From: Agromyces mangrovi
GTDB taxonomy: Bacteria > Actinomycetota > Actinomycetes > Actinomycetales > Microbacteriaceae
Direction of reading: 5' to 3'
Assembly (NCBI RefSeq): GCF_030296695.1
Contig: NZ_AP027737.1
Span: forward strand, 3,348,001-3,412,000
Length of the DNA: 64,000 nt
Of the stretch, positions 1 through 64,000 are shown piece by piece; position 1 is the stretch's first letter; every line of letters begins with the position of its first letter. The notes under the pieces were generated by a model. That model searched no databases. It worked only from the letters and a program-made list of their open reading frames with translations, and was not told where the DNA came from. A program made the translations under genes and the position numbers.

Positions 1-1203
1 CGAGATCCACGCCGGCGGCATCCCCTGGCGACGCGATGTGCACGAGGCGGTGCTCGTCGCCGCACTCGGCGACCGCCCTCCCGCGGGACGCAAGCCCCGT
101 CGCCTCGAGGAGTTGCAGGCCGAGATCGGCGCGGCGCTCGACGGCGCCGTGCAGCCCGACTCGCAGGCCGACCTGCTCCGTGCGCTCCGGCAGGCCGGAC
201 TGTCGGTGCGCAGCACACGGGCGTGGGAGCTGCAGGAACTGGATCACCCGGCCATCCCGCCGCTGCTGGAGTACAAGAAGCTCGCCCGCCTGCTCTCGGC
301 GAACGGCTGGGCGTGGCTCGACGAGTGGGTGCGCGACGGGCGCTTCCGGCCGGACTACCTGCCGGGGGCGTGGTCACCGGACGCTGGGCGACCCGCGGCG
401 GCGGCGCGCTGCAACTGCCGAAGGCCGTGCGCGGCGCGGTCGTCGCCGACCCGGGCTGGAAGCTCGTCGTCGCCGACGTGGCGCAGCTCGAGCCGCGCGT
501 GCTCGCCGCGATGGCCGGCGACGGCGCGATGGCCGAGGCGGCGCGCGGCGCCGATCTCTACGACGGCATCGTGGCCCGCGGCGTCGTTGCCACGCGCGAC
601 GAAGCGAAGGTCGCCATGCTCGGAGCGATGTACGGCGCCTCGAGCGGCGACGGCGGCCGGCTCGCCCCGCGGCTCGGGCGGGCGTACCCGCGTGCGATGG
701 GCCTCGTCGACGAGGCCGCGCGCGTGGGCGAGCGCGGGGGAGTCGTCTCGACGTTGCTCGGTCGCAGCTCGCCGCTGCCGTCCGCCGACTGGCGTGCGCT
801 GCAGTCCGCAGCATCGCAGCCCGACGCGACCCCGGCCGACGAGCGTCGGGCGCGGACGACCGCGCGCGAGTGGGGCCGGTTCACGCGCAACTTCGTCGTG
901 CAGGGCACGGCGGCGGAGTGGGCGCTGTGCTGGCTCGCCGAGATACGCCGCGGGCTGCACGGGCTCGGCGCGACCGGGTCGGCGCCGCGTTCGACGGCCT
1001 CCGGCCCGGTCTTCGCAGGGCGAGCGCACCTCGTCTACTTCCTCCACGACGAGGTGATCGTGCACGCCCCGGCCGAGCAGGCGGATGCCGCGGCCGACGT
1101 CGTGCGCACCGCGGCCGAGCGCGCGGCCGGCCTGCTGTTCGGCGAGGCACCGGTCGACTTCCCGCTCGACCTCGCGATCGTCGACCGCTACGCGGACGCC
1201 TGA
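1..1203 (+). CDS. Bifunctional 3'-5' exonuclease/DNA polymerase (family A), 5' partial, frameshifted
   Basis: This is the C-terminal part of a DNA polymerase I-like protein; the gene starts before the window. Polymerase motif A is visible as DVAQLEPRVLA, motif B as RDEAKVAMLGAMYG and motif C as FLHDEVIVHA, so the palm and fingers are present. Reading starts in frame 2 and moves to frame 1 within the G run at 364-368; one extra G restores LPGGVVTGRW, the expected family sequence. The break is probably a sequencing error. About 400 residues lie in the window. Actinobacteria carry this short family beside the true PolA and its role is unclear. The 3' end overlaps the convergent PadR gene by 16 nt. 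Confidence 0.85.
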   Translation, partial: RDPRRRHPLATRCARGGARRRTRRPPSRGTQAPSPRGVAGRDRRGARRRRAARLAGRPAPCAPAGRTVGAQHTGVGAAGTGSPGHPAAAGVQEARPPALGERLGVARRVGARRALPAGLPAGGVVTGRWATRGGGALQLPKAVRGAVVADPGWKLVVADVAQLEPRVLAAMAGDGAMAEAARGADLYDGIVARGVVATRDEAKVAMLGAMYGASSGDGGRLAPRLGRAYPRAMGLVDEAARVGERGGVVSTLLGRSSPLPSADWRALQSAASQPDATPADERRARTTAREWGRFTRNFVVQGTAAEWALCWLAEIRRGLHGLGATGSAPRSTASGPVFAGRAHLVYFLHDEVIVHAPAEQADAAADVVRTAAERAAGLLFGEAPVDFPLDLAIVDRYADA

Positions 1204-1796
1204 CCGGCAGGCGCCTCGCGGGCGGCCGCGGGCCTGCGCCCACGACGCGGGCGCTCGGCGGAGAACGCGAACGCCACGTCGCTTGAAGCGGCGGCACCGG
1301 CGGCTTGTTCGAGCCAGGCCAGCATCGCCCGCGCTCGATCGTCGTCGGCGTCGTCCGCCAGGGCACGGAGGCCCGCGCCGTCGGCACCCGATCGGCTCGG
1401 GGCATCCGTCTCGCCGTCGCCACCCGCCGAATCGCCCCACCACGCCGCCTCGCGTGCGATCGTGCGCGAAGCGTCGACGTCGGGCAGCGAGAGCGCGATG
1501 AGCACCCGGTCGATGGTCTCCGCCCAGGCGTCGGCGTCGCGCTCGCCCTCGGCATCCAGCCACGCGGACGCGGCGGCGCGCCCGGAGCCGGTCAGCCGAT
1601 GCAGCGGCAGGCCGTCGTGCGTCGAGCCGGCCGACTCGACGAGCGACTGCCTGGCGAGCCGCTCGAGCGTGGCGTACGTCTGCCCGACGTTGATGCGCCG
1701 CCTGCCGCCCGTGCGACGCGTGAGTTCGTTGTGGAGCTGGAAGCCGTACGCCGGACCTGCGGTGAGCAGGGCGAGGAGCGCATCGCGGACGGCCAT
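1188..1796 (-). CDS. PadR family transcriptional regulator
   Basis: A 202-residue regulator. The N-terminal winged helix (about residues 1-80) carries the PadR pattern, with ALLTAGPAYGFQLHNEL followed by NVGQTYATLERLARQSLV. The C-terminal part is helical and Ala/Asp-rich, with a basic tail. PadR proteins are usually small-molecule-responsive repressors acting on a neighbouring gene or on themselves; nothing in the sequence identifies a target. The start ATG has a good GGAGGAG ribosome site just upstream, and a TATGCT -10-like box lies at 1830-1835. Confidence 0.85.
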   Translation of the reverse strand: MAVRDALLALLTAGPAYGFQLHNELTRRTGGRRRINVGQTYATLERLARQSLVESAGSTHDGLPLHRLTGSGRAAASAWLDAEGERDADAWAETIDRVLIALSLPDVDASRTIAREAAWWGDSAGGDGETDAPSRSGADGAGLRALADDADDDRARAMLAWLEQAAGAAASSDVAFAFSAERPRRGRRPAAAREAPAGQASA

Positions 1797-1829
1797 GTCT
1801 CCTCCGGGTCGGGACGAATCTGCTCACCG

Positions 1830-1835
1830 AGCATA
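1830..1835 (-). promoter_or_regulatory. Putative -10 box for the PadR gene
   Basis: TATGCT on the minus strand, about 33 nt before the start codon, followed by a GGAGGAG ribosome site. No clear -35 is seen. Confidence 0.35.
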
Positions 1836-2019
1836 CCGTTTCCACGCGCATCACGATGCGGCGCACGCATCCGCGACCCGCGGATCACACCCTTGTCATT
1901 CGCACGGTGCTGGGGGAAGATGGGGTCGACGCGAGCGATCGTGTCGACAGCTGAACACGAAGCTCCATCCGTTGCCTGAGGTCGTAGGGGAAGACGCACC
2001 TCGAGAAACGGAGCAGGAG

Positions 2020-2538
2020 ATGACGGATGCAACTCGGCAGGCGCGGCCTGCGCGGGGCGTGATCTACGTGCACTCAGCGCCTCGCGCCCTCTGCCCGCAC
2101 GTGGAGTGGGCGATCGGCCGTGCGCTCGGCACCGCGGTCAGCCTCGACTGGAGCGAGCAGCCGGTGCTCCGCGGCGCGCAGCGCGGTGAGCTGTACTGGG
2201 AGGCGACCCAGGGCTCCGGGGCGGCCATCGCGTCCGCGCTGCGCGGCTGGGAGCACCTGCGCTTCGAGGTGACGGAGGACCCGTCGCCCGGATCGGACGG
2301 CGCGCGCTGGATGCACACGCCCGACCTCGGCGTCTTCCACGCCCAACTCGACACGGCCGGCAACATGGTCGTGCCCGAAGACCGCATCCGCTACGCGATG
2401 GAACTCGCGGGCACGGACGCAGTCGAACTGCACCGGGAGCTGCGGCTCGCGCTCGGGCAGGAGTGGGACGACGAACTCGAGCCGTTCCGTCACGCGAGCG
2501 ACTTCGCACCCGTGGTCTGGCTGCACAAGGTGGGGTAG
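2020..2538 (+). CDS. DUF3145 family protein
   Basis: A 172-residue protein of an actinobacteria-specific family of unknown function (recognised as DUF3145). It is soluble, without signal peptide or membrane segment. Recognisable stretches include VIYVHSAPRALCPHVEWA near the N-terminus and a C-terminal ASDFAPVVWLHKVG. The chosen ATG follows a GAGCAGGAG ribosome site. From memory, this family also sits next to the fab cluster in streptomycetes; here the fab operon is 1.5 kb away. Function unknown. Confidence 0.85.
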   Translation: MTDATRQARPARGVIYVHSAPRALCPHVEWAIGRALGTAVSLDWSEQPVLRGAQRGELYWEATQGSGAAIASALRGWEHLRFEVTEDPSPGSDGARWMHTPDLGVFHAQLDTAGNMVVPEDRIRYAMELAGTDAVELHRELRLALGQEWDDELEPFRHASDFAPVVWLHKVG

Positions 2539-2634
2539 CGGTCGGGCCCGCGAGCCGGGAAATGGCGCTCCGCGTCGTCGGACGAGGGATTCCCCGGCGG
2601 TGCGTACGAGTGAAACGCACCCGGCTCGCTCCCG

Positions 2635-2670
2635 CGGGCGGTGGGATGCACACGGTGCATCCGCCGCCCG
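2635..2670. terminator. Hairpin between convergent DUF3145 and ccdA genes
   Basis: An inverted repeat of about 16 bp with one bulged G and a 3-nt loop; the inner arms are GGATGCAC and GTGCATCC, the outer arms CGGGCGG and CCGCCCG. It has no T tract, as is common in high-GC actinobacteria, and could serve both strands. Confidence 0.6.
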
Positions 2671-2701
2671 CCCCCAATGTTCGGGGCGACCGCGCCGCGT
2701 G

Positions 2702-3451
2702 TCAGGGCAGCAGCGAGCGCTCGAGCTCCTCGATCGGGGCGTACCAGCCCTGGTCGAGCACGAACGTCTGGAGCTGCTTGTCGAGGCCGAGCACCACGCC
2801 GATGCCCACGATCACGAGCAGCACGCCCACCGCACGGCGCAGCCAGCCGTTCGGGTCGGCGAGCCAGCCGAGCTTCCGGGCGAGCCCCTGGCCGGCGAGG
2901 CCGATGAGCAGCAGTGCGAGGGCGAGGCCGATCGCGTACATCGAGACGTAGAGCGTGCCCTCGGCGAGCGACGCGGGCAGCACGGTCGCGACGATGAGCG
3001 CGTACGTCGGGCTGCAGCTCGAGAACGCCGGGCCGAGGGCTGCGCCCAGCATGACGTCGCCGCCGAGCCCGCCGCGCCGGTAGCCCGCGTCGAGCAGTCG
3101 GCCCCCGCCCGCCTGGAGGCCGGTCGCGAGCTGGATGCGCTCCCACGTGCGCGGCATCGCGAGGGTCAGGCCGAAGACGGCGACGATCACGCCCGAGATG
3201 AGCTGCCAGACGAGCAGGGGCACGCCGAGGAGGGCGGTCGTGGCCTTGAGCAGCATCGTGAACGCCACGACCGAGACGGCGAGGCTCGCGGCGATGACGA
3301 ACGGGCGGTACCAGGAGCGCTCCGCCGTCGCCGCATCCGACGAGGTGCGCACCACGGAGCCGCCGACGATCACCGGCAGCAGGGGCAGCACGCACGGGGC
3401 GAGCACGGTCAGCACGCCCGCGGCGAACGAGGCGAGGGTGAGGGCGAGCAC
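2702..3451 (-). CDS. ccdA: CcdA/DsbD-like thiol electron-transfer membrane protein
   Basis: A 249-residue polytopic membrane protein of the cytochrome c biogenesis CcdA family, which moves reducing equivalents from cytoplasmic thioredoxin to extracytoplasmic thiol proteins. The redox cysteines lie in APCVLPLLP near residue 20 and in SSCSPTYAL in the central part. About six membrane segments are visible. It starts with GTG, 10 nt after the stop of the thioredoxin-like gene, so the two form an operon: CcdA would reduce the secreted thioredoxin, which would then act on apocytochrome c or other exported thiol proteins. QcrC, a diheme cytochrome c encoded later in the window, is one plausible client. 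Confidence 0.9.
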   Translation of the reverse strand: MLALTLASFAAGVLTVLAPCVLPLLPVIVGGSVVRTSSDAATAERSWYRPFVIAASLAVSVVAFTMLLKATTALLGVPLLVWQLISGVIVAVFGLTLAMPRTWERIQLATGLQAGGGRLLDAGYRRGGLGGDVMLGAALGPAFSSCSPTYALIVATVLPASLAEGTLYVSMYAIGLALALLLIGLAGQGLARKLGWLADPNGWLRRAVGVLLVIVGIGVVLGLDKQLQTFVLDQGWYAPIEELERSLLP

Positions 3452-3460
3452 GGGGTGTCG

Positions 3461-4012
3461 TCAGCTCCCGGCGATGCCGAGCGCGGCGAGCGACGGCGCG
3501 AGCACCGGCTGCTCGTAGGCGACGTAGCGGTCGATCAGCGCGCCCGAGTCGTCGACGTGCACGAGCGTGGTCTGCAGGGTGACCCCGTACTTCGCCCGGA
3601 GGTCCTGGTTCGAGTCGTAGTCGACCTTGAGCACCGTCACGCCGTCGGGCACGCCCGCGCCCTGGATGTCGGCCTCGAGCGCGCGGCACTGGGGGCACCA
3701 GGTCGCGTGGAAGAACAGCACCTTCTCGCCCTCCGCGGCCTCGAGCGTGGCGGGGGAGTAGTCGACGTAGGCGCCGGGCGTGGCGGCTGCCTCCTCGGAC
3801 GCCTCCGCGGGCTCCTCGGTCGGGGCGGGCGACTCGGTCGCCGCGTCCTCGGTCGGGGCGGGCGCCTCGGCGGTGGCGCTGGGGCTCGCGGTGGACGCGG
3901 TATCGGTCGCGTCGCCGCCGGTGGAGGCGAAGACGACGGCGATCGCGACCCCGCCGGCGACGAGCGCGCCGACGACGATGAGGGCGATGTTCCGGGGGTT
4001 CACGGGGCCCAT
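3461..4012 (-). CDS. Membrane-anchored thioredoxin-like protein
   Basis: A 183-residue protein with one N-terminal membrane segment (about residues 8-30), then a Thr/Ala/Pro/Glu-rich linker containing repeated PAPTE units, then a thioredoxin fold (about residues 85-183). The active site is ATWCPQCRALE, a CPQC variant rather than CGPC. The domain probably faces the outside of the membrane. It is cotranscribed with ccdA, so its expected role is thiol reduction in cytochrome c maturation or repair of exported proteins. The ATG is chosen because MGPVNPRN leads directly into the membrane segment. Confidence 0.85.
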   Translation of the reverse strand: MGPVNPRNIALIVVGALVAGGVAIAVVFASTGGDATDTASTASPSATAEAPAPTEDAATESPAPTEEPAEASEEAAATPGAYVDYSPATLEAAEGEKVLFFHATWCPQCRALEADIQGAGVPDGVTVLKVDYDSNQDLRAKYGVTLQTTLVHVDDSGALIDRYVAYEQPVLAPSLAALGIAGS

Positions 4013-4045
4013 TCTGGCATCCGCTGCCGCGCGTTCCCGCAACGG

Positions 4046-4091
4046 CCGAGGGGCCGTCACCACCCCGTAAGGATTGGCGACGGCCCCTCGG
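4046..4091 (-). terminator. Terminator of the fab operon
   Basis: A perfect 13-bp inverted repeat, CCGAGGGGCCGTC and GACGGCCCCTCGG, with a 20-nt loop. It starts 18 nt after the fabF stop codon and lies upstream of the next minus-strand gene, where an operon terminator is expected. Confidence 0.75.
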
Positions 4092-4109
4092 GCACGTGCG
4101 TCGGACGCG

Positions 4110-5345
4110 TCAGGCGGTGCGGAACGCGGCGACTGCGTTGTGCCCGCCGAAGCCGAACGAGTTGCTGATCGCGAGCGCGTCGCCGTCGCCCAGCGGGCGG
4201 GGCTCGGTGACCACGTCGAGCGGGATCTCCGGGTCCTGCTCCGACAGGTTGATCGTCGGCGGCATGACCCGCTCGGACAGCGCGAGCACCGTGAACATCG
4301 CCTCGATCGCGCCCGCGCCGCCGAGCAGGTGCCCGGTGGACGACTTGGTCGCGGTGACGGCGATGTCGTCGAGCCCGTCGCCGAACACGCGGCGCAGGGC
4401 GTTGTACTCGGCGATGTCGCCGACCGGCGTGCTCGTGGCGTGCGCGTTGATGTGGCGCACGTCCGACAGCTCGGCACCGGCGTTGCGCACGGCGGCGATC
4501 ATGGCGCGAGCGGCCGCCGAGCCCTCGGGGTCGGGCGCGGTGATGTGGTACGCGTCGCTCGTGATCGCTCCGCCGAGCACCTCGGCGTAGATGCGGGCGC
4601 CACGGGCCTTCGCGTGCTCCTCCGTCTCGAGCACGAGCGCGGCCGCGCCCTCGCCGAGCACGAAGCCGTCGCGGCTCACGTCGTAGGGCCGGGAGGCGAC
4701 CGCGGGGTCGTCGTTGCGGCGCGAGAGCGCCTGCATGGCGGCGAACGAGGCGATCGGCAGCGGGTGGATGGCCGCCTCCGAGCCGCCGGCGATCACCACG
4801 TCGGCCAGGCCGTCCTGCAGGTGGTCGTACGCGTTGACGATGGCCTCGGTGCTCGAGGCGCACGCCGAGACGACGGTGCGGATGCCGGCGCGGGCGTGCA
4901 GGTCCATGCCGATCGCCGCGCCCGGGCCGTTCGGCATGAGCATCGGCACGGTCATCGGCAGCACGCGTCGCGGGCCGCGCTCGCGCAGGGTGTCCCACGC
5001 GTCGAGCAGCGTCCAGACGCCGCCGATGCCGGTCGACCAGTCGACGGCGAGTCGCTCGGGGGCGACCTCGGGGGCGCCGGCATCGGCCCAGGCCTCGCGG
5101 CCGGCGACGAGGGCGAACTGGCTCGACGGGTCGAGCCGCTTGGTCTCGTGGCGCGCCAGCACGTCGGCGGTCGGCACGGTCGCCTGTGCGGCGAAGGTCA
5201 CGGGGAGCTCGTGCTCCGCGGCCCAGTCGGCCTCGATGGCGCGAGCACCGGAGGTGCCGGCGAGGAGGGCCTTCCAGCTGTCGACGGCGGTGCCGCCGAG
5301 CGGGGTGGTGGCGCCGATTCCCGTGACGACGATCTTCTTGGTCAT
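4110..5345 (-). CDS. fabF: 3-oxoacyl-[acyl-carrier-protein] synthase II
   Basis: A 411-residue elongating condensing enzyme of type II fatty acid synthesis, joining malonyl-ACP to acyl-ACP. The Cys-His-His triad is complete: the nucleophile in VVSACASSTEA, the first His in NAHATSTPVGD and the second in STGHLLGGAGA. The C-terminal glycine-rich NSFGFGGHN is present. The ATG start gives the typical MTKKIVVTG opening and has a GAGAG sequence upstream. It is the last gene of fabD-fabH-acpP-fabF, separated from acpP by a strong hairpin and followed by a terminator. Confidence 0.97.
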   Translation of the reverse strand: MTKKIVVTGIGATTPLGGTAVDSWKALLAGTSGARAIEADWAAEHELPVTFAAQATVPTADVLARHETKRLDPSSQFALVAGREAWADAGAPEVAPERLAVDWSTGIGGVWTLLDAWDTLRERGPRRVLPMTVPMLMPNGPGAAIGMDLHARAGIRTVVSACASSTEAIVNAYDHLQDGLADVVIAGGSEAAIHPLPIASFAAMQALSRRNDDPAVASRPYDVSRDGFVLGEGAAALVLETEEHAKARGARIYAEVLGGAITSDAYHITAPDPEGSAAARAMIAAVRNAGAELSDVRHINAHATSTPVGDIAEYNALRRVFGDGLDDIAVTATKSSTGHLLGGAGAIEAMFTVLALSERVMPPTINLSEQDPEIPLDVVTEPRPLGDGDALAISNSFGFGGHNAVAAFRTA

Positions 5346-5386
5346 GACGATGGACTCTCTCGGGGAGGGGGTGGCGGGGGCATGTC

Positions 5387-5417
5387 GTGGGGCCGGCCGA
5401 CGAGCGGCCGGCCCCAC
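5387..5417 (-). terminator. Intercistronic hairpin between acpP and fabF
   Basis: A 13-bp perfect stem, GTGGGGCCGGCCG with CGGCCGGCCCCAC, and a 5-nt loop, 10 nt after the acpP stop. Within the operon it may partly terminate transcription or protect the upstream mRNA from 3' decay, favouring acyl carrier protein over FabF. Confidence 0.65.
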
Positions 5418-5426
5418 TCGACGCGA

Positions 5427-5675
5427 CTAGGCCTGGGCCTTGACGATGTAGCCGACGGCGTCGCCGACGGTCTTGAGGTTCTTGACCTCCTCGTCGGGGA
5501 TCTTCACGTCGAACTTCTCCTCGGCGTTGACCACGATGGTCATCATCGAGATGGAGTCGATGTCGAGGTCGTCGGTGAACGACTTGTCCAGCTCGACCGT
5601 GTCGGTCGCGATGCCGGTCTCGTCGTTGATGAGCTCGGCCAGGCCGGCCAGGACTTCTTCGGTGGACAGTGCCAT
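5427..5675 (-). CDS. acpP: Acyl carrier protein
   Basis: An 82-residue acidic carrier protein holding growing acyl chains on phosphopantetheine. The modified Ser is in DLDIDSISMMTI (about residue 42), the canonical DSxS site. Length and charge fit AcpP. It lies between fabH and fabF, with AGGAG just before the ATG. The hairpin downstream may keep its transcript more abundant than that of fabF. Confidence 0.97.
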   Translation of the reverse strand: MALSTEEVLAGLAELINDETGIATDTVELDKSFTDDLDIDSISMMTIVVNAEEKFDVKIPDEEVKNLKTVGDAVGYIVKAQA

Positions 5676-5741
5676 GGTGCGTTTCTCCTTGTGATGTCGC
5701 TCGTATGACCGGGGTTCAGTCTAGAGGGGGTGGATTGCGGC

Positions 5742-6746
5742 TCAGGGAAGAACCACGACTTGCGCGCCGAACACGAGGCCGGCGCCGAAGCCGATCTGCA
5801 GGGCGAGGCCGCCCGACAGCTCGGGGTGCTCGGTCAGCAGGCGGTGCGTCGCGAGCGGGATGGATGCGGCAGAGGTGTTGCCGGTGGTCTCGATGTCGCG
5901 GCCGATGACGACCGTGTCGGGCAGGCCGAGCTGCTTGGCGAACTCGTCGATGATGCGCATGTTGGCCTGGTGGGGGATGAAGGCGGCGAGATCGGATGCC
6001 TCGACGCCGGCGGCCTCCAGGGCCTGCTTGGCGACCTTGGCCATCTCCCAGACCGCCCAGCGGAACACCGCGGGCCCCTCCTGGCGCAGCGTCGGCCAGG
6101 CCGCGGTGCCGTCGCGGAACTCGGTGAGCTTGGCGTTCATCGAGACGACGTCGGCCTTCGAGCCGTCGGAGCCCCACACGGTGCGCGAGATGCCGGGCGT
6201 CTCGCTCGGGCCGATCACCGCGGCGCCGGCGCCGTCGCCGAGCAGGAAGGAGATCGAGCGGTCGGCCGGGTCGACGACGTCGGAGAGCTTCTCCGCGCCG
6301 ATCACGAGCGCGTAGTGCGCGGCGCCGGTGCGGATGAGCGCGTCGGCCTGGGCGACCGCGTACGCGTAGCCGGCGCACGCGGCGTTCGAGTCGTAGGCCG
6401 CGGCGGGGTTCGCGCCGACGCGGTCGGCGACGATCGCGGAGATCGACGGCGTCTGCAGCGTGTTGCTGATCGTGGCGACGATGACGAGGTCGATCTCGGC
6501 GGGGTCGACGCCCGAACGTTCGATGGCCTCGCGGGCGGCCTCGGTCGCGAGGTCGACGGCGCCGATCTCGGCGCTGGCCCTCGTGCGGGTGACGATACCG
6601 GTGCGCTGGCGGATCCACTCGTCGGAGGAGTCGATCGGTCCGATCAGGTCGTCGTTCGGCACGATGCGGTCGCCGCGGGCCGCGCCCATCGCGAGGATGC
6701 GCGTGTACGCGGGGCCGGTCGCCTGCTTGAGGGTGGGGGTCGTCAT
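5742..6746 (-). CDS. fabH: 3-oxoacyl-[acyl-carrier-protein] synthase III
   Basis: A 334-residue initiating condensing enzyme that joins a short acyl-CoA primer to malonyl-ACP. The Cys-His-Asn triad is intact: SNAACAGYAYA, PHQANMRIIDE and TTGNTSAASIP. In actinobacteria FabH usually prefers branched primers, giving iso and anteiso fatty acids; specificity cannot be read here. It is second in the operon, 31 nt after fabD. Confidence 0.97.
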   Translation of the reverse strand: MTTPTLKQATGPAYTRILAMGAARGDRIVPNDDLIGPIDSSDEWIRQRTGIVTRTRASAEIGAVDLATEAAREAIERSGVDPAEIDLVIVATISNTLQTPSISAIVADRVGANPAAAYDSNAACAGYAYAVAQADALIRTGAAHYALVIGAEKLSDVVDPADRSISFLLGDGAGAAVIGPSETPGISRTVWGSDGSKADVVSMNAKLTEFRDGTAAWPTLRQEGPAVFRWAVWEMAKVAKQALEAAGVEASDLAAFIPHQANMRIIDEFAKQLGLPDTVVIGRDIETTGNTSAASIPLATHRLLTEHPELSGGLALQIGFGAGLVFGAQVVVLP

Positions 6747-6777
6747 GCGATGCTCTCTGGTCGGGGGCGGATGCCGG

Positions 6778-7695
6778 TCAGGCGGCGTCGAGGAGGTCGC
6801 GGGCCGCGGCCAGGTCGTCGGGCGTCTTCACCGCGACCGCCGGTACGCCGCGGAGTCCGCGCTTCGCGAGTCCGACCAGCGCGCCGGCCGGTGCCAGCTC
6901 GATGATGCCGGTCACGCCGCGGTCGGCGAACGACTCCATGCACAGGTCCCAGCGCACGGGGGACGAGACCTGGCCGACGATGAGCTCGAGGTAGCGGGCG
7001 CCCGAGTCGACGATCGTGCCGTCGTTGTTCGTCCAGAGCGGGAGGGCGGGGTCCTGCACCTCGAGCGACGCGGCCGCTTCGGCGAGCCGGTCGACCGCGG
7101 GGGACATGTACGCGGTGTGGAATGCACCGGCGACCTGCAGCGGCACGACGCGCGCGCCGCGCGGGGCGTCCTCGGCGAGCTTCGCGAGCGCATCGCGACT
7201 GCCTGCGACGACGACCTGGCCGCCGCCGTTGACGTTGGCGGGCGACAGGCCGAGCTCGGCGAGCTTCGCGTCGAGCGCGTCCGCCTGGCCGCCGAGCACC
7301 GCGCTCATGCCGGTCTCCTCGAGCGCCGCGGCCTCGGCCATGGCGGCGCCGCGCACCGCGACCAGGCGCATCGCATCCTGCTCCGAGAGCACGCCCGCGC
7401 CCGCGGCGGCCGTCAGCTCGCCGACCGAGTGGCCGGCGATGCCGCCGATGCGGTCGCGCCCGCCGTCGGCGGTGAGCGCGCGCAGCGTCATGAGGCCGGC
7501 GGCGACGATGAGCGGCTGCGCGACCGCGGTGTCGCGGATCGTGTCGGCGTCGCTCTCGGTGCCGTGGCGCACGAGGTCGACGCCGGAGGCATCCGACAGC
7601 TCGGCCAGATGGGCGGCGTACGACGGCTCTTCGAGCCAGGGCGAGAGGAAGCCGGGGGTCTGGGATCCCTGACCCGGGCACACGACGACGATCAC
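6778..7695 (-). CDS. fabD: Malonyl-CoA:ACP transacylase
   Basis: A 305-residue enzyme loading malonyl groups onto acyl carrier protein. The catalytic Ser is in AGHSVGELTAAAG and the catalytic His in AGAFHTAYMSP; the N-terminus has the family pattern VCPGQGSQTPGF. The start is taken as the GTG giving MIVVVCPGQG; the in-frame sequence upstream looks non-coding. A CAGACT sequence 6 nt before this GTG could be a -10 box for a leaderless transcript. First gene of the fab operon, directly after fasR. Confidence 0.95.
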   Translation of the reverse strand: MIVVVCPGQGSQTPGFLSPWLEEPSYAAHLAELSDASGVDLVRHGTESDADTIRDTAVAQPLIVAAGLMTLRALTADGGRDRIGGIAGHSVGELTAAAGAGVLSEQDAMRLVAVRGAAMAEAAALEETGMSAVLGGQADALDAKLAELGLSPANVNGGGQVVVAGSRDALAKLAEDAPRGARVVPLQVAGAFHTAYMSPAVDRLAEAAASLEVQDPALPLWTNNDGTIVDSGARYLELIVGQVSSPVRWDLCMESFADRGVTGIIELAPAGALVGLAKRGLRGVPAVAVKTPDDLAAARDLLDAA

Positions 7696-7754
7696 CGTTC
7701 CAGTCTGCCAACGGCGCGCACGGCGCGAGTGTGCACTCTCGACAAGGCTCGGCA

Positions 7755-7768
7755 CGGACCGTTGTCCG
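7755..7768. promoter_or_regulatory. Small inverted repeat in the fasR-fabD gap
   Basis: CGGAC-CGTT-GTCCG, a perfect 5-bp inverted repeat in the 99-bp gap before fabD. It could be a binding site for the adjacent FasR-like regulator, but such short repeats are frequent in GC-rich DNA. Confidence 0.2.
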
Positions 7769-7794
7769 GATGCCACATGGTGCAGCGGGTCAGG

Positions 7795-8997
7795 TCAGGA
7801 GCGGCGCACGGGCGTGTCGTGGTCGCTCATGGACCCGATGATGAGCGCGGCCTGCAGGATGAGGGCCTCGCGCGCTCCGGTGGCATCCCACCCGATGACC
7901 TCCGAGACGCGCTTCAGGCGGTAGCGCACCGTGTTCGGGTGCACGAAGAGCTCGCGGGCCGTCGCCTCGAGCGAGCGGCCGTTGTCGAGGTAGCACCAGA
8001 GCGTCGTGAGCAGCTCGGTCGAGTGCGCTTGGAGCGGGCGGTAGATGCGGTGGACGAGCGTCGCACGGGCCAGCGGGTCGCCCGCGAGGGCGCGCTCGGG
8101 CAGCAGGTCGTCCGCGTGCACCGGGCGGGGGGCGTGTCGCCAGGAGCGGGCGACCGCGAAGCCGGCGAGTGCCGCGCGGGCGCTCTTCGACGCGTCGACG
8201 AGGTTCGGCACCTCGTGGCCGAGCACCAGGTGGCCGGGGCCGAAGTGCGGTTCGAGCGCCACCGCGATCTCCATGAAGCTGAGTGCCGCGGACGTGCCGA
8301 TCTGCTCGTCGGCGTCGCGACTGCGTGGGTCGGCGCGCCCGACGACGAGCACGAGCCGGGAGCCCTGCACGCCGATGAGCACGTCGGCGGCCATGTGCCG
8401 CGCGGCCCGACGCACCTGATCGACGTCGAGCGACTTCGGTGTCGTACCCACGAGCACCGCGACTTCGCCGTGGCCGTGCCAGCCGAGCGCCGCGATGCGG
8501 CTCGGCAGCTCCTCGTCGTACTCGCCCGAGAGGATCGAGTCGACCACGAGCGCCTCGAGGCGCGCGTCCCAGAGGCCGCGCGCCTCGGCAGCACGGGCGT
8601 AGACGTCGGCCGCCGCGAAGGCGATCTCGCGCGAGTACAGCAGGATCGCCTCGCGCAGCGGCTCGCCGCCGTCCTTGACACGTTCCTCGACGACCTCGAC
8701 GGTCACCCGGATGAGCTGCAGCGTCTGCTGCAGGCTCACCGATCGCAGCAGTTCACGCGGGGCGGCGCCGAACACGTCGGCGGCGATCCACGGCGTCGAG
8801 CGCGGGTCGTCGAACCAGGCGATGAACGAGGTGATGCCCGCCTGCGCGACGAGCCCCACGGCCGAACGGCGGCTCGGCGGCATGTCGCCGTACCACGGCA
8901 ACGTGTCCTCGAGGCGCTTGAGCGTCGCGGTCGACAACTCTCCGGAGATCGTCCGCAGCCATGCGAGCGTCTCCGCCTTCGTCCGGTTGGGGGCCAC
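7795..8997 (-). CDS. fasR: PucR-type transcriptional regulator, FasR-like
   Basis: A 400-residue regulator ending in the PucR-type helix-turn-helix: ARELFVHPNTVRYRLKRV (about residues 355-375). The centre resembles the GGDEF-like CdaR region and the N-terminus is helical. In Streptomyces coelicolor the gene in this position, upstream of fabD, encodes FasR, an activator of the fab operon; same family and same place here, so the same role is inferred. It starts with GTG 4 nt after the aceE stop, so it is probably cotranscribed with aceE. Confidence 0.85.
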   Translation of the reverse strand: MAPNRTKAETLAWLRTISGELSTATLKRLEDTLPWYGDMPPSRRSAVGLVAQAGITSFIAWFDDPRSTPWIAADVFGAAPRELLRSVSLQQTLQLIRVTVEVVEERVKDGGEPLREAILLYSREIAFAAADVYARAAEARGLWDARLEALVVDSILSGEYDEELPSRIAALGWHGHGEVAVLVGTTPKSLDVDQVRRAARHMAADVLIGVQGSRLVLVVGRADPRSRDADEQIGTSAALSFMEIAVALEPHFGPGHLVLGHEVPNLVDASKSARAALAGFAVARSWRHAPRPVHADDLLPERALAGDPLARATLVHRIYRPLQAHSTELLTTLWCYLDNGRSLEATARELFVHPNTVRYRLKRVSEVIGWDATGAREALILQAALIIGSMSDHDTPVRRS

Positions 8998-9001
8998 TCG
9001 G

Positions 9002-11727
9002 CTAGCTCTCGCCCCCTGCGGTGCCGGTCGTGCCGGCGTTCACGTCGAGCAGGCGGTACTTCTCGATCGCCTGCGCCGGGATGCCCCGGTCGATCTCGCC
9101 GCGCTGGGCGAGCATCTCGAGCGTGCGCACCACGACCGACGGGCCGTCGATGGTGAAGAACCGGCGTGCGGCCGGGCGGGTGTCGCTGAAGCCGAAGCCG
9201 TCGGCGCCGAGCGTCGCGTACTCGCCGGGCACGTACGCGCGCACCTGGTCGGGCACCGCGTGCATGTAGTCGGTCACCGCGACGAAGGGGCCCTCGCTGC
9301 TCGCGAGCTTGCGCGTGAGGTACGGCACCTGCGGCGTGGCATCCGGATTCAGGAAGTTGTGCTCGTCGGCGGCGAGGCCGTCGCGGCGCAGCTCCGTCCA
9401 GGAGGTCACCGACCAGACGTCGGCCGAGACGCCCCAGTCGTCGGCCAGCAGCTGCTGCGCCTCGAGCGCCCACGGCACCGAGACGCCCGAGGCCATGATC
9501 TGCGCCTTCGGACCCTGCACCGAGGAACCCGAGATGCGGTGGATGCCGCGCTGGATGCCCTCGACGTCGACGCCCTCGGGCTCGGCGGGCTGCACGATCG
9601 GCTCGTTGTACACCGTGAGGTAGTACATGACATTCGGGTCGGGGTGCGAGCCGCCGTACATGCGCTCGAGTCCGGCGCGCATGATGTGGCCGATCTCGTA
9701 GCCGTAGGCCGGGTCGTAGGTGACGACCGCCGGGTTGGTCGAGGCCAGGAGCGGGGAGTGGCCGTCGGCGTGCTGCAGGCCCTCGCCGGTCAGCGTCGTG
9801 CGACCCGCGGTCGCGCCGATGATGAAGCCGCGCGCCATCTGGTCGCCTGCGGCCCACATGGCGTCGCCCGTGCGCTGGAAGCCGAACATGGAGTAGAAGA
9901 CGTAGATCGGGATGAGGGGCTCGCCCTCGACCGAGTACGACGTGCCGACGGCGGTGAACGCCGCCATCGCGCCGGCCTCGTTGATGCCGACGTGCACGAG
10001 CTGGCCCTGCGGGCTCTCCTTGTACGCCAGCAGCAGCTCGCGGTCGACCGACGTGTAGTGCTGGCCGTTCGGGTTGTAGATCTTCGCGCTCGGGAAGAAC
10101 GCGTCGATGCCGAAGGTGCGCGCCTCGTCGGGGATGATCGGCACGATGCGGTTGCCGAAGTCCTTGGCCCGCATGAGGTCCTTCAGCAGGCGCACGAAGG
10201 CCATCGTCGTGGCGATCTCCTGGTGGCCCGAGCCCTTCTTCGAGATCGCGTACGCCGAGTCCTCCGGCAGCGAGATCGCGGTGTGCTTCGTCCGTCGCTC
10301 CGGCAGGTAGCCGCCGAGCTCGCGCCGGCGCTCGTGCAGGTACTGGATCGCCTCGTCGTCCTCGCCCGGGTGGTAGTACGGCGGGAGGTACGGGTTCTCC
10401 TCGAGCTGCGCGTCCGAGATCGGGATGCGCATGGTGTCGCGGAACGTCTTGAGGTTGTCCAGCGTCATCTTCTTCATCTGGTGGGTCGCGTTGCGGCCCT
10501 CGAACGACGGGCCGAGCCCGTAGCCCTTGATGGTCTTGGCGAGGATGACGGTGGGCTGGCCCTTGTGCTCGGTCGCTGCCTTGAACGCGGCGTAGACCTT
10601 GCGGTAGTCGTGGCCGCCGCGCTTGAGGTTCCAGATGTCGTCGTCGGAGAGGTCCTTGACGAGCTCGAGCGCGCGCGGGTCGCGACCGAAGAAGTTCTCG
10701 CGCACGTAGGCGCCCGACTCGGCCTTGTAGGTCTGGAAGTCGCCGTCGGGGGTGACGTTCATGAGGTTGCGCAGGGCGCCCTCGTCGTCGCGGCCGAGCA
10801 GGTCGTCCCACTCCCGACCCCAGACGACCTTGATGACGTTCCAGCCGGCGCCGCGGAAGAAGCTCTCGAGCTCCTGGATGATCTTGCCGTTGCCGCGCAC
10901 CGGGCCGTCGAGTCGCTGCAGGTTGCAGTTGATGACGAAGTTGAGGTTGTCGAGGCCCTCGTTGGCGGCGACCTGGAGCTGGCCGCGGCTCTCGACCTCG
11001 TCCATCTCGCCGTCGCCGAGGAACGCCCAGACCTGCTGGTCGCTCGCGTCCTTGATTCCGCGGTTGGTCAGGTACTTGTTGAGTTGCGCCTGGTAGATGG
11101 CGTTGATCGGGCCGAGCCCCATCGACACGGTCGGGAACTGCCAGAACTCGGGCTGCAGACGCGGGTGCGGGTAGGAGGGCAGCCCGTTCGGCGCGTGCGA
11201 CTTCTCCTGGCGGAAGCCGTCGAGCTGGTCGGAGGTGAGCCGGCCCTCGAGGAAGGCGCGCGCGTAGGTGCCGGGGAGGCGTGGCCCTGGATGTAGATCT
11301 GGTCACCGCCGCCCGGGTGGTCCTGGCCGCGGAAGAAGTGGTTGAAGCCGACCTCGTAGAGCGCGGCCGACGACGCGTACGTCGAGATGTGGCCGCCGAC
11401 GGCGATGCCGGGGCGCTGCGCGCGGTGCACGAGCATCGCCGCGTTCCAGCGGATCCAGGCCCGGTAGCGGCGCTCGAGCGCCTCATCGCCGGGGAACTCC
11501 GGCTCGTTCTCCGGGGCGATGGTGTTCAGGTAGTCGGTGGTGGGCACCATCGGCACGCCGAGGTGCAGCTCCTTCGAGCGCTTGAGCAGGCTGAGCATGA
11601 TCTCGCGCCCGCGCTGGTGCCCCTGCGACGCGACCAGCGCGTCCAGGGACTCGGACCACTCGGCCGTCTCCTCCGGGTCGGAGTCCATCTGGGTGGCGGA
11701 GTACGGGTCCTGGTCGTTGACAGTCAC
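9002..11727 (-). CDS. aceE: Pyruvate dehydrogenase E1 component (homodimeric), frameshifted in this sequence
   Basis: E1 of the pyruvate dehydrogenase complex, a thiamine diphosphate enzyme that decarboxylates pyruvate and acetylates the lipoyl arm of E2. Recognisable parts are the N-terminal [18 protein letters not shown], the cofactor region around [12 protein letters not shown] and [17 protein letters not shown], and the pyrimidine-binding [11 protein letters not shown]. The frame breaks at the four-base run 11273-11276: adding one G on the plus strand restores ASPGTYA and gives 908 residues, the family length. An inactive copy of a central enzyme is unlikely, so this is probably a sequence error. 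Starts with GTG. Runs into fasR. Confidence 0.93.
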
Positions 11728-11877
11728 ACTCGACCTCTCTCTCGTGGCAGATCATGCCGGAATGCGCGCACGTACGGTCGGGTCACGCCGCGCGGCACAC
11801 CTAGTCATCCTAGAGTCTCGTCGCAGGGCCGGCGCGAATCGAGTCCGTCGGACGCGGCGGCCGCCGCCGCCCGGCGG

Positions 11878-11883
11878 TAGACT
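11878..11883 (+). promoter_or_regulatory. -10 box for tRNA-Val
   Basis: TAGACT, 22 nt before the mature tRNA 5' end, which leaves room for a short precursor leader. Confidence 0.45.
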
Positions 11884-11905
11884 CGTCCGGTCGCGCGAGC
11901 GACGA

Positions 11906-11978
11906 GGGCCTTTAGCTCAGTTGGTAGAGCGCCACGTTTACACCGTGGATGTCATCGGTTCGAGCCCGGTAGGGCCCA
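11906..11978 (+). tRNA. tRNA-Val (anticodon TAC)
   Basis: A 73-nt cloverleaf. The acceptor stem pairs GGGCCTT with AGGGCCC (one G-T wobble), with A as discriminator. The D arm is TAGCTCAGTTGGTAGAGC. The anticodon stem pairs CCACG with CGTGG around the loop TTTACAC, giving anticodon TAC. The T arm is ATCGG-TTCGAGC-CCGGT. No CCA is encoded. Confidence 0.97.
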
Positions 11979-12011
11979 CTCGAACGTCACGTCCGGGGAG
12001 GGGCAGGACTC

Positions 12012-12380
12012 ATGGAACTCGGTGCATTCTCGGTGAGCCTGGCGGTGCGCGACCTGGCGGCGAGCCGCGACTTCTACGCGCGACTCGGCTTCGATGCCGT
12101 CGGCGGCGACGGCGAGCAGTGGCTGATCCTGCGCAACGGCACGACCACGCTCGGGCTGTTCCAGGGCATGTTCGACCGCAACACCCTGACGTTCAACCCC
12201 GGCTGGGACGCGCAGGGCGAGCCGACCGACGGCTTCACCGACATCCGCGAGCTGGAGCGACGGCTCGACGAGGCCGGCGTCGAGATCGTGCAGCGCACGG
12301 AGGCCGGCACCGAGGGCCCCGCGCACCTCATGCTGATCGACCCCGACGGCAACCCGGTGCTGCTCGACCAGCACCGCTAG
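12012..12380 (+). CDS. Glyoxalase/bleomycin resistance-fold (VOC) protein
   Basis: A 122-residue VOC-superfamily protein with the two beta-alpha-beta-beta-beta modules expected: it opens with FSVSLAVRDLAASRDFYARLGF and ends with LMLIDPDGNPVLLDQH. Members bind metal ions and act as dioxygenases, lyases, epimerases or drug-binding proteins; the substrate here cannot be named. It follows tRNA-Val, with GGGGAGGGGCAGG as ribosome site. Confidence 0.85.
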   Translation: MELGAFSVSLAVRDLAASRDFYARLGFDAVGGDGEQWLILRNGTTTLGLFQGMFDRNTLTFNPGWDAQGEPTDGFTDIRELERRLDEAGVEIVQRTEAGTEGPAHLMLIDPDGNPVLLDQHR

Positions 12381-12398
12381 CGGTCGGGGGCCCCGCGC

Positions 12399-12404
12399 TA
12401 GGCT
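12399..12404 (+). promoter_or_regulatory. -10 box, leaderless start of the NIF3 gene
   Basis: TAGGCT ends 7 nt before the GTG start codon, the spacing expected if transcription begins at the start codon. Confidence 0.45.
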
Positions 12405-12411
12405 GGCGATC

Positions 12412-13233
12412 GTGCCCATCACCCTCGCCGACGCCGTCTCCACCGCACACGGGCTCTGGCCGTTGGACGGGGCCGAACCGTGGGACGCCCCGGGCCTCGT
12501 CAGCGGGGATCCGCGCGCCGAGGTCGCGCGCGTGCTGCTCGCCGTGGACGCCGTCGAGTCGACCGTCGCCGAGGCGGTCGACGGCGGCTACGACCTGTTG
12601 CTCACCCACCATCCGCTGCTGCTGCGCGGGGTCACCTCGGTCGCCGAGGACCGCTACAAGGGCGCGCTGCTCGCCCGGCTGATCCGGGGCGGATGCGCGC
12701 TGCTCGGCGCCCACACGAACGCCGACGTCGTCGAGGAGGGCACGTCGGCGGTGCTCGCGACCGGGCTGGGCGTCGCGGACGCGCGACCGATCGTGCCGGG
12801 CGCGGACCCCGCCCGCGGCCTCGGCCGGGTCGGCGACCTCGCCGACCCCGTGCCGCTCGGCCGGTTCGCCAGGCGCGTGCTCGACCTGCTGCCCGCGACC
12901 GCGGGCGGCGTGCGCGTGGCGGGGGAGTACGACCAGCCCGTGCGACGCGTCGCGGTCTGCGGCGGTGCGGGCGACTCGCTGCTCGCGCACCCCGAGGTGC
13001 GCGCCGCCGACGTCTACGTCACCGCCGACCTGCGACACCACCCCGCCTCCGAGTCCCGCGAGGAGACCCTCGCCGCGGGCAGCGGCCCGGCCCTCGTCGA
13101 CGTCTCGCACTGGGCGAGCGAGTGGCTCTGGCTCGACGCTGCCGCGGCGCAGTTCCGCGAGGCGCTGCCCGGCGTCGTCGTCGACGTGAGCGAGTCGCGG
13201 ACCGACCCGTGGGACTTCGCCGTCGTACACTGA
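12412..13233 (+). CDS. NIF3-like dinuclear metal centre protein
   Basis: A 273-residue NIF3/YbgI family protein. Metal-ligand regions are visible as LLLTHHPLLLRG (about residue 65) and LLGAHTNADV (about residue 100), with a C-terminal conserved His in DVSHWASEW. Some members have GTP cyclohydrolase-like or phosphatase activity, but the physiological role is unsettled. The start GTG has no ribosome site and lies 7 nt after a TAGGCT box, suggesting leaderless translation. It is 40 nt upstream of the zinc-ribbon gene, a pairing common in actinobacteria. Confidence 0.9.
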   Translation: MPITLADAVSTAHGLWPLDGAEPWDAPGLVSGDPRAEVARVLLAVDAVESTVAEAVDGGYDLLLTHHPLLLRGVTSVAEDRYKGALLARLIRGGCALLGAHTNADVVEEGTSAVLATGLGVADARPIVPGADPARGLGRVGDLADPVPLGRFARRVLDLLPATAGGVRVAGEYDQPVRRVAVCGGAGDSLLAHPEVRAADVYVTADLRHHPASESREETLAAGSGPALVDVSHWASEWLWLDAAAAQFREALPGVVVDVSESRTDPWDFAVVH

Positions 13234-13273
13234 CGACTCCGGGGCATCCGCCCGACCCGACCGAGGAGATCAC

Positions 13274-14011
13274 GTGAAGGCCACTCCCGCAGCGCAGCAG
13301 GAGCTCCTGCGCCTCCAGGCGCTCGACACCCGACTCCAGCAGATCGCCCACCGGCTGGGCTCACTGCCCCAGGCGGAGCAGCTCGCCGAGCTCGGGCGGC
13401 GCGACGACGCGGCGCGACGACGTCGCACCGAGGCGTCCGGCGCGCTCGACGACGCACGGGCCGAGCTGAAGCGGGTCGAGTCGGACGTCGACGTGGTCGA
13501 GGCGCGCATCGTGCGCGACGACGCGCGGCTCGCCGCGAGCACGTCGGTCAAGGACGTCGCCGGCCTCGAGTCGGAGCTCACCTCGCTGCGGAAGCGGCTC
13601 AGCGACCTCGAGGACATCGAGCTCGCGGTGATGGAGCGCGTCGAGGAGCTCGAGCGCGACGTGCACGGCATCGACGACGAGCGCGAGGACATCGGGAGCG
13701 AGGTCACCCGCGTCTCAGACGAGCGCGACGAGGCGGCCGGCGCCCTCACGACCGAGCGCGACCAGGCCTCGCGCGACCGCGCGGCAATCGCCGAGGGGCT
13801 GCCCGACGACCTCGAGGCGTTCTACGAGCGGCGTCGCGTCGCCGGCGGCGGCATCGGCGCCGCGCTGCTCCGACAGCGCACCTGTGGCGGCTGCACGATC
13901 ACGCTCACCGGGTCCGACCTCGAGGACGTGCGGCGCGCCGCCGACGACGAGGTGCTGCAGTGCCCCGACTGCGACCGCATCCTCGTGCGCACGGACGAGT
14001 CCGGCCTCTGA
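13274..14011 (+). CDS. Coiled-coil protein with C4 zinc ribbon
   Basis: A 245-residue protein, mostly long charged helices (about residues 5-180) forming a coiled coil, with a C-terminal four-Cys zinc ribbon: RTCGGCTITL and, 20 or so residues later, LQCPDCDRILVR. The family (CT398-like) is conserved in actinobacteria next to the NIF3 gene and RNase P RNA; its function is unknown, though nucleic-acid or flagellar-type chaperone roles have been proposed for relatives. Starts with GTG after GAGGAG. Confidence 0.88.
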   Translation: MKATPAAQQELLRLQALDTRLQQIAHRLGSLPQAEQLAELGRRDDAARRRRTEASGALDDARAELKRVESDVDVVEARIVRDDARLAASTSVKDVAGLESELTSLRKRLSDLEDIELAVMERVEELERDVHGIDDEREDIGSEVTRVSDERDEAAGALTTERDQASRDRAAIAEGLPDDLEAFYERRRVAGGGIGAALLRQRTCGGCTITLTGSDLEDVRRAADDEVLQCPDCDRILVRTDESGL

Positions 14012-14034
14012 GCGCCCGGCGCACCCGCGGGCGG

Positions 14035-14040
14035 TACGCT
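14035..14040 (+). promoter_or_regulatory. -10 box for RNase P RNA
   Basis: TACGCT ending 8 nt before the predicted 5' end of the RNase P RNA, consistent with a dedicated promoter. Confidence 0.4.
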
Positions 14041-14048
14041 GGTGGGTG

Positions 14049-14428
<380 letters not shown>

Positions 14429-14432
14429 CCCC

Positions 14433-15221
14433 TCAGTCGTCCGACGGTCCGGCGCCCGCGGCCCACTCGGTGCCGTACTCGACCGCCATCGCCGCGGCGC
14501 CGAGGATGCCCGCGTTGTTGCGGTGCACCGCGGGCACGATCCGCGTCTGCAGGTCGAGCAGCGGCAGGAAGTGCTCGTGCTTCTTGGAGACCCCGCCGCC
14601 CACGATGAACAGGTCGGGGGAGAAGAGGAACTCGACGTGCGAGTAGTACCGCTGCAGGCGCTTCGCCCAGTGCTCCCAGCTCAACTCCTTGCGCTCCATC
14701 GCGGAGTACGCGGCGCGATGCTCGGCGTCCTTCCCGTCGATCTCGAGGTGGCCGAGCTCGGAGTTCGGGATGAGCACGCCGTCGTAGATGAGCGCCGACC
14801 CGATGCCGGTGCCGAGCGTGGTCATGATGACGAGCCCGCGTTCGCCGCGAGCCGCTCCATAGCGCGACTCGGCGTAGCCGGCGGCATCCGCGTCGTTGAT
14901 GAAGTGGATGGGCACGCCCAGCTCCTGCTCGAACATCGCCTCGGCCGGCAGCCCGATCCACTCGTCGGAGATGTTCGCGGCCGACATGGTGCGGCCGTGG
15001 TGCACGATCGCGGGGAAGCAGACCCCGATCGGGATCTCGCCGTCGTGCCCGAGCGTGCCGAGCAGGTCGCGCGTCGCGTCGAGGATGTCCTTCGGCTCAC
15101 CGCCCGCCGGGGTCGCGACCTTCACCCGGTCGGAGACGAGTTCGCCGGCCTCGACGTCGACGATCGCCCCCTTGATGCCGGTTCCGCCGATGTCGATGCC
15201 GATGGCCCGTACGTCGCCCAT
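14433..15221 (-). CDS. ppgK: Polyphosphate glucokinase
   Basis: A 262-residue ROK-family kinase using polyphosphate (and often ATP) to make glucose 6-phosphate. The phosphate loop IGIDIGGTGIKGAIVD opens the protein, the catalytic Asp sits in HFINDADAAGYAE, and TTLGTGIGSALI and VGGGVSKKHE follow. No membrane segment. The start ATG is preceded by a TATGGT box 6 nt upstream and no ribosome site, so it is probably leaderless. It diverges from a small gene at 15290. Confidence 0.93.
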   Translation of the reverse strand: MGDVRAIGIDIGGTGIKGAIVDVEAGELVSDRVKVATPAGGEPKDILDATRDLLGTLGHDGEIPIGVCFPAIVHHGRTMSAANISDEWIGLPAEAMFEQELGVPIHFINDADAAGYAESRYGAARGERGLVIMTTLGTGIGSALIYDGVLIPNSELGHLEIDGKDAEHRAAYSAMERKELSWEHWAKRLQRYYSHVEFLFSPDLFIVGGGVSKKHEHFLPLLDLQTRIVPAVHRNNAGILGAAAMAVEYGTEWAAGAGPSDD

Positions 15222-15227
15222 GTGAGC

Positions 15228-15233
15228 ACCATA
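15228..15233 (-). promoter_or_regulatory. -10 box, leaderless start of ppgK
   Basis: TATGGT on the minus strand, 6 nt before the ATG. Confidence 0.4.
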
Positions 15234-15276
15234 GCGCGCAGCCGTCGACGCCGGGGAGGGGCGTGGCGGGCGGGCG

Positions 15277-15282
15277 TAGGAT
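15277..15282 (+). promoter_or_regulatory. -10 box, leaderless start of the small gene at 15290
   Basis: TAGGAT ends 7 nt before the ATG. Confidence 0.4.
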
Positions 15283-15289
15283 CAGGGGT

Positions 15290-15477
15290 ATGACGTCCCA
15301 GGGGGAAGATCAGTACTGGTACAACATGAAGACCGGCGAGGTCGAGCACGGGTTCGTCTCGCCGTCGGTCGATCGGGTGGGCCCGTTCCCCACGGAGGGG
15401 AGGCCGCGATGGCCCTCGAGATCCTGCGTGCGAACAGCGCGAAGTGGGCCGAGGAGGACGCCGCCGACGACGCCTGA
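15290..15477 (+). CDS. Small conserved actinobacterial protein, frameshifted
   Basis: A 62-residue protein when one base is restored. The N-terminal half, DQYWYNMKTGEVEHGF and VDRVGPFPT, matches small actinobacterial proteins annotated as SPOR-like or methionine aminopeptidase-associated. The frame breaks at the G run 15397-15400; one more G gives EGEAAMALEILRANSAKWAE and a stop at 15477, the expected helical C-terminus. Left uncorrected, the frame ends in a basic, non-family tail of similar length. Function unknown. Likely leaderless. Confidence 0.7.
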
Positions 15478-15514
15478 GACGGATGCCCCGGGGCGGCCCG
15501 GCTCTTGGGAGCAG

Positions 15515-16402
15515 CTACTCGTAGCTGTGCTCGGGCCCGGGGTACTCGCCGGAGTCGACGTCGGCCCGCCACGCGCGCGCCGCGTCGCCGAGCGTCTGCG
15601 CGAGGTTCGCGTACTGGCGCACGAACTTCGGGATGCGCCCGGTCGTGAGGCCCGCCCAGTCTGTCCAGACGAGGAGCTGGCCGTCTGTGTGCGGCCCGGC
15701 GCCGACGCTGATCGTCGGGATCGCCAGCGTCTCGGTCACGCGCTTCGCGGCATCCGCCGGCACCATCTCGAGCACGACCGCGAACGCGCCCGCCTCCTGC
15801 ACCGCGACCGCGTCGTCGACGAGACGGTCGGCCGCGTCGCCCCGACCCTGGATGATGTGGCCGCCCAGCCCGTGCTCCGACTGCGGCGTGTAGCCGACGT
15901 GTCCCATCACCGGGATGCCCGACTGCACGATGCGCTCGATCTGCGGGGCGCTGCGCCGACCGCCCTCGAGCTTGACCGCGTGCGCGCCCGACTCCTTCAT
16001 GAAGCGCACCGCGGTGTGCAGCGCCTCCTCCGGCCCCGACTCGTACGAGCCGAACGGCATGTCGGCGACCACGAACGCGCGCGTCACGGCCTTCGCCACG
16101 GCGCGGGTGAGCGGCATGAGCTCGTCGACCGTCACCGGCAGGGTCGTGTCGTAGCCGAGCACGTTGTTGCCCGCGGAGTCGCCGACGAGCAGGAAGTCGA
16201 TGCCGGCCTCGTCGAAGATGCGCGCGGTCAGCTGGTCGTAGCTCGTGAGCCCCGTGATCGCGATGCCCTGCTCCTTCGCGTTCTGGAAGTGCCGGGTGCG
16301 CACGCGACGCGGGCCGGCCGCGCGGGCCGCCCCACCGCCGTAGGGGTTCTGCTCGCCCCCGGCGGACGAGGCGTCGACGTTGGGCTCGGGCAGCTCTGGC
16401 AT
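15515..16402 (-). CDS. panB: 3-methyl-2-oxobutanoate hydroxymethyltransferase
   Basis: A 295-residue TIM-barrel enzyme making ketopantoate from 2-oxoisovalerate and methylene-tetrahydrofolate, the first committed step to pantothenate and coenzyme A. Family blocks are visible: LTSYDQLTARIFDEAGID, LLVGDSAGNNVLGY, KLEGGRRSAPQIE, GHVGYTPQSEH and VLEMVPADAAK. The N-terminus has an extra 25 or so residues rich in Gly and Ala. The ATG lies 6 nt after a TAGACT box, so it is probably leaderless. Confidence 0.96.
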   Translation of the reverse strand: MPELPEPNVDASSAGGEQNPYGGGAARAAGPRRVRTRHFQNAKEQGIAITGLTSYDQLTARIFDEAGIDFLLVGDSAGNNVLGYDTTLPVTVDELMPLTRAVAKAVTRAFVVADMPFGSYESGPEEALHTAVRFMKESGAHAVKLEGGRRSAPQIERIVQSGIPVMGHVGYTPQSEHGLGGHIIQGRGDAADRLVDDAVAVQEAGAFAVVLEMVPADAAKRVTETLAIPTISVGAGPHTDGQLLVWTDWAGLTTGRIPKFVRQYANLAQTLGDAARAWRADVDSGEYPGPEHSYE

Positions 16403-16408
16403 GCGGCA

Positions 16409-16414
16409 AGTCTA
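16409..16414 (-). promoter_or_regulatory. -10 box, leaderless start of panB
   Basis: TAGACT on the minus strand, 6 nt before the panB ATG. Confidence 0.45.
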
Positions 16415-16537
16415 GCCACGCGGCGGAGGCGCTCGGCCGGCCGGAACGGGTGGGCGGGACGTGCCGACGCGCTCCCCGAGGTGGCTCGTGGGCGGGCAGT
16501 GGAGCCAGTAGCCTAGACGGAGCGAGAGAGGGTGTTG

Positions 16538-17875
16538 ATGGACAAGCAGCGGGACTTCGTGCTCCGGACCATCGAGGAGCGGGGCGTCAAGTTCGTCCGG
16601 CTCTGGTTCACCGACGTGGTCGGCACGCTGAAGTCGGTGGCGATCGCGCCGGCAGAGGTGGAGGGGGCGTTCACCGAGGGGCTCGGCTTCGACGGCTCCG
16701 CGATCGAGGGGCTCACGCGCAGCTACGAGTCCGACCTCCTCGCGCATCCGGACCCCACGACGTTCCAGACGCTGCCCTGGCGCGGCGACATCGACCCCAC
16801 GGCGCGCATGTTCTGCGACATCACGACGCCCGACGGCGAGCCCGCTGTCGCCGACCCGCGCAACGTGCTGAAGCGCACGCTCGAGAAGGCGGCCGACGCC
16901 GGGTTCACCTTCTACACGCACCCCGAGATCGAGTTCTACCTGCTGAAGTCGTCGAAGTTCGGCACCGAGGGTCCGCAGCCCGTCGACTCCGCCGGGTACT
17001 TCGACAACGTGCCCGGCGGCACCGCACACGACTTCCGCCGCCGGTCGGTGCGCATGCTGGAGGACCTCGGCATCTCGGTGGAGTTCAGCCACCACGAGGC
17101 GGGCCCCGGCCAGAACGAGATCGACCTGCGCTACGCCGATGCGCTGGCCATGGCCGACAACATCATGACCTTCCGCACGGTCGTCAAGGAGGTGGCGATC
17201 GAGCAGGGCGTGTACGCGACGTTCATGCCGAAGCCGTTCTCCGACCAGCCGGGGTCTGGCATGCACACGCACATGTCGCTGTTCGAGGGCGACTCGAATG
17301 CGTTCTTCCAGCAGGGCGCGCAGTACCAGCTGTCGACCATCGGCCGGCAGTTCATCGCGGGGCTGCTCCGCCACGCCAGCGAGATCAGCGCCGTCACCAA
17401 CCAGTTCGTCAACTCCTACAAGCGCCTCTGGGGCGCCGACGAGGCGCCGAGCTTCATCACCTGGGGCCACAACAACCGGTCCGCTCTCGTGCGCGTGCCG
17501 CTGTACAAGCCCAACAAGGGCCAGAGCGCCCGGGTCGAGTACCGCGCGATCGACTCCGCGGCGAACCCCTACCTGGCCTTCTCGCTCATGCTCGCCGCCG
17601 GTCTCAAGGGCATCGAGGAGGGCTACGAGCTCCCCGAGGAGGCCGAGGACAACGTGTGGTCGCTCACGGATGCGGAGCGCCGGGCGCTCGGCTACCGGTC
17701 GCTGCCGGCGAGCCTCGACCACGCGATCGAGTACATGGAGGGTTCCGAGCTCGTCGCCGAGACGCTCGGCGAGCAGGTCTTCAACTACGTGCTCGCGAAC
17801 AAGCGCCAGGAGTGGCGCGAGTACCGGAGCCAGGTGACCCCGTACGAGCTCCAGCGCAACCTGGAGATCCTCTAG
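16538..17875 (+). CDS. glnA2: Glutamine synthetase, GlnA2 type
   Basis: A 445-residue type I glutamine synthetase-fold enzyme. Catalytic blocks include FDGSAIEG, EIEFYLLK, HHEAGPGQNEIDL, the ATP-site GSGMHTHMSL and RVEYRAIDSAANPY. The adenylylation loop is not conserved: where classical enzymes have a Tyr in a LYDLPPEE-like motif, this one reads NVWSLTDAE, so GlnE should not modify it. The ATG is preferred over the GTG six bases upstream because GAGAGAGG is then well spaced; a TAGCCT box lies at 16509-16514. It is 20 nt upstream of glnE, the usual actinobacterial pairing. Related GlnA2-4 enzymes sometimes make gamma-glutamyl polyamines instead. Confidence 0.92.
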   Translation: MDKQRDFVLRTIEERGVKFVRLWFTDVVGTLKSVAIAPAEVEGAFTEGLGFDGSAIEGLTRSYESDLLAHPDPTTFQTLPWRGDIDPTARMFCDITTPDGEPAVADPRNVLKRTLEKAADAGFTFYTHPEIEFYLLKSSKFGTEGPQPVDSAGYFDNVPGGTAHDFRRRSVRMLEDLGISVEFSHHEAGPGQNEIDLRYADALAMADNIMTFRTVVKEVAIEQGVYATFMPKPFSDQPGSGMHTHMSLFEGDSNAFFQQGAQYQLSTIGRQFIAGLLRHASEISAVTNQFVNSYKRLWGADEAPSFITWGHNNRSALVRVPLYKPNKGQSARVEYRAIDSAANPYLAFSLMLAAGLKGIEEGYELPEEAEDNVWSLTDAERRALGYRSLPASLDHAIEYMEGSELVAETLGEQVFNYVLANKRQEWREYRSQVTPYELQRNLEIL

Positions 17876-17895
17876 CGACGGCGTCGGAGACACGG

Positions 17896-20800
17896 ATGCG
17901 CGGCAGGAGCCAGAGCCTCACCGCACTCGCCCGGCTGGGTTTCGACGACCTGAGCGCGGGAGCCGAACGCCTCACCGCGGTCGGTGAGCTGCTGGGCGTC
18001 GACGAGGACGCCTGCATCGAGGTCGTGCGGCATGCCGCCGACCCCGACCAGGCGTTGGGGCTGCTGCAGGACATCGCCGAACGCGGAGTCGACCGCGTCG
18101 CGGCGCTCGTCGCCGACCCGACCGCCGCGGCCGCGCTCGGACGCCTGCTCGGCGCATCACGAGGGCTCGGGCAGTTCTTCGAGCGGCATCCGGAGGAGCT
18201 CGAGCTGCTGCGCGCGCGTCCCGTGCCGCCGGCGACCGCCGCCGAGTATCGCGAGCGGATGCTGGAGGCCATCGACGGGCTCGGCTACGGCGGCCTCGAC
18301 GACGCGGAGACGGCGTGGCCCGCCCTGCGCACGCGCTATCGCCGGCTGCTCGCACAGATCGCGCTCTACGACCTGAGCTCCGCCGACGCGGTCGACGTGC
18401 TCGACCGCGTGGCCGCCGGGCTCGCCGACCTCGCGGGCGCCACGATCGACGCGGCGCTGGAACTCGCCCGACGGGCGCACTCGCGCCGCGACGGCGACCC
18501 TGCAGCGCCCGCGCGCTTCCCCGAGGCATCCGTCGCCGCCACCCGGCTCGCCGTGATCGGCATGGGCAAGGCCGGCGCGCGCGAGCTGAACTACGTCAGC
18601 GACGTCGACGTCATCTTCGTCGCCGAATCGGCAGACGAGGAGGCCGTGGCGGGGCCGGTCGCGATCGACATCGCCACGCGCCTCGCCATGACCATGATGC
18701 GGGCGCTGAACGGAGCATCCGTGGAGCCCCCGCTCTGGGAGGTCGATCCGAACCTGCGCCCGGAGGGCAAGGACGGCGCGCTCGTGCGTTCGCTCGAGTC
18801 GCACCTGACCTACTACGACCGCTGGGCCAAGACCTGGGAGTTCCAGGCGCTGCTCAAGGCGAGGCCGATCGCCGGTGACGCCGAACTCGGCGCCAGGTAC
18901 GTCGCCGGGGTCGCCCCGAAGGTGTGGTCGATCGCCTCTCGCGAGAACTTCGTCGAGTCGGTGCAGAAGATGCGCGAGCGGGTGACCGAGCACATCCCCG
19001 ATGACGAGGTCGACGTGCAGTTGAAGCTGGGGCCCGGCGGCCTGCGCGACATCGAGTTCACCGTGCAGCTCCTGCAGCTCGTGCACGGCCAGGCGGACGA
19101 CACCGTGCACCAGCGCGGCACGGTCGCGGCGCTCGATGCGCTCGCCCTCGCGGGCTACGTGGGTCGCGTGGAGGCAGCCGAGTTCACCCGCGACTATCGC
19201 GTGCTGCGCGTGATGGAGCATCGCCTGCAGCTCGCGCGCCTGCGACGCACGCACCTCATGCCGCGCTCGGACGAGGAGATGCGGCTGCTCGCACGCGCGA
19301 CCGGTCTCGCATCCACCGCCGAGGAGCTGCGCCGTCTCTGGCAGGCGACGCGGTCGCGCGTGCGCGGCCTGCACGAGCGGCTCTTCTACCGTCCACTGCT
19401 GTCTGCCGTCGCCGCGCTGCCCGAGGAGGGGCTCGAGCTCACGAGCGAGCAGGCCGCGGCCCGCCTGCAGGCGATCGGGTTCCGCGATCCCACCGGGGCG
19501 CTCGCGCACATCGCCGCACTCACGAACGGCGTGTCGCGGCGCGCGGCGATCCAGCGCCACCTGCTGCCGGTGCTGCTCGAGTGGTTCGCCGATGGCGCCG
19601 ACCCCGACTACGGCCTGCTGGCGTTCCGGCGGCTCAGCGACCGGCTCGGCACCGCCCACTGGTACCTGCGGTTCCTGCGCGACTCGACAGCGGCGGCGCT
19701 GCGGCTCACCCGCGTGCTCTCGGGCTCGCGATTCGTCGGCGAGCTCCTCGACCTCGCGCCGGAATCGGTGGTGTGGCTGGACGACGCCGACGAGCTGCGA
19801 CCCCGCACGATGGCCGACCTCCGCGAGGAGGCGCAGTCCGTGCTGGCGCGCCACTCCGACCCCGAGGCGGCGGCGAAGGTGCTGCGCACCATGCGCCGTC
19901 GCGAGGTGCTCCGGCTGGCCTTCTCGGCCATCGTCGGCACCTGCACCGTCGACGAGCTCGGCTACGGACTCGCCGACGTCACCCAGCAGCACCTCGAGGC
20001 GGTGCTGGAGGCGATCCGTCGCCCGGCGGGCGAGCAGGGTGACGGCATCGAGTTCGGCGTGATCGCAATGGGCCGGTTCGGCGGGCGCGAGCTCGGCTTC
20101 GGGTCGGATGCCGACGTGATGTACGTGTTCCGTGCCGCCGGGGCCGAGCCGCAGGAGGCGCAGCAGCGCGCCCAGTTCCTGGTGTCGGAGCTGCAGCGGT
20201 TGACGGCGGACGCGCGGCTGCCGCTGGACCTCGACGCCGACCTGCGACCCGAGGGCCGCAACGGCATCATGGCGCGCTCCCTCGACGCCTACCGCGCGTA
20301 CTATGCGCGCTGGTCGCTGACCTGGGAGGCTCAGGCGCTGCTGCGCGCTCGCGGCGCCGCGGGTGACGCGGCGCTGCTCGCGGAGTTCGAGGAGCTCGCC
20401 GACGCGATCCGGTACCCGGCCGTGATCGGTGAGCAGGAGGTGCGCGAGGTGAAGCGCATCAAGGCGCGCGTCGAGAGCGAGCGCCTTCCGCAGGGCGCCG
20501 ACCCGGTGCGCCACCTGAAGCTCGGACGCGGGTCGCTGAGCGACGTGGAGTGGTTCGTGCAGCTGCTCCAACTGCGCAAGGCGACCGATGAGCCGTCGCT
20601 GCGCACGACTTCGACGCTGGAGGCCCTCGCGAGCGCCGCTCGGGCCGGATTCGTCACCGACCACGACGCCGGGATCCTCCGCGAGGCGTGGATCATCGCG
20701 TCGCGTGCGCGCTCGGCGCTCACGCTCTGGCTGAACAAGACCACGGATGTGCTGCCCGTCGAGCGCACGCAGCTCGAAGGCGTCGCCCGCCTGCTGGAGT

Positions 20801-20922
20801 ACCCGCCCGGCTCGGCGAGCCAGCTCGAGGAGGACTACCTCTCGGCCACCCGTCGCGCCCGGCGCGTGTTCGAGCGCGGCTTCTACGGCGAGCCCGAGCG
20901 GCGCCAGCCGAGCACGGGCTGA
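17896..20922 (+). CDS. glnE: Bifunctional glutamine synthetase adenylyltransferase/adenylyl-removing enzyme
   Basis: A 1008-residue enzyme that adenylylates glutamine synthetase when nitrogen is plentiful and removes the AMP when it is scarce. Two nucleotidyltransferase domains are visible, each with the paired-Asp motif: GMGKAGARELNYVSDVDV (about residue 220) and AMGRFGGRELGFGSDADV (about residue 720), each followed by a helical domain. Its target should be the classical GlnA1 encoded next door on the other strand, which keeps the modified Tyr. Cotranscribed with glnA2. Confidence 0.96.
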   Translation: MRGRSQSLTALARLGFDDLSAGAERLTAVGELLGVDEDACIEVVRHAADPDQALGLLQDIAERGVDRVAALVADPTAAAALGRLLGASRGLGQFFERHPEELELLRARPVPPATAAEYRERMLEAIDGLGYGGLDDAETAWPALRTRYRRLLAQIALYDLSSADAVDVLDRVAAGLADLAGATIDAALELARRAHSRRDGDPAAPARFPEASVAATRLAVIGMGKAGARELNYVSDVDVIFVAESADEEAVAGPVAIDIATRLAMTMMRALNGASVEPPLWEVDPNLRPEGKDGALVRSLESHLTYYDRWAKTWEFQALLKARPIAGDAELGARYVAGVAPKVWSIASRENFVESVQKMRERVTEHIPDDEVDVQLKLGPGGLRDIEFTVQLLQLVHGQADDTVHQRGTVAALDALALAGYVGRVEAAEFTRDYRVLRVMEHRLQLARLRRTHLMPRSDEEMRLLARATGLASTAEELRRLWQATRSRVRGLHERLFYRPLLSAVAALPEEGLELTSEQAAARLQAIGFRDPTGALAHIAALTNGVSRRAAIQRHLLPVLLEWFADGADPDYGLLAFRRLSDRLGTAHWYLRFLRDSTAAALRLTRVLSGSRFVGELLDLAPESVVWLDDADELRPRTMADLREEAQSVLARHSDPEAAAKVLRTMRRREVLRLAFSAIVGTCTVDELGYGLADVTQQHLEAVLEAIRRPAGEQGDGIEFGVIAMGRFGGRELGFGSDADVMYVFRAAGAEPQEAQQRAQFLVSELQRLTADARLPLDLDADLRPEGRNGIMARSLDAYRAYYARWSLTWEAQALLRARGAAGDAALLAEFEELADAIRYPAVIGEQEVREVKRIKARVESERLPQGADPVRHLKLGRGSLSDVEWFVQLLQLRKATDEPSLRTTSTLEALASAARAGFVTDHDAGILREAWIIASRARSALTLWLNKTTDVLPVERTQLEGVARLLEYPPGSASQLEEDYLSATRRARRVFERGFYGEPERRQPSTG

Positions 20923-20972
20923 GCCGGTCGCATCCGCCCGCGTACCCCGTCATCGAGTCGCCCGGGGAAACG

Positions 20973-21011
20973 CCGACGGGCCGTACCACCGAAAGTGGCA
21001 CGGCCCGTCGG
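20973..21011. terminator. Bidirectional terminator between glnE and glnA1
   Basis: A long hairpin: CCGACGGGCCGT pairs with ACGGCCCGTCGG (12 bp), then after one mismatch CCAC pairs with GTGG around CGAAA. It lies between two convergent stop codons. Confidence 0.8.
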
Positions 21012-21024
21012 GGATGTCAGGCGA

Positions 21025-22449
21025 TCAGACGCCGAAGTACAGCTCGTACTCGAACGGGTGCGGCCGCTGCGCGAGCGGCTTGATCTCGTTCTCCATCTTG
21101 TAGTCGATCCAGGTCTCGATGAGCTCCGGCGTGAAGACGCCGCCCGCGAGGAGGAACTCGTGGTCGGCCGCGAGGGCCTCGAGCGAGTCCTGCAGCGAGT
21201 TCGGGACCTGGGGGATGTTCTTGGCCTCCTCGGGCGGGAGCTCGTAGAGGTCCTTGTCGACCGGCTCGTGCGGCTCGATGCGGTTCTTGATGCCGTCGAT
21301 GCCGGCCATGAGCTGGGCTGCGAACGCGAGGTACGGGTTGCCCGATGCATCCGGTGCCCGGAACTCGATGCGCTTGGCCTTCGGGTTCGTGCCGGTGATC
21401 GGGATGCGGACGGCGGCCGAGCGGTTTCCGGCCGAGTAGACCAGGTTGACCGGTGCCTCGAAGCCCTTGACCAGCCGGTGGTAGCTGTTCAGCGTGGGGT
21501 TCGTGAACGCGAGCACCGAGGGAGCGTGGGCGAGGATGCCGCCGATGTACCAGCGCGCGATGTCGGACAGTCCGCCGTAGCCGGCCTCGTCGTAGAACAG
21601 GGGCGAGCCCTCGTTCCACAGCGACTGATGGGTGTGCATGCCCGAGCCGTTGTCGCCGAACAGCGGCTTCGGCATGAAGGTCGCGACCTTGCCCCACTGG
21701 TTGGCGGTGTTCTTCACGATGTACTTGAACTTCAGGATGTCGTCCGCGGCGTGGACCATCGTGTCGAACCGGTAGTTGATCTCGGCCTGGCCACCGGTGC
21801 CGACCTCGTGGTGCGCACGCTCGAGCACGAGACCCGACTCGATGAGCTTCAGCGAGATGTCGTCGCGCAGGTCGGCCTGCTTGTCGACGGGCGAGACGGG
21901 GAAGTAGCCGCCCTTGTAGGGGGTCTTGTTGCCGAGGTTGCCGCCCGGCTCCTCGCGACCGGTGTTCCAGGCGCCCTCCTCCGAGTCGACGGAGTAGAAG
22001 CTGGAGTTCTGCTTCACCTCGTAGCGCACGTCGTCGAAGATGTAGAACTCGGCCTCGGGGGCGAAGTACGCGGTGTCGGCGATGCCGGTCGACGCGAGGT
22101 ACTTCTCCGCCTTCTTCGCGACCTGACGCGGGTCCTTCGCGTAGATCTCGCCGTTGCGCGGGTTGTAGATGTCGAACACCATGATGAGCGTGCGCTCGGC
22201 GCGGAAGGGATCGATGTAGGCCGTGCTCACGTCGGGGATGAGCTGCATGTCGGACTCGTGGATGTTCGCGAAACCGCGGATCGACGAGCCGTCGAAGAGC
22301 TGGCCGACGGTGAAGAAGTCCTCGTCGACGGTCGACGCCGGGATGTTGAAGTGCTGCTGCACACCCGGGAGGTCGGTGAAGCGGATGTCAAGGAACTTGA
22401 CGTCCGTCTCCTTGATGAACGAGAGCACTTCGGACGAATCACTGAACAT
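21025..22449 (-). CDS. glnA1: Glutamine synthetase type I
   Basis: A 474-residue classical GS-I, making glutamine from glutamate, ammonia and ATP. It shows [46 protein letters not shown] and [16 protein letters not shown]. The adenylylation Tyr is present in [16 protein letters not shown], so it is the expected GlnE substrate. Length is exactly typical. The ATG follows GGAG. It is convergent with glnE. Confidence 0.97.
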
Positions 22450-22578
22450 GTGGCGTTTCTCCAAGTTGGGGGAGGGGACCGGACGACTACCTCGGTGCAG
22501 CCGATCCGACGCTATCGACCGGCGGTTTCCCGGCCATGACACTAATGTTTCCGGCATGTTACGTGGAGGGCAACCGTC

Positions 22579-22584
22579 TAGACT
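22579..22584 (+). promoter_or_regulatory. -10 box, leaderless start of the RDD gene
   Basis: TAGACT ends 6 nt before the GTG start codon. Confidence 0.45.
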
Positions 22585-22590
22585 CGTCCG

Positions 22591-23022
22591 GTGCCCCAGA
22601 ACCCCGCCGCAGCCAGCGAGATCCCACCCAGCGAATGGCCCGGCGAACGGCTCGGACTCCCGGAGTCGGGCACGGGCTCGGTGGGGCGCGTCGGGCGGCG
22701 CATCCTCGCCCTCTGCATCGACTGGGCGATCGCCAACCTGATCCCGCTCATCTGGGCGTCGTACGCGACGAACGTGCACTCCTGGTCGACGCTCGCGCTG
22801 TTCGCGATCATGCAGGTCGCGTTCATCCCGACCATCGGCGGCAGCATCGGCCACCGGATCACCGGCATGCGCGTGATCGCGCTCGAGGGTGGCTGGGTCG
22901 GCCTGCGCAGGCCGCTCGTGCGCACCCTGCTGCTGGTCATCGTCATCCCGGCGCTCGTCTGGGACTCCGACCAGCGCGGCTTCCACGACAAGGTCGCCGG
23001 AACGGTGCTCGTCCGCTCCTGA
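22591..23022 (+). CDS. RDD family membrane protein
   Basis: A 143-residue protein with the RDD domain: [18 protein letters not shown] carries the Arg and Asp, and three membrane segments follow. [16 protein letters not shown] and [17 protein letters not shown] are family signatures. RDD proteins are proposed transporters or membrane modulators; no substrate is known. The GTG start appears leaderless. It converges with the DUF4191 gene, with 15 nt between stops. Confidence 0.9.
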
Positions 23023-23037
23023 GGCTCGGCCTCCGGC

Positions 23038-23745
23038 TCAGCGCACCTTGCCGCGCTGCGGACGGGCCTTCATCGGGTCGATCCCCTTGGGGATCGGCAG
23101 CTGCGTCTGCAGCGACGTGAGGCGGTTGTTCACCGCGACGACCTCGGCCTTGGTGAGCGACTTCTTGAGCGACTTCAGCGACTTGGGCAGGCGGTGCAGC
23201 GGGATCGCGCCGTCCTCGCGTCCCACGCTCAACTGCGTGATCGGCACGTTCGGGAGGATGCGGGCGACCTTGCGCTGCTCGTCGTCGAGCATGCGCTTCG
23301 TGCGCGAGGGGGCACCCTCGGAGATGAGCGCGACGCCGCCCTTGCCGACGGCCCGGTAGATCGCGTCCTGGGTCTTGCCGTTCACCGCGACGGGCATCTC
23401 GTTGCCCACCCACCCGCGGCGGAGGCCCGACTTGAGGACGGCCCCCACTGCCCCGGGCTGCCCCTCGATCTGCGAGTAGGCGGCGCGTTCGGCTCGGCGG
23501 CCCAGGATGACCAGTGCGACGAGGATGCCGCCCAGCACTCCGGACAGGATGAACATCGAGATGGTGAACCAGTTGCCGTTGCCCAGGAAGAGCGAGAGCA
23601 CCACGGCGACCAGCACCGGCAGCAGGAACCCGAGCAGGATGAGCCACGGCGCCGTCGAGTCGTGCCGGCGGGTCATCTGGAAGACCTGCCACATCTGCTT
23701 GAGCCGGCCCGGCTCCTTCGTCGACGACTTCTTGCTGCGTGCCAT
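23038..23745 (-). CDS. DUF4191 family membrane protein
   Basis: A 235-residue actinobacterial protein (recognised as DUF4191) with two membrane segments (about residues 35-80) near the N-terminus and a cytoplasmic domain containing LKSGLRRGWVGNEMPVAVN. It has a basic Lys-rich start, ARSKKSSTKEPGRLKQMW. The family usually lies beside lipA, as here. Function unknown. The ATG is 7 nt after a TATCCT box with no ribosome site. Confidence 0.88.
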   Translation of the reverse strand: MARSKKSSTKEPGRLKQMWQVFQMTRRHDSTAPWLILLGFLLPVLVAVVLSLFLGNGNWFTISMFILSGVLGGILVALVILGRRAERAAYSQIEGQPGAVGAVLKSGLRRGWVGNEMPVAVNGKTQDAIYRAVGKGGVALISEGAPSRTKRMLDDEQRKVARILPNVPITQLSVGREDGAIPLHRLPKSLKSLKKSLTKAEVVAVNNRLTSLQTQLPIPKGIDPMKARPQRGKVR

Positions 23746-23752
23746 GGTCTCT

Positions 23753-23758
23753 AGGATA
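23753..23758 (-). promoter_or_regulatory. -10 box, leaderless start of the DUF4191 gene
   Basis: TATCCT on the minus strand, 7 nt before the ATG. Confidence 0.4.
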
Positions 23759-23786
23759 CCGGCGCGCGGGAGTGGCGCCGACCGCG

Positions 23787-23814
23787 GCCGAGGGCGTCCG
23801 GCGACGCCCTCGGC
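23787..23814 (-). terminator. Terminator after lipA
   Basis: A perfect 12-bp stem, GCCGAGGGCGTC with GACGCCCTCGGC, and a CGGC loop, 6 nt beyond the lipA stop codon. Confidence 0.7.
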
Positions 23815-23820
23815 GAACAG

Positions 23821-24810
23821 TCAGACGACGGCCTGCTCGAAACCGAGCGCCGCATCCGCGAGGTGCTCGAGCTCGGGCGGGATCTCCCGTCCGCTGCGAC
23901 GCATCGACTGCGCCCAGAGCCGCCCCGCCCGGTACGACGAGCGCACCAGCGGGCCCGCGAGCACCCCGAGGAATCCGATCTCCTCGGCCTCGTCGCGGAT
24001 CTCGACGAACTCCTCCGGACGCACCCACCGGTCCACCGGCAGGTGACGCGGGCTCGGTCGGAGGTACTGGGTGATCGTGATGATGTCGGTCCCGGCGGAG
24101 AACAGGTCGCGCAGGGCCTCCGACACCTCGTCGCGCGTCTCGCCCATGCCCAGGATGAGGTTCGACTTCGTGATGAGCCCCGCGTCGCGCCCCTGCGTGA
24201 GCACGTCGAGCGAGCGCTCGTAGCGGAAGGCGGGGCGGATGCGCTTGAAGATGCGCGGCACCGTCTCGACGTTGTGCGCGAAGACCTCCGGTCGGGCCGA
24301 GAACACCTCGTTCAGATGCTCGGGGCGTCCGGAGAAGTCGGGCACGAGGATCTCGACGCCGGTACCGGGGCTCTGCCGGTGGATCTCGCGGATCGTCTCG
24401 GCGTAGAGCCAGGCGCCCTCGTCGGGCAGGTCGTCGCGCGCCACGCCCGTGACGGTGGCGTAGCGCAGGCCCATGGTCGAGACCGATTCCGCGACGCGTC
24501 GCGGTTCGTCGGTGTCGTAGTCGGCGGGCTTGCCCGTGTCGATCTGGCAGAAGTCGCACCGACGGGTGCACTGGGACCCGCCGATGAGGAACGTCGCCTC
24601 GCGGTCCTCCCAGCACTCGTAGATGTTCGGGCAGCCGGCCTCCTGGCAGACCGTGTGCAGGTCCTCGCTCTTCACGAGCGACTGGAGCGATCGGAACTCG
24701 GGCCCCATCTTGGCGCGGGTCTTGATCCACTCGGGCTTGCGCTCGATGGGCGTCTGCGCGTTGCGGACCTCGAGTCGGAGCATGCGACGGCCGTCGGGGG
24801 CGGTGCTCAT
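23821..24810 (-). CDS. lipA: Lipoyl synthase
   Basis: A 329-residue radical SAM enzyme that inserts two sulfurs into octanoyl groups on lipoyl domains. The auxiliary cluster cysteines are in [13 protein letters not shown] and the radical SAM cluster in [11 protein letters not shown]; the C-terminal RSSY motif is in LVRSSYRAG. The ATG overlaps the lipB stop by 4 nt, so LipB and LipA are translationally coupled. Their clients in this window include the lipoyl domain of the E2 protein. Confidence 0.97.
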
Positions 24811-25451
24811 GCGACCACCTCCTCGCGCTCGAACTCGGCGACGAGCCGGTCGCGCACGGCGTCCACGAGGTCGGACGGATGCGTCGGATGCCCGATCACG
24901 CGCGAGATCGTCGTCACGCCGGCGTCGCGGATGCCGCAGGCGACGATGCGCCGGTACGGCTCGAGCGAGTTGCTGCAGTTGAGGGCGAACCCGTGCATGG
25001 TGACGCCCTCGGCGACCCGGACGCCGATCGCGGCGATCTTGTCCTCCGCGCCGGGCGGGCCGACCCAGACGCCGGACCTGCCGTCGACGCGACGACCGTC
25101 GACGCCGAGCGGGGCGAGCACGTCGATCAGCACCTGCTCCAGGCGGCGGACGTAGCCGACCACGTCGATCGGCTCGGCCAGCCGGATGATCGGGTAGCCG
25201 ACCAGCTGGCCGGGCCCGTGCCAGGTGATCTTGCCGCCGCGGTCCACGTCGACGACGGGGGTGCCGTCGACCGGTCGCTCGTCGGGAGACGTGCGCTTCC
25301 CGGCGGTGTAGACGGACGGGTGCTCCAGCAGGAGCGCGGTGTCGGGGCGTTCGCCCGCGACCACCGCTCGATGGACGGCGCGCTGAAGGTCGAGACCCTC
25401 GATGTACGGCACGGAGTTGGCGCTTAGCCCCGCGACGATGACGTCGAGCAT
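24807..25451 (-). CDS. lipB: Lipoyl(octanoyl) transferase
   Basis: A 214-residue enzyme transferring octanoyl from acyl carrier protein to lipoyl domains. The catalytic Lys lies in [13 protein letters not shown] and the Cys in [30 protein letters not shown] is the substrate-binding block. The start is placed at the ATG giving MLDVIVAG because a TAGACT box ends 6 nt before it, indicating a leaderless transcript; a GTG two codons upstream is the alternative. Confidence 0.94.
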
Positions 25452-25457
25452 GCTCAC

Positions 25458-25463
25458 AGTCTA
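25458..25463 (-). promoter_or_regulatory. -10 box, leaderless start of lipB
   Basis: TAGACT on the minus strand, 6 nt before the chosen ATG. It directly abuts the alternative GTG start, which argues against that GTG. Confidence 0.45.
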
Positions 25464-25559
25464 GGTGCCGTGTCCTCCACACCGGCCGGTACGGGCGGAT
25501 GCGTGCGAAGTCGTTGCGTCCGCGAGCCCGCCCGCGTGCGCGCCGGAACGCTGGTGCGC

Positions 25560-27002
25560 ATGGAACGGACGGAGCCGGCGCTCGCGGGCGGGTACCGCCT
25601 GGTGCGTCGCTTGGCGACCGGCGATCGCTGCGTCGCGTGGCTGGCATCGCCGGGAGCGGACGACGCGGATGCCGACGGGCCCGTCGTCGTGCGCGCCTAT
25701 CCGCCGGGGCACGCACCCGACGCCGTCGCGCTCGAGGCGGAGGCGATGGCGCGCACGCCCGGCGGCGTGCTGCCGGCCCTGCTCGATGCGGCGAGCGATG
25801 GCGAGTCCGCGTGGCTGGTGGTGGAGCAGCTCGAGATCGGCCTCCCCGAGCTGCTCGAGCGACGCGCGTGGGCACCCGGTGAGGCGGTGACCCTGCTCGC
25901 GGGCGTGCGGGAGGCGCTGCTGGCGCTCGACCGGGCCGGGCTCGCGCTCGCTCGGCTCGCACCGGGGCAGGTCATGCTCGACCGAGCTGGTCGTCCGCGC
26001 CTGATCGGGCTCGGTGCGCTGCGTCGGGCGGGCGACGCCGCCGGCGGGGGATCGGTGCCCCTGCGACGCGAGGCCATGGCCGCGTACGCCGGACTGGTGC
26101 GCGCGCTCGCGGCACGGGTCGCGAGGCCGGACGGGCTCGACGGCCTCGCGGCCTGGTGCGACGCCGTCGCGTCGTCCCGTCCGTTCGCACGCGACGACGC
26201 CGCATGGGAACGCGCGGTGTTCGCGGTCGCCGCGCCGGCGCCCATCCGGCTCGACGCCTCCGCAGGGCTCGGTCGAGCGGATGCTCCGCTCCAGCCCTCG
26301 GCCGTCGAGCTCGACGGCCCCCGGTCCGCGGAGTCGCCGACGGCGGTGGAGGCGGCGCCGGACGACGGTTCCGGCGGCCACGCGGCGGCATGGGCCGGCA
26401 TCCTCCAGCTGCCCGAGGAGTCGGCGGCGGCGTGGGAGCGGGCACTCGACGACGGAATCGCAGGCCGAATCCGCACCGCGCTCCGTGCACGACGGCGCCC
26501 GCTCGTCGTCGGCGGGGCCGTCGCTGCGTCGGCCCTCGTGCTCGCCCTCACCCTGCTGCCGCCCGTGGGAGCGGCCGACGCGGTGCCCGGTGCGGGGGAG
26601 GAGGTGTCGGTCGTCCCGGACGGTGGGCCTGTGACAGGCGAATGGTCGGACGACGGTGCGTGGCAGCCGCCGGGCCCCGACGTCGAGGCGGCCGCGGCAG
26701 CCCGATCCCTGCTGGAGGAGCGCATCCGCTGCCTCGCCGCACGCTCGGCGGGGTGCCTCGGCCGGGTGTTGCAGCCGGGATCGGCCCTGGAGCGCGACGA
26801 CCTCGCCGCGCTCCGCTCGGCGGACGACGGCGCGGAGCTGCACGCCTCCCTGCTCGTGCCGCCCGCCGAGGTCGTCGTGGTGGACGAGCTCGGCGACGTC
26901 GTGCTGGTGCAGGTGACGTCGACCGTCCCGGACACGCCACCGGCCTCGGCCCTCGTGGTGAGGGGCGAGGCCGGGTGGTCGTTGCGGTCGATCTGGGGCT
27001 AG
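25560..27002 (+). CDS. Membrane-anchored protein kinase-like protein (probable pseudokinase)
   Basis: A 480-residue protein. Residues 10-170 follow a Ser/Thr kinase outline: [18 protein letters not shown] as the glycine-rich loop, VVVRAYPPG where the ATP-binding Lys strand should be (Arg instead of Lys), a helix with EAEAMA, and [20 protein letters not shown] in place of the HRD catalytic loop, followed by IGLG instead of DFG. Key catalytic residues are thus missing. One membrane segment follows at about residues 313-335 ([17 protein letters not shown]), then an external domain of about 145 residues with two cysteines. The stop overlaps the convergent E2 gene. Substrate and partner unknown; the start is uncertain. 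Confidence 0.6.
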
Positions 27003-28387
27003 ATGCCGAGGTCGCCCTCGAAGTCGCCCTCCTCCAGGCGGTCCTTGACCGCGGTGAGGAAGCGGGCCGCGTCGGCGCCGTCGATGATCCGGTGGTCGTA
27101 CGACAGCGCGAGGTACACCATCGAACGCACGGCGATGGCGTCGGTGCCGTCCTGGCTGACGACGACCGGGCGCTTGACCACGATGCCGGTGCCGAGGATG
27201 GCGGTCTGCGGCAGGAACACGACGGGGGTGTCGAACAGCGCGCCGCGCGAACCGGTGTTCGTGAGCGTGAACGTGCCGCCGGCCAGCTCGTCGGGCTTCA
27301 GCTGGTTGTTGCGGGTGCGCTCGGCGAGGTCGGCGATCTGGGCCGAGAGGCCCGCGATGTCGTGCTCGCCGGCGTTCTTGATCACCGGGGTGAGCAGGCC
27401 GCGCTCGGTGTCGACCGCGATGCTCAGGTTCTCGGTGTCCGGGTAGACGATCGAGTCGCCGTCGACGGTCGAGTTGATGATCGGGTACGCGCGCAGCGCC
27501 TCGATCGCCGCGAGGGCGAAGAACGGCATGAACGACAGCTTGTTGCCGGTCTCCTCGAGGAACGCCGCCTTGGCCTGGTCGCGCAGTCGCGCCACCTTGG
27601 TGACGTCGACCTCGACCACGCTCGTGAGCTGCGCGGTCGACTGCATCGACACCACGGCGCGCTCGGCCACGACCTTGCGCAGGCGGGTCATGGCCTGCGT
27701 CGTGCCGCGCAGCGGCGACGGCTCGGGGCGCGGCTTCGGCGCTGCGGCCGCGGGAGCGGCGCCAGCGGTCGAGCGCGCGTCGAGCACGTCCTGCTTGCGG
27801 ATGCGGCCGCCGACGCCCGTGCCGGTCACGGTCGAGAGGTCGACGCCCTGCTCGTTCGCGAGCTTGCGGACGATCGGCGTGACGTAGCCGCTGCCGGCGT
27901 GTGCGGGAGCCGACGACTCCGAGGCGGCGGGTGCGGCCGGAGCAGCCGGGGGAGCGGGCGGGGCCGCGGGTGCCGCAGGCGCAGCGGGTGCGGCCTTGGG
28001 CTCCGGCTCGGGCTCCGGCTCAGCCTCCGGCTCCGGCTCCGGCTCCGGCTCTGCTTCAGGCTCGGGCTCAGCCGCGGGCTCAGGCTCGGGCTCCGCCGCG
28101 GGCTCCTCGGCGGCCGGCTCGGATTCCTCGGCGGACGCGCCCGCACCCGAGCCGTCCCCGATCGTCACGAGCGGCGTGCCGACCTCGACCGTCTCGTCCT
28201 CCTGGACGAGGATCTCCTCGATCGTGCCCGCGACCGGCGAGGGGATCTCGGTGTCGACCTTGTCGGTCGAGACTTCGAGCAGCGGCTCATCCACCTCCAC
28301 CTGGTCTCCGACGTTCTTCAGCCATCGGGTGACCGTGCCTTCGGTGACACTCTCACCGAGTGCCGGGAGGCTGACGGATTCGCTCAT
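26999..28387 (-). CDS. sucB: 2-oxo acid dehydrogenase E2 (dihydrolipoamide acyltransferase)
   Basis: A 462-residue acyltransferase core of the 2-oxoglutarate and, in actinobacteria, often also the pyruvate dehydrogenase complex. Domain order: lipoyl domain (about 1-76, lipoyl Lys in [11 protein letters not shown]), a Glu-Pro linker (about 85-130), a Pro-Ala linker, the E1/E3-binding domain (about 165-200, [15 protein letters not shown]) and the catalytic domain with [14 protein letters not shown]. There is only one lipoyl domain. It lies 64 nt downstream of lpdA (E3), so both are cotranscribed, and near lipBA, which supply its cofactor. Confidence 0.94.
28000..28105 (-). repeat. Tandem Glu-Pro codon repeat in the E2 linker
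   Basis: Near-perfect repeats of a GAG-CCC/CCG-GAG unit (plus strand: ggctcc and ggctcg) encoding alternating Glu and Pro, interrupted by Ala. The encoded linker should be extended and let the lipoyl arm swing. Such tracts expand and contract easily. Confidence 0.7.
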
Positions 28388-28451
28388 GCGATTGACTCCT
28401 TCACAGCGTGTGCGCTTCTTAGCTTATTGGTGTGTCTCGGGCCGCGCGGGG

Positions 28452-29825
28452 TCACATCGCGTGGAGCGGCTTGCCGGCGAGCTTGAGGAAGGCCTCGCCG
28501 AGCGCCTCGTTCTGCGTCGGGTGCGCGTGCAGCAGCGGGGCGACGTCCTCGGGGTACGCCTCCCAGTTGACGGCCAGCTGGGCCTCGCCGATGAGCTCGC
28601 CGACGCGGGCGCCGATCATGTGCACGCCGACGACGGGGCCGTCTTCGACGCGCACGACCTTGATCGAGCCGCTCGTGCCCAGGATGTGGCTCTTGCCGTT
28701 GCCGCCGAGGTTGTACTCGTAGCTCGACACCTTGTCGTCGCCGAACTGCTCCTTGGCCTTCGCCTCGGTGTAGCCCACCGACGCGACCTCGGGGTCGCAG
28801 TACGTGACCTTCGGGATGTTGACGTCGTCGACGACGATCGGGTTCTGGCCGGCGAGCTCCTCGGCGACGAAGATGCCCTGCTGGAACCCGCGGTGCGCGA
28901 GCTGCAGGCCGGGCACGATGTCGCCCACGGCGTAGACGCCGGGCACGCTGGTCTCGAGGCGGTCGTTCGTGAGCACGAAGCCGCGGTCCATCTCGATGCC
29001 GACCTCCTCGTACCCGAGGTTGTGGGTGGCGGGGCCGCGGCCGACCGCGACGAGCAGCAGGTCCGCCTCGACGGTCGAGCCGTCCTCGAGGGTCACGACG
29101 ACGCCGCTGTCGTCCTGGGTGACGCCCTGGAAGCGCGTGCCGAGCTTGTACTCGATGCCCCGCTTGCGGAACGCCCGCTCGAGCTGCTTCGAGACCGACT
29201 CCTCCTCGTTCGGCACGAGGTGGGGGAGCGCCTCGATGATCGTCACGTCGGCGCCGAACGAGCGCCAGACGCTCGCGAACTCCACGCCGATGACGCCGCC
29301 GCCGAGCACGGCGACGCGACGGGGCACCCACTCCAGCTGCAGCGCGGTCTCGCTCGTGATCACGCGTCCGCCGATCTCGAGGCCCGGCAGCGTGCGCGAG
29401 TAGGAGCCGGTCGCGAGCACCACGTTCTTGCCGGTGATGGTCTGGTCGCCGACCTCCACGGTGGTCGGCGAGGTGAGACGGCCCTCGCCCTCGACGACCG
29501 TGATGCCGCGCGCCTTGACGAGGCCCTGCAAGCCCTTCCACTTGCTCGAGACCACGCCGTCGCGGTAGGCGTTCACGGCGGGCATGTCGATGCCCTCGAA
29601 CGACGCCTTGACGCCGAACTTCTCGGACTCCTTGGCGCCGTCGGCGATCTCGGCCGCGTGCAGCAGGGCCTTGGTCGGGATGCAGCCGCGGTGCAGGCAC
29701 GTGCCGCCGAGCTTGTCCTTCTCGATGAGCGCGACGCTGAAACCGAGTTGCACGGCGCGCAACGCCGCGGCGTACCCTCCGCTGCCTCCACCGAGAACGA
29801 CGATGTCAAAATTCTGCTCGGACAC
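28452..29825 (-). CDS. lpdA: Dihydrolipoyl dehydrogenase (E3)
   Basis: A 457-residue FAD disulfide oxidoreductase that reoxidises the lipoyl group with NAD+. The FAD motif is DIVVLGGGSGGYAAALRA, the redox pair is in GGTCLHRGCIPTKALLH, the second FAD site in YAVGDIVPG, and the C-terminal His-Glu in HAHPTQNEALGEA. The GTG start follows GGGAG and gives SEQNFDIVVLG; upstream in-frame residues are not conserved in type. Cotranscribed with the E2 gene. Confidence 0.96.
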   Translation of the reverse strand: MSEQNFDIVVLGGGSGGYAAALRAVQLGFSVALIEKDKLGGTCLHRGCIPTKALLHAAEIADGAKESEKFGVKASFEGIDMPAVNAYRDGVVSSKWKGLQGLVKARGITVVEGEGRLTSPTTVEVGDQTITGKNVVLATGSYSRTLPGLEIGGRVITSETALQLEWVPRRVAVLGGGVIGVEFASVWRSFGADVTIIEALPHLVPNEEESVSKQLERAFRKRGIEYKLGTRFQGVTQDDSGVVVTLEDGSTVEADLLLVAVGRGPATHNLGYEEVGIEMDRGFVLTNDRLETSVPGVYAVGDIVPGLQLAHRGFQQGIFVAEELAGQNPIVVDDVNIPKVTYCDPEVASVGYTEAKAKEQFGDDKVSSYEYNLGGNGKSHILGTSGSIKVVRVEDGPVVGVHMIGARVGELIGEAQLAVNWEAYPEDVAPLLHAHPTQNEALGEAFLKLAGKPLHAM

Positions 29826-30036
29826 CCGGATATCTCCCTTGCGCACCAGATCTGCGACACGGTCTGCCGCACGGATCGATGGCCCGCCGACAGGCTGCAC
29901 GGGCGAGTCGTTCTCGCCCCACACGACCTTACTACCCGTCGGAGGGGGCGGCGCGCGGTGCGGCATGCACGCGAAGTGTTCGCTCTGGGCATGGTCGCAC
30001 GCGGTGCCGACGGGCGGCCCGCGGCATCCGCGTCGT

Positions 30037-30042
30037 TAGCAT
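30037..30042 (+). promoter_or_regulatory. -10 box, leaderless start of the PAC2 gene
   Basis: TAGCAT ends 7 nt before the ATG. Confidence 0.35.
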
Positions 30043-30049
30043 TGAAGGC

Positions 30050-30972
30050 ATGCGAGACCCCCGCGAACTGTACGAGCTGGTGGCCGGCGTCGAGGTCCCC
30101 GAGGGCTCCCGCTGGTCGCGGGGCTCACCGGCTTCGCCGACTCGGGCGCGGCCGTGTCGCAGTTCACGACGTACCTCGTCGACACGCTCGACACCGAGCT
30201 GGTGGCCGAGTTCGACGTCGACGAACTGCTGGACTATCGCGCCAGGCGCCCGGTGATCACCTTCGACCAGGACCACATCTCCGACTACGAGCCCCCGCGA
30301 CTGCGACTGCACCTCGCCGCCGACGAGCTCGGGCGTCGCTTCCTGCTGCTTACGGGCTTCGAGCCCGACTTCCAGTGGGAGCGGTTCGTCCGGGCGGTGC
30401 TCGACCTCGTCGACCGGTTCGGTGTCGAGACGGCGACCTGGGTGCACGCCATCCCCATGCCCGTGCCGCACACCCGCCCGATGGGCGTGACGGTGAGCGG
30501 CAACCGGGAGGACCTCGTCGAGTCGATGTCGATCTGGCGCCCGCACACGCAGGCCCCGGGCAACGCCCTGCACCTGCTGGAGTACCGGCTTCGCGAGCGC
30601 GGGATGCCGATCGCGGGCTTCGTGCTGCTCGTGCCGCACTACCTGGCCGACACCGAGTACCCGCTCGCCGCCGTGTCGGCGCTCGAGAGCATCAGCGCCG
30701 CGACCGGCCTGATCTTCCCGACCGATGCGCTGCGCGAGCAGGGCCGCGAGTTCGTCGGGCGCATCGACGAGCAGGTGGGGGAGAACGGCGAGCTCGCGAA
30801 GCTGGTCGGCTCCCTGGAGGAGCGACACGACGCGTACATGGAGGGCACGTCGCTGCGATCGCCGCTGACCGACGAGGCCGGCGAGGTGCCGAGCGCGGAC
30901 GACATCGCGGCCGAACTGGAGAAGTTCCTCGCCTTCCGTCGCACGCGCGACGACGACACGCCGCGCGGATAG
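30050..30972 (+). CDS. PAC2 family proteasome-assembly-chaperone-like protein, frameshifted
   Basis: About 307 residues after repair. The N-terminus MRDPRELYELVAGVEVPEG is in one frame; from about 30106 the family sequence continues in another as LPLVAGLTGFADSGAA. Restoring one G in GGG at 30103-30105 joins them. The rest, such as LVDTLDTELVAEFDVDELLDYRARRP and MGVTVSGNREDL, is typical of bacterial PAC2/DUF75 proteins. Its function in actinobacteria is unknown, although the family name comes from a eukaryotic proteasome assembly factor. The break is probably a sequencing error. Confidence 0.82.
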
Positions 30973-31007
30973 GCGGCCGAGGGGAATCCGCCGCCCCGAG
31001 AGCGGGT

Positions 31008-31013
31008 TATAAT
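31008..31013 (+). promoter_or_regulatory. -10 box upstream of sigA
   Basis: A perfect TATAAT, conspicuous in such GC-rich DNA, 155 nt before the sigA start. No clear TTGACA is seen 16-18 nt upstream of it. The resulting leader would contain the inverted repeat at 31029-31075. Confidence 0.55.
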
Positions 31014-31028
31014 TGTAGGAAGGACCCG

Positions 31029-31075
31029 GTCAAGTCGGCCCGTTCGCGTTGCCCCCGGCCTCGCATCGACTTGAC
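31029..31075 (+). promoter_or_regulatory. Inverted repeat in the sigA leader
   Basis: GTCAAGTCG and CGACTTGAC form perfect 9-bp arms 29 nt apart, between the TATAAT box and the sigA start. They could form an RNA stem in the leader or bind a dimeric regulator; TTGACA at 31071-31076 also resembles a -35 box, but no well-spaced -10 follows it. Confidence 0.4.
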
Positions 31076-31167
31076 ATGGGCCTTTGTAATGTCCGAAACG
31101 ATCGTGCGGCCCGAGAGTCGGGCCCGGCGGCGTGCCGTCGCATCGATCGGACCCGAGAGGTTTCCGC

Positions 31168-32553
31168 ATGGCACAGACCGAAGCGAAGCAGGACGCGCCT
31201 GCCACGAACGCGAAGTCGACCGCAGCGACCAAGTCGCGCAGCACCACGGCGACTGCGGGCGGCACCGCGAAGAAGGCGCCCGCGAAGCGCACGACGACCA
31301 AGTCGACCGCCGCGAAGTCGACCGCATCCAAGTCCACCGCGGCCAAGGGCACCACCAAGCGCACGACCGCGAAGGCCGCGGAGGAGACGCCCGCCACCGA
31401 GAAGAAGGCACCCGCGAAGCGCGCGGCGACCGGCACCCGCCGCAAGGCCGCGCCGAAGGACGCCGACGAGGACGAGGTCGACGCTCCCGACGCGGAGGAC
31501 GCGCACGACGGCGACAACGACTCGGACGACGGCGACGCCAAGGCGCCCAAGGTGGAGGCGCACCCGACGGGTGCCATCGTGCTCCGCGCCGTGGACGAGG
31601 ACGACGACGTGCCCGTCTACTCGACCCAGATCACGGGTGCGACCGCCGACCCGGTGAAGGACTACCTGAAGCAGATCGGCAAGGTCGCGCTCCTGAACGC
31701 GGCCGAGGAGGTCGAGCTCGCGATGCGGATCGAGGCGGGCCTGTTCGCCGAGGAGAAGCTGTCGCACATGTCCAAGGAGGAGCAGCGCAGCCAGCTCGGC
31801 CGCGAGCTCGCCTGGGTCGCGAAGGACGGCCAGCGCGCGAAGTCGCACCTGCTCGGCGCGAACCTCCGCCTCGTGGTCTCGCTCGCGAAGCGCTACACCG
31901 GACGCGGCATGCAGTTCCTCGACCTCATCCAGGAGGGCAACCTGGGCCTCATCCGTGCGGTCGAGAAGTTCGACTACACGAAGGGCTTCAAGTTCTCGAC
32001 CTACGCGACGTGGTGGATCCGCCAGGCGATCACCCGTGCCATGGCCGACCAGGCCCGTACCATCCGCATCCCGGTGCACATGGTCGAGGTCATCAACAAG
32101 CTCGCCCGCGTGCAGCGCCAGATGCTGCAGGACCTGGGCCGCGAGCCCACGCCCGAGGAGCTGTCGAAGGAACTCGACATGACGCCCGAGAAGGTCGTCG
32201 AGGTGCAGAAGTACGGCCGCGAGCCGATCTCGCTGCACACCCCGCTCGGCGAGGACGGCGACAGCGAGTTCGGCGACCTCATCGAGGACACCGAGGCGGT
32301 CGTGCCGGCCGACGCGGTGGGCTTCACGATGCTCCAGAAGCAGCTCGAGAGCCTGCTCGACTCGCTCTCCGAGCGCGAGGCGGGCGTCATCCGCATGCGC
32401 TTCGGCCTCGGTGACGGCCAGCCGAAGACGCTCGACCAGATCGGCGACACGTTCGGCGTGACCCGCGAGCGAATCCGGCAGATCGAGTCGAAGACGATGG
32501 CGAAGCTGCGCCACCCGTCGCGTTCGCAGTCGCTCCGCGACTACCTCGAGTAG
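31168..32553 (+). CDS. sigA: Principal RNA polymerase sigma factor (SigA/HrdB/RpoD)
   Basis: A 461-residue primary sigma factor. The N-terminal 100 residues are a Lys/Ala/Thr-rich tail with repeated KST units, followed by an acidic stretch; such tails are typical of actinobacterial HrdB. Region 1.2 starts at [16 protein letters not shown], region 2 at [17 protein letters not shown] with [18 protein letters not shown], region 3 at [17 protein letters not shown] and region 4 at [18 protein letters not shown]. The ATG follows CGAGAGG. murT starts 7 nt after the stop. Confidence 0.97.
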
Positions 32554-32560
32554 GCCGCGG

Positions 32561-33826
32561 GTGCGCTACGCGCCGGCGATCCTCGTCGGCCGGTTCGTGC
32601 GATTCCTCGCCCGGCTCCGAAAGCCCGGCGGGGGATCGGCGGTGCCCGGCCTCGTGGTCAACCGCATCGCCCCCGGCTACCTCCCGCACGCGCTCGGCGC
32701 ATTCCCCGACGGCCTCGTGGTCGTCTCCGGGTCGAGCGGGAAGTCGACCACGACGAAGATGCTCGTCGCGGTGCTGCGCGCGCACGACCGCTCGGTCTTC
32801 ACGAACCCGTCGACGGCGAACATCGCGCAGGGCCTGACCTCGGCGCTGCTCGAGCGGGCCGACGTGCGCGGGCGCGTTCCCGGCGACCTCGCCGTGCTCG
32901 AGATGGACGAGGGCCACGGCGCGCGCGTGACGGCGGACCTGCATCCCGACGTGGTCGTGCTCACCAACGTGATGGTCGACCAGATCGACCGGTTCCACGA
33001 CTCCGAGGCGGTCGCGGGGATGCTCGCTCGCATCGCGTCCCGCGCGACGAAGTCGATCGTGCTGAACGCCGACGACGCGTATCTCGTGCAGGTCGCCGCG
33101 GCGGCCGAGCGCGGCGTCGCGGTCGAGCGCTTCGGCGTGAGCGCGGAGGTGCTGGCGGCCGCCCCGCGCGGGCTCGGCAACGCGCGCACCGCAGGTGAGC
33201 GACTCGCGGCGGGCGACGGCGTGCGCATCGTCGGCCTCGCCGGCGACGTGACGACGCTCGAGCTGCACGGACGCGCGGTCGACGTGCGGCTGCCCTCGCG
33301 GGGCATCCACTACGCCGTCGACGCCGCCGCCGCGGTCGCGGGCGCACGGGCGATCCTGGGTCGCGACTTCGACCTCGACGCCGCGGCGCGCGCCGTGAGC
33401 GAGATGCCGGCCGTGTTCGGGCGCGGCGAACGCGTGACCGTGCGCGGCACCGAGGTGGAGTTCGTCCTCGTGCAGAATCCTTCGAGCTTCCAGCTCAACG
33501 TCGACGGCATCGTGCCGGGCACCGAGCAGATCCTGTTCGCGATGGGCTCCGACGTGCGCGACCCGTCGTACTTCTGGCCGGTCGACGCGTCGGGCCTCGG
33601 CTCGGTGCGCGTCGTCTCGGGGTCGAAGGCGCTCGAGGCGGCGCTCCAGCTCGCCTACGACGGCGTCGAGGTCGGCCGGGTCGAGCCCGACCTGCCGACG
33701 GCCCTCGACGAGTTCCTCGCGCTTCCCGCGCCCGAGCACGGCGTGAAGACCATCGTCTTCACCGCCGACTCGATGCGCCGCACCCGCGCCCACCTCGGCC
33801 TCGCCGAGGCGAAGGAGGACGCATGA
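32561..33826 (+). CDS. murT: MurT-like Mur ligase lacking the zinc ribbon
   Basis: A 421-residue Mur-ligase-family protein. In characterised pairs MurT activates the D-Glu alpha-carboxyl of lipid II with ATP and receives ammonia from GatD. The ATP loop is VVSGSSGKSTTTKML (about residue 56), followed by NPSTANIAQGL and LEMDEGHGARV, and the central LNADDAYL. The usual four-Cys zinc ribbon in the middle domain is absent: the sequence passes from NADDAYLVQVAAAAERG straight to AVERFGVSAE, and the whole protein has no cysteine. It starts with GTG and overlaps gatD by 4 nt. See the finding on this pair. Confidence 0.88.
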   Translation: MRYAPAILVGRFVRFLARLRKPGGGSAVPGLVVNRIAPGYLPHALGAFPDGLVVVSGSSGKSTTTKMLVAVLRAHDRSVFTNPSTANIAQGLTSALLERADVRGRVPGDLAVLEMDEGHGARVTADLHPDVVVLTNVMVDQIDRFHDSEAVAGMLARIASRATKSIVLNADDAYLVQVAAAAERGVAVERFGVSAEVLAAAPRGLGNARTAGERLAAGDGVRIVGLAGDVTTLELHGRAVDVRLPSRGIHYAVDAAAAVAGARAILGRDFDLDAAARAVSEMPAVFGRGERVTVRGTEVEFVLVQNPSSFQLNVDGIVPGTEQILFAMGSDVRDPSYFWPVDASGLGSVRVVSGSKALEAALQLAYDGVEVGRVEPDLPTALDEFLALPAPEHGVKTIVFTADSMRRTRAHLGLAEAKEDA

Positions 33827-34554
33827 CGACGCTGTCGGTCGTGAGCCTGTTCCCGAGCCTGCTGAACGTCAACGGCGATGCCGAGAACGGTGACGTGCTC
33901 GCCGCCCGCGCACGCTGGGCGGGGCTCGACGCCATGCACCTGCGCGTCGAGGAGGTCGGTGCGCTGCCGGTCGAGCCGGACGTGATCGTGGTCGGTTCGG
34001 GCACGGATGCCTCCGCCGAGGCCGCGATCGAGCGCATCGCACCGCTGCAGGACGAGCTGCGGCGCTGGGCGACCGAGGGCGTGCCGATCCTGGGCGTCGG
34101 CACCGGCATGGAACTGCTCGGCTGGGGCATCGAGTTCGCCGACGGTCGCACGATCGAGGGGCTCGGCATCGTGCCGGGTCGAGCGGTGCCCCGCGAGTCC
34201 CGCGTGAGCGACGACCTGGTCGTGCGCACGAAGCACGGCCTGCTCGTCGGGTACGAGAACCACGCGCGCGACTACGTCGGTGCGGAAGGCTCGCCGCTCG
34301 GGCGCGTCGTGCGCGGCAGCGGCAACGGCCGCGACTCCGGGCAGGAGGGCGTGGTGATGGGCTCCGTCATCGGGACGCACCTGCACGGCCCCGTGCTCGC
34401 GAAGCAGCCGGCCCTGGCCGACGCGATGCTCGCCGCGGCGGCCGAGCGGCGCGGGGTCGCCTACGCCACGGGCGGGCCGGCCTCGGAGGCGGACGGCTAC
34501 GCCGAGCGAGCGCGCGCGATCATCCTCGAGCGACTGGGCGTCTCCGAGCGCTGA
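33823..34554 (+). CDS. gatD: GatD-like glutamine amidotransferase without catalytic cysteine
   Basis: A 243-residue class I amidotransferase-like protein, partner of MurT. The fold markers are present: LNVNGDAENGDVLAARA at the start, VGYENHARDYVG, and THLHGPVLAKQPALAD with the catalytic-type His (about residue 188). But the nucleophile motif, usually VCGGYQLLG, reads VGTGMELLG: Gly (codon 34099-34101) replaces Cys, and there is no cysteine anywhere in the protein. Conserved residues flank the change in the same frame, so it is not a frameshift artefact. It should not hydrolyse glutamine. Translationally coupled to murT. Confidence 0.88.
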   Translation: MTTLSVVSLFPSLLNVNGDAENGDVLAARARWAGLDAMHLRVEEVGALPVEPDVIVVGSGTDASAEAAIERIAPLQDELRRWATEGVPILGVGTGMELLGWGIEFADGRTIEGLGIVPGRAVPRESRVSDDLVVRTKHGLLVGYENHARDYVGAEGSPLGRVVRGSGNGRDSGQEGVVMGSVIGTHLHGPVLAKQPALADAMLAAAAERRGVAYATGGPASEADGYAERARAIILERLGVSER

Positions 34555-34588
34555 GCGCGTGCCGCGCGATCCGGCGTAGGAACGACGG

Positions 34589-34624
34589 CGGCCCGCCGAC
34601 GATCTCGTGATCGCCGACGGGCCG
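34589..34624. terminator. Hairpin between convergent gatD and DUF7455 genes
   Basis: CGGCCCGCCGACGATC and GATCGCCGACGGGCCG form a 16-bp stem with two mismatches that become G-U pairs in the minus-strand RNA. Confidence 0.6.
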
Positions 34625-34642
34625 GGTGGGTCGTGGTGCGCG

Positions 34643-34879
34643 CTACGGGCGCGACTCCGAGACGAGGCGGCTCGACTCGTCGTGCCAGCTGTGCGCGATC
34701 TCGGACAGCTTCTCCTGGTGCTTGCGGCCGTGGTGCGCGCAGAACAGCAGCTCGCCGCTGTTCACGACGACGCGGATGTAGGCCTGCGCGCCGCAGCTGT
34801 CGCAGCGGTCCAGTGCGGTGAGCTCGTACGACGGCTCGAGCTCATCGACCGCACCATCGGTCTCCGGGTATCGGGTCAT
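34643..34879 (-). CDS. Small zinc-binding protein (DUF7455-like)
   Basis: A 78-residue protein with a probable zinc site: DRCDSCGAQAYIRV (Cys-x2-Cys) and LLFCAHHGRKHQE (Cys-x-His-His). It is widespread in actinobacteria between sigA and the topoisomerase genes, as here; I recall it as DUF7455. Function unknown. The start ATG has a strong AAGGAGG ribosome site. Confidence 0.85.
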   Translation of the reverse strand: MTRYPETDGAVDELEPSYELTALDRCDSCGAQAYIRVVVNSGELLFCAHHGRKHQEKLSEIAHSWHDESSRLVSESRP

Positions 34880-35043
34880 GGCTCCTCCTTAGTACGTGCA
34901 CCGAATTCCTAGGGTGCATCCATGAAAGCACGGCCGACCTGTGCGTTCGTCCTGCAGCGGCGGTATTTCGCTCAACGCGTACAGTCGGCGAGCGGATGCC
35001 CCGAGGCGGGGTGTCGGCGTCGGCCCGGCGCCCGGCGCGCGGG

Positions 35044-35049
35044 TAGTCT
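35044..35049 (+). promoter_or_regulatory. -10 box, leaderless start of parE
   Basis: TAGTCT ends 8 nt before the GTG start codon of parE, and no ribosome site intervenes. Confidence 0.45.
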
Positions 35050-35057
35050 GGACGGTC

Positions 35058-37136
<2,079 letters not shown>

Positions 37137-37159
37137 ACCGGCCTCGGCCGGGTGAGGGC

Positions 37160-37183
37160 GACGGATGCCCCGTGGCATCCGTC
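37160..37183. terminator. Hairpin between convergent parE and parC
   Basis: GACGGATGCC-CCGT-GGCATCCGTC, a perfect 10-bp stem with a 4-nt loop, 23 nt after the parE stop. It may terminate both genes. Confidence 0.6.
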
Positions 37184-37217
37184 ACCGTCTCTGCGCGTTC
37201 GAGCGAGGACCGCCGGA

Positions 37218-39695
37218 TCAGCCGACGCGGCGGCCGATGGCGCCGACGACCTTCTCGAGCGGGGTGCCCGAGGCATCGCGCTTGGCGCCCGGCTCGGGCA
37301 GCGTGCGGGTCGACCCGTCGGTGCCGACGGCGAGCGCCGGCTCGGGCCCGACCCACGCGACCGACAGCTCGGACTCGCCCTTGAGGAAGCGCTGCGCGCG
37401 CACACCGCCGGTGGCCCGCCCCTTGCCGGGGAACTCGGCGAACGCGCTGACCTTGCCGGAACCCGGATCGGTGCCCATGAGCGTCTCGCCGCCTGCCGCG
37501 ACGGTCGCCACGATCGCCCGCTCGACCTCGTCGGGCGCGAGCGCGGTGAAGTGCACCACGCGTGCGTCGGCGCCGAGCTTGATGCCGGCCATGCCGCCGG
37601 CGGCCGCGCCCTGCGGGCGCACGGCGGAGGCGGGGAAGTGGAGCAGCTGCGCGTCGGACGCGACGAACACGAGCTCCGCGTCGTCGGGCGCGGGGACGGC
37701 GGCGACCAGCGCGTCGCCGGGCTTCAGGGCGATGACCTCGAAGTCGGGCTTGTTCGGGAACGCCGACGGCACCACGCGCTTGACGACGCCCTGGGCGGTG
37801 CCGAGCGCGATCGGCACGTCGCCCGCGAGCGGCACGACGGCGAGGATCCGCTCGGAGCGGTCGGGGAGCGCGAGGTAGTCGTGCACCCGCACGCCCGCGC
37901 CGAGCTGCACGGAGTTCGGCGGCAGACCGGGCAGCTCGAGCGGCGAGAAGCGCACCAGGCGGCCGCGCGAGGTGATCGCGCCGATCTCGGTACGGCTCGT
38001 GGTGTCGAGCGACGAGCGCACGGCGTCGTGCTTGCTGCGACGCTTCGGCTCGGTGATCACGGGCGGGCCGTCCTCGCCGACGGGCAGGTCGACGCGCGCG
38101 ATGCGGTCCGTCGCGCCGAGGAACACGCGGCACGGCACGTCGGCGTGCTCGAGGTCCTCGGGAGCCTGCTTGCGCCGCTTCGCGCCAGCCGGCTGCTGCT
38201 TCGCCTCGGTGAGCAGCGTCCGCCTGGGCGACCCGTACTTCTCGGCGACGTCGCCGAGCTCGTCGGCGACGAGCGTGCGGATCGCGAGTTCGCTCGCGAG
38301 CAGTTCCTCGAGCTCGGCGATCTCGGCGAGGAGGGTGTCGCGTTCGGCCTCGAGCTCGATGCGCGAGAACTTCGTGAGGCGGCGCAGGCGCAGCTCGAGG
38401 ATGTACTCGGCCTGCAGGGTGCTCAGGTCGAACACGTCGATCAGTCGGCTGCGCGCCTGCTCCGTGTCATCCGACGTGCGGATCACCTGGATGACCTCGT
38501 CGATGTCGAGGATCGCGATCAACAGGCCCTCGACCAGGTGCAGGCGGTCCTTGCGCTTGGTGAGGCGGTACTGCGAGCGACGAGTGACGACGCTGACGCG
38601 GTGCCCGATGTACACCTGCAGCAGCTCGCGCAGGCCGAGCGTCTGCGGCTGGCCCTCGACGAGGGTCACGTTGTTGATGTTGAACGAGTCCTCGAGGGGA
38701 GTCAGCCGGTACAGCTGCTCGAGCACGGCCTGCGGGTTGAACCCGGTCTTCACGCCGATCACGAGGCGCATGCCGCGCTTGCGGTCGGTGAGGTCGGTGA
38801 CATCCGAGATGCCCGTGATCTTCTTGGCGTTGACCCCGTCCTTGATCTTCTCGATCACGCGCTCGGGGCCGACCAGGTAGGGGAGTTCGGTGACGACGAG
38901 GCCCGACTTGCGGGCGGTGAGCTGCTCGACGCTGACCTTCGCACGGGTCTTGAACGAGCCGCGGCCGGTGGCATAGGCGTCGCGGATGCCGCCCAGGCCG
39001 ACGATCGTGCCCCCGGAGGGGAAGTCGGGGCCGGGCACGAACTCCATCAGCTCGTCGAGGCTCGCCTCCGGGTTGGCGATGAGGTGCTGCGCCGCCGCGG
39101 CGACCTCGTTGAGGTTGTGCGGGGCCATGTTGGTCGCCATGCCGACCGCGATGCCGCTCGCGCCGTTGACGAGCAGCCCGGGGATGGCCGCGGGCAGCAC
39201 CTCGGGCTGCAGGAACGAGTTGTCGTAGTTCGGCACGTAGTCGACGACGTCCTCGTCGAGGCTCTCGACCATGGCCAGCGCCGGCGGGGCGAGGCGCGCC
39301 TCGGTGTAGCGGGGCGCCGCGGGGCCGTCGTCGAGCGAGCCGAAGTTGCCGTGCCCGTCGACGAACGGCACGCGCAGGCTGAACGCCTGGGCCATGCGCA
39401 CGAGCGCGTCGTAGATCGCGGCGTCGCCGTGCGGGTGCAGGCGGCCCATGACCTCGCCGACGACGCGCGCCGACTTCACGTGCCCGCGGTCGGGCCGCAG
39501 GCCCATCTCGCTCATCTGGAACAGGATGCGGCGCTGCACGGGCTTCAGTCCGTCGCGCGCGTCGGGCAGCGCGCGCGAGTAGATGACGGAGTAGGCGTAC
39601 TCGAGGAACGAGCCCTGCATCTCGGAGGAGACGTCGACGTCCTCGATGCGTTCGGCGATCTGGTCGTCTGCGGGCAGGTCAGGCGTTCGGGACAT
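37218..39695 (-). CDS. parC: DNA topoisomerase IV subunit A
   Basis: An 825-residue DNA-breaking subunit. The quinolone-resistance-region equivalent is [21 protein letters not shown]; the catalytic Tyr is in [33 protein letters not shown] follows. The C-terminal part forms beta-pinwheel repeats, for example [14 protein letters not shown] and [13 protein letters not shown]. Convergent with parE, so the two subunits are transcribed separately. The ATG giving [11 protein letters not shown] is chosen; no strong ribosome site. Confidence 0.94.
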
Positions 39696-39772
39696 CCGTG
39701 CTCTCGGTCGGGCGTGCCGGGTCGGCACGGTCGTTCGCGGGGGTCGCGCCGGGCTGTGCGAGACTGGGCGCG

Positions 39773-40921
39773 ATGCGAGCCATGCTACCCGTCGCCGCCC
39801 CCGATGCCCCGCGGCTCACCGACGTGCTGGCGAGTGCGATCGCGAGCGTGCGCGGCGAGCCGAACCGGCTGGCGCTCGGCCCCGCCGAGGTGGCGATCGT
39901 GGTGCTCGTCGACGGGCTGGGCGCGCACAACCTGCGTGCTCGCGCCGGCCATGCCCGCCGGCTCTCGTCGAGCTTCGGCAAGCGCGACGTGGTGCGCACG
40001 GTGTTCCCGTCGACGACCGCGGCGGGCATCACCTCATTCACGACCGGACTCGAGCCGGGGGAGCACGGCATCATCGGGTACCGCGTCTTCGACGCCTCCG
40101 CCGATCGCACGGTGAACCTGCTGAGCGGGTGGGAGGCCGATCGCACCGACCCGCTCGCCTGGCAGCCGCACGCGACGCTGTTCGATCGGTCCGTGGAGCA
40201 GGGCGTGCGGGCCGTGGCCGTCGGCCCGGGCCGCTATCGCGCGTCGGGCTTCACGCGGGCCGCGCTGCGGGGCGCCGAGTACCGCGCCGCCGAGTCGATC
40301 GAGGACCGCTTCGCCGCCGCGCGCGAACTCGCCGAGGAGGGCGGGCCGGCGGTCGCCTACGTGTACGTGCCCGAGCTCGACATGGCCGCGCACGCGGTGG
40401 GCTGGGAGTCCGACCGCTGGCTGGCCGAGCTCGAGCGCGTCGACGCCGCGTTCGGCGACCTCGAGCGCGGGATGCCCCGGGGCACGGGCCTGCTCGTCAC
40501 CGCCGACCATGGCGTCGTCGACGTCGCCGCGCACAAGCACGTGCTCATCGACCGGGACCCGGCGCTCGTCGACGGCGTGCGCCACGTGGCGGGCGACCCG
40601 CGGTGCCTCTACCTGACGTTCGAGCCCGACCTCGATGCGGCTGGGCGCGAGGCGCTCGTCGCGCGCTGGCGCGCAGCGGAGGAGCACCGCGCGTGGGTGC
40701 TCACCCGCGAGGAGGCGATCGCGTCGGGCGCGTTCGGACCCGTGGCATCCGCCGCCCTGGCCCGCATCGGCGACCTCGTCGTCGCCGCGCGGTCGCTGGT
40801 GGCGTACTACGACGGGCGCGACCCGAACCCGGGGCCTCGTGCGATGGTCGGCCAGCACGGCTCGGCCACCGATGAGGAGGTGCGGGTCCCGCTCATCCGT
40901 GCGGGAGCGTACGCCCGCTGA
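39773..40921 (+). CDS. Type I phosphodiesterase/nucleotide pyrophosphatase family protein
   Basis: A 382-residue alkaline phosphatase-superfamily protein. The metal-binding blocks are visible: [12 protein letters not shown], the nucleophile Thr in [41 protein letters not shown] and [11 protein letters not shown], and near the end [10 protein letters not shown]. There is no signal peptide, so it is cytoplasmic. Substrate unknown. It diverges from parC, 77 bp apart, and converges with the DUF3043 gene. Confidence 0.9.
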
Positions 40922-40927
40922 GGCGAC

Positions 40928-41515
40928 TCAGCTCGGGTACTGGCCGCGCTTGACCTGCGGCTTCGGCAGGCGCATGGGGCGCAGCTGGAGTGCGCGCATG
41001 GCCGCGTACCAGCGGATGCCGCGCTCGACGCGCGTCTCGCCGAACTTCGCGGCCAGCTTCTTGCGCAGCGACCGGCCGAGCCAGAGCACGTCGAGCACCG
41101 CGGCGATGAAGAACACCCACAGGCCGAGGGTGCCGATGACCTGCGTCTCGTAGCTCGGGATGAAGGTCAGGATGATGACGAGGAACATCACGGGGATGAG
41201 GATCTCGCCCAGGCTGAAGCGCGCGTCGACGTAGTCGCGGATGTACTTCTTCTGCGGCCCGCGGTCGCGCTGCGGCAGGTAGCGCTCGTCGCCGGCGGCC
41301 ATGCCCACGCGGGCCCGCTCGCGCGCCTCGGCGGCCTTCGCCTTCTGGATGCGGGCCGCCTCCTTGCGGTCGTTCGGCACGAGCGGCCGCTTGCGCGCGG
41401 CCTCCTGCTCGCGGCGGGAGGGAGTGGGTACGCCCTTGCCCTTGGTCACCGGCGCCTGCTCGGCGTCGTCGCCGGTCGATGCCTGGTCGGTCTCGTTGCT
41501 GGGGGTCTTGGCCAC
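40928..41515 (-). CDS. DUF3043 family membrane protein
   Basis: A 195-residue actinobacterial protein (recognised as DUF3043). The first 95 residues are charged and basic, with RREQEAARKRPLVPNDRKEA and DRGPQKKYIRDYVDARFSLG; then two membrane segments (about residues 105-150); then a short basic tail. Function unknown. The GTG start giving AKTPSNETDQ is preferred. It diverges from the M20 peptidase gene, 40 bp away. Confidence 0.88.
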   Translation of the reverse strand: MAKTPSNETDQASTGDDAEQAPVTKGKGVPTPSRREQEAARKRPLVPNDRKEAARIQKAKAAEARERARVGMAAGDERYLPQRDRGPQKKYIRDYVDARFSLGEILIPVMFLVIILTFIPSYETQVIGTLGLWVFFIAAVLDVLWLGRSLRKKLAAKFGETRVERGIRWYAAMRALQLRPMRLPKPQVKRGQYPS

Positions 41516-41542
41516 GTCTGATCCTCGGATTGCTGGTGGCCT

Positions 41543-41548
41543 TAAGAT
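41543..41548 (+). promoter_or_regulatory. -10 box, leaderless start of the M20 peptidase gene
   Basis: TAAGAT ends 7 nt before the ATG. Confidence 0.45.
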
Positions 41549-41555
41549 TACCCGC

Positions 41556-42976
41556 ATGCACCAGCCTGCCCCGAACGGGAGCGACCAGCCGTCCGCCGAC
41601 GACCGCGAGGAGCGCATCCGGGAGGCGGTGGACGCCGGCTTCCCGACGACCGTCGCCGAGCTGTCGGGGCTCGTGCGCATCCCCTCGGTCGCGTGGGCGG
41701 GGTTCGATCACGCGCACGTCGCCGCGAGCGCCGAGGCGGTCGCCGAGCTGCTGCGCGGAGTCGACGTGTTCGAGACCGTCGAGATCGCGCGGGCGCCGAT
41801 GGAGGGCAGCGCCGAGCTCGGCCAGCCCGCGGTGCTCGCCCGCCGCGCGGCGCGCAACGGCCGCCCGACCGTGCTGCTCTACGCGCACCACGACGTGCAG
41901 CCGCCCGGCGACGACGCCGGCTGGGACTCGCCGCCGTTCGAGCCGACCGCGCGCGGCGACCGCCTGTACGGACGCGGTGCCGCCGACGACAAGGCCGGCA
42001 TCATGGCGCACGTCGCCGCGATCCGCGCGCTGGTGGCTGCGGGCGGCGACCCCGACCTCGGCATCGCGCTGTTCATCGAGGGGAGGAGGAGGACGGCTCG
42101 CGCTCGTTCGCCAACTTCCTCGAGCTGCACCGCGACGCGCTGGCCGCCGATGCGATCGTCGTGGCCGATTCCACGAACTGGGACGCCGAGACGCCGGCGC
42201 TCACCGTCGCCCTCCGCGGCAACGTCACCTGCCGGGTCACGGTGTCGACCCTCGCGCATGCCTCGCACTCGGGCATGTTCGGCGGCGCCGTGCCCGACGC
42301 GATGATGCCGATGGTGCGCCTGCTCGCGTCCTTGCACGACGACGACGGCGCGGTCGCGGTCGAGGGCCTGCGGTCGATCGACATGGAGACCCCGCCGTAC
42401 GACGAGGCGCAGCTGCGGGCCGAGGCGGGACTGCTCGACGGCGTGACGCCCGTCGGCCGCGGCACGATCCCGCAGCGCCTCTGGGCGCAGCCGGCGATCA
42501 CGGTCACCGGCACCTCGGCGCCGCGCCTCGTCGACGCCTCGAACACGCTCTCGCCGTCGGTGACCATGAAGCTGAGCGTCCGGGTCGCGCCCGGCCAGTC
42601 GGCGACGGAGGCCGCCGAGGCGCTCGAACGCCACCTGCGCACCCACGTGCCGTTCGGCGCGCACGTCGAGATCGACGAGGTCGTCACGGGCGACCCGTTC
42701 CTCGTGGACACCGACGGCTGGGCGGTCGACGCGGTGCTCGAGGCGATGGCGGATGCCTGGGGGAGGGCGCCCGTGCAGACCGGCATCGGCGGCTCGATCC
42801 CGTTCATCGCCGACCTCACGCGCGTGTTCCCCGAGGCGCAGATCCTCGTGACGGGCGTCGAGGACCCCGACTCGCGCGCGCACAGCCCGAACGAGTCGCT
42901 CCACCTCGGTGCGTTCAAGCGGTCGGTGCTCACCGAGGCGCTCTTCCTGGCGCGCCTCGACGCACGCGGCGCCTGA
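41556..42976 (+). CDS. M20 family metallopeptidase (dipeptidase), frameshifted
   Basis: A cytoplasmic di-zinc peptidase of 473 residues after repair. Zinc-site motifs: LLYAHHDVQPPG, GRGAADDKAGIMA, and the catalytic Glu pair at the break. The frame is lost in the G run 42080-42083; one more G gives FIEGEEEDGSRSF, the expected sequence. The second half, AHASHSGMFGGAVPDAM and PVQTGIGGSIPFIADL, is intact. Family members cleave dipeptides or N-acyl amino acids; substrate not determinable. Probably leaderless. Confidence 0.9.
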
Positions 42977-43010
42977 GCGCGAACCGGGACCCCGCGGCAT
43001 CCGCCCGGGG

Positions 43011-43016
43011 TAGAAT
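43011..43016 (+). promoter_or_regulatory. -10 box for erpA
   Basis: TAGAAT, 42 nt upstream of the erpA ATG, giving a leadered transcript with GAGGAG before the start. Confidence 0.4.
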
Positions 43017-43058
43017 CGCAGCGGACACCACGTCAGCCGCGATCGATCGAGGAGCACC

Positions 43059-43415
43059 ATGACGCAGACCATCCCCGCCGAGACGGCCGCCCATGGCGTC
43101 AGCCTGAGCGACAACGCCGCAGCCAAGGTGAAGAGCCTGCTCGAGCAGGAGGGTCGCGACGACCTGCGCCTGCGGGTGGCGGTGCAGCCGGGCGGATGCT
43201 CCGGGCTGATCTACCAGCTCTACTTCGACGAGCGGCTGCTCGACGGCGACGCCACGGTCGACTTCGACGGCGTCGAGGTGATCGTCGACCGCATGTCGGT
43301 GCCGTACCTCGACGGCGCGGCGATCGACTTCGAGGACACGATCCAGAAGCAGGGCTTCACGATCGACAACCCCAACGCGCAGGGCAGCTGCGCGTGCGGC
43401 GACTCGTTCCACTGA
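43059..43415 (+). CDS. erpA: Iron-sulfur cluster insertion protein (HesB/IscA family)
   Basis: A 118-residue A-type carrier that passes iron-sulfur clusters to apoproteins. The three ligand cysteines are in QPGGCSGLIYQLY and GSCACGDSFH at the C-terminus. It precedes ctaC and ends in a strong terminator. Clients in this window could include the Rieske protein and lipoyl synthase. Confidence 0.95.
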   Translation: MTQTIPAETAAHGVSLSDNAAAKVKSLLEQEGRDDLRLRVAVQPGGCSGLIYQLYFDERLLDGDATVDFDGVEVIVDRMSVPYLDGAAIDFEDTIQKQGFTIDNPNAQGSCACGDSFH

Positions 43416-43426
43416 CCTGAACCCAC

Positions 43427-43461
43427 CGAAGCGGGGGCGGCCCGAGGGCGCCCCCGCTTCG
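43427..43461 (+). terminator. Terminator after erpA
   Basis: A perfect 13-bp stem, CGAAGCGGGGGCG with CGCCCCCGCTTCG, and a 9-nt loop, 12 nt after the erpA stop. Confidence 0.8.
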
Positions 43462-43533
43462 TCATGCCCGCATGCGCCCCGGCCGGTCGCGACGCGGCAG
43501 CCTACCGTGCACACGGCAGGCGGCGCGTCGGAG

Positions 43534-43539
43534 TAGGCT
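43534..43539 (+). promoter_or_regulatory. -10 box for the ctaC operon
   Basis: TAGGCT, 57 nt before the ctaC start and downstream of the erpA terminator, placing ctaCDF under its own promoter. Confidence 0.4.
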
Positions 43540-43595
43540 AGGGGACGATCACCACTTCACTGAGAAGTGCCTACGAATCTCCCGAAAGGTCACCG

Positions 43596-44483
43596 GTGCG
43601 CCAGAACCGCCGTCTCCGATGGGCTGCTCTTCCGATCGCAGCGACACTCACAATCGTCCTCGCCGGATGCACGCAGGCGCAGTTGAACGGTTTCCTCCCG
43701 GGCTTCATCGAGGGTGAGGCGCCCACGACGAACCAGACCGAGCGCATCTCGGGCCTGTGGGTCACCTCGTGGATCGTGCTGCTGGTGGTCGGCGTCATCA
43801 CGTGGGGCCTCACGATCTGGGCGGTCGTGGTGTACCGCCGCCGCCGCGGCCAGACCGGCCTGCCGGTGCAGCTGCGCTACAACATGCCGATCGAGGTGTT
43901 CTACACCGTCGTGCCGCTCATCCTGGTGCTCGGCTTCTTCGCCTTCACGGTGCGCGACCAGAACGAGATCGAGGCGCGGTTCGAGAACCCGGACGTCACG
44001 GTCGAGGTCATCGCCAAGCAGTGGGCGTGGGACTTCAACTACGTCGACGAGAACGTGTACTCGCCCGGCATCCAGGGCCAGCCCGAGGAGGACGGCTCGC
44101 TGGTGGAGTCGGAGGTGCCGACCCTCGTGCTCCCGGTCAACCAGCAGATCGAGATCGAGCTGGAGTCGCGCGACGTGATCCACTCCTTCTGGGTCGTCGA
44201 CTTCCTCTACAAGAAGGACATGTACCCGGGCAAGACCAACTACATGTCGATCGAGCCGATGCGCGAGGGCACCTACGCCGGCAAGTGCGCCGAGCTCTGC
44301 GGCGAGTACCACTCGCTGATGCTCTTCAACGTCGAGGTCGTCTCGCAGGCCGAGTACGACGCCTACATCGACTCGCTGCGCGCGGCCGGCCAGGAGGGCC
44401 AGCTGTCGAGCGAGTACGACCGCAACCAGAACCTGCCCGGCACGGGCGCGCCCGAGCTCGTCGAGCACGAAGAGGAGAACTGA
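43596..44483 (+). CDS. ctaC: Cytochrome c oxidase subunit II
   Basis: A 295-residue subunit of the aa3 oxidase that accepts electrons at the CuA centre. A lipoprotein signal peptide ends in VLAGCTQAQ (Cys about residue 24), so the N-terminus is lipidated. Two membrane segments follow, then the external cupredoxin domain with [23 protein letters not shown] and the CuA ligand motif [13 protein letters not shown]. The GTG start follows CCCGAAAGG. First gene of ctaC-ctaD-ctaF. Confidence 0.96.
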
Positions 44484-44488
44484 GCGAC

Positions 44489-46224
44489 ATGAGCACCACT
44501 GCCGCACCGGCCAAGCCGAGCGCGAGTCCGTCGCCGTTCGGCCCTCCTCCGCGGAGCGCAAGGGCAACATCCTCGTCAAGTGGATCACCTCGACCGACCA
44601 CAAGGTCATCGGGTACCTGTACCTGATCACGTCGTTCATCTACTTCTGCATCGGCGGCGTCATGGCGCTGATCATCCGCGCCCAGCTGTTCGAGCCCGGC
44701 CTCGAGATCCTGCAGACCCGTGAGCAGTACAACCAGCTGTTCACCATGCACGGCACGATCATGCTGCTGATGTTCGCGACCCCGCTCTTCGCCGGCTTCG
44801 CGAACGTGCTCATGCCGCTGCAGATCGGCGCGCCCGACGTCGCCTTCCCGCGACTGAACGCGCTGGCGTACTGGCTCTTCAACTTCGGCTCGCTCATGGC
44901 CGTGGCCGGCTTCCTCACCCCGCAGGGTGCGGCGTCGTTCGGCTGGTTCGCGTATCAACCACTCGCATCCACGACGTTCTCACCGGGTATCGGAGGAAAC
45001 CTCTGGATGCTCGGGCTCGGCCTCTCGGGCTTCGGCACGATCATGGGTGCGGTCAACTTCATCACCACGATCATCACGATGCGCGCGCCCGGCATGACCA
45101 TGTTCCGCATGCCGATCTTCACGTGGAACACCCTCGTGACGTCGATCCTGGTGCTGCTCGCGTTCCCGGTGCTCGCCGCCGCGATCCTCGCCGCCTCGGC
45201 CGACCGCATCTTCGGCGCGCACATCTACGATCCCGCCAACGGCGGGGTGATCCTCTGGCAACACCTGTTCTGGTTCTTCGGCCATCCGGAGGTCTACATC
45301 ATCGCGCTGCCGTTCTTCGGCATCGTGTCGGAGATCTTCCCGGTGTTCAGCCGGAAGCCGATCTTCGGGTACAAGACGCTCGTGTACGCGACCATCGCCA
45401 TCGCCGCGCTGTCGGTCACGGTGTGGGCGCACCACATGTACGTCACCGGCTCGGTGCTGCTGCCGTTCTTCGCGCTGTTGACGATGCTGATCGCGGTACC
45501 GACGGGCGTGAAGATCTTCAACTGGATCGGCACGATGTGGCGAGGGTCGATCACGTTCGAGATGCCGCTCGTCTGGTCGCTCGGCTTCCTCATCACGTTC
45601 GTGTTCGGCGGCCTCACCGGCGTCATCCTCGCCTCGCCGCCGCTCGACTTCGCCGTCTCCGACAGCTACTTCGTCGTGGCGCACTTCCACTACGTCGTGT
45701 TCGGCACGGTCGTGTTCGCGATGTTCGCGGGCTTCTACTTCTGGTGGCCGAAGTGGACGGGCAAGATGCTCAGCGAGCGCCTCGGCGCCTGGCACTTCTG
45801 GCTGCTGTTCATCGGCTTCCACACGACCTTCCTCATCCAGCACTGGCTGGGCGTGGTGGGCATGCCGCGCCGGTATTACTCGTACCTGCCCGAGGACAAC
45901 ATCACCTGGATGAACCAGCTGTCGACCATCGGCGCGATGATCCTGGCCGTGTCGATGATCCCGTTCTTCCTGAACGTCTTCATCACCGCCCGTCGTGCGC
46001 CCAAGGTGACCGTGAACGACCCGTGGGGCTACGGCCGCTCGCTCGAGTGGGCGACCAGCTGCCCGCCGCCGCGGCACAACTTCACGTCGATCCCGCGCAT
46101 CCGCTCGGAGTCGCCGGCGTTCGACCTGAACCACCCCGAGGCCGCCCTTCCGATCGGCATCGGGCCGGCCAAGGACGCACCGGATGCTCCGACCTACGAG
46201 GTCACCGAAGGGAAGGTCAAGTAG
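44489..46224 (+). CDS. ctaD: Cytochrome c oxidase subunit I, frameshifted near the N-terminus
   Basis: The catalytic subunit, with heme a, heme a3 and CuB; 578 residues after repair. The start ATG gives [11 protein letters not shown], but the family sequence [20 protein letters not shown] continues in the next frame, so one base is missing at about 44505-44530 (an extra G near 44509 would give [10 protein letters not shown]). Heme and copper ligands are visible in [20 protein letters not shown] (His-Tyr cross-link), WAHHMYVTG and [10 protein letters not shown]. Twelve membrane segments. ATG starts 5 nt after the ctaC stop. Confidence 0.94.
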
Positions 46225-46641
46225 ATGCGGGCCAATGTCGCCATCTTCTGGGTGATCGGTGCGTTCTTCGCACTCGCCGATGTCGCGTACATCGTGTGGT
46301 CGATCCTCGAGACCGGCGAGCCGGAATGGGTCGGCCTGGTCGCGATCGCACTGAGCGCGGTACTGGCGGCGTTCATCGCCTTCTACCTGGGCCGCGTGCA
46401 CAAGGCCCAGGGCGGCGAGCTGCCCGAGGACCGCGTCGACGCGAACATCGACGACGGTGACGCCGAGCTCGGCTTCTTCAGCCCGTGGAGCTGGTGGCCC
46501 ATCATGCTCGCGGCCGCCGCAGCGCTCGGCTTCCTCGGCCTCGCGGTCGGGTTCTGGATCACCTTCATCGCGCTGCCCGTGGTCGTCCTCAGCCTCGTCG
46601 GCTGGACCTACGAGTACTACCGCGGCAACTTCGCCCGCTGA
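46225..46641 (+). CDS. ctaF: Cytochrome c oxidase subunit IV, actinobacterial type
   Basis: A 138-residue protein with four membrane segments, the small actinobacterial subunit of the aa3 oxidase. It begins MRANVAIFWVIGAFFALAD and ends in WTYEYYRGNFAR, both typical. Its ATG directly follows the ctaD stop. Followed by a very strong hairpin. Confidence 0.93.
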   Translation: MRANVAIFWVIGAFFALADVAYIVWSILETGEPEWVGLVAIALSAVLAAFIAFYLGRVHKAQGGELPEDRVDANIDDGDAELGFFSPWSWWPIMLAAAAALGFLGLAVGFWITFIALPVVVLSLVGWTYEYYRGNFAR

Positions 46642-46660
46642 GCGGGGAGCGCACGTCGTA

Positions 46661-46700
46661 CGCGTGTCGCCCCGACCGGAATCGGTCGGGGCGACACGCG
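46661..46700. terminator. Bidirectional terminator between ctaF and the methyltransferase gene
   Basis: An 18-bp perfect inverted repeat, CGCGTGTCGCCCCGACCG and its complement, with a GAAT loop, followed on the plus strand by TTTCGCGTCT. It is the strongest hairpin in the window. Confidence 0.85.
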
Positions 46701-46709
46701 TTTCGCGTC

Positions 46710-47558
46710 TCAGCCTGCGCGGGTGAAGACGAGGAGCTCGACGTCGACCGTGACGGGCCCCGCGAACCGCGCAGGTCGGCCCGTGGAGGCGTGATGGGCG
46801 GACGGACCCATCTGCACCAGGTCGTCGGCGAGGGGCGTCGACGCGGGCAGCTCGCCGGCCACGCGGGTCGCGTCGTGGAGGCGGAGGCCGGCTTCTGCGG
46901 CATCCGACCGCACCTGCTCGCGCTTGCCCGACTGCACGTCGATCATGCCTCCGGCACCGCGCAGCTCGGCCAGGTGACTCGGTGACGGGATCACCGTGAT
47001 CAGGCGCCCGCCCGGCGCGAGCACCCGTGCGAACTCGGGCAGGTTGCGCGGCGCGAACACGTTCAGGGCCCGGTCGACGACCCCCGTCGCGATCGGCAGC
47101 GGCGACCAGAGGTCGAGCACGACACCGAGGGCGGGGGCAGCGGATGCCTCGCGCACGCGCCGTACGGCCGCCCTGACGGCCTCGGGGGAGAGGTCTGCGA
47201 CGAGTGCCGTGGCGGGCGCCTGCAGGCCCGCCAGCGACGTGGAAGCGTACTGACCGGTGCCGCAGCCCAGGTCGGCGAGCACCGCGCCCTCCGGCGCGCC
47301 ATCGGCGACCGCGTCCGCCACCGCGCCTCGCAGCTGGCGGTACGGTTCGCTGTCGAGCACGCGCTCGCGCGCAGCGAGCATCTCCGCGGTGTCGCCGCGC
47401 ACATTCGGGCGCTTGCGCGGGAAGAGCGTGAGGTAGCCCCGTCGGTTCGCGTCGAATGCATGGCCGTCGGCGCAGCGGACGGTGCCGTGCACGTCGCCCC
47501 CGAGCGGGGAGACGCAGAACGGGCACCGCAGCAGATCGACGATGGGTCGATCGGTCAT
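46710..47558 (-). CDS. RlmA-like 23S rRNA (guanine-N1)-methyltransferase
   Basis: A 282-residue SAM methyltransferase. The N-terminal zinc finger has LLRCPFCVSPLGG and VRCADGHAFDANRRGYL, as in RlmA proteins, which methylate a guanine in 23S rRNA helix 35. The SAM site is VLADLGCGTGQYAST, followed by NVFAPRNLPEFARVLAPGG. Relatives include the tylosin-resistance methyltransferase TlrB, so a macrolide-related effect is possible but unproven. It is inserted between two respiratory operons, unrelated in function. Confidence 0.85.
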   Translation of the reverse strand: MTDRPIVDLLRCPFCVSPLGGDVHGTVRCADGHAFDANRRGYLTLFPRKRPNVRGDTAEMLAARERVLDSEPYRQLRGAVADAVADGAPEGAVLADLGCGTGQYASTSLAGLQAPATALVADLSPEAVRAAVRRVREASAAPALGVVLDLWSPLPIATGVVDRALNVFAPRNLPEFARVLAPGGRLITVIPSPSHLAELRGAGGMIDVQSGKREQVRSDAAEAGLRLHDATRVAGELPASTPLADDLVQMGPSAHHASTGRPARFAGPVTVDVELLVFTRAG

Positions 47559-47584
47559 GCGGTGCCCGATCCGGGGTGGTGCGA

Positions 47585-49201
47585 CTAGTGGTGGTCGGAG
47601 TGCGACGCCTCGAGCTCGGCCCGCGTGACCGGCGCGATGCGGTCCTCGAAGAACCAGCGCGAGAATCCGGCGCGCATCTTCTGCCAGACCGAGATCTTGC
47701 CGCGGGCATCCGGGCGGATCATGAGCGGCGCGTAGCTCTCGTAGCTCACGAGGCGCCAGCGGTCGTACTCGTCGAGGGGCTGGTGCACCTCGATGAACTC
47801 GCCGCCGGGCAGCTTCACGATGCGGCCGGACTCGTAGCCGTGGAGGACGACCTCGCGATCCTTCTTCTGCAGGGCGAGGCACACGCGCTTCGTGATGAAG
47901 TACGCCAGGAACGGCCCGAGGATGACCACGGCCTGGAGGGAGTGGATGACTCCCTCCATCGTGAGCTTGAAGTGCGTCGCGATGAGGTCCGAGCTCGCCG
48001 CCGCCCAGAGGCCGGCGTAGAACGTGACGCCCGCGGCACCGATGGCGGTGCGGGTCGGCGCGTTGCGCGGACGGTCGGCGATGTGGTGCTCGCGCTTGTC
48101 GCCGGTGATCCACGCCTCGATGAACGGGTAGATGAACACGAGGCCGAGGAACACGAGCAGGCCCACGAGCGGCACGAGGATGTTGAACGACCACGTGCGC
48201 TCGAGCCAGACGAACTCCCACCCCGGCGGGATGAGCCGCAGGGCGCCGTCGGCGAAGCCGATGTACCAGTCGGGCTGGGTACCGGCCGACACGGGGGACG
48301 GGTCGTACGGGCCGTAGTTCCAGATCGGGTTGATCGTGAACAGCGACGCGATCAGCGCGAGGACACCGAAGACGATGAAGAAGAAGCCACCGGCCTTCGC
48401 GGCGTACACCGGGAGGATGGGCGGGCCGACCGCGTTCTGCTGCGTCTTGCCGGGTGCGGCGTACTGGGTGTGCTTGTGCACGACCACGAACAGCAGGTGC
48501 ACCGCGATCAGCGCGACGATGATGGCCGGCAGCAGCAGGATGTGCAGCGTGTACAGGCGGCCCACGATCGCCGTGCCGGGGAACTCGCCGCCGAACAGCA
48601 GGAACGAGGTCCAGGTGCCGATCACCGGCATGCCCTTGATCATGCCGTCGATGATGCGGAGGCCGTTGCCCGAGAGCAGGTCGTCGGGGAGCGAGTAGCC
48701 CGTGAAGCCCTCGCCCATTGCGAGGACGAAGAGCACGAAGCCGATGACCCAGTTCAGCTCACGCGGCTTGCGGAACGCACCCGTGAAGAAGATGCGGAGC
48801 ATGTGCAGGCCGATGGCCGCCACGAACAGCAGCGCCGCCCAGTGGTGCATCTGGCGCACGAAGAGGCCGCCCCGCAGGTCGAAGGAGATGTCGAGCGTCG
48901 ACGCCATGGCGACCGACATCTCGATGCCCTTGAGCGGCACGTACGAGCCCTCGTAGTGCACCTCGGCCATCGACGCCTGGAAGAAGAACGTCAGGAAGGT
49001 GCCCGAGATGAGCACGACGACGAAGCTGAAGAGCGCGATCTCTCCGAGCAGGAAGGACCAGTGGTCGGGGAAGGCCTTGCGGCCGAGCTCCTTGACGACG
49101 GTCGAGATGCTCGTGCGCTCGTCGATGTAGTTCGACGCGGCCGCCGTGAAGCCGCCCTTGCGCTTCTCGGGGGCGCTGGTGGTCGGTGCTGCGGTGCTCA
49201 A
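47585..49201 (-). CDS. qcrB: Cytochrome bc1 complex cytochrome b subunit
   Basis: A 538-residue membrane subunit with the two b hemes and both quinone sites. Heme ligands lie in RQMHHWAALLFVAAIGLHML and LLPAIIVALIAVHL; the Qo motif is PDWY (GTQPDWYIGFADGALR). The start is a TTG overlapping the qcrA stop (TTGA), so translation is coupled. Actinobacterial QcrB has a long C-terminal cytoplasmic extension, here ending in LEASHSDHH. With QcrA, QcrC and the aa3 oxidase it forms the bc1-aa3 supercomplex. Confidence 0.96.
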   Translation of the reverse strand: MSTAAPTTSAPEKRKGGFTAAASNYIDERTSISTVVKELGRKAFPDHWSFLLGEIALFSFVVVLISGTFLTFFFQASMAEVHYEGSYVPLKGIEMSVAMASTLDISFDLRGGLFVRQMHHWAALLFVAAIGLHMLRIFFTGAFRKPRELNWVIGFVLFVLAMGEGFTGYSLPDDLLSGNGLRIIDGMIKGMPVIGTWTSFLLFGGEFPGTAIVGRLYTLHILLLPAIIVALIAVHLLFVVVHKHTQYAAPGKTQQNAVGPPILPVYAAKAGGFFFIVFGVLALIASLFTINPIWNYGPYDPSPVSAGTQPDWYIGFADGALRLIPPGWEFVWLERTWSFNILVPLVGLLVFLGLVFIYPFIEAWITGDKREHHIADRPRNAPTRTAIGAAGVTFYAGLWAAASSDLIATHFKLTMEGVIHSLQAVVILGPFLAYFITKRVCLALQKKDREVVLHGYESGRIVKLPGGEFIEVHQPLDEYDRWRLVSYESYAPLMIRPDARGKISVWQKMRAGFSRWFFEDRIAPVTRAELEASHSDHH

Positions 49202-50274
49202 TGACGCTCCCAGAAGCTCGGGCCGACGGGTTCGGTGAAGTCGCTCTGCGCGACGAGGTAGCCCTCGTCGTCGACCGCGATGGGCAGCTGGGGGAGCGGC
49301 CGCTTCGCCGGGCCGAAGATGACCTCGCAGTGGTTCGCGACGTCGAACTGCGACTGGTGGCAGGGGCAGAGCAGGTGGTGCGTGTGCTGCTCGTACAGAG
49401 CCACGGGGCATCCGACGTGCGTGCAGATCTTGGAGTACGCCACGATGCCCTGGTACGACCAGTCGGCGCGGTCGGGGGCCTCGTTGAGCTCCTCCGGGTT
49501 GAGGCGCATGAGGAGCACGGCCGCCTTGGCCTTCTCCTCGAGCTTGTGGTGCTCGAGTTCGTTCAGGCCCTCGGGGATGACGTGGAAGGCGCTGCCGATG
49601 GTGACGTCGGACGCCTTGATGGGCACGCCCGACGGGTCGAGCGTCAGGCGCGTGCCCTGTGCCCACATGGTGTGGCTGAGCAGCTCCACCGGGTCCTGGT
49701 CCTGCGGCGCGAGCCCGCGGAAGAGCACGACGGCGGGCAGCGGGAAGACCACGAGCGCACCGATGAGGCTGTTGCGGATGACGGAGCGGCGGCTGAAGCC
49801 CGACTCCTGGTCGGCGTCCTGGAACACCTTCACCGCGCCCGCGCGGGTCTCCTCGGAGCCGCGGACCGGGTGACGCTCATCGACGAGTTCGACGTCGTGC
49901 ATGAGCGCCTTGGCCCAGTGCACCGCGCCGAAGCCGATCGCGAGCAGGGCGAGCGAGACGCCGAGGCCGAAGAACAGGTTGTTGAGACGGACGTCGAAGA
50001 CGTTGTTCGACTCCATCGGGAAGATCATGTACGCGGCGATCGCCCACACGCTGCCGACGATCGACAGGTAGAACATCGTGTAGACGGAGCGCTCCGCCGA
50101 CTTCGCCTTCTTCGGGTCCTCGTCGGTGACCCGCTTGCGGTGCGGAGGGAATCCGGGGTTCTCGAATCCGTCCGCGACGACCACTGCGGTCCCGGGGGAG
50201 GCGGCGACCTCCTGCTCGTGCGATGACGAGCCGGCAGCGGCGATGTCGGTACCGCCGTTGTCGTCCTGTGCCAT
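49198..50274 (-). CDS. qcrA: Cytochrome bc1 complex Rieske iron-sulfur subunit
   Basis: A 358-residue Rieske protein. The 2Fe-2S ligands are in CTHVGCPVALYEQ and LLCPCHQSQFDV, followed by GPAKRPLPQLPI. Three membrane segments precede the cluster domain, the actinobacterial arrangement rather than one. The first 60 residues are cytoplasmic and polar. The ATG follows AAGGAG. Middle gene of qcrC-qcrA-qcrB. Confidence 0.96.
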   Translation of the reverse strand: MAQDDNGGTDIAAAGSSSHEQEVAASPGTAVVVADGFENPGFPPHRKRVTDEDPKKAKSAERSVYTMFYLSIVGSVWAIAAYMIFPMESNNVFDVRLNNLFFGLGVSLALLAIGFGAVHWAKALMHDVELVDERHPVRGSEETRAGAVKVFQDADQESGFSRRSVIRNSLIGALVVFPLPAVVLFRGLAPQDQDPVELLSHTMWAQGTRLTLDPSGVPIKASDVTIGSAFHVIPEGLNELEHHKLEEKAKAAVLLMRLNPEELNEAPDRADWSYQGIVAYSKICTHVGCPVALYEQHTHHLLCPCHQSQFDVANHCEVIFGPAKRPLPQLPIAVDDEGYLVAQSDFTEPVGPSFWERH

Positions 50275-50310
50275 GGTTCTCCTTCTTACGCTTCCTCGTC
50301 GCCCGTGCGC

Positions 50311-51102
50311 CTAGTTCGACTTCGCCGTGATCCACACGGTGATCGCCACGATGGTGCCGAGACCGAAGATCCAGATGAAGAGTCCCTCGGACACGGGGCC
50401 GAGCGAGCCGAGCTCGAATCCACCCGGGGAGCGGTTGTCCTGGATGTACTGCAGGTAGGTGATGATGTCGCGCTTGTCTTCCGGCGTGATGTTCAGGTCG
50501 TTGAACACCGGCATGTTCTGCGGGCCCGTGACCATGGCCTCGTAGATGTGCACGCCCGAGACGTCGTTCAGCGCGGGGGCGTACTTGCCCTCGGTGAGTG
50601 CGCCGCCGGCGCCGGCGACGTTGTGGCACATCGCGCAGTTGATGCGGAACAGCTCGGCGCCGTTCGCGGCGTCGCCGCCGCCGTTGACCAGGCTGTCTGC
50701 GGGGATGTCCGGGCCGGGGCCGAGGGATGCGACGTAGTAGGCGAGCTGCTTGGTCTGCTCATCGGTGAACTGGACCGGCTTCTGCTCCGCCTGCGGGCCC
50801 TGCATCTGCATGGGCATGCGGCCGGTGCCGACCTGGAAGTCGACCGCGGCGGCGCCGACGCCGACGAGGCTCGGGCCGGCCTCCGTGCCCTGGGCGTCGA
50901 GGCCGTGGCACGTGGCGCAGTTCGCCTGGAAGAGCTTCTTGCCCTCCTCGATGGTCTGCTGCGACGTCGCCTCGACCTCGGCCTGTGCGGTACCCGTGCT
51001 GAAGGCGGCGTACGCGCCGCCCGTGAACACGAGGCCCAGGGCGAGCAGTGCCACGGTGGCGAGCGGGGAACGTCGTCCCGTCCGACGCTTCGAGCTGGTC
51101 AT
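50311..51102 (-). CDS. qcrC: Cytochrome bc1 complex diheme cytochrome c subunit
   Basis: A 263-residue diheme cytochrome c. An N-terminal membrane segment or signal (LATVALLALGLVFTGGAYA) precedes two heme sites, ANCATCHGLDAQGTE (about residue 62) and INCAMCHNVAGAGG (about 160), and a C-terminal anchor LFIWIFGLGTIVAITVWIT. In actinobacteria it carries electrons from QcrA straight to CtaC, replacing soluble cytochrome c. AGGAAGAG precedes the ATG. Confidence 0.96.
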   Translation of the reverse strand: MTSSKRRTGRRSPLATVALLALGLVFTGGAYAAFSTGTAQAEVEATSQQTIEEGKKLFQANCATCHGLDAQGTEAGPSLVGVGAAAVDFQVGTGRMPMQMQGPQAEQKPVQFTDEQTKQLAYYVASLGPGPDIPADSLVNGGGDAANGAELFRINCAMCHNVAGAGGALTEGKYAPALNDVSGVHIYEAMVTGPQNMPVFNDLNITPEDKRDIITYLQYIQDNRSPGGFELGSLGPVSEGLFIWIFGLGTIVAITVWITAKSN

Positions 51103-51152
51103 CGTTCTCTTCCTGTTGCGGTGCATGCGGATGTTCGTGGGCTCCCCGAGCG

Positions 51153-51788
51153 TCATTTGAGGACGTAGATGACGAAGAAGAGGCCGATCCAGACGACGTC
51201 GACGAAGTGCCAGTAGTACGACACGACGATCGCGCTCGTCGCCTCCTTGTGCCCGAAGTGCGAGACCGCGTAGGCACGGCCGACCACGAGCAGCATGGCG
51301 ATGAGGCCGCCGGTCACGTGCAGGGCGTGGAAACCGGTGGTGAGATAGAAGGCCGAGCCGTAGGCGTTCGAGTCGAACGCGATGCCCTCGGAGACCAGCT
51401 GCGCGTATTCGAGCACCTGGCCCGACACGAAGATGGCGCCGAGCACGTAGCTCAGCAGGAACCACTCGACGAGGCCCCACTTCATCAGGTTGAACGGCCC
51501 ACCGGTGCGGCGCGGCTGGAAGCGCTCCGCAGCGAAGACGCCGAACTGCGCCGTGAACGAGGAGGCGACCAGGATCGCCGTGTTGATCGCGGCGAACGGG
51601 ACGTTCAGGCGGTCGGCCTCGAAGTTCCAGAGCTCGGGTGACGTGGACCGCAGCGTGAAGTAGATCGCGAAGAGGCCGGCGAAGAACATCACCTCGCTGC
51701 CGAGCCAGACGATCGTGCCCACCGCGACGGTGTTGGGCCTGTTGATCACGGGCGGTGTGGCCGCAGGGGCGATTGAAGAGCTCGTCAC
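51153..51788 (-). CDS. ctaE: Cytochrome c oxidase subunit III
   Basis: A 211-residue membrane subunit with about five segments. Signature stretches are [38 protein letters not shown] and [19 protein letters not shown]. The start is set at the GTG giving [10 protein letters not shown] because a CATAAT -10 box ends 7 nt before it; the ATG three codons upstream lies inside that box and is the alternative. Promoter-proximal gene of ctaE-qcrC-qcrA-qcrB, diverging from trpD. Confidence 0.94.
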
Positions 51789-51795
51789 GCTCCCC

Positions 51796-51801
51796 ATTAT
51801 G
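51796..51801 (-). promoter_or_regulatory. -10 box for ctaE-qcrCAB, leaderless
   Basis: CATAAT on the minus strand ends 7 nt before the GTG of ctaE. Confidence 0.45.
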
Positions 51802-51917
51802 GCCGATTTCCGAGGGCGGTTTTGAGCAGGGTGGCGGACGTGTCTCCGAAACGCATGGGAACGACCCCTGAATCCCGCCGTGAACGGCCCGTGAATCCGC
51901 AGGGAATCGGCTCTGGC

Positions 51918-51923
51918 TAGGAT
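51918..51923 (+). promoter_or_regulatory. -10 box, leaderless start of trpD
   Basis: TAGGAT ends 6 nt before the trpD ATG. Confidence 0.45.
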
Positions 51924-51929
51924 CGTGGC

Positions 51930-52981
51930 ATGCCCGAGACCCCCACCTGGCCGTCGGTCCTGACCGCCCTCCTCGACCGCGAGGACCTGAGCGTCGCCGA
52001 TGCGGCGTGGTGCATGGAACAGGTGATGACGGGCGACGCCACACCCGCCCAGCTCGCCGCCTTCCTCGTGGCGCTGCGTGCGAAGGGGAGACCGTCGACG
52101 AGGTCGTCGGGTTCCGCGACGCGATCCTCGACCACGCGGTCGCGCTCGACGTCGACCCGATGGCGCTCGACATCGTGGGCACGGGCGGCGACCGCGTCGG
52201 CACGGTGAACGTGTCGACCATGGCATCCATCGTCGCGGCGGCATCCGGAGCCCCCGTGGTCAAGCACGGCAACCGCGCCGCCAGCTCGGCGTCGGGGTCG
52301 TCCGACGTGCTCGCCGCGCTCGGCGTCGACCTGGGCATCGACCCGTCGCGCGTGGCATCCGTGCTCGACGAGGTGGGCATCACGTTCGTCTACGCGGCCG
52401 CGTTCCACCCCGGCTTCCGGCACGCGGGCCCCACGCGCGCCGACCTCGGCATCCCGACCGTCTTCAACATCCTCGGACCGCTCTGCAACCCGGCCCGCGC
52501 CGAGGCGTCGGCGGTCGGGGTGGCGCAGCTCGACCGGGTGCCGCTCATCGTCGGCGTCTTCCAGACCCGCGGCGCGACCGCACTCGTGTTCCGCGGCGAC
52601 GACGGGCTCGACGAGCTGACGACGACCGGGCACAGCCACATCTGGGAGGTCTCGGGCGGCACGGTGCGCGAGCACGACCTGGACCCGCGCGAACTGGGCA
52701 TCGCCCGCGCCGACATCGCCGACCTGCTGGGCGGCGATGCGGCGCACAACGCCGGCGTGGTACGCGAGGTGTTCGGCGGCGCCGCCGGGCCCGTGCGCGA
52801 CATCGTGCTGCTGAACGCGGCGGCGGGTCTCGTCTCGTACGCGCTCGCCCGCGATCCCTCGCAGCTGCAGCGGAGCATCCTCGACCGGTTCCGCGAGCAA
52901 CTCGCGGTCGCCGCGGAGGCGATCGACTCCGGTGCGGCCGCGGCCAAGCTCGACGCGTGGGTGCGGGCGACCGTCAGCTGA
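51930..52981 (+). CDS. trpD: Anthranilate phosphoribosyltransferase, frameshifted
   Basis: Second step of tryptophan synthesis, joining anthranilate to PRPP; 350 residues after repair. The N-terminal helical domain is in one frame up to [12 protein letters not shown]; the family sequence continues in another as [15 protein letters not shown]. One G added to the run 52085-52088 restores it. The PRPP site is [17 protein letters not shown], then [13 protein letters not shown] and FAAAFHP-like [13 protein letters not shown]. It stands alone, away from other trp genes. The stop overlaps the glpK stop by 8 nt. Confidence 0.93.
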
Positions 52982-54487
52982 CGTCCTCGTCGACCCAGTC
53001 GAAGGTCTTCGTCACGGCCTTGCGCCACTGGCGCATGAGGCGTGCGCGCTCCTCGTCGTCGATGGCGGGCTCCCAGCGGCGGTCCTCGCGCCAGTTCGCG
53101 CGGAGCTCGTCGAGGTCGCTCCAGACGCCGGTCGCGAGCCCCGCGGCGTAGGCGGCGCCGAGCGCGGTGGTCTCGGCCACGACAGGGCGCACGACGGGCA
53201 TGCCGAGGATGTCGGCCTGGAACTGCAGCAGGGTGTCGTTGGCGGTCATGCCGCCGTCGACCTTCAACTCCGTGGGCGGGGTGCCCGTGTCGGCGATCAC
53301 GGCGTCGAGCACCTCGCGCGACTGGAACGCGGTCGACTCGAGCACCGCACGGGCCAGGTGCCCCTTGTTGACGAAGCGGGTGAGGCCGACGAGCGCGCCC
53401 CGGGCGTCCGGGCGCCAGTACGGGGCGTAGAGGCCGGAGAAGGCGGGCACGAAGTACGCGCCGCCATTGTCGTCGACGGTCTTCGCGATGGTCTCGATCT
53501 CAGCGGCATCCGAGATCAGGCCCAGGTTGTCGCGCACCCACTGCACGAGCGAGCCGGTGACCGCGATCGACCCCTCGAGCGCGTAGTGCGGCGGCGCATC
53601 GCCGAGGCGGTACCCGACCGTGGTGAGCAGGCCGTTGGCCGAGCGCACGATCTCCTCGCCCGTGTTCACGATCAGGAAGTTGCCCGTGCCGTAGGTGTTC
53701 TTGGACTCGCCCGCGTCGAACGCCGCCTGCCCGAAGGTCGCCGCCTGCTGGTCGCCGAGGATGCCGGCGATGGGCGTCTCGCGCAGCAGGCTCGACGGTG
53801 CCGCGGTGCCGTAGACCTCCGACGACGAGCGGATGTCGGGCAGCATCGCCCGCGGCACGTCGAACGCCTCGAGGATCTCGTCGCTCCACTGGAGCGTCTC
53901 GAGGTCCATGAAGAGGGTGCGGCTGGCGTTCGTGACATCCGTGGCGTGCACCCCGCCCGTGGGGCCGCCGGTGAGGTTCCAGAGCAGCCAGGTGTCGATC
54001 GTGCCGAACAGCAGCTCGCCCGCCTCGGCGCGCGCCCGGGCGCCGTCGACGTGCTCGAGGATCCACGCGAGCTTCGTGCCGGCGAAGTACGTGTTGAGCG
54101 GCAGGCCGGTCGTCGCGGCGAACCGGTCGCGGCCCCCTCCGCGGCCAGCCGGTCGACGATCGGCTGCGTGCGCGTGTCCTGCCAGACGATCGCGTTGTAC
54201 ACCGGGAGCCCGGTGGTGCGGTCCCACACCACGGCCGTCTCCCGCTGGTTCGTGATGCCGATCGCGCGGATGTCGTGACGGGTGATGCTCGCCTTGCCGA
54301 GGGCCTGGCCGATGACCTCGCCGGTGTTGCGCCAGATCTCGATGGGATCGTGCTCCACCCAGCCGGCGCGGGGGAGGATCTGCCGGTGCTCCAGCTGGCC
54401 GGTCGAGACCGTGCTCCCGTCGCGGTCGAACACCATCGCACGCGTGCTCGTGGTGCCCTGGTCGATCGCGATCACGTACTCGCCCAT
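52974..54487 (-). CDS. glpK: Glycerol kinase, frameshifted
   Basis: A 504-residue FGGY kinase (after repair) making glycerol 3-phosphate. The N-terminal half has [18 protein letters not shown] and [13 protein letters not shown]; the second has [26 protein letters not shown] and [14 protein letters not shown]. The break is in the five-base run 54133-54137; one more base restores [18 protein letters not shown]. The ATG gives MGEYVIAID. It diverges from dhaK with 165 bp between them, so glycerol and dihydroxyacetone use are linked. Confidence 0.94.
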
Positions 54488-54593
54488 CAGCGTGCCTCCC
54501 GGTCGCGCATCGACGCGCGGCATCCACGATACCGACGCGGCCCGTCGCCCGACAGCGTCGGCTTCGGGGCTGACGCCCCGCCCGCAGGCGGCG

Positions 54594-54599
54594 TAGGTT
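54594..54599 (+). promoter_or_regulatory. -10 box for dhaKLM
   Basis: TAGGTT, 53 nt before the dhaK ATG, in the gap shared with the divergent glpK. Confidence 0.35.
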
Positions 54600-54652
54600 G
54601 GGCTCGGGTGCCGCATCGCCGCGCAGCGCCCGCGGCGCACGAGGGGAGGGCC

Positions 54653-55654
54653 ATGAAGAAGCTGATCAACGACCCGGTCGACGTGGTCGCGGAGTCGCTG
54701 GCGGGGTTCGGCACGGCGCACGCCGACATCGTCCGCGTGGTGGCCGACCCGCTGCACGTGGTGCGGCGCGACGCGCCGGTGGCCGGGAAGGTGGCGCTCG
54801 TGAGCGGCGGGGGCAGCGGCCACGAGCCGCTGCACGCCGGATACGTGGGCCACGGCATGCTGGACGCCGCCGTGCCCGGCGCGGTGTTCACGTCGCCCAC
54901 GCCCGACCGCATCCTGGCGGCGATGCAGGCGGTGGACGCCGGCGCGGGCGTGCTGCTCATCGTGAAGAACTACACCGGCGACGTGCTGAACTTCGAGACC
55001 GCGGCCGAGCTCGCGGTCGCGCAGGGCATCGACGTCCGCACGGTGATCACCGACGACGACGTCGCCGTGACGGACTCGCTGTACACGGCCGGGCGCCGGG
55101 GCACGGGCGGCACCGTCCTCGTGGAGCGCATCGCGGGCGCGGCGGCGGAACGCGGCGACGACCTCGACGCGGTCGCGTCCATCGCCGCGGGCGTCAACGC
55201 GGACGCCCGGTCGATGGGGGTCGCGCTGACGCCCTGCACCGTGCCCCACTCGGGCGAGCCGAGCTTCACCCTGGCCGAGGACGAGATGGAGTTCGGCATC
55301 GGCATCCACGGCGAGCCGGGGCGCGAGACGCTTCCGATGGAGGCTGCCGACCGGATCGTCGACCGGCTCCTCGACGTGATCCTGCCCGACCTGCCCTTCG
55401 CCTCGGGAGACCGCGTGCTCCTCATGACCGACGGCATGGGCGGCACGCCGCTGGCCGAGCTGTACATCGCGCACCGGCGCGCGTCGGAGCGACTGGCGGA
55501 GGAGGGCATCGAGGTGGCGCGATCGCTCGTCGGCGACCACGTGACGGCGCTCGAGATGCAGGGTTGTGCACTGACGGTGCTGCGCCTCGACGACGAGCGC
55601 ATCGAGTTGTGGGATGCTCCCGTGCAGACCGCGTCGTTGCGGTGGCGGCGCTAG
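54653..55654 (+). CDS. dhaK: PTS-dependent dihydroxyacetone kinase, substrate-binding subunit DhaK
   Basis: A 333-residue subunit that holds dihydroxyacetone covalently on a His. [19 protein letters not shown] and [13 protein letters not shown] form the first block, [14 protein letters not shown] the next, and the hemiaminal His lies in [24 protein letters not shown] precedes the ATG. First gene of dhaKLM. Confidence 0.95.
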
Positions 55655-55680
55655 CGGCGGCGCCGAGAGTGAGGAGTGGC

Positions 55681-56337
55681 ATGGACGTTGACAGCAACTG
55701 GGCGACCGACTGGGTGCGACGGAGCGCCGACGCCGTCGCCGCGCACAAGGCCGACCTCGCCGCGCTCGACCGCGCGATCGGCGACGGCGACCACGGCGAG
55801 AACCTCGACCGCGGCTACCAGGCCGCGCTCGCGGCGCTCGACGGGCTGGGCGACGACGCGACGCCGGCCGATGCGCTCATGCTCGTCGCGACCACGCTCA
55901 TCTCCAACGTCGGCGGTGCGGCCGGCCCGCTGTACGGGACGGCGTTCCTGAAGGCATCGGGCGCCGCCCAGGGGCTCGACGAGCTCGGGCCGTCGGACGT
56001 GGTTGCGATCCTCACCGCGGCACGCGACGGCATCGTGCTGCGCGGCAAGGCCGAACCGGGCGACAAGACGATGGTCGATGCGTGGACTCCCGCGGTCGAG
56101 GCGGCGAGCGCCGCCGCTGCGGCCGGGTCGGACGTGCGAGCGGTGCTGGAGGCCGCGGCGGGTGCGGCCGAGCAGGGCGCGGCCGACACCGAGCCGCTCG
56201 TCGCCCGGAAGGGGCGGGCGAGCTACCTGGGCGAGCGGTCGGCCGGGCACCGCGACCCGGGGGCCGAGTCGACCGCGCTGCTGCTGCGCGCAGCGGCCGA
56301 GGCGGCGGCGGATGCGGCGGAGCGCCGTGGCAGCTGA
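55681..56337 (+). CDS. dhaL: Dihydroxyacetone kinase, ADP-binding subunit DhaL
   Basis: A 218-residue helical barrel holding tightly bound ADP, which is phosphorylated by DhaM and passes phosphate to dihydroxyacetone. Magnesium ligands lie in [29 protein letters not shown] and [11 protein letters not shown] follow. It starts 26 nt after dhaK and overlaps dhaM by 11 nt. Confidence 0.94.
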
Positions 56338-57025
56338 CCCGAACGCGCCCAGGGTCGGGCTCGTGTTCGTCTCCCACTCGGCGGCCATTGCCGACGGATT
56401 GGTGGAGCTCGCCCGTCAGATGGCGGAGGACGTGGTGCTGGTCGCCGCGGGCGGCACCGACGACGGCGGCATCGGCACGAGCTTCGCGAAGGTCTCGGAG
56501 GGCATCGCGCGTGCGGACGCGGGCAGCGGCGCCGCGGTCCTGTTCGACCTGGGCAGCGCGGTGCTGACCGCCGAGACGGCGCTGGACTTCGTCGAGGACG
56601 ACCAGCGGGCGCGCGTGCGTGTGGTGGATGCGCCGCTGGTCGAGGGCGGTGTCGCCGCGGCGGTGGCGGCGCAGACGGGCGGCACGCTGGACGAGGTGGT
56701 CGCGGCCGCGAGCGGCGCGGCGCGCGGCGAGGCGGCGGGCGAATCGCCGCCCGCCGACCCGGGCCGGCCGCGATACGAACGCACCGTCACGCTCCGCAAC
56801 GAGGCGGGCCTGCACGCCCGCCCCGCGGCCGAGTTCGTACGCCTCGCGAGCACCTTCGACGCGCACGTGTTCGTCGACGGGAAGGACGCGAAGAGCCTGT
56901 TGGCGATCATGTCCCTGGGGGCGGTGCGCGGCGACGACGTCACCATCTCGTCCGACGACACGCGGGCGCGCTCCGCGGTCGACGCGCTCGCGGAGCTCGT
57001 CGAGTCGGGCTTCGGCGAGGCGTGA
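56327..57025 (+). CDS. dhaM: Dihydroxyacetone kinase phosphoryl donor DhaM with HPr domain
   Basis: A 232-residue two-domain PTS protein. Residues 1-125 are the EIIA-mannose-like domain with the phospho-His in LVFVSHSAAIADG and the DGGIGTSF loop. Residues 145-230 are an HPr domain with its His in NEAGLHARPAAEFVRLAS, but Ser46-equivalent regulation is not obvious. The fusion lets EI phosphorylate DhaM directly. The GTG start lies inside dhaL, a tight coupling. No Enzyme I gene is in the window. Confidence 0.9.
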   Translation: MAADPNAPRVGLVFVSHSAAIADGLVELARQMAEDVVLVAAGGTDDGGIGTSFAKVSEGIARADAGSGAAVLFDLGSAVLTAETALDFVEDDQRARVRVVDAPLVEGGVAAAVAAQTGGTLDEVVAAASGAARGEAAGESPPADPGRPRYERTVTLRNEAGLHARPAAEFVRLASTFDAHVFVDGKDAKSLLAIMSLGAVRGDDVTISSDDTRARSAVDALAELVESGFGEA

Positions 57026-57031
57026 CCGGGG

Positions 57032-58711
57032 TCAGTTGCCGCCCGCGACGCGGATGTCGGCACCGGTCGTGTACGACGCGTCCGTGCTGAACAGGTAGGC
57101 CACGGCTCCGGCGATCTCGTGCGGCTCGCCCGCTCGGCGCATCGGGATGTTCGGCGCGCGCTCGTCGGGCGCGTTCGGCCGACCGGCATCCGCGTGGATC
57201 TCGGTGTGCGTCGTACCGGGCGAGACCGTGTTCACGCGCACGCCGACCGCGGCGAACTCCTTGGCGAGCCCGGTCGTGAGCGCGTTGAGCGCCGCCTTGC
57301 TCATGGCGTACGGCACGTAGGTGTGCGGCGCGCCGCTCGTCGCGGCGCCGGAGGAGATGTTCACGATGCATCCGCCCTCGCCGCCGCGGTCGGTCGCCAT
57401 GTGCGCGATCGCGTCCTTCGCGAGCAGGAGCGGCGCGAGCACGTTGACGTCGAGCACGAGCTGCGCCTCGTCGTCGTCGACGTCGAGGAACTCGCCGATG
57501 CGGCCGGTGATGCCGGCGTTGTTGACGAGTCCGGTGATGCGCCCGAAGTGGTCGAGCACCGACGGCACGAGGGCCCGCACCTGCGCGAGGTCCGCGAGGT
57601 CTGCGTGCAGCACCGCCACCTCGCTGCCCGCAGCGCGGCACTCGTCGGCGACCTCGCGTACCTCGTCGGCGCGCACCCGGTAGGTGAGCGCGAGGTCGTG
57701 CCCGTCGGCGGCGAGCCTGCGGGCGATCGCCGCGCCGATGCCGCGTCCGCCGCCGGTGACGAGGGTGACGGGGCGTGGGGCGGATGCTGCGGGGTCGGCC
57801 ATGCGCCCACGATATGCCCGAACGCCGGGGCCGGAGAACTGCACGAGGAACGTGCCGACCGCCACGACGCCGAGCGCCGCCCACTGCAGCGGGGCGAGTT
57901 GCTCGGCGAGGAAGATCGCCGCGAGCATCGCGATCTGGATGAGCATCGTGTTGTTGATGGCCGCGGACGGCGCGGCGCGGAGGGTGCGCAGGGTGTGGTT
58001 CCAGAGGGTCCACGCGATCGCGGTGTTGACGACGGCGAGGACCGCGATGATCGCCCACGCCCGGGCGGAGACGACCGGAGGTCCCTCGACGGCGAGTCCC
58101 GTGCCCAGCAGCGCGAGCGCGCCGATGGTCATCGACGGTGCGGTGATCGCCAGCGCCGAGGCGTGCGCACCTGCGTTCACCGCTCGGCCGAGCACCGATG
58201 CGGCCGCATTGGCGAGCAGGCCGACGACGGCGACGGCGATGCCGGCGACGGTGGCGCCCGCGCCGCCCCCGGCGGCGAAGTACGTGACGCCCCCGACGAC
58301 GGTCAGGGCGAGGCCGAGGAGTCCTCCGCGCCCGACCCGCTCGCCGAGCGCGAGCAGCGCGCCGATCGCGACGGCGACCGGTGTCAGCGAGTAGAAGAGG
58401 CTGAGGGTGGCGGCCGGCAGGAGCGCGAGCCCGACGAACTGGGCGCCCTGGGTGATCGCGTACATCACGAGGCCGAGCACCGCGAGCTCGCCCCACTGGC
58501 GCGGGGTGAGCGCGCGGAGGTCGGCCCGGACGCGCGGACGCGCGAGGGCGACGGCGAGGAGGATGACGGCGGCGAGCCCGTAGCGCAGTCCGGCGAACGT
58601 GAGCGGCGGCAACGCGTCGTCGAGTCCGATGCGGATGAGCACCCACGACGACGACCAGAGGACGGTGACGAGGAACGCCTGCGCCGTGGCGACGAGCACC
58701 TGTCGTCGCAT
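57032..58711 (-). CDS. EamA-type transporter fused to a short-chain dehydrogenase
   Basis: One uninterrupted frame of 559 residues. Residues 1-300 form an EamA/DMT transporter with about ten membrane segments: TVLWSSSWVLIRIGLDDA in the first repeat and AWTLWNHTLRTLRAAPSA in the second. Residues 304-559 form a complete SDR enzyme, with cofactor motif TLVTGGGRGIGAAIAR, NNAGITGR and the catalytic YVPYAMSKAA. An ATG at 57802 could start a separate 256-residue SDR, but it has no ribosome site and the transporter has no stop before it. Either a true fusion or a lost stop codon. Substrates unknown. Confidence 0.7.
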   Translation of the reverse strand: MRRQVLVATAQAFLVTVLWSSSWVLIRIGLDDALPPLTFAGLRYGLAAVILLAVALARPRVRADLRALTPRQWGELAVLGLVMYAITQGAQFVGLALLPAATLSLFYSLTPVAVAIGALLALGERVGRGGLLGLALTVVGGVTYFAAGGGAGATVAGIAVAVVGLLANAAASVLGRAVNAGAHASALAITAPSMTIGALALLGTGLAVEGPPVVSARAWAIIAVLAVVNTAIAWTLWNHTLRTLRAAPSAAINNTMLIQIAMLAAIFLAEQLAPLQWAALGVVAVGTFLVQFSGPGVRAYRGRMADPAASAPRPVTLVTGGGRGIGAAIARRLAADGHDLALTYRVRADEVREVADECRAAGSEVAVLHADLADLAQVRALVPSVLDHFGRITGLVNNAGITGRIGEFLDVDDDEAQLVLDVNVLAPLLLAKDAIAHMATDRGGEGGCIVNISSGAATSGAPHTYVPYAMSKAALNALTTGLAKEFAAVGVRVNTVSPGTTHTEIHADAGRPNAPDERAPNIPMRRAGEPHEIAGAVAYLFSTDASYTTGADIRVAGGN

Positions 58712-58756
58712 CCGATCGCGCTCCCGTCCCGGGCGTCGCGCCCGACAGCCCCAGAG

Positions 58757-58762
58757 TAGGGT
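58757..58762 (+). promoter_or_regulatory. -10 box, leaderless start of the small membrane gene
   Basis: TAGGGT ends 7 nt before the ATG at 58770. Confidence 0.4.
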
Positions 58763-58769
58763 GTCGCAC

Positions 58770-59069
58770 ATGGTTGAGGCGTCGGTGGTGCTCGTGCGCT
58801 TCGTCGCGCTCGTCGCCGACGTGCCGGCCGCCGTCGCGGAGGGCGTCGGGTTCGCCGCTCCGCACGCCCTGCTGCTCGCCGTCGTCTCGGTCGTCGCGGT
58901 CGCGACGGTCCTCGTCGTGCTGCGGCGACTCGACGTCGAGGTCGACGCGGGGGCGCTGGTCTTCCGCGGGCAGACCGTCGACCCCTCGCGCCTCCTCGCG
59001 CAGTGCGACCCGGATGCGGCGGGCAGCGTTCGCCCGAGGGCTCCGGGCCGCCGGTCGACGGCCGCGTGA
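58770..59069 (+). CDS. Small membrane protein, DUF6412-like
   Basis: A 99-residue protein with one or two membrane segments (about residues 28-50, HALLLAVVSVVAVATVLVVL) and a cytoplasmic tail with AQCDPDAAGSVRPRAPGRR. The tail matches the small actinobacterial family I recall as DUF6412, usually found just upstream of a YidC-like gene, as here. Function unknown; the pairing suggests a part in membrane insertion or assembly. Probably leaderless. Confidence 0.7.
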   Translation: MVEASVVLVRFVALVADVPAAVAEGVGFAAPHALLLAVVSVVAVATVLVVLRRLDVEVDAGALVFRGQTVDPSRLLAQCDPDAAGSVRPRAPGRRSTAA

Positions 59070-59163
59070 CGTCGCGCAGCGGACTCGGGCGCCGAGTGCC
59101 CGCCCGCTGACGCACGGCTCGCAGCCGATACGGACCCCATCCGTCATCGACCTCGAGGACACC

Positions 59164-59891
59164 ATGAACCCCTTCGACCTGCCCCTGCTCGCCACCATCG
59201 TCGATCACGCCGCGACCGCGCTGCTGCGCCTGGCCGACCTGCTCGACCCGTTCGCCGGACCGGCGAGCGCCGCCCTCGCGATCGTGCTGGCGACCGCGCT
59301 CGTCCGCACCGCGCTGGTGCCGCTCGGCGTGGCCCAGGCGCGCGCCGACCGGGACCGGCGACGGCTCGCCCCGCGTGTCGCCCGAATCCGCGAGCGGTAC
59401 CGCGACCAGCCCGAACGTCTGCAGGCCGAGCTGCGCTCCTCTACGCGGCCGAGGGCGTGTCGCCCGCGGCGGGCTGCCTCCCCGCCCTCGCGCAGGCGCC
59501 CGTGCTCTCGTTCGCCTACGCGACGCTCGTGCTGCCCACGATCGCGGGACACCAGAACGTGATCCTGAGCGCGACGGCGTTCGGCGTGCCGCTGGGCGAC
59601 TCGTTCGCGGCGGCAGCCACGGCATCCGCCCTGTCGCCGACGCTGATCGCGATCACGCTCGTGCTGGTCGCGGTCGCACTGCTCGCGGGAGAGCTCTCGC
59701 GACGGGCGTTCGCCCCGGACGACCCGGCCCTGCCGGCGTGGGCGCGCCGCTCCACCGGCCTGCTGCAGTTCCTGACGGCGGCGATCGTGCCCTTCGTGCC
59801 CGTCGCCGCCGGCATCTACCTCGCCGCGACGGTCACCTGGACGCTGGGGCAGCGGCTCGTGCTGCAGCGCGTGTTCGCGGCGCGCGCGTGA
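59164..59891 (+). CDS. YidC/Oxa1-like membrane insertase paralogue, frameshifted
   Basis: About 242 residues after repair, with four or five membrane segments. The first half, LVRTALVPLGVAQARADRDRR and RIRERYRDQPERLQAELR, resembles the YidC opening helix and coiled coil; the rest, EGVSPAAGCLPALAQAPVL, matches the conserved YidC GCLP region. The frame breaks at about 59434-59437; one added G (CGG for CG) gives AELRLLYAAEGV. It is shorter than housekeeping YidC, so it is probably an accessory paralogue. GAGGACACC precedes the ATG. Confidence 0.8.
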
Positions 59892-59896
59892 GGCAT

Positions 59897-59912
59897 GTCA
59901 AGTCAACTTGAC
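59897..59912. promoter_or_regulatory. Operator 1 of the membrane protein/XRE pair
   Basis: GTCAA-GTCAAC-TTGAC: 5-bp arms around a 6-nt spacer. The right arm forms part of a TTGACT -35-like box, with TACCGT as a possible -10 at 59932-59937. Confidence 0.55.
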
Positions 59913-59937
59913 TAGCTCGGCTGCGCTGACCTACCGT

Positions 59938-59953
59938 GTCAAACACACTTGAC
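59938..59953. promoter_or_regulatory. Operator 2 of the membrane protein/XRE pair
   Basis: GTCAA-ACACAC-TTGAC: the same arms and the same 6-nt spacing as operator 1, centred 41 bp downstream, about four helical turns away. The outer bases extend the repeat to GTGTCAA and TTGACAC. Confidence 0.6.
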
Positions 59954-59974
59954 ACGAACGCGGGAGGCAGGCGC

Positions 59975-60391
59975 ATGGCATCGGAGCAGTCGTCCGGGGC
60001 GGCGAGGCAGTGGAGCGCGACGGGATGGCTGTTCGCGTGGACGCTCGCGTGGCTGGTCTCCCTCGCGGTCGCGCGATTCGGACCGGAGCTGGTCTGGGGC
60101 GAGAACGCCATAGCGGGCTGGATCGCGGTCGGTGCGAACCTCGCCGTGGGCGTCGGCTGGATCATCGCGTTCCGCCGGTATCTCCGCTCCATCGACGAGC
60201 TGCAGCGGAAGATCCAGCAGGATGCGCTGGGCATCACGCTCGGCATCGGCTGGATCGTCGGCTTCGCGAGCTTCGTCGCCGCCGATGCCGGGTTGCTTCC
60301 CGGGGGCGGGCTCGACGTGGCCGTCTTCACGGCCGGTCTCGGACTCGTCTACCTCCTCGCCGTCGGCATCGGGATGGTGCGCTACCGATGA
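59975..60391 (+). CDS. Small membrane protein paired with an XRE regulator
   Basis: A 138-residue protein with four membrane segments arranged in two pairs, separated by a cytoplasmic loop, RRYLRSIDELQRKIQQDALG. No family recognised. The ATG is chosen because it follows GGGAGGCAGG; an upstream in-frame GTG lies inside operator 2 and is rejected. Its stop overlaps the regulator start (ATGA). Such pairs of a tiny XRE regulator and a membrane protein are common, but the function is unknown. Confidence 0.75.
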   Translation: MASEQSSGAARQWSATGWLFAWTLAWLVSLAVARFGPELVWGENAIAGWIAVGANLAVGVGWIIAFRRYLRSIDELQRKIQQDALGITLGIGWIVGFASFVAADAGLLPGGGLDVAVFTAGLGLVYLLAVGIGMVRYR

Positions 60392-60579
60392 GGAATCGCA
60401 TCGCGTCGCTGCGCGCCGACCGCGGGTTGACCCAGGCCGCGCTCGCCCAGCGCATCGAGGTGTCCAGGCAGACGATCAACGCGATCGAGACGGGGAAGTT
60501 CGACCCGAGCCTGCCGGTCGCGTTCCGGCTCGCGCGCGAGTTCGACCTCGCCATCGAGGAGATCTTCCTCGCCGACTGA
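60388..60579 (+). CDS. Short XRE family transcriptional regulator
   Basis: A 63-residue protein that is little more than a helix-turn-helix: LRADRGLTQAALAQRIEVSR and QTINAIETGKFDPSLPVAFR, then LAREFDLAIEEIFLAD. Members of this short family are usually autorepressors. It overlaps the membrane protein gene, and the two matching palindromes upstream of that gene are its most likely targets. Confidence 0.85.
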   Translation: MRNRIASLRADRGLTQAALAQRIEVSRQTINAIETGKFDPSLPVAFRLAREFDLAIEEIFLAD

Positions 60580-60634
60580 CGAGGGCTGGGGACGGATGCG
60601 TCCGGACCTCCGTGATCGCGGCAGTATTGCAGCT

Positions 60635-61888
60635 ATGCCGAACAACCCCTCGCGGCCCCCGGGCGAACGCGCGTTCATCGGGCGGGTGGCCGGCGCCGGG
60701 ACGAGCCGGGCGATCCGCGTCGGCCTCGCGTCGATCACGATCCTGCTGCTCGCGATCGCCGCGATCCGCGCCCTCGCGGACGACACCGCCGCGTTCGGCG
60801 TCATCACGGCCTCGCTGCTGTTCCTGGGATGCGCGGCGGCGGGGCCCCTGTTCGGCGATGGGCTGAAGGAGTCGAGCGTCGCCGCGCGCTGGCTCGGGGT
60901 GCTCGTCGTCGCGTGGGTGGTGTGCGTAGTGGTCTCGCCGGAGTTCGTCTGGATGGCGTTCCCGCTCTGGCTGCTCGCGGGGTTCATCCTGTGGCTCCCT
61001 GGTGCGCTCGTGCTGAGCGCGGTGATCCTCGCGATCGTGATCGTCGCGCCGGTGCTCCACGGGGGCGACACCTCGTACGCCGAGGTGATCGGCCCGCTCG
61101 TCGGGGGCGCGTTCGCGGTGGGCATCTCGCGCGGGTACCTCGAGTTGCTGCGCGATGCTCGCGACCGTCGCCGCCTCATCGAGTCGCTCACCACGGCGCA
61201 GCGGGAGACCGCCGAGCTGCAGGACGAGCTGGCACGCGCCCAGCGCGACAGCGGTGCGGGCATGGAGCGCACGCGGCTGTCCCGCGACATCCACGACACG
61301 GTCGCGCAGAGCCTCACCTCGATCGCGATGCTCGCCCGCACGGCACAGGCCGGTGGCTCGCAGCACGAGGCGCAGCTCGCGCAGATCGAGCTGCTCGCGC
61401 GCGAGGGGCTCGCCGACACGCGCCGCATCGTGCACGCGCTCGCGCCGGGCGAGCTGGACGGCTCGGGACTGGGCGACGCGCTGCGACGCCTGCTCGGGAG
61501 AGTGGAGGCCGAAGCGGGCATCCGCACCGACCTTCGGGTTGATGCCGACCTGCCCGCACTGTCGACCGCGGCCGAGATCGCCGTGCTGCGGACGGTGCAG
61601 TCCGCACTTGCGAACGTGCGTACCCACTCGAGCGCGAAGCGGGTGGTCGTGAGCCTGTCGGATGCGGGGGACGACGTGCGCCTCGACGTCGTGGACGACG
61701 GGGTCGGGTTCGATGCGAAGCGCTGGAAGACCCGCGGCACGGCCGGTGCGGGCGGGGGATACGGGCTCGTCGCGATGCGCGCACGCATGCGCGAGCTGGG
61801 CGGCGACCTCGACGTCGAGAGCGCACCGGGGGACGGCACGGCGCTGTCGGCGTCGCTGCCGCGGGTCGCGACCGGGGTGCGCGAGTGA
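60635..61888 (+). CDS. Two-component sensor histidine kinase (NarL-type partner)
   Basis: A 417-residue kinase. The N-terminal half has five or six membrane segments with almost no external loop, so it probably senses a membrane or intramembrane signal. A short coiled coil (residues 180-215) leads to the HisKA_3 domain with the phosphorylated His in RLSRDIHDTVAQSLTSIAML. The ATP-binding domain shows VVDDGVGFDAK and GYGLVAMRARMRELGG. Its stop overlaps the response regulator start, so the two are cotranscribed. Confidence 0.93.
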   Translation: MPNNPSRPPGERAFIGRVAGAGTSRAIRVGLASITILLLAIAAIRALADDTAAFGVITASLLFLGCAAAGPLFGDGLKESSVAARWLGVLVVAWVVCVVVSPEFVWMAFPLWLLAGFILWLPGALVLSAVILAIVIVAPVLHGGDTSYAEVIGPLVGGAFAVGISRGYLELLRDARDRRRLIESLTTAQRETAELQDELARAQRDSGAGMERTRLSRDIHDTVAQSLTSIAMLARTAQAGGSQHEAQLAQIELLAREGLADTRRIVHALAPGELDGSGLGDALRRLLGRVEAEAGIRTDLRVDADLPALSTAAEIAVLRTVQSALANVRTHSSAKRVVVSLSDAGDDVRLDVVDDGVGFDAKRWKTRGTAGAGGGYGLVAMRARMRELGGDLDVESAPGDGTALSASLPRVATGVRE

Positions 61889-62508
61889 GCGCGGTGCGCG
61901 TGCTGCTCGTCGACGACCATCCGGTCGTGCGGGCCGGCCTGCGCGCGGTGCTCTCGACGGCAGGCGGCATCGACGTGGTGGGCGTGGCCGCCACGGGGGA
62001 GGAGGCGGTCGTGCTGACCCGGCTGCGGAAACCCGACGTCGTGCTGTGCGACCTGCGCCTGGGGGAGGGGATGGACGGCATCGGCACCACCGCGGCACTG
62101 CGCGCAGCCGACCCGGCGGTCGTCGTGGTGATCCTGACGACCTTCGACCGCGACGCCGAGGTGCTGGGAGCGATCGAGGCGGGGGCATCCGGCTACCTGC
62201 TCAAGGACGCATCGCCCGAGCAGATCGTCTCCGGCGTGCGGCGGGCCGCGGCCGGCGGCACCGTGCTCTCGCAGTCGCTGAGCGCTCGGGTGGCTTCGGC
62301 GAAGCGTGCGCCGCGCATCACCCTCACGCAGCGCGAAGTCGACGTGCTGCGTGCGCTCGATACCGGTGCGTCGAACCGCGAGATCGCGAAGCGCCTGTTC
62401 GTGAGCGAGGCGACCGTGAAGACGCACCTCGTGCACGTGTACGAGAAGCTCGGCGTCGACTCGCGCACGCGCGCGAGCGCCGTGGCTCGCGAGACCGGGC
62501 TGCTGTGA
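61885..62508 (+). CDS. NarL/LuxR family response regulator
   Basis: A 207-residue regulator. The receiver domain has VLLVDDHPVVRAGLRAV, the phosphorylated Asp in VVLCDLRLGEGMDG and the Lys in GYLLKDASPEQI. The C-terminal LuxR-type helix-turn-helix is LTQREVDVLRALDTGASNRE and FVSEATVKTHLVHVYEKLG. It starts with GTG within the kinase gene. Target genes unknown; the membrane protein genes downstream are candidates. Confidence 0.94.
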   Translation: MSAVRVLLVDDHPVVRAGLRAVLSTAGGIDVVGVAATGEEAVVLTRLRKPDVVLCDLRLGEGMDGIGTTAALRAADPAVVVVILTTFDRDAEVLGAIEAGASGYLLKDASPEQIVSGVRRAAAGGTVLSQSLSARVASAKRAPRITLTQREVDVLRALDTGASNREIAKRLFVSEATVKTHLVHVYEKLGVDSRTRASAVARETGLL

Positions 62509-62532
62509 CACGCGAGGAAGCCGCAGGTCCGC

Positions 62533-62538
62533 TACGTT
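62533..62538 (+). promoter_or_regulatory. -10-like box, leaderless start of the gene at 62546
   Basis: TACGTT ends 7 nt before the ATG. Confidence 0.3.
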
Positions 62539-62545
62539 GACGGCC

Positions 62546-62941
62546 ATGCCCTTCGCCCTGGTGCTCACCGTCGTGCTCGTCCTGCTCGCCGTCTTCCAAC
62601 TCGCACTCGTGTTCGGAGCGCCGCTCGGCCGCTTCGCCTGGGGCGGGCAGCACCGCGTCCTGCCTGCGCGACTCCGGGTCGGGAGCGCGGTGTCGATCGT
62701 GGTCTACGCGTTCATCGCCGCGATCGCGTGGGATCGGGTGGGCCTCATCGACGTGTTCGGCGATCCGTTCGCGGAGATCGCGATGTGGGTCGTGTTCGGG
62801 TACTTCGCACTGGGCATCCTCGCGAACGCCGTCTCGCGAAGCGTGGCGGAGCGCGCGGTCATGGTGCCGGTGTCGATCGTGCTCGCGGCGCTCTCGCTGC
62901 TCATCGCGCTGGGGTCCGGCGAGCTCGCGCTCGCGGCCTGA
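62546..62941 (+). CDS. Hypothetical membrane protein with four segments
   Basis: A 131-residue protein with four membrane segments and short loops, for example FALVLTVVLVLLAVFQLALV at the start, GSAVSIVVYAFIAAIAW in the middle and VSIVLAALSLLIALGS at the end. No family recognised. The ATG fits a leaderless start; a TTG three codons upstream is the alternative. It follows the two-component system by 37 nt and could be part of its regulon. Confidence 0.7.
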   Translation: MPFALVLTVVLVLLAVFQLALVFGAPLGRFAWGGQHRVLPARLRVGSAVSIVVYAFIAAIAWDRVGLIDVFGDPFAEIAMWVVFGYFALGILANAVSRSVAERAVMVPVSIVLAALSLLIALGSGELALAA

Positions 62942-63013
62942 TCTCATCCGTTCGGTTGATCCGCACGGACGCGCGCCGGGGAGGCTGTCACGGCAACCTC
63001 GAAAGGAATCACC

Positions 63014-63460
63014 GTGCGCCGTCTCTTCACCGCCTCGTTCGCCTACCTGATCGCCGGAGTGCTCTCGGGCCTCTTCTACCGCGAGTTCACGAAGCTCAAC
63101 GGCTTCCCCGAGGGGGAGTCCACGCAGCTCGGCCTCGCGCATACGCACCTGCTCACGCTCGGCTTCCTCGTCCTACTGGTCGTGCTGGTGCTCGAGCGCC
63201 TCTTCGCGCTCTCACGCAGTCGCCTGTTCGGCTGGTTCTTCTGGACCTACAACGCCGGCGTCCTGCTGACCTCGGCAGTGCTGATCTTGCACGGCTCGCT
63301 GACGGTGCTGGGGGAGGAGTCTGGGGCGATGATCGCCGGCATCGCCGGTCTCGGCCACATGCTGCTCACCACGGGCCTGGTGCTGCTGATGTCGGCGCTC
63401 GGCCGTGCCATCGGTCGAGAGCGAGCGGATGCCCCTGAGGCGGCCGCGCTCGTCGCGTGA
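63014..63460 (+). CDS. DUF2871-like membrane protein
   Basis: A 148-residue protein with four membrane segments. Recognisable stretches are GVLSGLFYREFTKLNGF, LGLAHTHLLTLGFLVLL and GLGHMLLTTGLVLL; the spaced His residues (AHTH, LHG, GHML) could bind heme or metal. I recall the family as DUF2871; its function is not known. It starts with GTG after CGAAAGGAATC. Confidence 0.8.
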   Translation: MRRLFTASFAYLIAGVLSGLFYREFTKLNGFPEGESTQLGLAHTHLLTLGFLVLLVVLVLERLFALSRSRLFGWFFWTYNAGVLLTSAVLILHGSLTVLGEESGAMIAGIAGLGHMLLTTGLVLLMSALGRAIGRERADAPEAAALVA

Positions 63461-63476
63461 ACGCGCCGAATCGTCT

Positions 63477-63983
63477 TCAGTTGCCGGGTTCCCACCTGAA
63501 TACGTAGGCCGCAGCGCCGCAGAGCGCCTCGCCGCTGAGCTGTTGCACGGTCACCCTGACTTCGCCGGTACTGCCCGGCTGGTTGGCCCGGGTCAGCCTG
63601 ATCACGAGCCAGCCCTCCGGGGTGAGGGTGGTCGCATTCACCGGAAAGACCTGGGGGAGATTCGTGTCCCCACCGATGCCGTTGAACGCCTGGCCCTCGA
63701 TGGCCGTGATCTTCACGACCATTCCCGCCGCGATCGCTGCGGACGCCCGCCCGGCGTAATCGAAGTAGATCGTCATGTCGTTGTCGGTCGAGACGTCGAC
63801 GCCGGTGCCCTCGAAGAGCACGCAGACCGGCGCCGGTTCGCTCGCGGCGGCGACGGGAACCGTCGCAGCGAGTGCGATCGTCGGGAGTGCCCAGGCCGCG
63901 CCGGCGACGATGCCCCGTCGCGAGAGCGGAGCGGGCTCGTCGTGACGGTCGGTCTGGCTTCGGTCGGGCGTGCTCGGCGACAT
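63477..63983 (-). CDS. Secreted protein with Tat-type signal, hypothetical
   Basis: A 168-residue protein. The N-terminus has a polar region, twin arginines in LSRRGIVAGAAWALP, a hydrophobic stretch and a likely cleavage after VAAAS (about residue 47), so it is probably exported by the Tat system. The mature part is about 120 residues, predicted beta-rich, with two cysteines (PVCVLFEG and GEALCGAAAYV) that could form a disulfide between its ends. No family recognised; a small surface Ig-like or beta-sandwich protein is possible. AAGGAG precedes the ATG. Confidence 0.75.
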   Translation of the reverse strand: MSPSTPDRSQTDRHDEPAPLSRRGIVAGAAWALPTIALAATVPVAAASEPAPVCVLFEGTGVDVSTDNDMTIYFDYAGRASAAIAAGMVVKITAIEGQAFNGIGGDTNLPQVFPVNATTLTPEGWLVIRLTRANQPGSTGEVRVTVQQLSGEALCGAAAYVFRWEPGN

Positions 63984-64000
63984 CGTGCTCCTTCGGCGGC

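Follow-up and report, generated by a model that had tools for sequence, protein, structure and literature searches.

The closest described relatives of the gene pair considered here are the MurT–GatD complexes of S. aureus, S. pneumoniae and M. tuberculosis, with which it shares a homologous two-gene operon, the Mur-ligase fold and its ATP-site residues, and the GatD fold over 239 residues. A further parallel is mammalian CPS1, whose glutaminase domain has been kept although it is Cys-less and which draws ammonia from solution; the likeness lies in the retention of a Cys-less glutaminase domain, the difference in the use of ammonia and in an unrelated synthetase. The Microbacteriaceae, to which our pair belongs, are known for group B murein, and we know of no enzyme that attaches the bridge residue to D-Glu in this type of peptidoglycan. 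Fem transferases and D-Asp ATP-grasp ligases activate the incoming amino acid, and should not serve here since the chemistry needs activation of the stem carboxyl. Among the literature matches listed (titles, abstract starts and passages), neither MurT–GatD nor a CofE-like protein was linked to the attachment of a group B bridge.

Precedents for a changed chemistry come from S. aureus. According to the passages of PMC3266927 available to us, the GatD C94G substitution abolished the use of glutamine and left an NH3-dependent amidation at pH 8.5, MurT without GatD was inactive, and MurT could replace MurE in vitro, yielding UDP-MurNAc-Ala-Glu-Lys (data not shown there). Thus, MurT can depend on a GatD that has lost its activity, and it can accept an amino acid. 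By analogy, the C94G experiment also lends support to the role of scaffold that had been proposed for the GatD studied here. MurT differs from MurC to MurF in its shorter N-terminal part (PMC6113224), in its GatD partner and in its acceptor, which is presumably lipid-linked.

The pair lies in a 64,000-nt stretch of Agromyces mangrovi DNA, the whole of which is called the window below. The window comes from a genome assembled as one 3.6-Mb contig. MurT_C matches this genome once, with a score below the family cut-off, and no second match was found. By 16S, the host is 97.5% identical to Agromyces ramosus, the next best among the 80 named loci listed being 95.2%; this points to an Agromyces or a near relative and bears out the original placement in Microbacteriaceae. 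Pairs from different genomes were sorted into classes by the nucleophile column of GatD, class I having the Cys and class II being the window type. Residue roles are taken from PMC6085368, PMC6113224 and PMC5871853, the channel-gate role of pneumococcal MurT R135 from the first of these. The features are the following.

31132..32553, + strand: rpoD, primary sigma factor, upstream neighbour of the Cys-less pair
32561..33826, + strand: murT, Cys-less class II Mur ligase with P-loop GSSGKSTTT and without zinc ribbon (GTG start, 421 aa)
32729..32749, + strand: MurT P-loop GSSGKST, residues 57–63; K61 in 104/104 Cys-less class II/III rows
32975..32977, + strand: MurT V139; in class I the channel-gate Arg (pneumococcal R135)
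33545..33580, + strand: remodelled MurT C-terminal loop GSDVRDPSYFWP, residues 329–340; in class I NDxYADGRDxSWLWD
33823..34554, + strand: gatD, Cys-less GATase_3 protein (ATG start, 243 aa; 4-nt overlap with murT)
33871..33873, + strand: GatD N17; in class I the Tyr plugging the ammonia channel
33997..33999, + strand: GatD S59; in class I the oxyanion-hole Gly (S. aureus G60)
34099..34101, + strand: GatD G93, codon ggc, nucleophile position, in VGTGMELLG
34201..34203, + strand: GatD R127, retained (S. aureus R128, glutamine capture)
34375..34389, + strand: GatD THLHG, residues 185–189; His188 retained (S. aureus H189)
34941..37136, + strand: parE/gyrB-type topoisomerase subunit B, downstream neighbour (ORF start as listed)

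As originally predicted, neither translation contains a single Cys, the His motif of GatD survives as THLHG and the two genes overlap by 4 nt; likewise, the predicted Gly93 aligns with Cys94 of S. aureus GatD, the place of the nucleophile Cys of lipid II isoglutaminyl synthase. Adjacent genes and the folds of the solved complexes place the pair in the MurT–GatD superfamily, and MurT matches Mur_ligase_M with 56 bits against a cut-off of 24. The NCBIfam equivalog cut-offs are not reached, MurT scoring 85 of 800 bits and GatD 107 of 450 and 75 of 400. Confident structure models were obtained for the window proteins, and these agree with Mur ligases and with solved GatD; structure searches with them returned no match naming a nucleophile. 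In contrast to the canonical complex, the window GatD lacks the nucleophile Cys, the oxyanion Gly and the channel Tyr, and the window MurT lacks the gate Arg and has a remodelled C-terminal loop, so that V139 and N17 stand where the pneumococcal gate and plug (MurT Arg135, GatD Tyr30) would be. The other members of the triad, GatD His189 and MurT Asp349, have counterparts in H188 and D334, and S. aureus GatD R128 also has its equivalent in the window pair.

Residues were tallied over 104 Cys-less class II and III rows (44 and 60, respectively) and 43 class I rows, named loci added. These are rows rather than independent events, and two genomes occur twice (L071/L346 and L133/L329); the GatD counts out of 102 leave out the repeats. 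Loss of the nucleophile in the Cys-less rows is true by definition, since the rows were sorted on that column. The channel-plug Tyr (column of GatD N17) occurs in 43/43 class I rows and 0/102 Cys-less rows, and the oxyanion-hole Gly (column of S59) in 43/43 and 1/102. The gate Arg (column of MurT V139) is present in 43/43 class I rows and absent from all rows of classes II and III. Loops such as GSDVRDPSYFWP or DEGTPDPSWIYD replace the class I motif at the C-terminus of class II and III MurTs, with D334 (S. aureus D349) preserved inside the window loop. By contrast, MurT K61 (P-loop), E114 (Mg-binding), N87, R288 (hinge) and D334 are each found in all 104 Cys-less rows, and the R127 column of GatD is Arg in 101 of the 103 that have a letter there. 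His188 is His in 73/104, most of the others having Gln, Gly or Lys. The column of MurT D254, matched to S. aureus N267 by alignment count, is Asp in 103/104.

Selection on the two genes was estimated from pairs of species. For classes II and III, dN/dS was 0.04–0.17 for MurT (10 of 11 pairs, the eleventh having saturated dS) and 0.09–0.32 for GatD (11 pairs, dS being near saturation in one); the values were 0.085 and 0.063 for the single class IV pair of species and 0.09–0.17 for the two of class I. By this measure murT and gatD of the Cys-less clade are under purifying selection, which bears out the view that both genes are being kept. Judged from the alignments, the nucleophile Cys, the oxyanion Gly, the channel Tyr and the gate Arg of MurT have been lost as a set, and the ATP-dependent ligase machinery of the clade is intact. 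Taken together, the residues lost and kept, the low dN/dS and the structure models argue that the ammonia route has been dismantled and the ligase retained, in agreement with the proposal of a dead glutaminase beside a preserved ligase.

The zinc ribbon is a different matter. It is absent from the window MurT, as had been noted, but its absence is uninformative: among MurTs from Cys-bearing pairs, the four-Cys CxxC..CxxC ribbon is missing in 12 of 14 within the family and in 22 of 23 from elsewhere, and it is described as occurring in only a subset of MurTs (PMC6113224). Since most Cys-bearing MurTs are ribbon-less, ribbon loss is not tied to loss of the GatD Cys, and we rejected the ribbon as a marker.

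Of 198 genomes of the order, 73 gave a match to the GatD profile, as did 155 of the 199 family genomes. The nucleophile Cys is present in the 23 loci examined outside the family and in 20/20 further ones. The 104 loci extracted from the family, window included, comprise 14 of class I, 37 of class II, 45 of class III, 3 of class II′ and 5 of class IV; a murT-like and a gatD-like gene occur together in every locus listed. In a tree of MurT and GatD, classes II, II′ and III, all Cys-less, group in what appears to be a single clade that includes no Cys-bearing pair, and class IV, which combines a Cys-less GatD with a four-Cys MurT ribbon, is placed apart. The 155 GatD-matching genomes include 77 confirmed as Cys-less by sequence, the others including class I or IV. 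Three genomes (G251, G263 and G356) carry a class III pair plus a class I pair elsewhere, which argues against seeing the Cys-less pair simply as an amidase that is failing.

Among named genomes, a sample of 50 of at least 80 named loci was searched with the GatD profile: 27 gave a strong match, one a partial match (a Rhodoluna MAG) and 22 none or a weak one; two weak loci that were inspected resemble another amidotransferase, with its Cys present. Class II was assigned by sequence to Agromyces ramosus, three Cryobacterium, Glaciibacter superstes and Naasia, class III to two Leifsonia, two Clavibacter, two Herbiconiux, four Curtobacterium, one Frigoribacterium, Labedella, Mycetocola and strains 3FA27C10 and SN12, and class I to four Leucobacter, Agrococcus jejuensis and Aurantimicrobium minutum, the last of ribbon type. 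No strong match to a GatD of the MurT–GatD type was obtained in 14/14 named Microbacterium tested, and the MurT profile found no MurT without GatD in 17/17 pair-less genomes tried. Ten of 14 pair-less genomes have five Mur_ligase_M matches, read as MurC to MurF and FolC; G418, G432 and G435 have six and G393 has eight. The pair-less genomes speak against the statement in PMC6085368 that murT–gatD is universal in Actinobacteria. The original prediction expected Cys loss to match group B murein; as a strict rule this fails within the family itself, where Leucobacter, Agrococcus and Aurantimicrobium have Cys pairs and Microbacterium is pair-less. The idea that classes II and III reflect different diamino acids was also dropped, being unsupported by the named genera when set against a table in PMC7033078.

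The Cys-less clade further differs from the canonical systems by its fixed locus between rpoD and parE. Class II and III loci lie directly downstream of rpoD in 56 of 58 cases, as compared with 0/14 class I pairs of the family. With rpoD upstream on the same strand the counts are 44/45 for class III, 12/13 for class II and 0/14 for class I, and with parE downstream on the same strand 36/45 and 11/13 for classes III and II. The window pair thus belongs to a family-wide clade of MurT–GatD pairs at rpoD–parE which, from its residues, is predicted to be glutaminase-dead.

The C-terminal 273 aa of RpoD are 92–97% identical across the 23 named genomes searched. Directly downstream of rpoD, 22 named genomes have a CofE-like gene (12), murT (2), parE (4) or none of these (4). 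The CofE-like cases are eight Microbacterium, a Salinibacterium, Gulosibacter, Homoserinibacter and Frigoribacterium sp. CG_9.8, and the protein, of about 233 aa, belongs to PF01996 (F420-0:gamma-glutamyl ligase family). Profile searches for GatD and the CofE-like protein were run genome-wide over the 199 family genomes. The CofE-like match was strong (E below 1e-100) in 27 and GatD was matched in 155; the two sets had an overlap of 0, and 17 genomes matched neither (Fisher p 4e-22, ignoring the relatedness of genomes). A rule that every family genome has either a Cys-less pair or a CofE-like gene therefore does not hold. A pair does occur in G250, G317 and G340, three genomes whose CofE-like match is weaker, the order in G317 being rpoD, CofE-like gene, class IV MurT, class IV GatD. 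Overall, rpoD adjoins the CofE-like gene in 24 of 30 loci. To the described MurT–GatD pairs, then, this analysis adds the split at the rpoD locus and a CofE-like ligase at the same site in pair-less genomes.

Both states occur in ten genera; in one of these (g130) the pair is of class IV. The ten include the window's own, in which G139, the fifth congener sampled, has a CofE-like gene and no pair, and Microbacterium's as defined by rpoD, in which three class III genomes are nested among CofE-like Microbacterium. An rpoD DNA tree requires at least 21 changes between pair and CofE-like gene, 8 of them forced by starred branches. Its rows (62/37/8) include the repeats L435/L455, L437/L457 and L105/L482, the last scored as CofE although a class IV pair follows; L453, too short, was omitted.

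PF01996 is a family of ligases in which a carboxylate is activated and joined to the amine of an amino acid. All four rpoD-site proteins scanned fall into this family, as does CofE (F420-0:L-glutamate ligase), but the two scanned against TIGR01916 reached 29–31 bits against a cut-off of 181, and the gene is also present in genomes that gave no CofD match. Of the 42 handles with a CofE-like gene, 19 gave a match to CofD, an enzyme of the F420 pathway, and 23 gave none (at least two genomes being counted twice), so that F420 synthesis cannot be the general role of this gene. A PF14397 ATP-grasp gene stands beside 22 of the 30 CofE-like loci and three of the five class IV pairs, and a gene of the Ala-racemase family beside 26 of 45 class III pairs and four of 30 CofE-like loci; neither neighbour was seen at the 13 class II loci read or in the window. 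The racemase beside class III pairs may be a housekeeping alr.

That one site holds either MurT–GatD or a different amino-acid ligase that activates a carboxylate is in keeping with a common function. The group B bridge is attached to the alpha-carboxyl of D-Glu; a ligase for it has to activate this carboxyl, and such activation is the reaction of MurT. We give a probability of about one half to the reading that the rpoD-site pair is a ligase placing an amino acid, rather than ammonia, on the alpha-carboxyl of D-Glu in group B murein. MurT would phosphorylate the alpha-carboxyl of D-Glu-2 in a precursor that is probably lipid-linked; the activated carboxyl would then be attacked by an amino acid through its amine, which would start the cross-bridge. 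GatD would be retained as an obligatory structural partner; as it still has the Arg that captures glutamine, it may also supply a pocket for the amino acid. In genomes that lack the pair, the CofE-like enzyme would do the equivalent job. That MurT uses an amino acid instead of ammonia is something we infer, as did the original prediction. The attacking amino acid would most likely be the bridge residue, D-Dab in Agromyces and Clavibacter; in Microbacterium, Gly is next to D-Glu in the bridge. Some bridge types of the genera considered here are taken from tables (PMC7033078, PMC5945732 and PMC10757982). A D-DAB residue links D-Glu with D-Ala in Clavibacter michiganensis (PMC9603630), and the murein of Agromyces aureus is given as B2gamma (PMC5217419).

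Some members of the family do without this arrangement. Leucobacter has the canonical Cys pair and, in the genomes examined at the rpoD site, neither ligase after rpoD, and the wall of Leucobacter salsicius contains DAB (PMC4148977). Agrococcus jejuensis also has a Cys pair and neither ligase after rpoD; in Klugiella, which has no pair, and in Aurantimicrobium, with its ribbon-type Cys pair, rpoD adjoins parE with neither ligase between. Accordingly, not every wall in the family depends on the rpoD locus.

Alternatively, the pair might make D-isoglutamine with NH3 from solution, in the manner of CPS1, GatD being only a scaffold. The S. aureus complex with GatD C94G does amidate with NH3 or NH4Cl at pH 8.5, and 'amidation or hydroxylation of D-Glu' is among the muropeptide modifications given for Clavibacter in PMC9603630; two Clavibacter genomes, of strains other than the one in that study, each have a single MurT–GatD, which is Cys-less, and this combination fits ammonia as the nucleophile. 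However, the C94G experiment as reported in PMC3266927 found no use of NH3 at pH 7.5, a free-ammonia enzyme would be redundant in the three genomes that also keep a canonical Cys pair, its replacement by a CofE-like ligase would be unexpected for an amidase, and group B murein needs that very carboxyl for the bridge. We regard use of free ammonia as unlikely.

It is similarly doubtful that MurT couples an amino acid to another carboxyl of the precursor, or adds it as a substituent outside the bridge. Such a role would accord with the likening of a MurT loop to the lysine loop of MurE (PMC3266927, PMC6113224), a loop that is remodelled in the clade, and the ATP-grasp genes beside CofE-like and class IV loci hint at more than one coupling. 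Yet Asn87, the counterpart of pneumococcal N85, which is proposed to hold the acceptor carboxylate, is invariant in the Cys-less rows, and this argues for the same acceptor group.

A regulatory pair of pseudo-enzymes, which would bind ATP or lipid II and control wall enzymes without catalysis, is quite improbable. The S. aureus MurT variant N267Y is dead (PMC6113224), and the matching position is the nearly invariant Asp of the D254 column; on the other hand, the P-loop Lys, the Mg-binding Glu, the hinge Arg and the acceptor Asn are invariant, which would be unusual for a pseudo-ligase. Sequencing error at codon 93, which would have undone the original prediction, or decay of the genes is refuted by the contiguous genome together with the same Gly in all four sampled congeners with a GatD match (G021, G193, G054 and G153), by the size of the Cys-less clade and by dN/dS well under 1.

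The reading of the rpoD-site pair as an amino-acid ligase for group B murein is thus a widening of the original prediction, which we consider partly supported: the finding is a locus, beyond one pair. With a probability that we put somewhat below one half, rpoD–parE would be a swappable cassette serving the opening step of the group B bridge, in which non-homologous ligases replace one another and the ligase present sets the amino acid put on the D-Glu alpha-carboxyl. The ligases concerned would be the Cys-less pairs of classes II and III, the ribbon-bearing Cys-less pairs of class IV and the CofE-like proteins of PF01996, often with an ATP-grasp or racemase gene. The pair also appears to be a natural example of selection preserving a glutaminase subunit whose catalytic apparatus has gone. 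For the family as a whole, these observations suggest that the spot between rpoD and parE holds a missing enzyme for its unusual wall cross-links; a single locus offers two candidate genes, together with a strong genetic pattern, for the enzyme that attaches the bridge.

Pairs that lack the GatD nucleophile cysteine are not confined to classes II (the window type) and III. Class IV, which in the combined MurT and GatD tree stands apart from the clade that holds classes II and III, and a third small Cys-less group comprise the following murT-gatD loci:

L100, L101, L104, L105 and L112: class IV pairs, Cys-less, MurT with the four-Cys ribbon
L076, L078 and L103: small Cys-less group with an HRW motif

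The class IV sequences are very divergent, and four of the five pairs occupy the rpoD locus, as do other Cys-less pairs; in genus g125 such a pair occurs together with the CofE-like gene (PF01996 amide ligase). L076 and L103 are second copies in genomes that also bear a class II pair, and their flanks contain no rpoD. In Clavibacter GatD (L330, L333), the histidine is lost besides the cysteine, the motif reading HLGGP. Leifsonia aquatica carries an additional match:

C6:71297-72013 (G412): second GatD match, one TGA listed

This TGA may simply mark where the reading frame stops.

Within the limits of query sensitivity, the window GatD had no match in 125 of the 198 genomes of the order, a count that runs against the universality of murT-gatD in Actinobacteria stated in PMC6085368.

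Among the named genomes, a strong Mur_ligase_M (Mur ligase domain) gene, inferred to be murE, adjoins murF in Agromyces, Clavibacter, Curtobacterium, Leifsonia, Herbiconiux and Leucobacter. In Klugiella, Mycetocola, two Salinibacterium and all seven Microbacterium that were counted, it is separated from the murF-murD-murC cluster:

G391-G393, G396, G397, G399, G401, G405-G407 and G434: genomes with the Mur_ligase_M gene apart from murF-murD-murC
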